64,000 nt of DNA from Asterias amurensis (Eukaryota; Echinodermata; Asteroidea; Forcipulatida; Asteriidae), in contig NC_092665.1 of the NCBI RefSeq assembly GCF_032118995.1, forward strand, positions 6,443,501 through 6,507,500, in the 5' to 3' direction. Every line of letters begins with the position of its first letter. Positions within the stretch are counted from its first letter, which is position 1. Position numbers and translations under genes: made by a program. The notes under the pieces are model-generated. The model saw only the letters and a program-made list of their open reading frames with translations, did not search any database and was not told the DNA's origin. Shown here piece after piece: positions 1-64,000 of the stretch.

Positions 1-190
1 TACGTCAGACTTATGCAGGCCTAGCGCAGCACAGCATGATTGGAATGTGCTCGGAATTTCCCGAGCGATCAGCAAACGGACCAAGACGTTTCTCCGGGGC
101 GGTGAGTGGGGAGTCGGTGTGCGCGCGCTGTCGGTGAGTTGGCCGCGGTGTGTGTGAAAGGGAAACGAGAAACGTCTTGCACCAAGACTA
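1..190. mobile_element. Right end of MULE-like TIR element, cut by window edge
   Basis: This is the right end of the element found complete at 16092-17559; the two stretches are nearly identical. It ends in the inverted-repeat terminus GCACCAAGACTA and is followed by the 9-bp target site ATCCGAACG (191-199). The left end lies outside the window. No coding potential is evident. Confidence 0.7.
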
Positions 191-857
191 ATCCGAACGT
201 TGGTTGTAAGTGTGCTCGCGAACACCATTTTCTTGGAAACCAGGGGGATAAGAATTACAAAGCCCCTTTTGGCTTCTATTTACTACAAACGTACAGTGTG
301 CGGTGTTGTATCCGAGACTACAATCCCAGCCATATCTCTATTTTGTTGGTTCCGATTGCCGGTCCTCTGGGTTACATTCAACATTGAGATGGGGACGGAC
401 GAGGGCAGGGGAGACAATGTTTATTGTCGGTGGGAAGTGGACAGGGAATGGTTTTATATAACGTGGTAATAGGCATTTTGGGCGGGATTGTAGGCCCGTT
501 GTCGGAGGAACAATACTCGTCTTATTTGACTGGCGACCGAGCATGTTGTTTTCTTTTCGCTTCCGAAAAACTGCAAACAAAAGAAATAACCTGGCCCCTT
601 CTGGGTTCCCCAGGCTGGTAGGGGCCGCGGTTAAAGAAGAGTGCTATTGATTTGTCGTCGGAGATTCTGATATCAATACGGTCTGAAGCAGATTGAATCA
701 AGAGAGTGTGCTTTCAGAATTAAGAAACGACCATTGTCACCGCTCACTGTGTAGAAGTAACTATCTCCAAGGGAAAAAATCTCATGACACTCGCAATTCA
801 AGGGCCGCGCACAGTTCTTCAGGAATTAGGCGCCCGGATGGGAGCCGGTGTCGCATG

Positions 858-1290
858 CAATTATGATCTCTTTGCAAAATTATCCGCAGTAATGTCCGCC
901 GGACGGTTTTGCAAATGCAATCGTGTCCGCCCGGACGCTGCTGCATATTGCAATTTTGTCCGGCTGGACACGTTTGCATATGCAGTTGTGTCCGCCCCCG
1001 CGCAAAACCGTCCTTGCAGTAAATTAAACGCCCTTGGTCGACGGAACATGTTCGCCATTGTTTTACAAGCTAAGTGCCTGTCATGAATGGCATGGGAAAT
1101 GTTTGGCCGTTTGGGTATTCGCTGCAATCATAAAATACGTGAATATTCATGCGGCATATACGTAGGTTCAGTGCGTGCACGCTCGCTTACGCGCGCACAT
1201 TCATGTTCATGTACATGTCCGCCGGACGGTTTTTGCATAGCCCCGGACACGAAAGCAAATGCAAAAGTGTCCGGAGCGGACAGTGTAAGC
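858..1290. repeat. Cluster of GTCCGNCCGGAC-like and TTTGCAAATGCAA motifs
   Basis: Short motifs recur many times: variants of TCCGCCGGAC or TGTCCGG, and octamer-like or C/EBP-like runs such as TTTTGCAAATGCAA and TTTGCATATGCA. The same cluster is at 18260-18670 in copy A2 and missing from copy A3. Whether it is a regulatory element or a transposon remnant cannot be told from the sequence. Confidence 0.4.
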
Positions 1291-1599
1291 CTTGTTGAGG
1301 CCCAAGGCGGAATCCTGCCTTACGTATTTTTTTTTAAAACAATCAAAATGACTTCAATCTCATCCAAAAGTTGTTAATAGTAAATACGTTTTGTTCGCAA
1401 TGTGTTCATTAGATTGTGTTCATTAGATTGTTTTTTTTTTTATTTGTGTGGTTTGTATTGAATGTTTTTTCTCCATCGAATATTCTTGTTTCCCTGAAGC
1501 ATTTGTGCATTTCGTTGGCAGTAGACTCTGATAAAACAAATAATACAATTGAAAATCAGTTTTAAAATACCCTTTAAGGGCAAAGGCAGGACACATTAA

Positions 1600-1945
1600 A
1601 AGGTAACTTTCAACCACTAGTAAGTCTGTCCATTTGGTGTATCTCAACATATTCTTAAATTAAAAAACCCGTTAACATTAATTTGAGTTTAATTGGTCGT
1701 CGAAATTGCCAGAGAATAATGGGAAAAACATCCCCGTCGCACAAGTTGTGTGCTTTCAGATGCCTTCAGTTTGAGACCTTTAACAACTCGAGAAAATACT
1801 TCTTTCTCAAAAACTAGGTTTCTTCAGAGAGAGCCGTTTCTAACAATGTTTTATACTATTAACATCTCTCCATTGCTCATTACCAAGTAAGTCTTTATGC
1901 TAGCAATTCTGTTGAGTAATTACCTATGGTGTCCAGTGCCTTTAA
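1600..1945. mobile_element. M1 MITE copy 1
   Basis: This is a copy of the most abundant small repeat in the window (about twelve copies). Diagnostic parts are CTCAATTGGTCGTCGAA-like, TTGTGTGCTTTCAGATGC, GAGCCGTTTCTCACAATG and the end AGTGTCCACTGCCTTTAA. Full copies have matching ends (GGCAGTGGACACTATTGG) in inverted orientation. It is non-coding. Confidence 0.8.
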
Positions 1946-2299
1946 TGTTGCTCTGGTGGTGGCGCACCCTACTATAAATACATTGTCATTGCATTTCGAT
2001 TTCGGAAAAAACACACTGAGTTAGTGTAAGTAAACACATACTTCAAAAGATTGGAAGCACGAAAGAGATCACTCTGAACAGTATATATATTGCGTACACA
2101 GTTCTTTCTTTGATAATAAACTTGCACTTTAACTCACAATCATCAGGGAAACACATCAATTGAGCGGAAATAGAAGGAAACTGGCCAGGAACTTCAGGAA
2201 GCAATCACACAGTGCAACCCAGTAGGGCGGATATACATGTAAAAATACCATACCATTAAAACATGTACAAATTGAGCTCCATTGGTAACATACACATAT

Positions 2300-2645
2300 T
2301 CGAACCAATGGTAGAGTAAGTCACTGCTTTCAATGAGTGACTTTAAACACATACATGTAGTGTAGAGTTTTACACCATTGGCATCCGTTCAACATACAGT
2401 CTCATTTAAACCAATAATAAAGTAAGTCACTGCTTTCAATCAGTGACTTTAAACACATACATGTTGTGTAGAGTTTCAAACCATTGGCATCCATTCAACA
2501 TACAGTCTCATTCAAACCAATGATAGAGTAAGTCACTGTCATAAATCAGTGACTTTAACACGGTATTGATCCACAATTGTAACATACAGCCTCGTCCAAA
2601 CCAATGGTAGAGTAAGTCACTGCAATAAATCAGTGACTTTAAGAC
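2300..2645 (+). promoter_or_regulatory. Four-unit CCAAT/palindrome array upstream of C1q-1
   Basis: Four units each carry AACCAAT followed by a dyad AAGTCACTG-N8-CAGTGACTT (2318-2344, 2424-2449, 2530-2555, 2613-2639). The last unit is about 85 bases upstream of the TATA box. The array is kept in the second C1q gene at 19655-20000, which suggests a transcription factor or structure-dependent control element. The factor is unknown. Confidence 0.6.
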
Positions 2646-2723
2646 GTATCTATGATTGGCTGCTCATCGATTGTCAATCAAACCCGAAGTAGACTGATGA
2701 GCACTTCAATGAAAATACAGCAG

Positions 2724-2731
2724 TATTTAAA
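2724..2731 (+). promoter_or_regulatory. TATA box of C1q-1
   Basis: TATTTAAA lies 93 bases upstream of a strong splice donor and is conserved, with its context, in C1q-2 at 20083-20090. Transcription would start near 2755 by normal TATA spacing. Confidence 0.65.
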
Positions 2732-2754
2732 CGCGCTGCACCAGCAGCAGTGTT

Positions 2755-2816
2755 CATAACAACTTTGCATCAGAGAAGAACTGAGAAGGTTTGGACTACA
2801 AGAACACATCATCAAG
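2755..2816 (+). other. Predicted non-coding exon 1 of C1q-1
   Basis: The stretch from about 30 bases after the TATA box to the donor ATCAAG|GTAAGTG is conserved in both C1q genes and contains no ATG. The only fitting acceptor lies just before the coding ATG at 6735. The start is estimated from TATA spacing; the donor is seen directly. Confidence 0.55.
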
Positions 2817-3640
2817 GTAAGTGTTCCTCATTCTACTGCCGGACTTAAGCTTTGGCTTCTAGATGCAAGTAGTAGGTTGAATGTTAGCCTATTGCAATGT
2901 GCTTGCAGTTTTTGCTCCATAGGGACACCACTCGATACAGCTGATATTCTCATGCAGTGGTTAGGTCTCTTCTCTTCTAAAGCTCTGCCATATTAGTGAA
3001 CTGTGGTGGTACTGTGATTGTACACAAACATGTGCACCCAGTTGCATCTCCCTTTGAAACCTTGCCGTAATTGCCTCGTTTTTTTTTTTTTTCGCACTAC
3101 TTGCAGGTGGTTTTGGACAAGGCATTATGCACTGGTTATCTGTGCAATGCATTGTTTAAAAGTTTGACTGAGTTCGTTTCCACTGGATTGACATTAGCTG
3201 CGCTTGACGTTCTGCTCGTTTAAAACATATTGTTTAAAGATAACTATGGTCAAAAAGGATGGCATTGCATTGTTTGACGTGACCATTGCACTATTTTATA
3301 CAGAGTAATTTCAGATTGAACATTATACAAGATATGTACCCTAGAATAAGATGTCGATGGTCTTTTGGGAACCCGAAGGGGCAACTACCGAGGCAAGACG
3401 AGTGTATCGCTTGCTCTAAAGGTTTTAAGATAATCTTTACACTTTATCCTCTAACCGTGGCAGGCCACTGTTAAAGGGACAGTTGTTCTGTTTAACCAGG
3501 GCAATTGAGTACTCTTTTTTATAGCATTATATTGCCATTTTACGAGATTACAACAACATTGGCAAAATTCGACCCAATTTAAACGTAATAATGGCAAACA
3601 AACAAACTAAAATGATGGTAAGCCTCAGCAAGACACACCG

Positions 3641-4047
3641 TAAAAAACAAGTGTTTGGGTTCTGTAACAAATTTCGAACGCATCTAAGGGTTTAGGTTAA
3701 ACACGTAACACTGTATAGGGCCCATGAGTTGGGTTGTAAAACATTGAGTTTCGCCCATTGTCTAAATCAAACTTAATCACTGGTGTGACCAGCAATCGTT
3801 GATGTGCTGAACACCTTTTAAACGCTTCTTATAAACACATTCTTAACATAAAGTAAACGGCTGCTGCGTCAAACTAAACGCATCATAGTAAAAACGAAAC
3901 GCTTGACGAGTTTAGTTTGACGCATCAGCCGTTTATAAATGGGCAGAAACCATTGCTTTCAACACAACTCATTGGCCCCATACACTGTTACGTGTTTACC
4001 CTCTACCGCGTTCGAAACATGTTACAGATCCTAAAAACTTGTTTTTG
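3641..4047. mobile_element. Foldback MITE in C1q-1 intron
   Basis: Outer arms (AAAACAAGTGTTTGGGT... and ...CCTAAAAACTTGTTTTT) and inner arms (ACGGCTGCTGCGTCAAACTAA and its complement near 3920) pair across about 400 bases. The orthologous copy is at 20955-21290. Confidence 0.7.
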
Positions 4048-4192
4048 TTTACAGTGCAGTTGTTGTGAAAATGTGATCGTTTGTCTTTGTACCAGTTTTT
4101 GTTGTTAGGAACAGTTTTGTGATTGAGTCAGTCAGCTAATTGATCGCCTGCAATTTGTTAGAAGCACCGTTATTGCCATGATGTATAGCTTT

Positions 4193-4378
4193 TTAAGCGA
4201 AAAATCCCTGTTCATACCTCCTGCAAATGCGAATGCGAATACTTACAAATTTTGACGTCACAAAATCGCAACGTTTAATTCGCATCAGTTGAAATGTGTT
4301 CAATCCCTGCAAAAACAGGGATGTGGCTTAAACATTCGTATCCCATTCGCGTTCGCAGGAAGTACGAACAGGGCTATA
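4193..4378. mobile_element. Small foldback MITE
   Basis: The arms TAAGCGAAAAATCCCTGTTC and GTACGAACAGGGCTATA, with CGAATGCGAATAC and GTATCCCATTCGCG inside, are inverted. A second copy in the C1q-2 intron is at 21450-21655. Confidence 0.65.
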
Positions 4379-4546
4379 TAATGCCGATAATTTATTGCAT
4401 GCATAGCTGCGCTGAAATCATCACTTTTGAAAACGAGGTCATCTCAAAACTAAAGTCTTGTCAACGAATTCTTCAAAAGTATTATCTCGACAACAGTGTC
4501 CCAGTTTTGTTGGGGTCGAACAAGTCATCGGCCTGGTGCTAAATGG

Positions 4547-5340
4547 GTCACACTATGACAAATTAGGGTTACGGCAAGCAAAGTCGAGCTGCGTATTGCA
4601 ATTTTGAGTTTGCCGCCAATCAACGTGTTTTGCCGTCAATTGTCGCTGACGAACCCGCTAGCGACCGAAGACGGTCGAAATAATCAGTCGTGTCCGTCGG
4701 CAAAGTTGTGACAGCATAAAAAAATCATTGTGATTGCGTTCAACATGGTGAGCGTGGCATCAGTCGCCGCGTGTGACGCGCGTGCAAGGGGTCAATTGTC
4801 GTTTTGAGGTCGTCACAATTTCGTTGGTAGTCGTTGTCTGATGATTGGATGACCAGAATACTGTGAAGAGTGGGAACACCAAACTCGACTGTTATACAAA
4901 CCACACACAGACGGTTTGATGTCGGCAAACGAGTCACGTCATCGTCGCCACAACCCACCTTCATCAGCCGCCGTTCCTTGCCGCCACCCAATCCGCTGCC
5001 AGCCGTGTGACCCTTTTCCTGTTGTCGCTGAAAGTCGTTCCCTCCCCGTCAGCTAATTATGATTTTTCCATTTGGGCTTTTTGCCTTTACTTTGCCGCCA
5101 ACGTCTTAGGATTTTCACGGTCGCCACTTTCCGTTTGGCTTTTGCCCCGCTACTATGTAAGCCAGCCTTATTAAAGGTTGGCTTACATAGTAGGGACGGA
5201 CGCGACTAATTGTTGCAGCCGTCTGCGGTCTCTAGCGGATTCGTCAGCGACAATTGACGACAACACACGATGAATGGCGGCAAACTCGCAGTTGCGATTC
5301 GCAGCTAAACGTAGCATGCCCCGTAATCGTCATAGTGTGA
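4547..5340. mobile_element. Large foldback element with nested palindrome
   Basis: The left arm (CACTATGAC, then GCCGTCAATTGTCGCTGACGA) matches the right arm in inverse (TCGTCAGCGACAATTGACG, then GTCATAGTGTGAG). A smaller palindrome, TACTATGTAAGCCAGCC/GGTTGGCTTACATAGTA, sits inside at 5149-5193. The C1q-2 intron keeps only the right part (21730-22290). Confidence 0.7.
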
Positions 5341-5533
5341 GCCAGCCTTAACAAAGGAGCAAATATAAAAACAATTGTGTTTTTTTTTTAATTAAGTTAG
5401 CTTTACTCTCGGTTCTACCCTTAGTCTATACTCTCAGTAAAATGTTTTCTAGTTCTATTTTGTGCGAAACATTTGTAAATAAAACCTATTTTAAACATTG
5501 CTGGCAAAAAGGTAAATCGTGAACATTATGGAT

Positions 5534-5590
5534 TGATAACTCAGTTGGAGAGCGCCGAAACAATATGGGTCTAAGGTTCACGTTCCACTT
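5534..5590 (+). repeat. tRNA-like SINE head fragment
   Basis: TAACTCAGTTGGAGAGCGCC resembles an A box with D arm, and AAGGTTCACGTTCCA a degenerate B box 26 bases on. No full cloverleaf forms, so this is taken as a retroposon head and not a tRNA gene. A copy is at about 22470-22530. Confidence 0.45.
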
Positions 5591-6283
5591 TTGACAAAAT
5601 GTCTTTGCTCAGGTCAAAAACACTATAATTAAGAATGAGATTCGGAATATATTTAGTAGTAACTACGCTAAGTCGATCAACTCAATAAGTGACCACGTAC
5701 AGCTTTGAGTTGATCCGTGCTGAGAGTATGTGCAAAATCGGCTGGAAACTCAAGAGTGCTGTTTTAGCTACAGCCGCACATTTTTGTTCAAGTCAATATG
5801 TTGTCTGGATGGTTCCAAGTCACACCACATGATCGCCGGAAACGTATTGTGTATCATTATGTATGGGTCGAAACTGTGATGTCTCAAATTAACCTTTCAA
5901 TAGTAACAAATTTGTTTATAAAGCCAACCTCCATGTTTTTTCAGGCATTTCTTCTAGTATAATAAGTATTAATTAACCAGTTTCCAGGTCCAGGGATGGC
6001 CTATGTCACAAACGGACCATTTCGCTGCTCGGCTCCAATTACAACAGACCTATTATCGTTTGCACACGTAGAGGGGCAATCCAACGAATAATAAAAATAA
6101 TAATAACAACGAAGTATCTACCAACCAGGTACCCAATTGGCGCTGAGTATATACAAACTTTCAGAGTTATTGAAATGATAAATTCTGAGAACCAATTATT
6201 TAGCACCTTATAAGGGTTTACAAGGTGCTACGGCGCATCAGCAGCCACAGCCAGGAACACCAAGGCGAGCCCTTTTTTTTCTT

Positions 6284-6464
6284 TTCGATAAGTGCACTGG
6301 GATATTTTACATGCGTTACACAACACATGTGACCAACGGCTTTACGTTCCATGCGAAAGGCGAGGTTGTAAGTGTCACAACTCGGGATTCGAACCCACAC
6401 TCTACTGATCAGAAACACCAGAGTTTGACATCGGTGGTCAAAACCGTTCGGCAACGACACTTCT
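6284..6464 (-). mobile_element. tRNA-derived SINE copy 1
   Basis: Read on the minus strand it starts with a tRNA-like head (GTGTCGTTGCCGAACGGTT, A box; GTGGGTTCGAATCCCGAG, B box) and continues into a body with GTAAAGCCGTTGGTC and TGTGTTGTGTAACGCATG. A fuller copy is at 22541-22750. The head resembles a class with D arm GCCGAGCGGTTAAG (Leu/Ser-type). Confidence 0.75.
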
Positions 6465-6734
6465 GTTTATAATATCAATTAATCAGTTTTAACACTCCAA
6501 AGGCGTTCTCATTTAATTGCTTTAAAAAAAACACATTAAATTTGTTCATTTACCGATTTAGTTCAGCAAACTTACACTATTATTCAGTTGATCAACTAAT
6601 GTGCAGTTTGATCTAATCTGATACCTTACGGGCGAATACATAATAAAATGAGAGGATCAACTGACAAATGATCAACCCTACCAGCTACGAAAAAACAATT
6701 GCTATAAATGTTGTTATTCTTACAATTCTTACAG

Positions 6735-7547
6735 ATGAAGATTACGTTAGCAGTGGCCATTGTTTTGGCTTTTATGCAAGTTCAGTTCCTGGTGGCTACA
6801 GCAGCAGTTTCACCTGATTCGGGAATGACGTGTAACTCTTGCTGCCAGGGCCCAGCTGGTATACCGGGAATCCCTGGATCTAATGGAAACCATGGTCAAG
6901 GACTTGTAGGCCCCAGAGGTGATGCTGGCTCTCCTGGTGAGGTAGGTCAACCCGGGGTTAAAGGAGACAAGGGGTCAGATGGACTAGTTGGTGAGCCAGG
7001 CGCTAAAGGGGAACATGGACTGAAGGGAGAGCAAGGAGTCGGTCTACCAGGGAAACAAGGACCTCAAGGTCTGCCTGGAATGAATGGTTTGAAGGGGGAG
7101 AGAGGTGAACCTGGACCAGCTGGACAGACCGGTGAAGCAGGTGAATGTAGTACGCGACGGTCCGCCTTCACTGCAGTGAGGAATACCGCCTTTAGCTCTC
7201 CATCCGCCTATGAACCTCTGCCCTTTGAAGAGTTATTGTTTTCAGAGGAAGGGACTGATTTCAACTTGAATAACGGCACGTTTACTTGTAATGTGCCTGG
7301 GGTATACGTATTGATGTTCTCAGTCTTAAAATTTTCAAGTGGGTCTTACCTATATGTCCAGCTTAGGAGGAACGGTAACACCATTGTTGCAGGGGGTGTA
7401 TACAATGCAGGTAATCATCAAGTGAGCAGCAGTGCAGTGATTCCCCTGCACTACGGAGATCCAGTTCACTTAGCTGTAGACAGTCAAGTATCTAGTGACT
7501 CTTACCATTACACGTCTTTCACTGGATTCCTGTTGTACGAAATCTAA
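6735..7547 (+). CDS. Secreted collagen-like C1q-domain protein 1
   Basis: This exon encodes 270 residues. Residues 1-25 form a signal peptide (MKITLAVAIVLAFMQVQ...). A Cys cluster CNSCC (33-37) likely links chains. Residues 39-137 are Gly-X-Y collagen repeats with two short breaks (near GHGQGLV-type residue 55 and at GEQGVGLPG, 98-106). Residues 143-270 are a C1q head ending YHYTSFTGFLLYEI. Proteins of this build trimerise and act as secreted lectin-like or complement-like recognition molecules; that role is inferred from the family. The start at 6735 is preferred over the ATG at 6708 because TTCTTACAG, a splice acceptor, ends exactly before it and the signal peptide begins there. The same arrangement holds in C1q-2. 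The gene has a conserved TATA promoter 4 kb upstream and one coding exon. Confidence 0.92.
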   Translation: MKITLAVAIVLAFMQVQFLVATAAVSPDSGMTCNSCCQGPAGIPGIPGSNGNHGQGLVGPRGDAGSPGEVGQPGVKGDKGSDGLVGEPGAKGEHGLKGEQGVGLPGKQGPQGLPGMNGLKGERGEPGPAGQTGEAGECSTRRSAFTAVRNTAFSSPSAYEPLPFEELLFSEEGTDFNLNNGTFTCNVPGVYVLMFSVLKFSSGSYLYVQLRRNGNTIVAGGVYNAGNHQVSSSAVIPLHYGDPVHLAVDSQVSSDSYHYTSFTGFLLYEI

Positions 7548-7598
7548 ATCAAACATAAAAACACACGGAAACGTGTTAATGTTTTAGACAACGATTTA

Positions 7599-7604
7599 AA
7601 TAAA
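7599..7604 (+). terminator. Poly(A) signal of C1q-1
   Basis: AATAAA lies 52 bases after the stop codon and is conserved in C1q-2 at 24164-24169. Confidence 0.6.
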
Positions 7605-8585
7605 CTAATATGCAACTATATAGTTTTTTACAAATATAATAATAATGAGTTAATCGTGGAAAATCGAACGTGTGTTTAGATGAATCGAATAAAATTACTT
7701 TATTATTAATTGTTTTATTATTTGCAGGACAATAAGTATGGAAAAGACGTTTTATTTGAACACTTGATTTTGCAAACGTGTATTGTGACAAAAACTTTCA
7801 ACGTATTTTTGTCACTTAAACAGTGCTATAAATATCAGTTCATCCCTTTTTTGAGTTTATTACATTTTCGGTAAAGTTTGAAAGTTCTGCAGCCTGTAAT
7901 TCCGGCCAAGGGTGCAATGATGAGTCCTTGCAACCATGATGAGTCCATAAAATGCAAAATGAAACTACGCAAAAAAAAAAAAATGACAGTTTAATAAACA
8001 GTACATACAAAACTTCAGATTCCTTGATACAGACTTATAATTCCTTGTGGCCTCCGATTGTGCCGGCAATTTTATTTCAAACATTTTAAATTGGTTGAAA
8101 AAGCTGTACCCCGTTAAGGCAACAAAATACAAATAATTCACCTAACAACTGGTAACAGTTGTCTTCTGTTGATCTGTTCGTTAATGTACAATACTTATGA
8201 TATTAAACTAATGTGGCGGGAAATTGCAAACTATTACAGGCAGATTACAATTTGATCCTTGGCCTAACTACTCTCCAGGCTTAAAGACCATCGAGGGGTC
8301 TAAAGGCTGTGAGACGAGGTCCGTTTTGGAGGAAATATACCGCCGACTGCGTAATGATCAGTCTAATTCTGTTAGGTACACAAACACAAGCTACACGTAA
8401 GCAGAGAAACCTTGACAAATTGGCTGTCGGTAAAACTGATCACTAGATCCTTTATTGCACAATCAATATTCAATCAAATCATATACATAATTGGGCAGGG
8501 ATTCGTTTATTAAACACCTTTCTCTCAGGGTCAATGAATATACATCTCAACAACGCATTAAATTAGTACTACTGCATACCCTATG
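7605..8585. other. Downstream flank of C1q-1
   Basis: This stretch contains no gene. The part from about 7890 to 8215 has a diverged copy at 27770-28100, downstream of the C1q-3 fragment (shared GATTCCTTGATAC, AACTGGTAACAGTT, TCTTCTGTTGAT), which shows that the flank was duplicated with the gene. Confidence 0.6.
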
Positions 8586-8965
8586 AATACACATACCCTT
8601 GCTCTAACCACAAGTAACCCTCTGATATATCCCAAGTAACTCAAAGTAACCCTTTGCTAGACCCAAAGCCACTCTAAGTAACCCCTTTGCTTTAACGAAA
8701 GTAATTCAAAGTAACCCCTTTGCTTAATCGAAAGCAGCTCTAAGTAACCCTTTTGCTTTATCGAAAGTAATTCACAGTAACCCCTTTGCTTTATCAAAAG
8801 TAATTCAAAGTAACCCCCTTGCTTTATCAAAAGTAATTCAAAGTAACCCCTTGCTTTATCAAAAGTAACTCAAAGTAACCCTTTTGATAGACCCAAAGTA
8901 ACCATGTAACCTGATGACGCCTACTTTGTAACCTGATGACACTTACTTTGTAATCATGTAACCCT
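8586..8965. repeat. Minisatellite, about 36-bp units
   Basis: Roughly eight to nine units follow the pattern AAGTAATTCAAAGTAACCCC with a TTTGCTTTATCAA linker. Units are imperfect, and the last ones degrade into GTAACCTGATGAC repeats. Confidence 0.8.
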
Positions 8966-10435
8966 CGCTTTTACTTTTACTTTATTTATCTGAAAACCCT
9001 TATATTTGTGCAACTGCGGAGCACTAAATATCGGGTACAACCACCAATACAAGAAAACAACAAATACCCGAAAGAAAACCACACCAAACCACACTTCCCG
9101 AACTGTGTTCACACTTACTGCAAGCCAAAATCTTTTACAGTGTGCCTCTACACGTTCCCAGTGCAGCACAAAAACCACGAAAACCCAGCTTAATTCCTAC
9201 ACTACCAGAAGGTGTTCTTTACCTGGTCACAAGCCAAAGCATTTGCGACCGGAAACTATACACTCAACTAGCGTGTCACATAACCACAATCACATGAAAA
9301 TACACCTAGAAATACTCAACAACTTACGCAATAACAATTCCGTAGACCTCCCGGCCTATCATATAAGAATACAAAGATAAGCTCGTATAGGACCCCTGGC
9401 CTATCACATACAAATGCAAGAATGAACTTGGTATAAGACTTCTGACCTATCAAACAAAATGCAACGATACAAGATATCTCCGATAATTGCAATCAAATCA
9501 AACTTACACTCGTCTATCGTCCAACGTCGACAGCACCGCCAACAACTCTTTAAAACTATTACAGACTAAACCCTAAATTGTCACTGACCCTACTCCAAAG
9601 ACAATCCCCAGTACACGTACTCCCGACAAACGCTGGTCTCACTACACAAAGGGAAGACTATACTAAACACACGTCTTGCTTGCGTCACTTCACTAAACAC
9701 ACTGACTCGTGATGCACTCCCCGCTAACCCCCGGTGCCTTGCCTCTACACACATGAGGTCCTTGGTCGCTAACTGCGCACGCGCACCCCGCTAACCTGAT
9801 CACCGCGCACGCGCACCATGCCAGCCCAAGTCACTGCGCACGCGTACAAGACCAGCCTGAGTCACTGCAAGCACTAGGCTCCGCCTACTTGCATCGGTCG
9901 CCCAGCCACACAGCAAACACGTGCAACCACATGGACTAACCTAAACAGTCACATGTCCGTCACATGCATTTCCGCTACACTAACGACAACTTGTGATCGA
10001 AAAGAACTTGCGTTGTAAAGTTACCAGAAAACATTTGTTTTTCGTCGTAGAATTTATTTTTCTTCAAACATTAGAGAAATGTCAATGAACAATAACATAA
10101 TTTGTTGAGTTATTGTTTGTAAAGATTTACATGTTTAAAAACAAAACAAGTTGTTTGGGGTGACTCCGCCTACCCCTTTTGTGACGTCAATCGAGGCAGA
10201 CTTTGCCTCGATCGTACATTGAACACACGTACGTGCAATTTCATGCTCCTTCGCTACGCTTATACGCATGAAAAACAGTTTAATTCTATTGGGAGACAAT
10301 TAATCACAAGACAAGAACAGGTTATGATTCTGAGAATTTATTATTAATGGTATAGCATGGGAGAGGGCCGGCATTAGGCTGCTCTGTAGTTTACTGTTTA
10401 TTATCTTTACTGTTATTATCTTGTTACCTCGTTTG
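8966..10435. other. Unassigned intergenic DNA
   Basis: No gene is recognised. A 124-codon Thr/Asn-rich ORF at 9006 has low complexity and no domain. Between 9770 and 9850 the short unit ACTGCGCACGCG(C/T)AC recurs three to four times among CpG-rich sequence; this might be a transposon remnant or a cryptic promoter. The rest shows nothing. Confidence 0.4.
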
Positions 10436-10889
10436 AGGTAACAATTTAATTTAAAATTTAATCAATGTCTGTTTAATGATAAAAAGCGAAACTACCGTTG
10501 GAGTTTCGAGCCAAGGGGGCAATAATGTGTCATAGAAACAATTAGGTGAATATTTTTGCTCGAATAAAGGGAAATTTTATGTTTATTTAAACAAAACTAA
10601 CTTCGGTGTGCTAGTGTAGTCAACACATTCACTTTGCTTACCAATTGGGCACTTCGAGCCGGATGGTGGCGCAATACTTCTTCCTTTTAATTTGTTTAAG
10701 TTTACAGATTTTAGTGATTGGTAACTGTTAATGTAATCATGTGGTCAATATGTTTTTTGGATTGACAAAAAGTGGTCAGACAGAAACAAAATCACACTAC
10801 AATTACACGCCGTTAATCTCCCCAGCTGATGGCTCTGTGGTGCCCGGAAGCTCAGTGGTGACCTTATCATCGTGAGACTTACACGGTCT

Positions 10890-11131
10890 GTTAGACCAAC
10901 AGAGGGCGTTATTTATAATACTCGGATGTTATTGTGGGCTTAGTGTGTGTGTTCGACCCCCCCTCCAGTTTGTAAATATTATTTCAAATGTGACGTCAAG
11001 ATCACTGAGCCCCATGTGATCTTGACGTCACATTTGAAATAATATTTACAAACTGGGGGGGGGGTCGAACACACACACTAAGCCCACAATAACATCCGAG
11101 TATTATAAATAATGCCCTCTGTTGGTCTAAC
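10890..11131. repeat. Near-perfect 116-bp inverted repeat
   Basis: The left arm 10890-11005 and right arm 11016-11131 are reverse complements except for a few changes (for example GGGCGTTATT versus GGGCATTATT) around a 10-bp spacer. Only the right arm exists in block B2 (about 41050-41170). The left arm is therefore a local inverted duplication in B1. Confidence 0.85.
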
Positions 11132-11903
11132 AATTGTGCAGCCTTAGTTTTAACCATGGCTTTAATCTCCTCTAATATTAGGAAAGGCGAGGGTGAAAGG
11201 TTTCCGATTATACCATAATGTACGTAGGGGTGTACCGAACGACAAAACAGCGAGGAATACAAATCAGCGATACTTCGCGCTCTGTAGAAATAAAAAGGGA
11301 CACAAATGACGTTTAAAAGTACGTTTACTTAACAAAATCATGTTTTTGTATAGCTTCATGACTAAAATTAAGTTATCTGAATATTGACCATGAAAATATA
11401 GATCATGAAGAAGTAGAACAAAAAAAATTGTTACAAAAAAGAATCTCTCCACAACGACCCCTTCCACATGTAACCGTCTATTGCACGATGATGCATTGCG
11501 CGAAATTTTACTAAATTTCACAGAGCGGGTCACTGGTCTCTGGCTACCACGGCGAACAAGTATATGGACAAGGCAAGGAAACACCAGGGCTACGTTAATA
11601 TAAAGATCACAGGTTCAAATGTCAAAGTAATTTGATTTTTGGGATTTGTTTTCATCAAACATTAAACTAAAATGAATCCAGTCAGTTTCTCATTTAGGCC
11701 TGGCGTTCTTTTCTTTTTTTGTATCTGTATGATTCAAAAGTGATATTACTGGGAAAAAGTCGGTCCGATTTAAGCGGCTGTAAAAAAGGTTAACAGATGC
11801 CATGTTTGTGGTTGTTTGTTTTACTGTTTGCAAACACGATTAAACTATAATATTGGCTGTCTTTGCTATAAACTGGACAAAATACATTAATGGAATTTAT
11901 TTT
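11132..11903. other. Region downstream of phosphatase B1
   Basis: This is non-coding and collinear with 41169-41937. ORFs on both strands are not conserved between the copies. It would include the 3' UTR of the truncated phosphatase copy. Confidence 0.5.
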
Positions 11904-12151
11904 TCAATCTATAAACTTCCGTACGAAAGAAAACAACAGAAAAGCCAAAATGGAAATTGGTATAGTAGAGGGCGCCCCATTGTGGCAGTTTAACCCGGAA
12001 GCATATCTGACCACGTGGGCAATGTAGTGCTGTTCATGGACCCCGTGAAAAAGATGCGACATTGGTCCATTTGCGTAAATAGTGACGTCCTCTCCACCAT
12101 GAGTCTCTGAATCAATTGGGACAAGCGCTGGATGGTGAAAATCGGCAGCCT
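11904..12151 (-). CDS. ALP-B1 exon 10 (C-terminus and GPI signal)
   Basis: The acceptor TTTGTGCAG precedes the exon. It encodes [22 protein letters not shown] and a tail ending in a hydrophobic stretch (ISILAFLLFSFV). AATAAA follows within 15 bases of the stop. Confidence 0.85.
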
Positions 12152-12418
12152 CTGCACAAACAAATAATAAAACATTGTTTATCACAATACAAGTAAAATA
12201 GTTGTTTACACAAGTTAATGATTAACTCTATGAAATGGCAAAGGGGCACTTTCCCTTGGCAAAATTGTGGTTGCAAATACTTCCCTGTAACTTTGCCAAG
12301 TTATATGTTTAAGATTTAAAATATTTCAAAAAGTCTGCATATACTCGGATTTAATTTTACTGAGTGGTGTACCTGAGTGGTACAAACCAATACTCAAAGT
12401 AATCAATTGGAGCTTTAC

Positions 12419-12541
12419 CTGTGTTGGTATCCGTCAGATTCCGTCTCGAACCAGTACTTTTGAAGCTGTTTAACTCCTCAATTCCTCCAGGGCCGTTTGC
12501 ATATGAGAGTGTTGTAAATGGCAAACCGTCATTCATCAGAC
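12419..12541 (-). CDS. ALP-B1 exon 9
   Basis: It encodes LPFTTLSYANGPGG, matching the phosphatase segment before the last zinc ligand. Donor ACAG|GTAAAG; acceptor GTCAAG with a weak pyrimidine tract. Identical in layout to 42474-42596. Confidence 0.8.
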
Positions 12542-12884
12542 CTTGACATTTATGCAAAACCATTTTGTTGTAATTAGAATTTAAATATGAATGGTTTGAC
12601 GATGAGTCACCATTCACTTATAGAAAACTGAGAAGCTTGCACAACTTGTTAACATTACTTACTGGTCAGAATTCAGTCTGCATTCGGGTAACTTAACGGA
12701 GTTTACTTTTTGTTTCAAAACATAAAAAAGCTGCAGTCTATACAAACAGTTGGATTTATCGAGAGATATCGCCCTTTGAAAAAAGGGGAAGTAAATAAGT
12801 AATAATAGTTAGAAACAGTCTCTCTTTAAATTCATTGTATACTATTTTGCATACAAATGATATTTTGAAAGAGACAGCTTTTAA

Positions 12885-13197
12885 TTGTTCAAAGACACTG
12901 GCACTATTGGTAATTGTCAAAGACAATAAAATATCAAACGTCGAAGTTGCGAGATAACAATGAAAGAAAAACACCCTTGTCACACGAAAGTTGTGTGCTT
13001 TTAGATGCTTGGTTTTTATACATCAAACTCTAAGTCTGAGGTCTAGAAATCAAATTCGTGAAAAATTATTTCTTTCTCGAAAACTACGTTACTTCAGAGG
13101 GAGCCGTTTCTCACAATGTTTTACACTATCAGCAGCTCTCCATTACTCGTTACCAAGTAAGGTTTTATGCTAATAATAATTTTGAGTAATTACCAAT
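12885..13197. mobile_element. M1 MITE, split by LINE insertion
   Basis: The main body of an M1 copy ends abruptly at ACCAATA; its missing terminus AGTGTCCACTGCCTTTAAAG is at 14010-14030, on the other side of the LINE fragment. Confidence 0.8.
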
Positions 13198-14009
13198 AAC
13201 AATAACATAACATAACAATTAATATTTATAAGGCGCTATTCCATCAAGATCATAGCGCACTAGAAAGAAATTAACTTGGAAAAAGGTGAGTCTTAAGGAC
13301 TTTACGAAAAGCAGACAGAGTATTAGATTCCCTAATGGCAGTTGGGAGATTGTTCCAAAGCATGAGCCCAGCCACACTGAAAGCCTTCTGACCTAAAACG
13401 TTGTTTGCTCGGGGAACATTCAAGCGAGTGATGTCAAGTCCGGACCGAAGAAATCGTGGAGGAGTGTAATGTGGCAGTTAAGTGGTAATAATGAGGTGTA
13501 GTTTTATTAAAGCATAAAAACGAGCAGAGCAATCTTCAAATGGATTCGTTCTCTAATTGGCAGCCAATGAAGTTCCCTAAGTAATGGGGTAATAATATGT
13601 TCTCTCAAGGGTGTGGAACATATTAAACGACCTGCACTGTTTTGTAGTCTTTGAACTCTGTCCAATTCATATGACGTTGCACCAAATAAAAGGAGATTGC
13701 CATAGTCAATACGAGAGAGGACTAAAGCTCTGACAACATGATGGAGAGTATCCTTATCCAGGTACCGTTTGATTCTCCTTAAGTTACGTAATTGAAAATT
13801 TGTTGATTGGCAGAGGCTAGAAACTTGCTTGCTCATTGTCATATGCGAATCAAATTTTATTCCTAAGTTGCTGACAGAATCAGTAAGGTCAATCGATGTA
13901 TCACCCATATGCAAAGATATCTTCGGCAGTTTCTTAAGGTTTTGGGGAGTACCAAGCACAATGAACTCAGTTTTATTTTCATTGAGCTGAAGCATGTTAG
14001 AAGTCATAG
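13198..14009 (-). mobile_element. 5'-truncated non-LTR retrotransposon (RT C-terminus)
   Basis: An ORF at 13507-14016 encodes the C-terminal part of a Jockey/CR1-like reverse transcriptase. Landmarks are NLGIKFDSHMTMSKQVS, SRIDYGNLLLFG, RLQNSAGRLI and LLRELHWLPI, followed after a break by AFSVAGLMLWNNLP. Its 3' tail, GCGCCTTATAAATATTAATTG plus TTATG repeats, faces lower coordinates. It sits inside an M1 MITE in the phosphatase intron. Block B2 carries the same insertion. Confidence 0.85.
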
Positions 14010-14050
14010 TGTCCACTGCCTTTAAAGTTATATTTGTGGATGAATCTTAC

Positions 14051-14251
14051 CTCCTCTGCCGAGTATTGGACTACCACGATCAGCTGCTCCTCCTATAGAG
14101 AGTACATGGCTATGGTCGGCAGTTACAATAAATAAAGTCTCCATTTCATTGGTCATTGACATCGCCTTGGCTACAGCCTTATCCATTGCAATGGTATCAT
14201 GCAGGGCGTGGTAGGCTAACCCGTCATGATGCGCATGGTCAATTCGGCCAC
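14051..14251 (-). CDS. ALP-B1 exon 8
   Basis: It encodes GGRIDHAHHDG through [12 protein letters not shown] to GSPILGRG. Acceptor CACGAAG|GTGGCC, donor GAG|GTAAGA. Confidence 0.85.
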
Positions 14252-14831
14252 CTTCGTGTTTCAAACCAAGATAGTATGATACATACAATGCCAGGTCTGG
14301 GAGAGCACATATTTTTTGATGACAGTGTTTGGACTTTTGCCCTTCCCTGGACGGCCTGTGCTTGTTTTATTGTTTTGCTTGTTTTTTTGTCCGAAGAATT
14401 AAAATAAATAAATAAATAAACAACCTGTGACTGAACAATGGCATCAAAGAGACAATGTAAATACTCCATATAACGAGGTTTCAGATTGTCAATGATTTTC
14501 TAAGCCTCAAAAATAAGAGGTAGGGCCTATAACGACAAGCTCTTGAGAAACAGCAGCAATGACACGATAGGCTCATGTAGTCTTGTCCAAGGTCTTTTAC
14601 GCAAGCACCGGCTCGCTTTTTATAGACCAGTAGTGACCCTCATGAATGATATAAGTTGTACAAGCTCATCAGCCCTTCCCAGTGATGCTAGATGAGACCG
14701 GTTGGGTCGAGCAAATCGGTCCAAGTGCCTCATTCAAAAGCACATGGATTGACAGACCTACGCACCAGCGCGTTCGACATAAACCATGAACAAACAGACC
14801 CCGGTCAACTCTACCACAACCAACAATCTAT
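14252..14831. other. Remnant phosphatase intron and duplicated C1q flank
   Basis: 14252-14618 matches the intron 7 region of ALP-2 (about 44300-44370 and 45835-46022). From 14619 the sequence is a C1q downstream flank (ATGATATAAGTTGTACAAGC, GATGAGACCGG), also present at 24435-24520 and 33905-34010. No gene. Confidence 0.6.
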
Positions 14832-15139
14832 GGGTGCGTTCGATTAGCTTCCCTGGGTCGACCCCGGTTTGCTCATCCAAGTGGCATATTTAATTTTGTC
14901 CAGGACGAACGTGGGCAGATAATTACCCCACGTTCGTCCTGGAAAAGCGGGGCACTTGGGGCTGACCCGAGGTGCACTGACGTCACCACGAGAAGGGTAA
15001 CGTGATGATGCGTATTTTTTCCCAGGTGGAAAAACGACTTTTCCAGGACGAATGTGGGGTAATTATCTGCCCACGTTCGTCCTGTGAAAAAAAAAATACG
15101 CCACCCGGGGTCGACCTGGGGAAGCTAATCGAACGCACA
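14832..15139. mobile_element. R-type palindromic MITE, copy 1
   Basis: The terminal inverted repeats are GGGTGCGTTCGATTAGCTTC and its complement. This copy contains a further inverted pair built on CCAGGACGAACGTGGG, found twice in each orientation. Seven R copies lie in the window. Confidence 0.8.
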
Positions 15140-15698
15140 CATAGTAGCCTGATCATCTGACGTCACACTTCGAGGCTCGTGAATAACACCAGAGATCGGC
15201 CTCCAAACCGGCGTGTACTTTCACCTTTGACCTACATTCATTTCACATAAAGATACGCGGTCAAATTCTACACCAACAGTACATGCAAGTTCATGCACAT
15301 TGTATGTATAGTATACATACACCACACACGTGGACACAGCATGCGGGTGGCCGAAAGTAAGCTTTCCATATCTGACTTTTGATTGGTCGACCGCCGTTCC
15401 TCAGACAGATCAAAACAAGCCAAGATACGGTAGCATTCACTGCATTTATCCAATTTAAGACGTCTCTCCTTGGTAGACACCCTGAATCGAGACACCGGCT
15501 TGGCCAGCGCTGAGGAACTACGCACCTGCATGCTGAATTGGAACATATGGAGAAAAATCACTGGGCAGGCTCGAGCTCCCACATGGCGCTCGACTTGATG
15601 TTGATTTATTCAATTACATTTTTGTATCACTGGATCTAAATAGCAGGTACCTGTCTTCATCAATGCGGATGAAGACAGGGTCCCAGTCTGCAATTGAT
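15140..15698. repeat. Duplicated C1q flank F, copy 1
   Basis: The non-coding sequence is also at 24885-25391 and, in part, 38130-38320 and 38521-38760. Shared stretches include GACGTCA...CTTCGAGGC(T/A)CGTGAATAA, CCTGAATCGAGACACCGGC and GCAGGTACCTGTC. Confidence 0.65.
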
Positions 15699-15947
15699 GG
15701 GTGCGTTCGTTTAGCTTCCCTGGGTCAACCCCGGTCTGCTCCGTTACGTTCGAATAGCTTTATTGTCATTCCAGGGGTTCACCCGGGTCACCCAGTGTCC
15801 TGCTTGTGGAGTTGGTCACTTGGGGGTGACCCGAGGTGCATGCCGTCACCACGAGAGGGCGAGTGTGATCGTTCGATTAGCTCTTGTCAGGGGCTCACCC
15901 GAGTGAGCACCGCGGGGTCGACTAAGGGAAGCTAATTGAACGCACCC
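15699..15947. mobile_element. R-type palindromic MITE, copy 2
   Basis: It begins GGGTGCGTTCGTTTAGCTTC and ends with the inverted terminus. Internal GGGGCTCACCCGAGTGAGC is itself nearly palindromic. Confidence 0.8.
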
Positions 15948-16091
15948 TATGTAGACGGCAAACTGTAAGAAAATATACGTAGAGGGCAATTTGGCTCTGT
16001 GGTGTTATCTAATTGGGAATGTTTACAAAAAGCCCTCATTGTATAAATTCATAAAAAAATGTACAGTGTGAGGTTTGTACAGATCCGAACG

Positions 16092-17559
16092 TAGTCTTGG
16101 TGCAAGACGTTTCTCGCTTCCCTTTCACGCACACCGCGGCCAATTCACCGACAGCGCGCGCACCGACTCATCTGACTTATAGTCCACTCACCGCCCCGGA
16201 GAAACGTCTTGGTCCGTTTGCATGTTTGAGTTATGTGACCTCACATACATATTCAACGTGTGGGTCAACAAACTACTACGCACGCGCACAACTGGAAACA
16301 GACAAGCGGGCCAGCCTGGTAACTTGCATGCACACGTGTCGAGTAAAAGCCTCGCTGCATCATGCTACGGCGGGAACCCGGGGATATACACACCATGTGC
16401 GTTTTGTTGCGCATGCAAAGGCGATCACCTGATCTTTATGTTATTATTAATTAGAGATCAGCGGTTGCGATCGATTGTTAGAGGGAAGACATTTTCAGTC
16501 AATGAAAAAATACTTTAACAATATTGCTGACCGCATCGGCAAGACTCAAAGAGTCGAGTGTTTTATTTGCAGATGAGATAACTTGTTACTTAATTGTATG
16601 GGTATGTTTGCACATTACATGTATTTCGAAAATAAAGAAAGATATCCTGCATTTTGGCGAAGAGATCACAATCGATTGCCAAAATTGTCCTCCATGAATA
16701 CCTTGTGAACAATGTCACGTCTAATTGTGGCCAAGTGCGTGGCCAAAGGATGTCTGACATGTACAGTACATGTACCTTCATGTACACATGAACACAACCG
16801 AATGACAACGTGGTGTTGTGGCTGGGCTTCTTATCTTCGCAAAGACGTGTCAAATTACTCATAGGCTTAGATATTTAATGGTGGTCGACCACCGGTTGAG
16901 TTTGACCAAGCTGTGTGAGTATGACATGGAAGTTTCGTATGTACATTGTGTTAGTTGTTTCTGCATAATAAGTACTTTCAGGCACTTTGACCCTATAATT
17001 ATTTTTACCTACAAAGTTACCCTTTGGACTAAGACTAAAGATGCCAGAAAATCCCATGTTCGTGTACATCGATCTATTGATGTTAGCTCTCTTGCTAAAC
17101 ATCCTCGTTCATAACATTTTTAAATTCCATTCCCCTCAATTAATTGCACTTACAAAAATTCTCAAAATTTTCCCCAAAAACGTATTTTAGGGCAAACTAA
17201 AATTCACACATCGTTCAGCAACAATCATGTTTACAAAAATTAAATATAGACGAACGTAAATATACAAGCACTACATACCAACTTACATACGAGGAAGCCT
17301 GGCTGTTTCTGGTTGCGTTGCACAGAAAACGTACAGAAACCAGACTGTGGGAAGTCATGCTGATACTGCTACGTCAGACTTATGCAGGCCTAGCGCAGCA
17401 CGGCATGATTGGAATGTGCTCGGAATTTCCCGAGCGATCAGCAAACGGACCAAGACGTTTCTCCGGGGCGGTGAGTGGGGAGTCGGTGTGCGCGCGCTGT
17501 CGGTGAATTGGCCGCGGTGTGTGTGAAAGGGAAACGAGAAACGTCTTGCACCAAGACTA
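16092..17559. mobile_element. 1.47-kb MULE-like TIR element with 9-bp target duplication
   Basis: The element begins TAGTCTTGGTGCAAGACG and ends with the exact complement. The inverted repeats extend about 125-130 bases (16092-16222 and 17438-17559). It is flanked by perfect direct copies of ATCCGAACG (16083-16091 and 17560-17568). The empty site is preserved in copy A3 at 38901-38909, so the boundaries are well supported. No transposase-like ORF is seen in the 1.2-kb interior, so it is non-autonomous. A 9-bp duplication fits Mutator-like elements best; Merlin is an alternative. Confidence 0.85.
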
Positions 17560-17568
17560 ATCCGAACG

Positions 17569-19644
17569 TTGGTTGTAAGTGTGCTCGCGAACACCATTTT
17601 CTTGGAAACCAGGGGGATAAGAATTACAAAGCCCCTTTTGGCTTCTATTTACTACAAACGTACAGTGTGCGGTGTTGTATCCGAGACTACAATCCCGGCC
17701 ATATCTCTATTTTGTTGGTTCCGATTGCCGGTCCTCTGGGTTACATTCAACATTGAGATGGGGACGGACGAGGGCAGGGGAGACAATGTTTACTGTCGGT
17801 GGGAAGTGGACAGGGAATAGTTTTATATAACGTGGTAATGGGCATTTTGGGCGGGATTGTAGGCCCGTTGTCGGAGGAACAATACTTGTCTTATTTGACA
17901 GGCGACCGAGCATGTTGTTTTCTTTTCGCTTCCGAAAAACTGTAAACAAAAGAAATAACCTGGCCCCTTCTGGGTTCCCCAGGCTGGTAGGGGCCGCGGT
18001 TAACGAAGAGTGCTATTGATTTGTCGTCGGAGATTCTGATATCAATACGGTCTGAAGCAGATTGAATCAAGAGAGTGTGCTTTCAGAATTAAGAAACGAC
18101 CACGGTCACCGCTCACTGTGTAGAAGTAACTATCTCAAAGGGACAAAATCTCATGACACTCGCAATTCAAGGGCCGCGCACAGTTCTTCAGGAATTAGGC
18201 GCCCGGATGGGTTGCCGGTGTCGCATGCAATTATGATCTCTGTGCAAAATTATCCGCAGTAATGTCCGCCGGACGGTTTTGCAAATGCAATCGTGTCCGC
18301 CCGGACGCTGCTGCATATTGCAATTTTGTCCGGCTGGACACGTTTGCATATGCAGTTGTGTCCGCCCCCGCGCAAAACCGTCCTTGCAGTAAATTAAACG
18401 CCCTTGGTCGACGGAACATGTTCGCGATTGTTTTACAAGCTTAGTGCCTGTCATGAATGACATGGGAAATGTTTGGCCGTTTGGGTATTCGCTGCAATCA
18501 TAAAATACGTGAATATTCATGCTGCATGTACGTAGGTTCAGTGCGTGCACGCTCGCTTACGCGCAAACATTCATGTTCATGTACAGTCATGTACATGTCC
18601 GCCGGACGGTTTTTGCATAGCCCCGGACACGAAAGCAAAATTAAAATGCAAAAGTGTCCGGAGCGGACAGTATAAGCCTTGTTGAGGCCCAAGGCGGAAT
18701 CCTGCCTTACGTATTTTTTTTAAAACAATCAACATGACTTCAATCTCATCCAAAAGTTGTTATTAGTAAATACGTTTTGTTCGCAATGTGTTCATTTGAT
18801 TGTGTTCATTAGATTGTTTTTTTATTTGTGTGGTTTGTATTGAATGTTTTTTCTCCATCGAATATTCTTGTTTCCCTGAAGCATTTGTGCGTTTCGTTGG
18901 CAGTAGACTCTGATAAAACAAATAATACAATTGAAAATCAGTTTTAAAATACCCTTTAAGGGCAAAGGCAGGACACACTAGTAAGTCTGTCCATTTGGTG
19001 TATCTCAACATATTCTTAAATTAAAAAACCCGTTAACATTAATTTGAGTTTAATTGGTCGTCGAAATTGCGAGAGAATAATGGGAAAAACATCCCCGTCG
19101 CACAAGTTGTGTGCTTTCAGATGCCTTCAGTTTGAGACCTTTAACAACTCGAGAAAATACTTCTTTCTCAAAAACTAGGTTTCTTCAGAGAGAGCCGTTT
19201 CTCACAATGTTTTATACTATTAACATCTCTCCATTGCTCATTACCAAGTAAGTAAATGCTAGCAATTCTGTTCAGTAATTACCTATGGTGTCCATGCCTT
19301 TAATGTTGCTCTGTTGGTGGCGCACTCTACTATAAATACATTGTCATTGCATTTCCATTTCGGAAAAAACACACTGAGTTAGTGTAATTAACATATACTT
19401 CAAAAGATTGGAAGCACGAAAGAGATCAATCTGAACAGTATATATATTGCGTACACAGTTCTTTCTTTGGTATTAAACTTGCACTTTAACTCACAATCAT
19501 CAGGGAAACACATCAATTGAGCGGAAATAGAAGGAAACTGGCCAGAAACTTCAGGAAGCAATCACACAGTGCAACCCACTAGGGCGGATATACGTGTAAA
19601 CATACCATACCATTAAAGCATGTACAAATTGATCTCCATTGGTA
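17569..19644. repeat. Duplicated C1q upstream segment, copy A2
   Basis: Nearly identical to 200-2295, including the CCGGAC/octamer cluster (18260-18670) and an M1 MITE (18955-19300). No gene is recognised. Confidence 0.8.
18955..19300. mobile_element. M1 MITE copy in A2
   Basis: Orthologous to 1600-1945, with a small internal deletion after AAGGCAGGACACA. Confidence 0.75.
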
Positions 19645-20005
19645 ACATACAGCCTCGTCCAAACCAATGGTAGAGTAAGTCACTGCTTTCAATCAGTGAC
19701 TTTAAACACTTACATGTAGTGTAGAGTTTTACACCATTGGCATCCATTCAACATACAGTCTCACTTAAACCAATGACAAAGTAACTCACTGCTTTCAATC
19801 AGTGACTTTAAACACATACATGTAGTGTAGAGTTTCAAACCATTGGCATCCATTCAACATACAGTATCATTCAAACCAATGATAGAGTAAGTCACTGTCA
19901 TAAATCAGTGACTTTAACACGGTATTGATCCACTATTGTAACATACAGCCTCGTCCAAACCAATGGTAGAGTAAGTCACTGCAATAAATCACTGACTTCA
20001 ACACG
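19645..20005 (+). promoter_or_regulatory. Four-unit CCAAT/palindrome array upstream of C1q-2
   Basis: Four units AACCAATG...AAGTCACTG-N8-CAGTGACTT, as upstream of C1q-1. The second unit has AACTCACTG and the last CACTGACTT, so single arms have drifted. Confidence 0.6.
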
Positions 20006-20082
20006 TATCTATGATTGGCTGCTCATCGATTGTCAATCAAACCCGAAGTAGACTGATGAGCACTTCAATGAAAATACAGCAG

Positions 20083-20090
20083 TATTTAAA
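20083..20090 (+). promoter_or_regulatory. TATA box of C1q-2
   Basis: TATTTAAA in the same context as 2724-2731. Confidence 0.65.
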
Positions 20091-20112
20091 CGCGCTGCAC
20101 CAGCAGTAGTGT

Positions 20113-20178
20113 TCATAACAACTTTGCATCAGAAGAGAGGAACTGAGAAGGTTTGGACTACAAGAACACATCATCAAG
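20113..20178 (+). other. Predicted non-coding exon 1 of C1q-2
   Basis: It ends at the donor ATCAAG|GTAAGTG and is homologous to 2755-2816. The start is estimated from TATA spacing. Confidence 0.55.
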
Positions 20179-20954
20179 GTAAGTGTTCCTCATTCTACTG
20201 CCGGACTTAAGCTTTGGCTTCTAGATGCAAGTAGTGGGTTTAAGGTTAGCCTATTGCAATGTGCTTGCAGTTTTTGCTCCAAAAGTGACACCACTCGATA
20301 CAGCTGATATTCTCATGCAGTGGTTGGGTCTCTTCTCTTCTAAAGCTCTGCCATCTTAATGAACTGTGGTGGTACTGTGACTGTACACAAACATGTGCAC
20401 CCAGTTGCATCTCCCTTTGAAACTATGCCGTAATTTCCTTTAAAAAAAAAATTATCGCGCAACTTGCAGAGGTCTGCAACAATGTCTTGTGCAAAATTTG
20501 TCTTATATTTGTTCACCATTGTCCATACTTTAACCGCGCGCGACGTTCTGCTCGTTTACAACATTGTGTAAAGATTGGTAACAACAAATGATATGACTTT
20601 TTTATAAAAAATGTTTTCTTTTTTCTTCTTCTTCTTATGGGCGGGGGATATTTCAGACTGAACATTGTACAATATGAGTACCCTATAAGGTGTTGATTGT
20701 CTTGTTAAGCAAGGGGCAACCGAAGCAAGGCGGGTGTGCCGTTTGCTCCAAACAACAAAACTCTTAAACCGCCAATATTTATGCGACAGTTGTTCTGTAT
20801 TACCATGGTAATTGATTTGTCTTGTTTTGAGGCACTATGTTGCCTTCTTGCACAGCGTTACAAGAAAATTGGCAAAAATTACACAGTTTATTTAAATGTT
20901 AACAAATAATGGAAACAAAATATACTCAAATGATGGTACGCCTCAGCAAGAAAC

Positions 20955-21290
20955 ACCGTAAAAAACGTGTTTGGGTTCTGTAACAGATTTCGAACGCGTC
21001 AAAGGGTTAAGGTTAAATACGTAACACTGTATAGGGCCCATGAGTTGTGTTGTAAAACATTGGGTTGTAAATACATTCTAAACATAATGTAAACGGCTGA
21101 TGCGTCAAACTAAACGCATCATAGTTGAAACTGTAAACGCTTGACGCGTTTAGTTTGATGCATCAGTCGTTTATAAACGGGCAAAAAGCATTGCTTTACG
21201 ACACTACTGATTGGCCCATTATACTGTTACGTGTTTAACATAAACCCTTTGACGCGTTCGAAACCTGTTACAGTACCTAAAAACCCTTCT
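20955..21290. mobile_element. Foldback MITE, C1q-2 copy
   Basis: The core GGCTGATGCGTCAAACTAAAC pairs with TTTAGTTTGATGCATCAGTC. Homologous to 3641-4047. Confidence 0.65.
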
Positions 21291-21729
21291 TTTTTTTAAA
21301 GTGCTGCGTTCAACAAATTTCTTCACCCTTACGAAATGTGATTTTTTGTATTTTTACCAGTTGTTCGTTATGGCAAGTTTTGTGATTGAGTCGGTCGGTT
21401 AATAAATCGCCTGCCGTTTGTTAGAAGCACCGTTATTGACATGATGTATAGCTTGCTTAGCGAAAAATGCTGGTTCATACTTCCTGCAAATGCGAAGGCG
21501 AAGTCGATACGAATTGTCGACGTCACAAACAGGCAACGTTTAATTCGCATCAGCTAAAATTTGCTCCATCCTTGCGAAACATTCGCTGCAAAAACAGGGA
21601 TGTGGCTTAAAAATTCGTATCTCATTCGCATTCGCAGGAAGTACGAACAGGGCTTAAAGCATTTTGGGATATCAGCGAGCGAACACGAATCTCTCAGCAT
21701 TATGCACTCTTAAATCCCCCCCCCCCCTC

Positions 21730-22290
21730 CCCGCGTGTAAGGGGTCAGTTGTTGTTTTGAGGTCGTCACAATTTCGTTGGTAGTCATTGTCTGATGAGTG
21801 GATGGCCAGAATATTGTGAAGAGTGGGAATGCAAAACTCGACTAATTATACAACCTACACACAGAGGTTTTGATGTCAAATGAGTCACGTCATCGTCTCC
21901 GCAACCCACCGTCAGCCATCGTTCCTTGCCGCATCCCAATCCGCTACCAGCCGTCTGACCTCTTTCCTGTTGTCGCTGAAGGTCGTTCCAACCCGTCAGC
22001 CAATTTTGGTTTTTCCCCTTTTGCCGTCATTTTTCCGCCAACGTCTTGGGATTTTCACGTTCGTCACTTTCCGTTTGGTCTTTGCCGCTGCTATATGAGC
22101 CAGCCAAAAGTCTGGCTTACATAATAGCGACAGACGCGACTAATTTTTGCAGCCATCTGTGGTCGCTAGCGGATTCGTCAGCGACAATTGACGGCAACAC
22201 ACGATGAATGGCGGCAAACTCAAAATTGCGATTCGCAGCTAAACGTAGCTTGGTAACCCCCAATTCATCATAGTGTGAGCCGACCTTACA
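21730..22290. mobile_element. Partial large foldback element
   Basis: The right half of the element at 4547-5340 is kept; the left arm has been lost next to a C-rich run (21716-21733). Confidence 0.6.
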
Positions 22291-22540
22291 AAAGGATCAA
22301 ATATAAAAAATAAATTGTGGCTTGTTTCGAATTTGTTTAGCTTCACTCTCGGTTCTACCCTAACTCTTTGCTCCAAGTCAACTGTTTTCCAGTTAAATTT
22401 TATTTTAAACATTTGTTAAACAAATCTATTTTAAACATTGCTGGCAAAATAGGTAAACCGTGAACAATATGGGTTGATAACTCAGTTGGAGAGCGCCAAA
22501 ACATTAGGGACCCTAGGTTCACATGCCACCTTTGACATTA

Positions 22541-22750
22541 AGTTTCGATAAGTTCACTGGGATCTTTTACATGCGTTACACAACACAACGGACCAACGGC
22601 TTTACATCCCATCCGAAGGACGAAGCAAAGGTTAAATATCTTGCTTAAGGACACAAGTGTTAAGGCTGGGTATTTGAACCCACACTCTGCTGATCAGAAA
22701 CACCAGAGTTTAAATTTGATGCTCTTAACCGCTCGTCCACGACACTTTTG
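22541..22750 (-). mobile_element. tRNA-derived SINE copy 2
   Basis: On the minus strand: GTCGTGGACGAGCGGTTAAG (A-box region), GTGGGTTCAAATACCC (B box), then TGTCCTTAAGCAAGATATT and GGATGTAAAGCCGTTGGTC. This is the fuller of two copies. Confidence 0.8.
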
Positions 22751-23299
22751 TTATGGAGAATTGACGAGAAAGTGTAGATTCGTAAATAAAATTTACGAGC
22801 CGAGGCGAGTACATTGTATTCACGAATCTACACTTAAGAGTCTCTTCTCTGACCTAAACATCTTCCCCCATTGGTTATATATAACAGTTTAAATGATTTT
22901 CAACGGATTTCTCAATAGTAACAACACTAGTTAGTCTATCTAATTTTGAATACGTTGTCAACACTCCAAAGGCGTTCTCATTTAAATGCTTTCGAAAAAG
23001 ACCACCACATCAAAAGGACAACTAATCAAAGCTAAACTTCTTAAAAGTCCAATTATATTAAAACAAAAAAGTGATCTTAATTTAAAACTAATAACCACTT
23101 CTTTACCGATTTAGTTCAGCAAACTTACAGTGATTCAGTCCATCAATTAATGTACAGTTTGATCCAATCTGATACATTACGAGCGAATACATAATAAAAA
23201 GTGACATCAACTGACAAATCATCAACCCTCTCTGCTACGAAAACAAAATCGCTATAAATGTTGTAATTGTTTGTTTTGCGTCTATCTTTCAACTTACAG

Positions 23300-24112
23300 A
23301 TGAAGATTACTATAGCAGTGGCCATTGTCTTGGCTTTTATGCAAGTTCAGTTATCGGTGGCTAGAGCAGCAGTATCTCCTGATCCGGGACTGACGTGTAA
23401 CTCCTGCTGCCAGGGACCAGCCGGTATTCCGGGAATCCCTGGATCTAATGGGAACCATGGTCAAGGACTTGTAGGCCCCAGAGGTGATGCCGGCTCTCCT
23501 GGTGAGGTAGGTCAACCCGGGGTTAAAGGAGACAAGGGGTCAGATGGACTGATTGGTGAGCCAGGCGCTAAAGGGGAACATGGACTGAAAGGAGAGCAAG
23601 GAGTCGGTCAACCAGGGAAACAAGGACCTCAAGGTCTGCCTGGGATGAATGGTTTGAAGGGGGAGAGAGGTGAACCTGGACCAGCTGGACAGACTGGTGA
23701 AACAGGTGAATGTAGTACGCTACGGTCCGCCTTCACTGCAGTGCGGAATACCAACTTCAGGCCTCCATCCCCATGGGATCCTCTGCCCTTTGAAGAGTTA
23801 TTGTTTTCAGAGGAAGGGACTGATTTCAACTTGAATAACGGCGCGTTTACGTGTAATGTGCCTGGGGTATACGTATTGATGTTCTCAGTCAATAAATCAC
23901 CAAGTGGGCCTTACCTATATGTCCATCTTAGGAAGAACGGTAACACCATTGTTGCAGGGGGTGTAAACGATGCAGGTTATAATAAAGTGAGCAGCAGTGC
24001 AGTGATTCCCCTGCACTACGGAGATCAAGTTCACGTAGCTGTAGACGGTCAAGTTTATAGTGACCCTTACCATTACACGTCTTTCACTGGATTCCTGCTG
24101 TACGAAATCTAA
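23300..24112 (+). CDS. Secreted collagen-like C1q-domain protein 2
   Basis: This 270-residue paralog of the protein at 6735 has the same layout: signal peptide, CNSCC cluster (33-37), collagen repeats (39-137) with the same two breaks, and a C1q head (143-270). The ATG at 23300 directly follows the acceptor AACTTACAG; the ATG at 23267 lies in the predicted intron. The collagen part differs at only a few positions, whereas the head differs at several surface-like spots (TNFRPPSPWDP versus TAFSSPSAYEP; VNKSPSGPYLYVHLRK versus VLKFSSGSYLYVQLRR; GVNDAGYNKV versus GVYNAGNHQV). A secreted recognition or complement-like role is inferred from the family. The promoter array, TATA box and leader exon are conserved 3.1 kb upstream. 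Confidence 0.92.
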   Translation: MKITIAVAIVLAFMQVQLSVARAAVSPDPGLTCNSCCQGPAGIPGIPGSNGNHGQGLVGPRGDAGSPGEVGQPGVKGDKGSDGLIGEPGAKGEHGLKGEQGVGQPGKQGPQGLPGMNGLKGERGEPGPAGQTGETGECSTLRSAFTAVRNTNFRPPSPWDPLPFEELLFSEEGTDFNLNNGAFTCNVPGVYVLMFSVNKSPSGPYLYVHLRKNGNTIVAGGVNDAGYNKVSSSAVIPLHYGDQVHVAVDGQVYSDPYHYTSFTGFLLYEI

Positions 24113-24163
24113 ATCAAACATACAAACACACGGAAACGTTTAAATGTTTTAGACAACGATTTA

Positions 24164-24169
24164 AATAAA
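24164..24169 (+). terminator. Poly(A) signal of C1q-2
   Basis: AATAAA 52 bases after the stop, as in C1q-1. Confidence 0.6.
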
Positions 24170-24631
24170 CTAATATGCAACTATATAGTTTTTAAACATA
24201 TATTAATAATAATAATGAGTTAATTGTGCAAGTTTAATGTAAATCAGTGAATGTGTTTGTGTCCTTCTACAAAAAAAGTATCCGAACCCTTAAATTTGAA
24301 ATCATTAGACTCAAGTTGTTATGTCAAATAGTTCATAGCACGTTTTTAGAAATGCCACAATGGTATAATAATAATTGCTATACAACAGCTTGCCCCGCAC
24401 AATTAAATAATGTTAAGCATTACTTTTCTTATAGTCATGAATTATATAAGTTGTACGAGCTCATCATACCTTCCCAGTGATGGTAGATGAGACCGGTGGG
24501 GTCGAGCAAATCGGCCCCAGTGTCTCATTCAAAAGCACATGGATTGACTGACGTACGCACTTTCGAATTGGACATAAACCCTGAACAATTAAACCCTTGT
24601 CACCTCTCCATGTACACAACCAACAATCTAT
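24170..24631. other. Downstream flank of C1q-2
   Basis: No gene. The stretch from 24255 (GTCCTTCTACAAAAA...GAACCCTTAAATTTGAAATC) recurs at 33695-33780, and 24435-24520 recurs at 14640-14720 and 33930-34010. Confidence 0.6.
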
Positions 24632-24884
24632 GGGTGCGTTCGTTTAGCTTCACTGGGTCGACCCCGGTCTACCCCCGGTACGTTCGAATAGCTTTGACGC
24701 CATTCATTGAGCTCACCCGGGTCAGCCCCCAGTGCCCTGCTTGTGGAGTGGGTCACTTGGGGGGTGAATCGATTAGCATGACTTCACCACGAGAGGGCGA
24801 GTGTGCTCGTTCCATTATCTCTCGTCAGGGGCTCACCCGAGTGAGCACCGCGGGTAGACCCAGTGAAGCTAATCGAACGTACCC
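24632..24884. mobile_element. R-type palindromic MITE, copy 3
   Basis: It runs from GGGTGCGTTCGTTTAGCTTC to GAAGCTAATCGAACGTACCC, between TA dinucleotides. Confidence 0.8.
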
Positions 24885-25391
24885 TATGTAGCCTGGATAC
24901 CTGCATCATACTTCGAGGCACGTGAATAACACCATAGACCGGCCTCCAAACCGGCGTGTTATTCACTTTTGACCTACATTCATTTCATATAAAGATACGC
25001 GGTCAAATTATACACCAACATTACATGCAAGTATAGTATACATACACCACATACGTGGAAACACAACGTGCAGACAGCCGAAAGTAAGCTTTCTATATCT
25101 GTGTTTTGATTGGTCGACCGAGATTACCTCACTGCATTTATCCAATTTAAGACGTCTCTCCTTCTTAGACACCCTGAATCGAGACACCGGCTTGGCCAGC
25201 GCCGAGGAACTACGCTAATGCATGCTGGATCGGAACATCTGGAGAGAAACCACTGGGCATGCTCGGGCATGCTCGAGCTTCCACATGGCTCTCGACTTGA
25301 TGCTGATGTATCCAATGGAATCACTGAATCACTGAATAGCAGGTACCTGTCCATATCCTTGCGGATAAAGACAGGGTCCCTGTCTGCAATC
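24885..25391. repeat. Duplicated C1q flank F, copy 2
   Basis: Collinear with 15140-15698 and interrupted at its right end by the Harbinger-type element. Confidence 0.65.
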
Positions 25392-25394
25392 TAA

Positions 25395-27419
25395 AGCCAT
25401 TTTCACACTACAGAGCCATTTCCCGGGAAATAAACTCCCGGGAAAATCCCGGGAGTTTTTAACCCCACCGCCACCCCAGCAACCGTTCTCACTATCCCAA
25501 TTTAGTAACTCCCGGGAGTACTATTTCCCAGGAATATGCACGGTCGTTTCACACTTACGATCAAACCCCAGGAAATGTGGTAAACAGGTCAGCCCATGCG
25601 GAAGTTACAATGTTTGTGGACGGAAGTCCGTTCCCACAATGCCACGCGGCCGGCTGCAAAATTCTTGCCACATGCGACCCAAAATGGCTGCACTTTAAGT
25701 GTGTATTTGCGTGTTGTTATACCAATATATTGTGTGATTACGGCGGAGAAGAAGTCTTGCAGTTCGGGGAAGACGCCGCTGGCGTCTTGTCAGGAGAAGA
25801 CGATTGTTGTGACAGTGTTTTAAAGACATGCGATATAACAATCGGGTGGAATTTGTCGTGCGATTGACGGGTTTCATGGCACTTGCTGGAAGTATTTATT
25901 GGTCAAAGGTCAATCTGGTCTACCATGAAGAGCGGCCACTGGTGGGAGCAAGTTGCTATTAGAAAAAGCGAAAGGGAGCTTTCCATCTGCGACAGTTTTT
26001 TTTTCTTTCTTTTGAGAACTGTAATTGAATGGACTTTTGTGTCCGTGTTTTACCCTGAGGTTTTGTGTTGGCGTTCATCTCAATTTTTGCCTGTTCACAC
26101 TATAGTTTTTTCCCGGAAAGTTCCCGGGAACTTTTGGTTGATCTGTTCACACTACAAAGATATTCCCGGGAAATGACGTTTTCCCAGGAAATAATTAACC
26201 CTGCTCAGGGGCAGGGTTAAGGAATCAACCCTGGGGTAAGGCCTAGAAATTTTCTGAATGGCATTTTCGAAGGATTGAATAATTATGCCCATGATGTTAG
26301 GGCCAAGATAGTTAAAGGTTTTATAGAGAAAAAATACCGCATAGTCGCTTTTGCAAATCTGACAACAGCAGTAGAAAGAAAAAGAAGCATTCTTCCCTTC
26401 CAACATCAACAGTGCTGTTTTCCCTTCGTGCAAAGAAAGAACACGAGGCTTTAGCCCTATATTGGCTAGCATTTTTTCATGGCTTCATAAAGACTTTTTA
26501 ATGTATGTTTCTTCAAAAAAAAATGTTTTTGCAGGAGAACACTTATTGCAATAGAAAATATTTAGGCCTTGAAAAACAAAACTATTATCATACCGACCTA
26601 TAGTCTTTTTTCCCAAGGTTTTAAGTTTTTATCTGCAATGGGCAGGGGTCCGTTAATATCCAGCTTCACGCAGGCAGAAAACTTTCCCGTTTCTTGTAGG
26701 CCTATATGCCCATCTAGCTGTTTTTGGACTGCATCGTCGGCCAAAATTGCAACTAGTTTCAAAATTTCATCATCACTCCATCGGTCACTTCTACCCATCG
26801 TAAGAAATTGAGCAACAGATTGTACTAAAATATTTACTGTCAGGTGGTAGACAGCAATGTCGATCGAAGAACTCAAATCTGACTCTGGGCAACAAAAGTC
26901 CATCAACGGCCAAGTACATGTAAAAATACGAAATACCATACACACATGGCGTGCGACGATAAGGAAGCTTGTTCACGCCAACTATTTATTCTACTCCTAT
27001 TCCATTCACGTGGTCAATTTTTTTAATTAATATATTTATTTATAAATTACAGATGTAATTCACTTTTATTTTCGTACCTAAACGTAAACACTTTCAAAAG
27101 GAGAAAACAAAAAGGGCTATTGTTACCACGCGAATTATTTGGCGCGCTATTTTTGACGTTTGTGACCTTTCGAGATTAATGACGTCTCAACACAGTAGAA
27201 GCAAAAGGTGGGGTAAGTTATACCCGCTTTCGTTCTCACTAGCTGCTTTTCCCGGGAAAAACGTTTTTCCCCGGGGTTAACTCCTTTAACCCTACCCCTT
27301 AACTAGGTAAATTATTTCCCGGGAAAATGTTGTTTCCCGGGAAATATTTTGTAGTGTGAACAGATCGACTAACATTTCCCGGGAATTTCCCGGGAAATAC
27401 CTGTAGTGTGAAAAGGGCT
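25395..27419. mobile_element. 2.0-kb PIF/Harbinger-type element with TAA target duplication
   Basis: The ends AGCCATTTTCACACTACAG and CTGTAGTGTGAAAAGGGCT are inverted, and TAA flanks both sides (25392-25394, 27420-27422). Joining the flanks gives the sequence found uninterrupted at 15690 and 38315, so the insertion is clear. A 3-bp TWA target fits PIF/Harbinger. The interior holds a second inverted pair, GATCTGTTCACACTACAAA (26140) and its complement (27366), many TTCCCGGGAA palindromes, and a Myb-like ORF. No DDE transposase is recognisable. Confidence 0.8.
26598..26798 (-). CDS. Myb/SANT-like ORF inside Harbinger-type element
   Basis: A 66-residue ORF starts MGRSDRWSDDEILKLV and continues ILADDAVQKQLDG, the pattern of Myb/SANT-like DNA-binding proteins that accompany PIF/Harbinger transposases and bind the element ends. 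The ATG at 26798 is chosen because the domain begins there; the frame is open upstream to 26945 without similarity. It is shorter than a full Myb-like partner protein and may be one exon or a remnant. Confidence 0.5.
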   Translation of the reverse strand: MGRSDRWSDDEILKLVAILADDAVQKQLDGHIGLQETGKFSACVKLDINGPLPIADKNLKPWEKRL

Positions 27420-27422
27420 TAA

Positions 27423-27508
27423 GGCTGCGTTTGTTTAGCTTCCCTGGGTCGACCCCGATCTGCCCCTGGTACGTTCGAATAGCTTTAACGTCATTCAAGG
27501 GGTTCACC
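27423..27508. mobile_element. Truncated R-type MITE, copy 4
   Basis: Only the left part (GCGTTTGTTTAGCTTCCC to GGTTCACCAGGGTCA) remains. It is joined directly to C1q coding sequence. Confidence 0.7.
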
Positions 27509-27740
27509 AGGGTCAATTTCAATTTGAATAACGGCGCGTTTACGCGTAGTGTGCCTGGGGTATACGTATTGATGTTCTCGGTCAATAAATCACCAAGTGG
27601 GCCTTACCTATTTGTCCTGCTTAAGAGGAACGGTAACATCATTTTTTCAGGGGTATACGGGCTGCAGGTTCTCATCAAGTGAGCAGCAGTGCAGTGATTC
27701 CCCTGCACTATGGAGATCAAGTTCACATTCTCGGGAAAAT
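27509..27740 (+). pseudogene. C1q-head fragment (C1q-3)
   Basis: About 230 bases match the C1q head from FNLNNGAF onwards (PGVYVLMFSVNKSPSGPYL), closest to C1q-2. Both the signal/collagen part and the end of the head are missing. The Cys of TCNVPG has become Arg-Ser (TRSVPG), and the frame stops after GVYGLQVLIK. The left edge is fused to an R MITE; the right edge runs into downstream flank. A non-functional fragment. Confidence 0.88.
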
Positions 27741-28247
27741 TTGATACATCTTCTTTCCAATATTTATTTTTAAGGGTGCATTAATAAGTACTTGATGACG
27801 ACTCTAAATCATGTTGTTTTTCCCCAAAAAAAGTAAAAAATGGATTACAAGAAAAAATACCAGGACAGTTTAACAAATAGTAAAGAAAAACAAAAGCAGG
27901 TCACATTCCTTGATACCGACTGAGACTGCAAAGACATAATTCATGATGGCCGCCTGTTTCGCCGGCCATTTTGAATTTCCACAATGTTAAATTGGTGAAT
28001 AGAGCTGTACCCTGGTAAAGCAACAATAACAAACAAAAACTGGTAACAGTTTTCTTCTGTTGATATATTGGTGTATGAACAATGCTTATTATGTAAAACT
28101 TTTGATAACTTGTGATTAAAAGGATACAGCGTTGTCAAGTAACCGGAAGACATTTCTTTTGTGCCGTGTTTTTCCCGAACACGTCTCGATATGGTGGTTT
28201 CTTCCCCATTAGGTCACCATTAATAACATACATATACACCATACTTG
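27741..28247. other. Downstream flank of C1q-3 fragment
   Basis: A diverged copy of 7890-8215. No gene. Confidence 0.55.
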
Positions 28248-28366
28248 GGTTTGTGTTGGTTTATTGTGGCACTGCGGCTGCCTGTCTAAAACCAGGCGCC
28301 CTCTGAGGGTTTGTGTTTGTTTATTGTGGCACTGCGGCTGCCTGTCTAAAACCAGGCGCCCTCTAA
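28248..28366. repeat. Direct tandem repeat, 2 x 60 bp
   Basis: Two nearly identical units run from GGGTTTGTGTT(G/T)GTTTATTG to ACCAGGCGCCCTCT. They lie about 460 bases beyond the recombinase end of the Ngaro-type element and might belong to its split terminal repeats; that is not proven. Confidence 0.75.
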
Positions 28367-28822
28367 TCACAACCCTCTTCTCATTAGTCTTAACTAAGAC
28401 AGGACAACTGTTGTAAGCCGGCTACGAAAAACCATGTGGGAAACGTAGGTCTGATCCATGCATTACAGCTCACCCCAGACAGGGCTTGTCCTAGTAAACT
28501 TTACTTATTTCGGAAAATTAGCTTTTAACCAAAAACTAAGTATGCTTACACACAGTAGAAATTTCTCTTTAATTTTTGACTACCTCAACAAAGCAGAATT
28601 TTAATTAATTAGAACTTATACATCTTGTTGTTACTTTTCACAATATAAAGATATTAACTAACAGTTATTTAATTTGTTTGCTTTATTTTCTTTTTATTTT
28701 TTGTTACGGTTTTTACGATTATCAATGGTTTAACAGTTAAGTTGACTACTCTTAGGAAAAGCAATAAATTTACATTTCTTTTACTGGATTTTTTACCTTG
28801 AAAATCCGTTATTTTAATACTT

Positions 28823-29825
28823 TCATAGGCCAAGGGACTTTGTCACTGACAACAAATCTGTTTGACTGTCCTTGAGGTACCCATCTTTTGCATTTTCGCA
28901 CTTCCACCTACCGTGCCTCTTAAACAATCTGTCTGGGACACCTGATTGGGCGGCCACCGTGGCCCCACCTGTTCTTAAACTGTGTACCCCATACTTGGAC
29001 ACATCCTCAACTAAGGGACGAATGGCATCTAATACAATCTCTCTGCCAATGGTGAATGACATTGGTTGGTTAGCTTCTCAAAGCTTGTAACCTCCTTTCA
29101 CTTTGGACAAGCTACGGAATAAAAAAGAATCTGGGATTTTGATCTGTGCTAACAAAATATATTTATGAAGTATTTCTACTGGACAATATCTAGTATAAGA
29201 TTTACTGATGACAACGGACCTTCCTCCATGATATATATCGGTTTTACTTGATGGGATGAACAGTGTTAAACCTTGCTGGTTGAATGTGATATTACTCAAT
29301 TTTATTGACACTAGCTCGTTAAACCTAAGAAAACCTGTGTATGCTAGAAGACACATAGCAACGGTCCTCAGACTTGAAAGGTCTGCTACTGTGATTTCGG
29401 AAGATTGTTTTAATTGCATATCTACAATATCTCTCAAAATGGCTGGGGTAATTGGCTCTTTTTTCTCTATGGACTTTGCGAGTGACCTTTTTAGACCCTC
29501 ACTGGTATATTTTACCAGAGGCATCTGAGTAGGGTCATTAGCTCCAGCTATTCTGTGAGCCCATGATATAGCTGAAATGGCACTGATTATTGGAGCTGAT
29601 GAACTACATGTATGGCTGAGGTAGACTAAATACAATGAAATGTGGTAGGATCTGCCTCAATGGGTTTCATATCATATTTGGTTGCCCATGCTGACCATTT
29701 ATTGAAGGCATATGACTATAACTTAACTGTAGAGTCTGCTCTAGACTTCAAGATTATGTCCGGTAGCTCCTCAGCAAGTTTCCTCAGATCCTTGCTTGTG
29801 TCTTGTCTCTTTCCGCCCCAAAACC
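28823..29825 (-). pseudogene. Tyrosine recombinase of Ngaro-type element
   Basis: The N-terminal part (ADSTVKL, stop, SYAFNKWSAWATKYD) and core (TGFLRFNEL, catalytic Arg) lead to the C-terminal HSLRTGG (His-x-x-Arg), FKRHGRWK and the Tyr in DGYLKD. It would join circular cDNA to genomic DNA. At least two in-frame stops (after GGYKL near 29078, and in the N-terminal part) and a frame change near 29640 break it. Confidence 0.85.
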
Positions 29826-29907
29826 GCTGTGGAAGATTAACTATAGATAAAAGAATACACGGCACTTAATTTGTGTTAATATTGTGTTGTCATATAACTA
29901 TTCTTCT

Positions 29908-32489
29908 TTACACTCGTTTAAAGTCTAGCCTCACTGCTAGGATCCGACTTCTGACAATATTGCCAATGAACTCCTTATTTCCTCCTCTGCCTGGAATAAA
30001 TATTCCCCATTCCTTGGGAAGTTCATAAACTTCCACTACTGCTCTTGCTGGATTATAATCATCTGGGTAGAGCATGGGCCAAAAAGGCGCCGAGTACCAA
30101 CATGGACATATCAATGTCCCAATAGCTCTTGTGTTTTGCATATGCTTCAAAACAAGGGACTTCAGAACTATATCTACCGCCTTCAGCTCCCTCCAAGTAG
30201 AGCTCTTTAGGGAATCTATTCTATTCCACATACCTTGTACTGCTCCTTCACCTGTATCTACTAAATACCCACCATAACCTGTGGAGCTTGCATCTGAATA
30301 CACAATTTGTGAGCATTCTTTTCTTACACCAATCACCCCTACATTCATTTCTCCCACATTACTGTTCCAGAAAATTAACTCTTCTCTTGCCTCTGCTTGG
30401 ATTGTCACTGGTGCATCCCATGTTGACCTGGATTCAATACAAAGATGTAAATATTTGGTCATTAAATTAGCGACATTACCTATCACCAAATTACACGACA
30501 TTATCTTTCCAACAAGTTTTGCAAGAGCCCTTGCCGTTGTTAGACCTGGATCCATGGATTGAATGTCCCTTTTTATGCTCAATATGCGCCTCTGTGGTAC
30601 GCAGAAGGTACCCGAATCTAGATTTATTTCGAACCCTAGCCATTCTATTGACACTGCTGGTATTCAAACACTTTTTAGAACATTAGGAATGAACCCTGAA
30701 CCGCTTCACTAGCTTCTACCGCCTCCGATAAGGTTGGTGCAAAACCAATCCCATCGTCTAAGTATACCACAATTGACTTTCCTTCACCCCTCCACTTCTT
30801 AACCAGTGGTCTTATAAGTTTGGTGAATATATGGGGTGCAGATGAAAGGCCGAAGGGGAGCTGTTTAAACCTATAAAATGATCGCATACCTTTGTAATCC
30901 CATGAAAACCCAAGGAATTTGACGTGTTCTTGGCATATGCCAACATGATGATATCCTGATTTCAGATCAAATTTAAAGACGTAACCACCCTTATGTAGAA
31001 ACATCAATGCAGTACGCATGTCTTTAGCCCTGGTAGGACGTCCGTCAGTGCCACTGCACTGACGTCCAGGGTATAAAGGTTCTTTACAATGCGAACACAA
31101 GTTTGACTACAATTTTCTTTATTTTTTACCTGATTTGAGAAGCTGAAATTCCGTTTATATCTTCATAGTGTCCCTCACTATATTCTCAACGAGTTCACAG
31201 CTAACACATATATCCATGTAAAAAATTATATCCGTAAATATGTCGAAGACCTGCACTGGCGATATTAATCATCATGTACCACTTGATAGTTTGAGCCCAA
31301 GTGCGCATGGCTTTGAGTTCAGTGCATTATCTCGCCGCTATTCGCCGTCAAAACAGGCGAGGTGCCGTTAACTCGCCTTCAACTCCTCCAATATACATTT
31401 TAAAATCCAGGAGGCATAAAATATTCCAGCTCAAATAGAATTTTCATAAATTTCCAGTTGAATTTCGGTTACAAATATCAAGTTTTTTTCTTGTAAACAA
31501 AAACAAAAATTGTAAGCGTGCAGCAAAATCGTCTGCCGCCGTCTTGCTTTTTCACAGTGCTTCCTGTACATGTGCGGACAACAGAGGGCGCTTTCCTGCG
31601 CGCGTATTTTTTTTTCTTGGGACGGTTAGCATGGTAAAAAGTTAGTCTGGTCCCCTGACCAACGATTCCTTGACGTCTATTGTTAAGAGCCTAGTCGGAG
31701 ATTTTTGGGTCTGGGAACCAGACTAGTAAAAAGTGGCCTCATTTGTCCTTGGAAAAAAAAAACGCTTCCGGCTCACGTCTCTTAGCACAAGACGTCAATG
31801 CTCGGTATCGCATAGTTCTGCGCTTTGTGTAAATTGCTCACCGACTATTATCCGTCTGCTTGGTTAACTATCGCGGGTTGACAGCGATTTGGCTGCAAAT
31901 AGTAGGCCGCCAGTGATCAGTGCAAGAAAGTGTTTACACGGAAGTTAGTGCACGACGTGGGATTGGAACACGCTAATTTCAATTTTCTTTTCACAAAATA
32001 TTAACACCAAAGGAGGAAATTCAACAATTTTAAATAAAGCGATCTTTGAGGTCCAACTACAAGGAACATGTGAGTAAAAATTCAGACTCCCGAGTTTAAT
32101 AGGTAGAAATATTGTTAACAGATTTTTGAAAAATGTTCGCAATGGTACGGGACCTTTATACCCTGGACTCCGTCGCGTTGCCTGCAACGGAGGAGTCCAA
32201 CCTGGGCTAGCATGTCTTCAAACTTAACGTGCACTTTCTCTATGTACTCATTGACCTGCCTCAGGTCTAGAATAAGGCGCTTCTTGCCACTGCTTTGGAC
32301 TGAAACTGTCAATGGATTAACAATGAATGGCTTAGACTTTGTTACCTCTATTGTATCTAGTTGATGCAACTCTTGGATAGCTTTTGTTACGAAAGCTGTG
32401 TGATTTAAGGCATATCTATTGTTCTTACTGAACATTGTTGGGGGTTCTGAAACAAAAGGTATAACATAACCATGTTCAATTACATTCAA
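29908..32489 (-). pseudogene. Reverse transcriptase-RNase H of Ngaro-type element
   Basis: The N-terminal RT segment (KKRLILDLRQVNEYI) is at 32115-32489. After the foreign insertion come FKFDLKSGYHHVGI, LPFGLSSAPHIFTK and the YLDDG catalytic motif (30675-31100), then RNase H with IVYSDASSTGYGGYLV and STWRELKA (29908-30654). A stop and frame shift between 30654 and 30675 separate RT and RNase H. Confidence 0.87.
31025..32209. mobile_element. 1.2-kb TIR element inserted in the RT gene
   Basis: The ends TAGCCCTGGTAGGAC and GTTGGACTCC...CCTGGGCTA are inverted over about 75 bases with shared CCAGGGTATAAAGG and AATGCGAACA, and each end also folds on itself. Perfect 9-bp target copies GCATGTCTT flank it (31016-31024, 32210-32218). 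The RT reading frame continues on either side once one target copy is discounted. No transposase is seen. The 9-bp duplication suggests a Mutator-like family. Confidence 0.82.
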
Positions 32490-32509
32490 TATGTGGTCTG
32501 GTGGGGAAA

Positions 32510-32848
32510 TTAACCGCCAAAAAGCAGAATGACTTTTCGATCTACCCCAACTTTGATACTAGGAACCCCTGCATTTTGCTCATATTCGAAATAGTTATCC
32601 ACAGTACCAATTATGAGAGGATCTTTATCTTCGCTATACAGAACATTAATTGACTTACCTGTACTGGCCAGTTGTTGTGGTTGCTGGCTTGTTGAAGCTG
32701 TATCGTCTTGGGCACGTAGCCTTCCAGTGGGCGAAGCTACCGCACAGGAAGCATGCTCCCCCGCCTTTGCCTCGACTGAAGCTGGTGTTGTACGGAGCGG
32801 AAAACTGTGATGGGCGACGTAGCTAGCTGTGAACACTTGCCGAACCAA
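32510..32848 (-). pseudogene. Gag-like 5' part of Ngaro-type element
   Basis: A 112-codon ORF ends just upstream of the RT start. It is rich in Ala/Ser/Gln with no confident domain. Its position fits the 3' portion of a gag protein. No zinc knuckle is clearly preserved. Confidence 0.4.
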
Positions 32849-33680
32849 CGTGAAGTGAGCTTGTTAACGCCACACCCTTAACACAATGCCTCGCATTCCA
32901 TAGTGCGCCCTCAGCCTTAATATGTGCCCATGCACCGTGAAGAAAACCAATATGTTCTAATTCACACATGGTTGTTCAACCGAACATATTTGTTAATGCA
33001 GATGAAACATTGGGTATTCGTTTTGAACCACCTCTGTATAAACATTTGATGATGACACAATAACATGTCAAAGAGGGGAAGGTACATTTAAGCACAGCGA
33101 TTGGTTTAACTATCACAACGGCATGACAGTGTGAATTTGGAAAGTATAACTTTCCTCACTTCCATCGGTACTTAATCTTTCGGAATATGAGCTAGTTACA
33201 CAATATTGCATTTTATCTTGATCTCTCTTACTACAGAAACGTGTCGTTGACAGTAAAATTAAAGAATAACGTTAAAGGTAGTTCAAAAACATCGTTAGTG
33301 TTTGCAATAACCTTAGATCAATAAAGTATTAATTGATACATATATTTCTACGAAGCATTTTTCTGAATAAACTATTATACATTTAGTTTAAAAGAAGTTA
33401 ATATTATATGACACTAAGTTTTAGAAATAGGCAGGTGTCGCTAGAATGATTTAAATACATTGAACGAAAAAACATTGACGCCGTATCAGTTGATTGTTTT
33501 GGTTTTGAATATTGAATGGGTATATTTAAACACCATTATTGTAAATACGTTTTACATTTTAAAATATTGTTCCTAGCGATAACAATTGGTTGACTCAAAA
33601 AAACAAAGCACCCTAGCAAGTAAACAATTAAGGGAAGCGTTCCACCATCTTTAAACGGTTTAAGTTTAATGTAACTCAGT
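32849..33680. other. AT-rich intergenic DNA
   Basis: No gene, RNA or repeat that I recognise; the first part may be the 5' end of the retrotransposon. Confidence 0.4.
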
Positions 33681-34010
33681 GGACACTGTGTTTTGTGTCC
33701 TTCTACAAAAAGTATCCGAACCCTTAAATTTGAAATCATCAGACTCAAGCTGCTATGTCAAATAGTTCAGAGCACGCGTTTGGGTGTAGCTCAATGGTTT
33801 ATTCACGAGGGAATTTCTATACAACATCTTCTCTGCACCTATTAGTAATGTTTACCGTTATTCTCTTTAATTCTGAGAAATTCAAATTGAACTGTCTCTC
33901 TTTTTATAGACCAGTAGTGACCCTCATGAATGATATAAGTTGAATAAGCTCATCAGCCCCTTTCAGTGATGCTAGGTGAGACCGGTGGGGTTGAGCAAAT
34001 CGGTCCCAAA
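33681..34010. repeat. Duplicated C1q downstream flank, isolated copy
   Basis: Matches 24250-24520 (GTCCTTCTACAAAAAGTATCC, AACCCTTAAATTTGAAATCAT, ATGAATGATATAAGTTG, GAGACCGGTGGGGTTGAGC) without an adjacent C1q coding exon. Confidence 0.65.
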
Positions 34011-34588
34011 TCGGTCTTTTTCTCAATTGTTAGCCAAACATAACCTGTGTGCATGCATGACACGATGATGTTTGAAAAACACAGTAAGCGGAAAATGGTG
34101 ATCAAAAGCGCAGAGTTTGGTGGTTAAGAGATCGTGAAATCAAATCGTACTAGATCAAACATCAAACCACCGACCCCCCAAAAAATAAAAAATTGTAATT
34201 AATTAACCACGTGACCCATATTTGCATATTTAATTGTACAAGGGGACAAAGTTGTGGGAACTTCCTGTTGATGCTGACATCATGAGAACATCAGCATAAG
34301 TATTGGAATTGCACTACCTATTGAACCACTTGTAGTGTTCAAGGAGTCCAACACGTCAGTCTAGAGTCCAACTCTGATTGTATAAATCAATTCAGGCATC
34401 ATCTTCAATTTAATTTTATGCAACAAGCAAACTTTTAAATTTTCTGATTTTATTTCAAAGGGTAACATAAATGGCTGTTAGCAAACGGTTTCCAACAAAA
34501 ACTACATGGTGTACGTGCACAATATTCTTACTGGCCTCAAGCATTTACCTCTAGATAATAAATCAAGCATTCAGTTCAAAATGAAAAA
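34011..34588. other. Intergenic DNA
   Basis: Nothing recognised in this AT-rich stretch. Confidence 0.4.
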
Positions 34589-35215
<627 letters not shown>

Positions 35216-35955
35216 ATTCAACGGACCATGAATCACGGACCATATGCACAAAATAAAATATTCAAAAGAATATCCATATAATAGATTTGTCTGGTGTATA
35301 AACTGATGTCCCAGCCATGGGATTTTCGTGTGTTTTTGCTAGATTCCTCGCTCCCCAACCAAAGTGACTACAAAACGTATCTAATGGATAACAATGGTAT
35401 ATTTCGACATGGTTTTTTTCCCAGCAAGAGTTGTGGGGCCCAATTTCTCTAGTATTTATTTTGGGTATTTTGTTTATCTGTTTCATTTAAATATATGGTT
35501 AAGTTTTATTTTACGCTAACTGTTTTTGTGTTTGTTCTTCCTGTAATTTTGAATTGTTTTGCCGCTACATAAGATTACACCCACTAAATAGAATTGCTTA
35601 CATTGCTTTCTTCGTTAGAAAAAAAGGGGGGGTCCGTACTCGTTATGGTTTGCTTTTTATGGGCCCCTCCATCCCCTACATGTGTTTTGCATTGATTTTT
35701 AGTTTTTGTTTTCTATTATTGTACGATTGCATTTGCTTGTAATAAATTATTTATTACCTTCTGTGTAGACTAAGCAAGTCTCGCGCGTATTTGAACTTGC
35801 GGGACCATTATGTTCCAAACCTTATGGAGTTTTACGAGGGACATTTTGTTTCGTCCATTATTTTAGTTTAACGTAGTTTATGACCATGAATATTATAAAT
35901 ATTGTTGGAAATGTTATACTAGTTAACAAAACGTATACAAGTAAAATCCTTTCAA
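35216..35955. other. Intergenic DNA with LINE-like 3' end
   Basis: 35480-35750 looks like a T-rich LINE 3' end (GTTTTCTATTATTGTACGATTG then AATAAATTATTTATT). A related sequence is at 60060-60205. The rest shows nothing. Confidence 0.4.
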
Positions 35956-36412
35956 CAAAAGAAATCCTACTTTCGGGATGTCGACTTCCCGAGATAAATT
36001 ATCACAGGAAGACGACATCCTAATTTTAGGGTGTCGACTTCCCGAGATAAATTATCACAGCAAGACGACATCCTACTTTTGGGATATCGACATTCCGAGA
36101 TAAATTATCACAGGAAGACGACATTCTTCTTTTAGAATGTCGACTTCCCGAGATGAATTATCACAGGAAGATGACAACTGACGTTTAGGATGTCGACATA
36201 CCGAGATCAATTATCACAGCAAGACGACATCCTACTTTTAGGATGTCGACATCCCGAGATAAATTATCACAGCAAGACGACCTCCTACTTTTAGGATGTC
36301 GACATCCCGAGATAAATTATCACAGGAAGACGACATCCTACTTTTAGGATGTCGACATTCCGAGATAAATTATCACAGGAAGACGACATTCTTCTTTAAG
36401 AATGTCGACTGT
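35956..36412. repeat. 53-bp minisatellite with internal hairpin, about 9 units
   Basis: The consensus unit runs GACGACATCCTACTTTTAGG, ATGTCGACATCCCGAGATAA, ATTATCACAG and A. GACATCCT and AGGATGTC pair within each unit. In units at 36115 and 36385 both arms have changed to GACATTCT and AGAATGTC, keeping the pairing. Confidence 0.9.
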
Positions 36413-36930
36413 TTGTAGTTATAAGACTCCTTGGGGATAGGAGAAAAATTTGGAAAACCGTGACCTCAATTTGACCTCTACTTCCGGGTCAACCGGAAGT
36501 GGGACCATATCTCAAGAACTACTCAACCGATTTTCAATTTGTTTTCACTTACAGACTCCTTGACATTAATATTGACTGTGAAAACTCGTGACCCCATGTT
36601 GGCCTCTACGTCCGGGTGAACCGGAAATGGGACCATACGCCAAGTACTATACAACCGATTTTCAATCCTGTTTGTTCAGTTTTATCCTCCTAAGGCATTA
36701 AAAATAAACTTTGAAAATCCATGACCCCAAGTTGACCTCTACTTCCGGGTCAACCAGAAGTGGCACCATATCTCAAGAACTACACAACCGATTTTCTAAC
36801 TTTTTTTCAGTTACAGACTCCTTGGGCGTTAGAGATTAGCCTTAGGTTACCGTGACCCGATGAAGTGGCACCGTAACTCAAGGCACTGTACAGTATTTAT
36901 CAAACTTTTTTTCAGTTATAGACTCCTTGG
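36413..36930. repeat. Minisatellite of about 125-bp units, 4 copies
   Basis: Units share TTACAGACTCCTTGG, GACCTCTACTTCCGGGTCAA, CCGGAAGTGG and ACAACCGATTTTCAA. ACTTCCGG/CCGGAAGT can form a small hairpin in each. Units decay to the right. Confidence 0.85.
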
Positions 36931-37006
36931 TAATGTTAACACATAATCAAAGCAAAAAAACACTGAACAGCTTTGTGTTTGTTCACAAACACCTAATGTC
37001 TAGTTA

Positions 37007-37172
37007 TTATTAGCTGTTCCGACCTACCGTCGGAACAGGTATTGTTTTCGTCGAGATTTTTATTATTAGCTGTTCCGACCTACGTCGGAACAGGTATTGT
37101 TTTCGTCTAGATTTTTATTATTAGCTGTTCCGACCTACGTCGGAACAGGTATTGTTTTCATCGAGATTTTTA
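37007..37172. repeat. Three 55-bp hairpin units
   Basis: Three tandem units of ATTAGCTGTTCCGACCTACG, TCGGAACAGGTATTGTTTTC and GTCGAGATTTTTATT. TGTTCCGAC and GTCGGAACA pair. Confidence 0.9.
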
Positions 37173-37527
<355 letters not shown>

Positions 37528-37589
37528 AACTCTTAAAAAATGTGAAAAATCTTAATTCATTATGCACATAAGTCATCCGCACTCGTACC

Positions 37590-38001
37590 ACTAACCGCAT
37601 GCGGAGGCCGTCAGGCCGACAGCCTTGTCGGGTATGTAACTTCCGGGTTTAATGTGTTGTATTGAAAAATTTCCACAAGTGGAAAAAAATGGAGGGGCTC
37701 TCGGATACGCTAGTATGCAGCCCATGAATATGTATATCTTTCGTCAGACCTATCAGACAACACAGGATGTGAGGCAAATGAATTATTCATTTTGACGTCC
37801 AATCACGCACTTCCCTTATCACGACCTTTGGACCCTATCATGCGTCCGTGGTTGTGGTGTGTGATGTAAACATGTCTCGTCTTTCGCGGGCATTATGGTA
37901 ATGAGCTGACCGTGGGAACTCTTCGCTTATTATAGTAATGAGGTCAGTTGCTTCAACACAAACCCTACAAGGCTGTCGGCCTGACGGCCTCCCCATGCGG
38001 A
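37590..38001. mobile_element. Foldback element
   Basis: CCGCATGCGGAGGCCGTCAG with GCCGACAGCCTTGT (37595-37630) and the reverse complement (CAAGGCTGTCGGC, CTGACGGCCTCC, 37969-37995) form arms of about 38 bases around 330 bases of unrelated DNA. The interior is not coding. Confidence 0.65.
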
Positions 38002-38129
38002 TAGTGTACGGGGCATCGTGTCGTGCGATGTTACGCACAGTGAATATGGGTGGGTTTTTATACAGCGGTGGTTTTTTTTTCGGAGTGAATAATTCGACTG
38101 CCTTGAGCAAGGCTAATATTATACAGACA

Positions 38130-38320
38130 CCACACACGCTCCTGCATGCTGGATCGGAACATCTGGAGAAACATCACTGGGCAGGCTCGAGCTTCCACAT
38201 GGCGCTCGACTTGATGTTGGTTTATTCAATGATATCATTGTATCAAAGGAATCACTGGATCTGAACAGCAGGTACCTGTCTTAATCCTTGCGGATAAAGA
38301 CAGGGTCGTCTGCAATTTAT
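38130..38320. repeat. Duplicated C1q flank F, copy 3
   Basis: Matches 15520-15698 and 25215-25391 (CTGGATCGGAACATCTGGAG, GCAGGTACCTGTC). Confidence 0.65.
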
Positions 38321-38520
38321 GGGTGCGTTCGTTTAGCTTCCCTTGGTCGACCCCGGTCTGCCCCCGGTACGTTCGAATAGTTTTAATGTCATTCCAGGGT
38401 TCACCCGGGTCAGCCCCCAGTGCCCTGCTTGTGGAGTGGGTCAACTTGGGGCGACTCGAGGTGCATGCCGTCACCACGAGAGGGCGAGTTTGATCGTTCG
38501 ATTAGCTCTTGTCAGGGGCT
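38321..38520. mobile_element. R-type MITE, copy 5 (right end lost)
   Basis: It begins GGGTGCGTTCGTTTAGCTTC and breaks off after TTAGCTCTTGTCAGGGGCTA. Confidence 0.75.
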
Positions 38521-40275
38521 AATCCTTATGTAGCCCGAACGTCTGACGTCATTCTTCGAGGCTCGTGAATAACGCCAGAGACCGGCACCAAAACCGGCGT
38601 GTAGTTTCACCTTTGACCTCCCTCATTTCACATAGAGATACTTGAAGACAGGCGGCAGTGCTGCATGTACTGTAGGGGCATGTATCCAATTGAATCGCTG
38701 GATCGAGCGGCCGGGACCTGTCTTTATCCTTGCGGATAACAGACAGGGGCCCAGTCTAATCCCTATGTAGACGGAAAACTGTAAGACAATATACGTAGAG
38801 GGCGCTGTGGCTCTGTGGTGTTATTTAATTGGGAATACATTTACAAAGCGCCCTCTAATGTACAAATTTATCAAAAATGTACAAAGTGTGGTGTATACAG
38901 ATCCGAACGTTGGTTGTGTGTGTGCTCGCGAACACCGTTTTCTTGGAAACCAGGGGGCGAGAATTACAAAGCGCCCTCTTTTGCTTTATTTACTACAAAC
39001 GTACAGTGTGCGATGTTGTAACCCAGACTACAATCCCGGCCATATCTCTTTGGAGATAGCAGGGGCAGGGGAGAAAATGTTTATTGTCAGTGGGAAGTGG
39101 ACAGGGAAAAGTTTTATTTAATGTAAGAATGGGTGGCCCAAGCATTTCGGCCGGGATTGTAGGCCCCGTTGTCGGAGGAACACAACTCGTCTTATTTGAC
39201 TGGCGACCGAACATGTTGTTTTATTTTTGCTTCCGAAAAACTGCAAGCGAACGAAGTGACCTGGCTCTCCTGCCTTCCCCAGGCTGGTATGGGCCGCGGT
39301 TAACGAAGAGCAGAAGTGCTAATGATATTTCCTCGGAGATTCTGATATCAAACGGTCTGAAGCAGATTGAACCAAAAGAGGGTACTGAACAAGGGTGCTT
39401 TCAGAAGAAACGACAAGAGGAGGAAACTATCTCCAAGGGACAACATTTCCTGCCACTACAAGGGCCACGCGCAATTCTCCAAGACTAGGCGCCCGGATGG
39501 GTTGCCGGCGTCTCAGTGAAATCAGTGCTGCCGGAGATTATTTCCCCTGTTTTGGAAACTAACATGGGCTGAGTGAGGGTGAATCAACAGAGGGCGCTAT
39601 CACAAGTAGTTTGTAACAATTTTGGGAGAACATAATCTCCTGACACACCTGCCCAAAATGGGGACAGAATCTCCGGGGACAGATTTCCATTAAAAACACC
39701 GGCCCAAAGCGGAATCCTGCGTTACGTGTTAAACAATCAAAATGACTTCAATCTCATCCAAAAGTTGTAAAATAGCAAATACATTTTGTTCGCAGTGTGT
39801 TCATTTGATTTTTGTTGTTGCTCCATTTAACATTCTTGTTTCCCAAAAAGCATTTTATTTTTGTACGTTTCATTGGTAGTAGACTCTGAGAAAACAAAGG
39901 ATACGATTGAAAATCAGTTTAAAATTACCCTTTAAGGGCAAAGGCAGGACACATTAGGTAACTTTCAAGCACTAGTCACGTCTTTCCACTTGGTGTATCT
40001 CAACATATTCTTAAATTAACAAACCCGTGAACATTAATTTGAGCTCAATTGGTCGTCGAAGTTGCGAGAGAATAATGGGAAGACACCCCTTGTCGCACAA
40101 GTTGTGTGCTTTCAGACGCCTTGAATTTGAGACCTCAACAATTCGAGAAAGTACTTCTTCTCAAAAACTAGTTTTCTTCAGAGAGAGCCGTTACTCACTC
40201 ACAATTTGTTTTATACTATTAACATCTCTCCATTGCTCATTACCAAGTAAGGTTTTTATGCTTTAATACAATTAT
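38521..40275. repeat. C1q flank F and upstream segment, copy A3
   Basis: 38521-38764 is flank. From 38765 the sequence continues without interruption into the upstream segment (AGATCCGAACGTTGG at 38899), the empty site of the MULE-like element. 38910-39520 matches 200-820, and 39720-40260 matches 1310-1900 including an M1 MITE. The CCGGAC/octamer cluster is replaced by unrelated sequence (39520-39700). No C1q gene follows, since block B2 begins at 40547. 40276-40546 shows nothing. Confidence 0.75.
39955..40262. mobile_element. M1 MITE copy in A3
   Basis: Same position in the segment as 1600-1945 and 18955-19300. Confidence 0.7.
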
Positions 40276-41937
40276 TTGTTGAATTTTGAAAGGCATTAGA
40301 AAATGCTTCAAAACAACAGAATTTAGCCATTAACTTATGGTTTGTTGTAACGTACCCCAGAAAAGGTGTCTTCAAAAAAAAAATCCTCAGTTTGTTGAAA
40401 GAAAACGCTTGACTTGAGTAGTAAAACGTTCGTGTAATGTAGACCCAAGCAATACACAACTGACCTAATGTTGCTTTATGTGCTTGCAAATTAGCCTGTT
40501 CTGACAAAATACATTAATATTGACAGTGTATTTTCTTTTTATTTGACCTCGTTTGATGTAACAATTTAATTTAAAATTTAATCAATGTCTGTTCAATGAT
40601 AAAAAGCGAAACTACCGTGGGAGTTTCGAGCCAAGGGGGCAATGATGTGTTATAGAAACAATTAGGTGAATATTTTTGCTCGAATGAGATGAAAATGTTA
40701 TGTTTATTTAAACAAAACTAACTTCGGTGTGCTAGTGTAGTCAACACATTCACTTTACTTACCAATCGGGCACTTCGAGCCGGATGGTGGCGCATTACTT
40801 CTTCCTTTTAATTTGTTTAAGTTTACAGATTTTAGTGATTGGTAACTGTAAATGTAATCATTCGATAAATATGTTCTGGGGATTGATAAAAAGTGATCAG
40901 ACAGAAACAAAATCACACTACAATTGCACGCACGTTAATCTCCCCAGCTGATGGCTCTGTGGTGCCCGGAAGCTCAGTGGTGACCTTGTCATCGTGAGAC
41001 TTACACGGTCTATTGGAGGGAAATGGTTGATCACCCTGGGGAGCCCCATGTGATCTTGACGTCACATTTGAAATAATATTTACAAACTGGGGGGGGGGGG
41101 GGTCGAACACACACACTAAGTCCACAATAACATCCGAGTATTATAAATAACGCCCTCTGTTGGTCTAACAATTTTGCAGCCTTAGTTTTAACCATGGCTT
41201 TAATCTCCTCTAATATTCGGAAAGGCGAGTGTCAAAGGTTTCCGATGATACCATAATGTACGTGGGGGTACCGAACGACAAAACTGCGAGGAATACAAAT
41301 CAGCGATACTTCGCGCTTTGTAGAAATAAAAGGGGCACAAATGAAACAAAAGTACGTTTACTTAACAAAATCATGGTTTTTTTTTATAGCTTCGTGACTA
41401 AAATTAAGTTATCTGAATATTGACAATGAAAATATAGATCCTAAAGAAGTAGAACAAAATACATTGTTACAAAATAAAAACCTCTCCACAACGACCCCTT
41501 CCACATAATGAAACCGTCCATTGCACGCTAATGCATTACGCGAAATTTTACTCATTTTCACAGAGCGGGTAACTGGTCTCTGGCTACCACGGCGAACAAG
41601 TATATGGACAATGCGAGGAAACACCAGGGCTAAGTTAATATAAAGATCACATGTTCAAATGTCAAAGTAATTTGATTTTTGGTATTTGTTTTCATCAATC
41701 ATTAAACTAAAATGTATCCAGTCAGTTTCTCATTTAGGCCTGGCGTTCTTTTCTTTTTTTTGTATTATGTATAATTCAAAAGTGATATTACTGGAAAAAG
41801 TCGGTTTGATTTAAGCGGCTGTAAAAAAGGTTAACATATGTCATGTTTGTGGTTGTTTGTTTTACTGTTTGCAAACACGATTAAACTATAATATTGGCTG
41901 TCTTTGCTATAAACTGGACAAAATACATTCATTGAAT

Positions 41938-52360
<10,423 letters not shown>

Positions 52361-52678
52361 GTTGAAATCAAAGTAACAAAATCAGAAGTAATTGAACAGT
52401 GTAGACCGATCGTCACTGTTGTTATCCGACTGAGGTCATAGTCAGTTTGTATTACAAACTTCATAACTATAGAACAGCAATAACGTATCATTTCATTCAT
52501 TCTTTGGCCTTTGGACCTTGGAAATAAATTATCGGTCTTTGAACTTTAATTTCATATTTCAAATGACCATTATCTGTCGGTACTTGTACTATATCATCAA
52601 CTTCATATCTCTATTACCAATTACTCTACTGTGAAGTTCCACAAACAACGGGACTCCTTCAAATTATTGCGTCGAGGT

Positions 52679-53042
52679 TAAAAGAACACGTTGCCTTGGA
52701 TCGGTCGAGTTGGTCTTTGAAAAGCGTTTTTAACCGTTTGTTATAAAATGCATATGGTTAGAAAAGATGTTTTAAAAGTAGAATACAATGATCAACACAA
52801 ATATGCCTCGAAATTGAGTGGTTTTCCTTTTACTTTGCGAACTACCGGGTCGGCCATTTATGGGAGTCAAAAATTTGACTCCCATAAATGGCCGACTGTG
52901 TTAGTCGACGAGGTAAAAGGAAAACCACGCAATTTCGAGTGATACTTGTGTTGATCATAAAATTTCACTTTTAATAAAACAAACTGTTACAAACGCTTTT
53001 CAAAGACCAACTCGACCGATCCAAGGCAACATGTTCCTTTAA
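52679..53042. mobile_element. M2 foldback MITE, copy 1
   Basis: The termini AAAGAACACGTTGCCTTGG and its inverse bound a long palindrome centred on GGGAGTCAAAAATTTGACTC. Confidence 0.85.
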
Positions 53043-53257
53043 CTCTGCACTTCACTAAAGTGATGTCGGTGATTTTGATACTTTGGCTTGCTGTTATATG
53101 GCTTTCAGCATGTTTGTATGAGGAGTTGTAATAAGGTTCCTTTAGAAAAATCACTTCGAATAACTAATAGTTAAATACGAAAGCCCTCCAGAAAAAAATT
53201 ACGTTTAAATCTGTGATAACGGCTTGATTCGTCATTATGGATTCACCCTTGTGGATT

Positions 53258-53620
53258 CACAATTATTGTCAAAGACCAGTATTTTCACTTGCTGTATCTC
53301 AACTATGCATAAAATGACAACAACCCTATGAACATTTGAGCTCAATTGGTCGTCGAAGTTGCGAGATAATAATGAAAGAAAAAACACCCTTGCCACAGTG
53401 AAGTTGTGTGCTTTCAGATGCTTGATTTCGAGCACTCAAAATCTAATTCTGAGGTCTCGAAATCAAATTCGTGGAAAATTACTTTCTCGAAAACTACGTC
53501 TCTTCAGAGGGAGTCGTTTCTCATAGTCTTTAATACTGTCAACAGCTCCCCATTACTCGTTACCAAATAAGGTTTTATGCTAATTTGAGTAATTACCATC
53601 TGTGTCCACTGCCTTTAAGC
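53258..53620. mobile_element. M1 MITE
   Basis: Nearly full copy ending ATCTGTGTCCACTGCCTTTAA. Confidence 0.82.
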
Positions 53621-53687
53621 ACATTTAGAAGATTTTGAGATTTCAATATGAACGTGTCCTTTGTCAAAGAGATTGCATACAATATTT

Positions 53688-54077
53688 AAAGGAATACGTT
53701 GCCTTGGATCGGTCGAGTCGGTCTTTGAAAAGCGTTTGTAACCGTTTGTTAAAAATGCATATAATTAGAAAGACATTTTAAAAGTAAAATATAATGATCC
53801 ACACAAGTATCACTCGAAATTGCGTGGTTTTCCTTTTACCTCGTCGACAAACACGGTCGGCCATTTATGGGAGTCAAACTTTTGACTCCCATAAATGGCC
53901 GACCGTGTTAGTTCGCAAAGAAAAAGGAAAACCACGCAATTTCGAGGCAAATATGTGTGGATCATTGTATTCTACTTTTAAATCATCTTTCTAACCATAT
54001 GCATTTTATAGCAAACGGTTACAAACGCTTTTCAAAGACCAACTCGACCGATCCAAGGCAACGTGTTCCTTTAACGA
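53688..54077. mobile_element. M2 foldback MITE, copy 2 (forms ALP-3 3' UTR)
   Basis: Near-perfect palindrome from AAAGGAATACGTTGCCTTGG to its inverse, centre TGGGAGTCAAACTTTTGACT. Its edge lies about 20 bases downstream of the ALP-3 stop codon. Confidence 0.85.
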
Positions 54078-54097
54078 CACAAGAAACAAAAATAAAT

Positions 54098-54432
54098 TCA
54101 AAGGACCGAAATGAAAACGGCTAAGCAAACAGCTAACAAGGTCGTCTGTGGAGAACCCAATGCATTTCCTACATCACAGGCTTCATTTAGAGGGGAAGGG
54201 TTGGGATGGGTCACGGGGTATAGCGCCCTCAAGTAGTCATGCCGTCTCGTCTGACAGTGTTCCTTGTAGTCGAGGCATGCTGCGTATCTGACTACATGAG
54301 CGATATAAGATTGTTCATGGACACCGTGGACGAGATGAGACATAGGACCATTGGCGTATATACCAACATCTTCACCGCCATGTGTTTCTAGAAAATTACC
54401 AAAGAGAGCTGGCTGCTGAAAGTTGGGTTTCT
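54098..54432 (-). CDS. ALP-3 exon 10
   Basis: [19 protein letters not shown] to the hydrophobic GPI tail. Acceptor TTCCACAG. Confidence 0.9.
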
Positions 54433-57400
54433 CTGTGGAAGAGAAAACGATGTTTAGCAATTTCGAACAAAACTAAAATGTATAGGATTTGAGGCATTGC
54501 ATGGTGAGTTATCAATATAAATTTAGTTTGTGGTAACACCATGTGTGTATCTACTTGCCAGGTAGAGTTTGTTCTTTAGGGAACTGCCTTGCTTCATTCT
54601 ACCACGGAGTAGATGTTTGGGGGTTCGGGAAACTTCTCAGTTCTGAAAAAAACTGTGTACCTTTTAACTATTACCCGGGCGAATGGTATATAGAAAAAAA
54701 AGCTGGGACTACTACTTTAGCTTATATGATTGGCTTAACTATACTACCGTGGAGTCAGTTCTTAAATTGGTCTCAACGTTTCGAATAGCTTGCTCTAGTC
54801 ATCGTCAGGTGACTGAAACTAAAATGATAACATGAAATTGGTGACCCCCTCCCCAGCAATGTTATGTTGCTCTACTTCCTGTTCACCATTATCGTAGTTA
54901 CTGATGTCATCGTTCCATACCCCCAGAGCCATCATTACGAAACCCGAACTGTAACCCCATGTTTTCTAAGGCAATAATAGCTTTCCAGTCTTTGCTGACT
55001 CTAGGTGGTTTACAGAGATTGTGATGATGACAGTTTCTTACCAGTGTCAACATTTGTAAGGTTTCGTCTTTTTCCCGTCGTTGCGTAACTTCTTCTTTCA
55101 CTGAACCCCCCGGGGCCACTCGCGTAATGCATTGTCGTGAACGGCAAATTGTCATCTCCAATCTTGTTATCAACCAGGCCTGCACGCACAGAATAAAAAA
55201 TTGAAAGTGTGCAAAATATTTCAATTACTTTTAAATGAAAGCCTGTGATCGTCAGATAAATACACATTAATATTATAATTTGTCACTAGTTGGCGATGGA
55301 GGGGGTATCTTTTTGAAGCACTGGCCCTGTTAACGTGTCGCCTACCAAAGCATGCATCGAAATCATTTGTTTTCTGCAAAAGAATCTGGTAAAATGCTGG
55401 AAATATTTGAATAGCATTAACGGCTAGACAGTGGACACTATTGGTACCTGTCAAAGACCAGTCTTTTCACTTTGTGTTTCAATGTATGCATACAATAACA
55501 AACCTGTGAAATTTGTTACTCAATTGGTCGTCGCAGTTGCGAGATAACAATGAAAGAAAAAACACCCTTGTCACGCAAAGTTGTGCGCTTTCAGATGCTT
55601 GATTTCGGGACCTCAAAATCTAATTTTGAGGTCTCGAAGTCAAATTCGTGGAAAATAACTTCTTTCTCGAAAACTAAGTTACTTTAGAGGGAGCTGTTTC
55701 TCACACTGTGTTTTACTACCAACAGCTCCACATTGCTTGTTGTTACCAAGTAAGTTTTTATGCTGACAGTTATGTTGAGTAATTGCAAATAGTGCCCACT
55801 GCCTTCAACTTCAACATACATTTACAATCGGAGTCGCCAAGGTAGTACAATCAATACCTTGCCTCGTTGAGTCTGTATAAGGTGTACACCACTCCCTCAA
55901 ACAAACAAATCATCATAATTACCTAGAATAGGATTGCCCTTGCTCGGGTATCCTCCCAATGTCAACACGTGACTATGATCAGCTGTGACGATCACCAATG
56001 TATCCTCCTCATTGATCAATTCCATTGCTTTGGAAACAGCCTCTTCCATTGCAATAGTTTCACGGAGGGAAATATAGGCTTTCCCCATGTGGTTTCCATG
56101 ATCGATTCGACCACCTATCAAAACAAATACAAACACGAATAATTTGCACAGTCAAATTGTCACGTGAAACTCATTTTGTAGACATTATTTTTGTTTTTTA
56201 ATAAGCATTAGTCAAAGACAATGGTACACTTTACTTGGGTGTAAAACGTAAACAACAAACAATAAACGGTTGCTATGGCAATTGGACACCTTTATATACC
56301 GTTATGAAAAAGAATATTACTACGGAACATCACACGGTTGACATGTAAAAGAACCCTTCCAGTCCCGATAGTGTGTAATACTGGCCTTTGGAGTAAATAA
56401 TGGATGGATCTTTTGCTAATTATTTACCTTCAACCATGAGAAAGAACCCCTTTTCATTTCTCTGCAGAATCTTGGTTGCCTTTTCCACCATTTGGGCAAT
56501 AGAAGGCTCACCAGCTTTATCAGTCAGACGCTCGCTTTCAAAGTTCATGTGGCTTGTCTCAAATAAACCTTAAATAATAATTGTGAAACGGTGTACATCA
56601 ATGAGCAATAAGGTTGAATTCTCAGAGGCGGGCACTTGGTACAAGACGGTTTACATTTGTTTACCTCACAGACCGACACTTATGCCTACTACTTCACTTA
56701 AAGGCACTGGACACTATTGGTAATTACTCAAAATAATTGTTAGCATAAAACCTTTCTTGGTAACGAGCAATGGAGAGCTGTTGATAATATAAAACATTGT
56801 GAAAAACGGCTCCCTCTGAAACGTAATTTTCCACGAACTTGATTTCGAGACCTCGGAGTTACAGTTTGAGGTCCCGAAATCAAGCATCTGAAAGCACTTT
56901 CGTGTGACAATGGTGCTTTTTTCTTCTACTATTACCTCGCAACTTGGACGACCAATTATTGAGTTCTAATTTTCACAGGTTTTTTATTTTGTGCATATAC
57001 CAAGTGAGAAAAGACTGGTCTTTGACAATGTTACCAAAGGTGTCCATGTCTTTAAGTTTTTACAGATTAGTCTTTTTTTAACAGTATAAAACATTGTGAG
57101 AAACAGCTCCCTCTGAAGCGACGTAGTTTCCGAGAAAGAAGTAATTTTCCAAGAATTTGATTTCGAGACCTCAGATTTAGAATTTTAGAATAGTCACTCT
57201 ATCTCTGTGGTGACTATAGCTCGATAGTCTAATGACAAAACATCTGCTATAGCAATGCAAAGGTCGTAGGCTCGAATCCCACCCGAGTGATTTGCATAGG
57301 TTCATAGAACTCGGGAAAGTTCTGAACTTACAGTGCTTCAATACACGTAAGTAATGTAAGGGTAAAAAACTACATGTTATAAAAACATCATAATGGTTAC

Positions 57401-59403
57401 CAAGTAGGTGGCTTGTTTTAACTGGGTCGACCTTGTTGAACTCGTCAAGGTTCCATACATATCGGCTTGAAGCGTTATCCTTGCCAGAAAGCCATTCATC
57501 TGCAGGAAAATACCGTTTTCATACAACTTGTCAAGAATAAATAACTGCAATGAAAGTCCCTTTTCTACATAGGCCGCTGTTATAGAGAATTATGCCCCCT
57601 GGAAATATTACCTCGTCGACTAAAACGGTCGGCCAGAATGAAACAAATAATAGGGAGAACAACCCAATTATTGATGATTATATACTTTATGTTATCAAAG
57701 GAACACGTTGCCTTGGATCGGTCGAGTTGGTCTTTGAAAAGCGTTCTGTAACTGTTTGTTATAAAATGCATATGGGTAAGATGTTGTAAAAGTAGAAAAC
57801 AATGATCTACACAAATATGCCTAAAAATTGCGTGGTTTTCAAAAAGTTGACTCCCATAAATGGCCAACCGTGTTAATTCGCAAAGTAAAAAGTAAAAAGA
57901 AATTTCGAGGCAAATTTGTGTGTATCGTTGTATTCTACTTTTAACACATCTTTTTACTAAACCATAACGCATTTCATAGCAAACGGTTACAAACGCTTTT
58001 TATAGACCAACTCGTCCGATCCATGGTAGCGTGTTCCTTTAAGATAGGCAACCCACCTATAAGGTTACGACCATCTTTACGTGATCCTTTTACGAAGGGA
58101 TACTCTGGGTCTGACTCGGAGTTGGGAAGCATCTTTGATCTACCTCCACCTAGAATAACCTGTGTGTTAGTAACAAGACAAAACACCTCACAAATGAAGA
58201 AAGGGATATTTATATATAGGATTTGAGGCATGGCATGGTGAGGTATCAATGTATATTTGGTTTGCGGTAACACCATGTGTGTATCTACTTGCCAGGTAGA
58301 GTTGTTCTTAGGGAACTGTCTTGCTTTATTCTACTGCCGTGGAGTAGATAATCGGAGGTTCGGGAGACTTCTCAGTTCTGAAAAGAACTGTCCTGCTTTT
58401 TAACTATTACCAGGACGGATGGTATAGAAATTAGACTGGACTACTACTTTAGCTTATAGGATCGTAATTACTGTACTGCCGCGGAGTCAGTTCTGAATTG
58501 GTCTCAACGTTTCGACTAGCTTGCTCTAGTCATCGTCAGGAGACTGAAGAGGTAAGAGATATTTATAACCAAGACAAATGTGGTAAGAGGTATGGCGGAC
58601 GCGATAGGAGTGTATTATTTGGTTTGGGTGTATACCAAAGATTAAGGGGCGCTAAATGACGCGCAAGATGCGGAACTGGAGCTTCATCTGTTGGAACGTG
58701 AAATACGCGTTGCCATTTCAGCCAGTGAATGTTTTGTTTCCCATCGATAGGAATGGTCATTGTCTGTACTGATTTGCTCTAATCTATTGTTGTATCGAAA
58801 GAGTAACTTGCCAAAACGGCGTCCAGAGTGGGATTTCACATTTCAGCCCGATAAGTTTGCGTCTTGCGCCTTTGGCGCTCTATAGTCAAAGTTATCCACA
58901 CCTTATAGTGGGTGCGTTCGACCCCGGTCTGCCCCTGGTGCGTTCAAATAGCTTTGACGTCATTCCAGGGGCTCACCCGGGTCAGCCCCCAAAGCCCTGC
59001 TTGTGGAGTGGGTCACTTGGGGTGATCCGAGGTGTATGACGTTACCACGAGGGGACAAGTGTGATCGTTCGATTAGCACTTGTCAGGGGCTCACCCGAGT
59101 GACCTCCGCGGGGTCGACCAATGAAAGCTAATCGAACGCACCCACTGTTTTAGCATTGTGTCCACCAAATCTCAATAAAGCTTCCTTTAGGAATAAATAA
59201 TTAACGTAAATGCAAAATAAATGTTACGTTAGTGTTGTTGGCCAGGCTTATGAGTTGTTGAGCTATATCAGTACAACCAACGGCTGCCTCTTCGTCTGGT
59301 ATATCTGCGTCAGTTTCCCATGATCGCTGAGGTGAGTGAGCGTACAGAGCTGCTGGAGTAGCGTGTGTTACTCGAGTAGTTGTTACAAATCCCGTTGATT
59401 TAC
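54098..59403 (-). CDS. Alkaline phosphatase ALP-3 (exons 4-10)
   Basis: Exons: 59228-59403, 58057-58159, 57401-57499, 56428-56568, 55923-56114, 55042-55179, 54098-54432. All seven join in frame with GT-AG sites in the same phases as ALP-2 and, as far as known, the family. Seen are [75 protein letters not shown] and [18 protein letters not shown] with the paired Cys residues of the tail (CLDYKEHC). The end, [15 protein letters not shown], is a GPI-attachment signal, so the enzyme should sit on the outer cell surface. Exons 1-3, including the nucleophile-serine exon, are not found up to 64000 and presumably lie beyond. Likely functional. Tandem arrangement with ALP-2 shows duplication. Confidence 0.88.
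54481..54820 (-). mobile_element. Penelope-like terminal remnant, copy 1
   Basis: About 340 bases shared with 58217-58550 (TAACACCATGTGTGTATCTA, CTTGCCAGGTAGAG, GGAGTCAGTTCT). On the minus strand the end resembles the hammerhead-bearing terminal repeats of Penelope-like retroelements. Stems are damaged here. In ALP-3 intron 9. Confidence 0.55.
55042..55179 (-). CDS. ALP-3 exon 9
   Basis: [20 protein letters not shown] to RRNLTNVDT. Acceptor CGTGCAG, donor ACTG|GTAAGA. Confidence 0.87.
55430..55810. mobile_element. M1 MITE
   Basis: Full copy from CAGTGGACACTATTGGTACC to ATAGTGCCCACTGCCTT. In ALP-3 intron 8. Confidence 0.82.
55923..56114 (-). CDS. ALP-3 exon 8
   Basis: [26 protein letters not shown] and GNPILG. 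Acceptor TTGATAG, donor CTAG|GTAATT. Confidence 0.9.
56428..56568 (-). CDS. ALP-3 exon 7
   Basis: [28 protein letters not shown] and GFFLMVEG. Acceptor ATTTAAG, donor GAAG|GTAAAT. Confidence 0.9.
56697..57056. mobile_element. M1 MITE, reverse orientation
   Basis: AAAGGCACTGGACACTATTG to GGTGTCCATGTCTTTAA; the interior is the reverse complement of the other copies. In ALP-3 intron 6. Confidence 0.82.
57060..57190. mobile_element. Partial M1 MITE, reverse orientation
   Basis: Only AAAACATTGTGAGAAACAGC to GACCTCAGATTTAGAATTTT remains. Confidence 0.7.
57215..57290 (+). repeat. tRNA-like fragment
   Basis: TATAGCTCGATAGTCTAATG and GGTCGTAGGCTCGAATCCCA resemble A- and B-box arms, but acceptor pairing is poor. 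Probably a SINE head in ALP-3 intron 6. Confidence 0.35.
57401..57499 (-). CDS. ALP-3 exon 6
   Basis: [20 protein letters not shown] to TSHLL. Acceptor CCTGCAG, donor CTTG|GTAACC. Confidence 0.87.
57697..58041. mobile_element. M2 foldback MITE, copy 3
   Basis: Same termini as the other M2 copies with part of the left arm deleted. In ALP-3 intron 5. Confidence 0.8.
58057..58159 (-). CDS. ALP-3 exon 5
   Basis: [20 protein letters not shown] to KDGRNLI. Acceptor ACACAG, donor ATAG|GTGGGT. An M2 foldback starts 16 bases past the donor. Confidence 0.88.
58217..58550 (-). mobile_element. Penelope-like terminal remnant, copy 2
   Basis: Homologous to 54481-54820 and better preserved at its end, where a hammerhead fold is possible (58501-58544). 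In ALP-3 intron 4. Confidence 0.6.
58501..58544 (-). ncRNA. Candidate hammerhead ribozyme
   Basis: On the minus strand, in order: GTCTC (stem I), CTGACGA (conserved core CUGANGA), T, GACTAG-AGCAAG-CTAGTC (6-bp stem II with loop), GAAA (core), CGT, T, then GAGAC (stem I return). Cleavage would follow the GUU triplet. Stem III is only AC/GU, but ACGU is self-complementary, as in minimal hammerheads thought to act as dimers. Such motifs are known in terminal repeats of Penelope-like elements. Activity is untested. Confidence 0.6.
58551..58909. other. ALP-3 intron 4, unassigned part
   Basis: No gene or repeat recognised. Confidence 0.4.
58910..59143. mobile_element. R-type MITE, copy 7
   Basis: GGGTGCGTTCGACCCCGG (left terminus shortened) to GCTAATCGAACGCACCC. 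In ALP-3 intron 4. Confidence 0.78.
59228..59403 (-). CDS. ALP-3 exon 4
   Basis: [20 protein letters not shown] to [12 protein letters not shown]. Acceptor TTTCCAG, donor TAAC|GTAACA. Confidence 0.88.
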
Positions 59404-59527
59404 CTGGAAATGCAGAGAGTTTTTAGTTCAATGTCAATTATTGGTGGAATGAAAGACAACATAATTAATCGACATTTCTTGCTGAAATCTGCTCTTATAA
59501 CCTCGGGTCTAAAGCTCTTTCTTTTTT

Positions 59528-59915
59528 AAGGCAGTGGACACTATTGGTAATTACTCAAAATAATTATTAGCATAAAACCTGACTTTGTAACGAGTAAATG
59601 GGGAGAGGTTGATAATATAAAAAATTGTGAGAAACGGCTCCCTCTGAAGTGCCATAGTTTTCCAGAAAGAAGTAATTTTCCACGAATTTGATTTCGAGAC
59701 CTCAGATTTAGAACTTGAGATCTCGAAATCAACCATCTAAACGCACACAACTTCGTGTGACAAGGGTGTTTTTTCTTTCATTATTTTCTCGCAACTTCGA
59801 CGACCGATTGAGCTCAAATTTTGACAGGTTTGTTATTTTATGCATATGTTGAGATACACAAACTGTGAAGACTAGTCTTTGACAATTACCAATAGTGTCC
59901 GCTGTCTTTAAGCCA
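59528..59915. mobile_element. M1 MITE, reverse orientation
   Basis: AAGGCAGTGGACACTATTGG to ATAGTGTCCGCTGTCTTTAA. Probably in ALP-3 intron 3. Confidence 0.85.
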
Positions 59916-60444
59916 TTTTTTATGCACGCAAAGGGACGATTGAACATCAGCAGATTAATCAATAAACATTTAACCACACGGTGTCTGAATAAGCTGTTTT
60001 CAATTACTCTTTTTTTTTTTTTTTTTTTTTTTGCTCGTGCCAATGGAAAAAATCTATAAGTTATTGTCTTTTTGTGCTATCCTTTAATAATTTGTTTTTC
60101 AATTTTACTCTTTTGTGTTTCATTTCATTGCTCGTCCTCTTTGTTGTTTTGTATGATTGTATTTTGGACATTTTCTTTGTGTATTTTTATCCGAATAAAT
60201 TCAACCAATCATCAATCTGTGTTAGCCCGATAGCCAGAGATTGTGCTTGGGGCCTTTCTCAAACCTCGGCTTTGGCGTGGAGGCTCAGGCTTCAACTTTG
60301 CGGCTCAGGCTCCGGCTTTAGATTGAGAGCGCTCGCTGTCAAACGCTTTGGAACACCGAGGCTTCGGTTGGCTTCGGTTGGCTTCTGTTACTTCCGGCGG
60401 CGTGACGAACACAGCTGATAAATCATAACAATGTTTTTGTTGAC
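59916..60444. other. Poly-T tract and LINE-like 3' end
   Basis: A T run (60009-60033) is followed by a T-rich segment (TTTTGTATGATTGTATTTTGG) like 35700-35740. 60235-60380 has short GGCTTCGG/GGCTCAGGCT repeats just upstream of the HARBI1-like start. Confidence 0.4.
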
Positions 60445-62512
60445 ATGGACGGAGACTTCGAGTTGTGCTCATTGCATCTTTTAATTTCCGATACTAACAA
60501 AATTATTTCAATACGAAGACAACGAAAACGATTTCTCTTGGCTTTACTGCAGCATAGTTCAACAACACAGGACAGAGACGTGAGTATTTTAATTAAAAGG
60601 AATTTGGTTTTGATTGTTCGTTCGAAGGTACCATCCATGTACATGATGAGTGATGATAATTGAGTGGTACACAATGATTAATGAATGATTTGATCATAGA
60701 AACAGCTGATTGAACTTACAGTTGCAATTTGTTTTGTCTAAAAAAAATGATTGTTATGTAACGCTAATTTGTCAATGCTTCAGGCAAAGACATGGACGCC
60801 ATGCTGTAAGAAATACGTGACGTCAGTTGTAGAGAGTCTGTGTGGGTGCTGTACGGTTGTTTACGTTTTTTTTACGTTGGTTACTCGGCAGAACCCTTAA
60901 AAGTGAGGACGTGTTGGTTTTGGCCCTGCCTTTTCAGAAGTTGGTCATTTTAATGGTAAATAAAACAAAAATCTTCCATGGCGTAGCCGCCGTATACTTC
61001 TAGAAACTATATATAAGGCCCGCTCATAGGGGAGCCTTATAGTTTCTAGAAGTCAATCAGGCAATGATAGAATTTTGAGTACATTCTACTATTTTTTTTC
61101 ATAACCAATGAAAAATTGTAAGCTGGATACATACATTGCTCCGTTTATTGTAAATTAATGTACAGAAAGAATGAACATAATTTTGATATTACTAACTAGT
61201 TTATACTCAGGCGCCCTATCCACAATCTTCCTCAAATGTTTGTGCCATTCAACATTCAAGACTACCTTGGTGGCCCTTAAGGTTAGAATTATTTCTCCTA
61301 ACCACAGGTTTGTACGTGTTTACAAGCCCTTACATCTACAACCACGAATTGCAGGAAGCACATTGCCACATTCAAGCCCATTTTGTTCTGTAAAGTCTTG
61401 CTGATCTTCCATATTCATAGAGCAATAATTTCCCTTGGAAAATATTAAACTTGTTACTATTAAAAAATATCCGATGTCCTTGAGAAGAAAGGAACCTTTC
61501 AGCCCAGCCCCTGGATGTTACAAGGAAGAATTGCAGCTGGGACAGAAATGTCACTCTTGCGGTAGTTTTTCCTGAAGTATTGTAGCCTATAAAAAATTGT
61601 TGCTTCAAATGAATTATCATTTTTGAATATTTTCTTCGCAGGTAATTCGGGGGCCTTATTGTAAATTTGGGACTACTTTTCTGCTTGCTACGCTCCAGGA
61701 TGGAGGACTTGAATTAAGGAGAGACTTTAGGGTATCAAGAAGATCTTTCTTCAAGCTGGTATCAATAGTCAAGGAAGACAAGCAGCACGGATGGCAAATA
61801 GAAATTGAGCTGCTACTGTTTTTGTTTTGGTTGGCGTGCGGATGTGCATATAGAGTAGTGTCACGCAGCTGTGGAGTACCACTAGCATCCGTTTGTAGAA
61901 TTGTACACAAACAACTTGCAGCCATCAACGGGAACCTTGAAAAGTTCATCCACTTTCCTAAACAGGAAGAGTATGCTGCTATAACTAATGGTTTTGCAGC
62001 TCTTTCAGGGACCGCTAACATCGACGGATCACTAGGGGCAGTAGATGGCACGCATGTCAGTGTAACTCCTCCAACTGATGACCGGGGAGCTTATACCAAC
62101 ATAAAAAGCCAGCACACAGTTCAGACACAGGCTGTTTGCAACCATGAGGGAGTTTTCATAGACATTTTCACGGGTTATCCTGGCAGTGTGCATGACGCTA
62201 GAGTATTCAGGAACAGTCCAATTGCGCTAGATAGGCAGTATCCTCCAAGAGGATACTATCTTCTTGGAGATACTGCCTATCCAGCATCTGACAAGATGCT
62301 TACACCATACAAACTACCAGAGGCTGCGCGACCAGCAAACGCAAGGTTTAACTATCATCACAGCAAGGCTAGATCGATCATCGAAAGAGCCTTTGGACAA
62401 CTAAAAGTTCGGTGGCGATGCATCTTCACGAAGAAGATAGAGCTGCGGTCCATAATGGCACCTCACATAATAGCTTCTTGTTGTGCAATGCACAACTTGT
62501 GCCATGCCTCTG
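60445..62512 (+). CDS. HARBI1-like PIF/Harbinger transposase (two exons)
   Basis: Exon 1 (60445-60579) encodes MDGDFELCSLHLLIS to HSSTTQDRD and ends at donor GAC|GTGAGT. Exon 2 (61642-62512) starts after TTCGCAG in the same phase with VIRGPYCKFG. It contains the helix-turn-helix-like stretch (YRVVSRSCGVPLASVCRIVH) and the DDE_Tnp_4 nuclease: GAVDGTHV (first Asp), LLGDTAYP (second Asp) and SIIERAFGQLK (Glu), so all three acidic residues are kept. It ends at a possible donor CTCTG|GTGAGT; a short third exon was not identified. About 335 residues are seen, near the usual family length of about 350. It may be a live transposase or a domesticated HARBI1 homolog. Its Myb-like partner is not seen nearby. 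Confidence 0.85.
60580..61641 (+). other. Intron of HARBI1-like gene
   Basis: A 1.06-kb intron. A palindrome (CTTCTAGAAACTATATATAA / CCTTATAGTTTCTAGAAG) lies at 60998-61053. Nothing else recognised. Confidence 0.55.
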
Positions 62513-62534
62513 GTGAGTACATGTGTGCCCTGTA

Positions 62535-62782
62535 TACAGGGGCCAATTTCATAGAGCTGCTTAAGCATAAAATTTGCTTAAGCACGAAAATAGCTCGCTT
62601 ATTACACGTGTTACTGGCCAAAATTTCCTGCCATATACATTGCTTAAGACTAGTATTAAGCTGTTGTTTACTTAGCATTGCAATTGAGTGGAGTCTTGGC
62701 CGGTAATCTGATTTTACTAAGCAATGAATTTTTTGTTTAAGCAAAATTTTTTGCTTAAGCAGCTCTATGAAATTGGTCCCTG
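62535..62782. mobile_element. TIR MITE (GGGGCCAATTTCATAGAGC)
   Basis: CAGGGGCCAATTTCATAGAG, CTGCTTAAGC and its inverse (GCTCTATGAAATTGGTCCC) form arms of about 45 bases around 160 bases. It inserts within or just after the transposase gene and extends its apparent ORF to 62706. Confidence 0.82.
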
Positions 62783-63260
62783 GTTATTATAAGTTATCAC
62801 ACAAGCGCGAGTGGAATACGGAAAAATATAGCGCTTCTGCGTCCCATATCCAACGAGGCGCGCATGTGAAAACGAATTTATCTTCCAGTCTCACTTGCAA
62901 CATGCTAAATTTCGAACTTCCGAGCGTTATTTCACAACGAACAGCATTCACGCGCACAAAGTTTAGAACGTAACTTTTGCACTGTCTGTATACGGAGCGT
63001 GACAAAATCACATTTCACAATGCGCACTGTGTAATAAAAAGAGAGGAAGTAGGATATAAAACAGAGGTCGTAGCATATGTTTTTATCCCCCTAGTAGTTC
63101 GAGCTTCTGATTGGTGGATTAGCGCGTACTGGAAGATAATATAAGTTATCACACAAGCGCGAGTGGAATACGAAAAAATACAGCGCTTCTGCGTCCCATA
63201 TTTCGGCCTCCGAGTTGGATATGGGACGCAGACGCTCTATATTTTTTTCGTATTCCACTC
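62783..63260. repeat. Inverted and direct repeats of TTATCACACAAGCGCGAGTG
   Basis: AAGTTATCACACAAGCGCGAGTGGAATACG occurs at 62793 and 63143 (described in pieces: TTATCACACAAGCGCGAG, TGGAATACG). GCGCTTCTGCGTCCCATAT at 63184 folds back on ATATGGGACGCAGACGCTC at 63219. No gene. Confidence 0.65.
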
Positions 63261-63670
63261 TGTACGCACACACTATGAGCATGACGCTTAATTTGTAGCA
63301 CAAAGATTGAATATTATAACACCCCTTGCAAAGATTCTGCCTGCTCATTGGTTTAGAGCGCGTCACATGACATGTCTTAGTTTTGCTACACGACGGCCGT
63401 CGGTTTGCCATGCGCTAGTCCGAAGACTAGCACATGGCGCCGTGCGCTAGTCCGACAGACTAGCACACGGCGTGTAGTACCCAGACGTCCGTTGCGTGTA
63501 CGAGGATGATAAATTAATAGTCTGTAACCATTTCGGATTGCACGACACGACATTCAACACATTCAGCAAAAGTGTTTGCAATCTGTATTCGCGTCGTCCG
63601 TGGATTGTAGCATTCAGGTCTGTAACTTAATAATAATAGTACAGTATTTAGAAATGTTTGGGGTGTTATA
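63261..63670. other. Intergenic DNA with short palindromes
   Basis: 63408-63478 holds two small hairpins built on GCGCTAGTCCGA-GACTAGC. Nothing else recognised. Confidence 0.5.
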
Positions 63671-63842
63671 AAACAAATATTGACTGCTTTTACTCGTGCA
63701 ATGGTTAAAAACTATGACTCCCTCGGTGATCCCCGGAGCGTTCTATTTTCCCTCGGCTTCGCCTCGGGAAAATAGAACGCTCCGTGGATCACCTCGGGAG
63801 TCATAGTTTTAACCATAGCACTCGAAGCAGTCAATATTTGTA
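63671..63842. repeat. Near-perfect 172-bp palindrome
   Basis: Arms of about 83 bases (ACAAATATTGACTGC; AAACTATGACTCCC; GGAGCGTTCTATTTTCCCTC) pair around GGCTTCGCC. The design is like 49287-49428, though the sequence differs. 63843-64000 shows nothing. Confidence 0.85.
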
Positions 63843-64000
63843 TAATATTGGCTGAGCTTCTACGACACTAGTATTGGCCCAAAACGATGGTGCTTGATTC
63901 TGGATAGTGTACTACGCGCGGTTGAATCGCCAAAGCGCGCCCGCCACGGTATGATTTAGTTACGTGGACGGCTCGAAATCTAGACTACACTCTGCAAGCT

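Follow-up and report, generated by a model that had tools for sequence, protein, structure and literature searches.

A probable Penelope-type hammerhead motif in a truncated retroelement insertion of Asterias amurensis, with counterparts in sister families

A minus-strand segment of the window, by which we mean the whole 64,000-nucleotide stretch of Asterias amurensis DNA that was analysed (contig NC_092665.1, positions 6,443,501 to 6,507,500), is very probably a hammerhead motif of the Penelope type. The fuller explanation that we favor, with a probability of roughly 0.6, is that a Penelope-like family, here called X, has its minimal type I hammerhead in this segment, that the segment lies in a truncated insertion, and that some cleavage takes place. 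The kind of motif is known, minimal hammerhead ribozymes of Penelope-like elements having been reported by Cervera and de la Pena in 2014, according to passages in PMC6155905, PMC7229834 and PMC11167929; the families are new.

The initial annotation had read on the minus strand two conserved cores, a 6-bp stem II, a GTCTC/GAGAC stem I, a GTT triplet and a self-complementary ACGT, and the letters bear out each of these (Table 1). Its statement that the cores are correctly placed holds for their presence, but the spacing is not quite that of the textbook, since T58532 intervenes where, in a canonical hammerhead, A9 is adjacent to stem II. An additional core nucleotide is reportedly on record for a viroid hammerhead. 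The window motif has the sequence features of a minimal Penelope-type hammerhead, namely CUGANGA and GAAA cores, paired stems I and II (5 and 6 pairs in copy A), and a short, palindromic stem III with the A15.1-U16.1 pair and an NUH site (ACGU, GUU).

Table 1. Features of the window and of two sister loci; positions are those of the window unless a locus is named.
Feature	Position	Strand	Remarks
Copy A, truncated Penelope-like insertion	58215..58559	(-)	from ~14 nt upstream of predicted transcript start to second 3'-end cluster
Predicted transcript start, A of TTCAGTC	58545	(-)	from TATA box 32 nt upstream in longer copies and 5'-end peak
Minimal type I hammerhead motif	58501..58544	(-)	sequence read, descriptor, between-family comparison
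Stem I	GTCTC 58544-58540 / GAGAC 58505-58501	(-)	5 bp
Core CTGACGA	58539-58533	(-)
Extra T between A9 and stem II	58532	(-)
Stem II	GACTAG 58531-58526 / CTAGTC 58519-58514, AGCAAG between	(-)	perfect 6 bp
Core GAAA	58513-58510	(-)
CGTT	58509-58506	(-)
Palindromic ACGU, stem III	58510-58507	(-)
Predicted cut after GUU	between 58506 and 58505	(-)
Stem-loop AGUUCU[UUUC]AGAACU, counterpart of W/V histone-type stem-loop	58374..58389	(-)
Hairpin CATGGTG...CACCATG	58234..58277	(-)	spans presumed ORF start (ATG 58276) and first 3'-end cluster
Copy B of copy A's insertion	54478..54817	(-)	~340-bp repeat, 86% identical
V-type stem-loops	L009:97-112, L024:2725-2740	(+)

Sister families in the same genome share the layout. 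The compared copies of all five (X, W, V, Y and Z) carry an extra nucleotide after A9; those of X, V, Y and Z keep CTGANGA and GAAA, and W has CAGAAGA. The sister families have ACGU or AGCU together with U, C or A at the cut site. The W motif reads CAGAAGA-C-GATCAG..CTGATC-GAAACGTC and that of V CTGAAGA-C-GAGCAG..CTGTTY-GAAACGTC, and a pattern covering both finds 1,770 places in the genome, its control none. Family Z has frames of up to 921 aa or more with a GIY-YIG domain and, in a tandem on contig 10, bears the motif GCCT-CTGAAGA-A-GGTCC-GGATT-GGATC-GAAA-GCTA-AGGC between its units. Its layout, GCCT-CTGAAGA-A-GGTCC..GGATC-GAAAGCTA-AGGC, follows or separates ORFs in 8 of 12 stretches (L059-L070) that were retrieved for their GIY-YIG matches; the Z pattern was not found in the other four. 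Y, the fifth kind, comes from a single locus (L041) in which no ORF was seen. Model R1, run on 10 of 11 sister stretches, matched W at E 1.8e-9 (L071, L072), V at 2.5e-9, 1.6e-5 and 0.44 (L078, L074 and L075, respectively) and X in L076; it found nothing in L073, L077, L079 or L080, the last of which contains a truncated W motif, and it missed the Z motif too. V-like endonuclease matches form clusters on C6, C7, C8, C13, C14 and C16, with many 428-aa frames, some of them about 6.7 kb apart, and these clusters suggest long tandem arrays holding a Penelope-like element.

Paired changes in the stems, by which the initial annotation had proposed to judge the motif, are found between families and not within X. 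With one copy taken per family, 9 of 13 pairs are altered on both sides among the five; five of these nine changes (I1, I2, I4, II5 and III2) hang on Z alone, which was registered by hand, and that at I5 hangs on Y, in which pairs I3 and I4 fail to form. In alignment A3, whose 24 rows were picked to be distinct and comprise X copies, L041 and both window copies, 91.7% of cells pair, against 20-37% in slid controls, a value that 22 of 500 shuffles reach. Four of its pairs have changes on both sides, a number that none of 500 shuffles attains. Each of the four fits the Y row (L041), so that none lies within family X.

The best fold of the monomer (-17.1 kcal/mol) hides the core, the hammerhead fold lying at -13.1, and the thermodynamic fold pairs the extra T58532 with G12, a base that must be free in a working hammerhead. 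The extra nucleotide is able to form this pair in X, V and W. Genomic 5' ends show little sign of cleavage: among X copies that are intact after the cut, 196 carry GAAACGTT ahead of it and 47 lack the G at -8, and reading of these 47 showed that 4 break exactly at the cut, 4 more share one T and about 31 are mutated motifs. Four exact breaks against 196 intact copies imply that few templates were cut RNA. It is possible, though less likely, that the motif is a conserved hairpin of hammerhead descent that no longer cuts and serves in protein binding or as a leader structure, its extra nucleotide pairing with G12 to give a 7-bp stem. The small number of copies starting at the cut would suit such a hairpin, as would the loss of part of the core in L076, the extra C of W and V, which pairs with G12 as a standard C-G, and the wide spread of W, which has intact ORFs despite its substituted core (one W string recurs many times among the matches listed). 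Nevertheless, copies of X, V, Y and Z retain CTGANGA, GAAA, ACGU/AGCU and an NUH site, which a plain hairpin does not need, and the motif of an anole element does cut when given its protein (PMC11167929). By the account in that source, the anole hammerhead needs the element's protein in order to cut and is dispensable for insertion in vitro, and our best guess is that the hammerhead of family X would behave likewise, cutting only with element protein and being unneeded for insertion.

The context of the motif was read from a flank sample of 50 loci, 20 chosen by their place among the best matches and 30 taken by pattern as they follow one another on contig 1 (L023 and L054 are one place, and L035 and L036 are neighbours within one tandem). 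Upstream of the motif, longer copies carry CCAAT and TATAAATAAG sequences and then an initiator-like TTCAGTC. Two copies (L011 and L058) have about 970 nt upstream of the motif, ending in the broken end of a Penelope-like ORF, and L076 comes directly after an X endonuclease match whose open frame, at 632 aa, exceeds any other seen in X; its promoter is as in other X copies, and its motif lacks 6 nt of the core. The ORF pieces of L058 are 51% identical to the intact 871-aa W ORF of L082 over 265 columns, gaps and X filler counted, and this W ORF has a reverse-transcriptase domain (RVT_1, E 5.4e-10). The earlier description of the segment as a Penelope-like remnant is therefore upheld by the two copies that run into an ORF end, by the one that follows an ORF and by the identity to the W ORF. 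Several X copies have an inverted partial copy beside their 5' end, as has also been described for Penelope elements of a rotifer (PMC3846280). Tandem or inverted partial copies of this kind are those of a Penelope-like pseudo-LTR, and it is in the pseudo-LTR that the motif is located.

The ends of the copies were tabulated in the contig-1 sample, in which 30 loci minus L041 and L051 leave 28. Thirteen of the 28, L035 and L036 both among them, start 6-9 nt before CTGACGA, seven start 0-2 nt before it and eight further upstream; the sample demanded an intact motif, so copies cut inside the motif are invisible in these counts. The A at -6 lies 32 nt after the start of the TATA box in longer copies and was for that reason taken as the transcript start, and the hammerhead would begin at this predicted position. 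The 3' ends of the 28 copies fall at +289..+294 in eight cases, at +324..+327 in four and elsewhere in 16, some of the stray ends being aligner stops at indels. In the other 20 loci, ten fall at +288..+296, three at +327..+328 and seven elsewhere, the reference itself (L024) counting among the seven. About 35 bp separate the two clusters, which correspond to the optional 30-40 bp tail that PMC11167929, in its account of two adjacent reverse-transcription starts, identifies with the interval between them.

That the segment belongs to a non-autonomous retrozyme, a short circular-RNA element with hammerheads, and not to a Penelope-like remnant seems very unlikely. The type I motif and the length, about 345 bp, do fit the 170-400 nt given for animal retrozymes in PMC7229834, and L035 and L036 form a 759-bp tandem pair, but L011 and L058 extend into a Penelope-like ORF, which is at odds with an element that has no ORF of its own; single or inverted partial copies prevail by eye in the loci read; and more 5' ends coincide with the predicted transcript start than with the ribozyme cut. 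The tandem itself (C1:6404746 and C1:6405505) carries hammerheads of two families, X and Z, on opposite strands.

The motif of copy B, the window's second copy (54813-54770, minus strand), contains a single mismatch in each of stems I and II, neither of them compensated. Adjoining copy B is an alkaline-phosphatase exon (PF00245, E 2.6e-8; window 54440-54300, minus strand); the peptide of a second exon gave no match. Copy B lies upstream of the exon on the strand of the latter and probably sits in an intron. Copy A plus its flank is matched at 99-100% over 161 nt at three further places on its contig (C18:7315187, C18:7029675 and C18:4968439), which indicates that the stretch has been duplicated on the chromosome. 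Another dispersed repeat, with a TTGATTTCGAGACCTC...CGAAATCAA palindrome, has several copies in the window (56698-57056, 59525-59912 and elsewhere).

The segment had also been called a dispersed repeat, and this proved correct: in addition to copy B, a search of 491.5 Mb in 23 contigs with CTGAYGAN{8,28}GAAACGTTG gave 355 + 359 = 714 matches, compared with 2 + 4 = 6 for the reversed control. At least two of the first 30 pattern matches (L041 and L051) fall outside family X. A full minimal-hammerhead descriptor, composed once the motif was known, matches the window at one place and none of 400 dinucleotide shuffles totalling 25.6 Mb. The window has 16 occurrences of the bare cores (CTGANGA..GAAA), versus 4.2 expected, mostly in unrelated sequence. 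The covariance-model search that the initial annotation had recommended went against it, as Rfam gave 0 hammerhead matches in the window at gathering and none at E up to 10; the Rfam hammerhead models found nothing in 16 sister loci, and the family threshold of a canonical hammerhead is not reached. Set beside the paired changes seen between families and their absence within X, this makes for a mixed outcome of the checks that the initial annotation had laid out. Rfam's silence would suit a chance match of a repeat's hairpin to hammerhead letters, an explanation we find hardly credible given the absence of the descriptor from the shuffles, the layout shared with other families, including paired changes, and the Penelope-like context known for such motifs.

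We propose that, in the parent element, the motif would supply the first nucleotides of the transcript, following a TATA/initiator promoter and standing in the 5' leader before the ORF, and would recur in the pseudo-LTR downstream of the ORF. Perhaps two motifs of a multi-unit transcript pair through their ACGU palindromes, or perhaps the element's protein holds them; in either case they would cut after GUU, trimming the units. Insertion would draw mostly on uncut RNA, with reverse transcription beginning at the internal hairpin near the ORF start and often reaching the 5' end of the RNA, and could thereby yield short solo copies such as the two in the window.

Known minimal Penelope-like hammerheads, as characterized in passages of PMC6155905, PMC7229834 and PMC11167929, resemble the present motif in their type I layout, their lack of a real stem III and their pseudo-LTR position near the ORF start; the present families are not named in those descriptions. 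The compared copies of the five families differ by the extra nucleotide after A9, which may be general among known hammerheads of this type, and the present motif also differs in beginning at the predicted transcript start. The Poseidon element PAc of Anolis carolinensis likewise has, by the description in PMC11167929, a hammerhead at the junction of pseudo-LTR and ORF, and reverse transcription from a pair of adjoining sites within an AC-rich hairpin near the beginning of the ORF, with the optional tail. Its ORF starts at stem II, however, whereas that of W (and, by its letters, that of X) starts downstream at the hairpin ATG, and W and V differ from PAc in bearing a histone-type stem-loop between hammerhead and ORF start. 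Animal non-LTR retrozymes share a type I hammerhead and a size of a few hundred bases, but in the account of PMC7229834 they carry the canonical motif in short tandem repeats that have no ORF, whereas here the copies derive from an ORF-bearing element.

The stem-loop in W and V resembles in its letters the histone mRNA 3' stem-loop (RF00032), although here it stands in a retroelement 5' leader and not at the 3' end of an mRNA. The W version, GGUUCU[UUUC]AGAACC-ACCCC, scores 35.6 bits against a gathering threshold of 34 bits in two near-identical copies (L071 and L072, 336-382, plus strand) and lies immediately upstream of the ORF's first methionine; V has GGCUCU[UUUC]AGAGCC, and matches at the L009, L024 and L051 places (V and Y) score 20.4-28.2 bits, below gathering. 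The window's version lies 150 nt after the motif's first base and differs from RF00032 in an A-U first pair and other flanks; Rfam did not report it as RF00032 at E values of up to 10. Pairs 1 and 3 are altered on both sides when X, W and V are compared. Of the 39 W/V hammerheads on the first 10.66 Mb of contig 1, 18 are followed on the same strand by the exact stem-loop 45-48 nt after their first base, where 0.015 would be expected. Genome-wide, GGYTCTTTTCAGARCC has 4,651 matches, which may include histone genes, against 0 for the reversed control. The descriptor used found no stem-loop in the Z stretches. Our search of the literature found no published report of a histone-type stem-loop in a Penelope-like leader.

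It is tempting to speculate that in several Penelope-like families the leader is a module that unites the transcript start, the hammerhead, the histone-type stem-loop and the hairpin for reverse transcription. Through its stem-loop such an RNA would attract the host's stem-loop-binding protein, which would link the retroelement to the histone mRNA pathway (S phase, oocyte), and the hammerhead would set free units bearing the stem-loop. We regard this scheme as a whole as doubtful.

These observations add families with between-family paired changes to a class of ribozymes that Rfam misses here. The positions of the 5' ends suggest that many X insertions arose from RNA retaining its 5' end, and on that account the ribozyme looks dispensable for insertion. 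A dispensable ribozyme fits a biochemical study of a Penelope-like element, as far as set out in PMC11167929, and sharpens the question of what purpose the ribozyme serves. The stem-loop beside the hammerhead is a part that a specialist may not expect and, if it binds the host protein, it would represent a new route by which a retroelement enters the histone mRNA pathway of its host.
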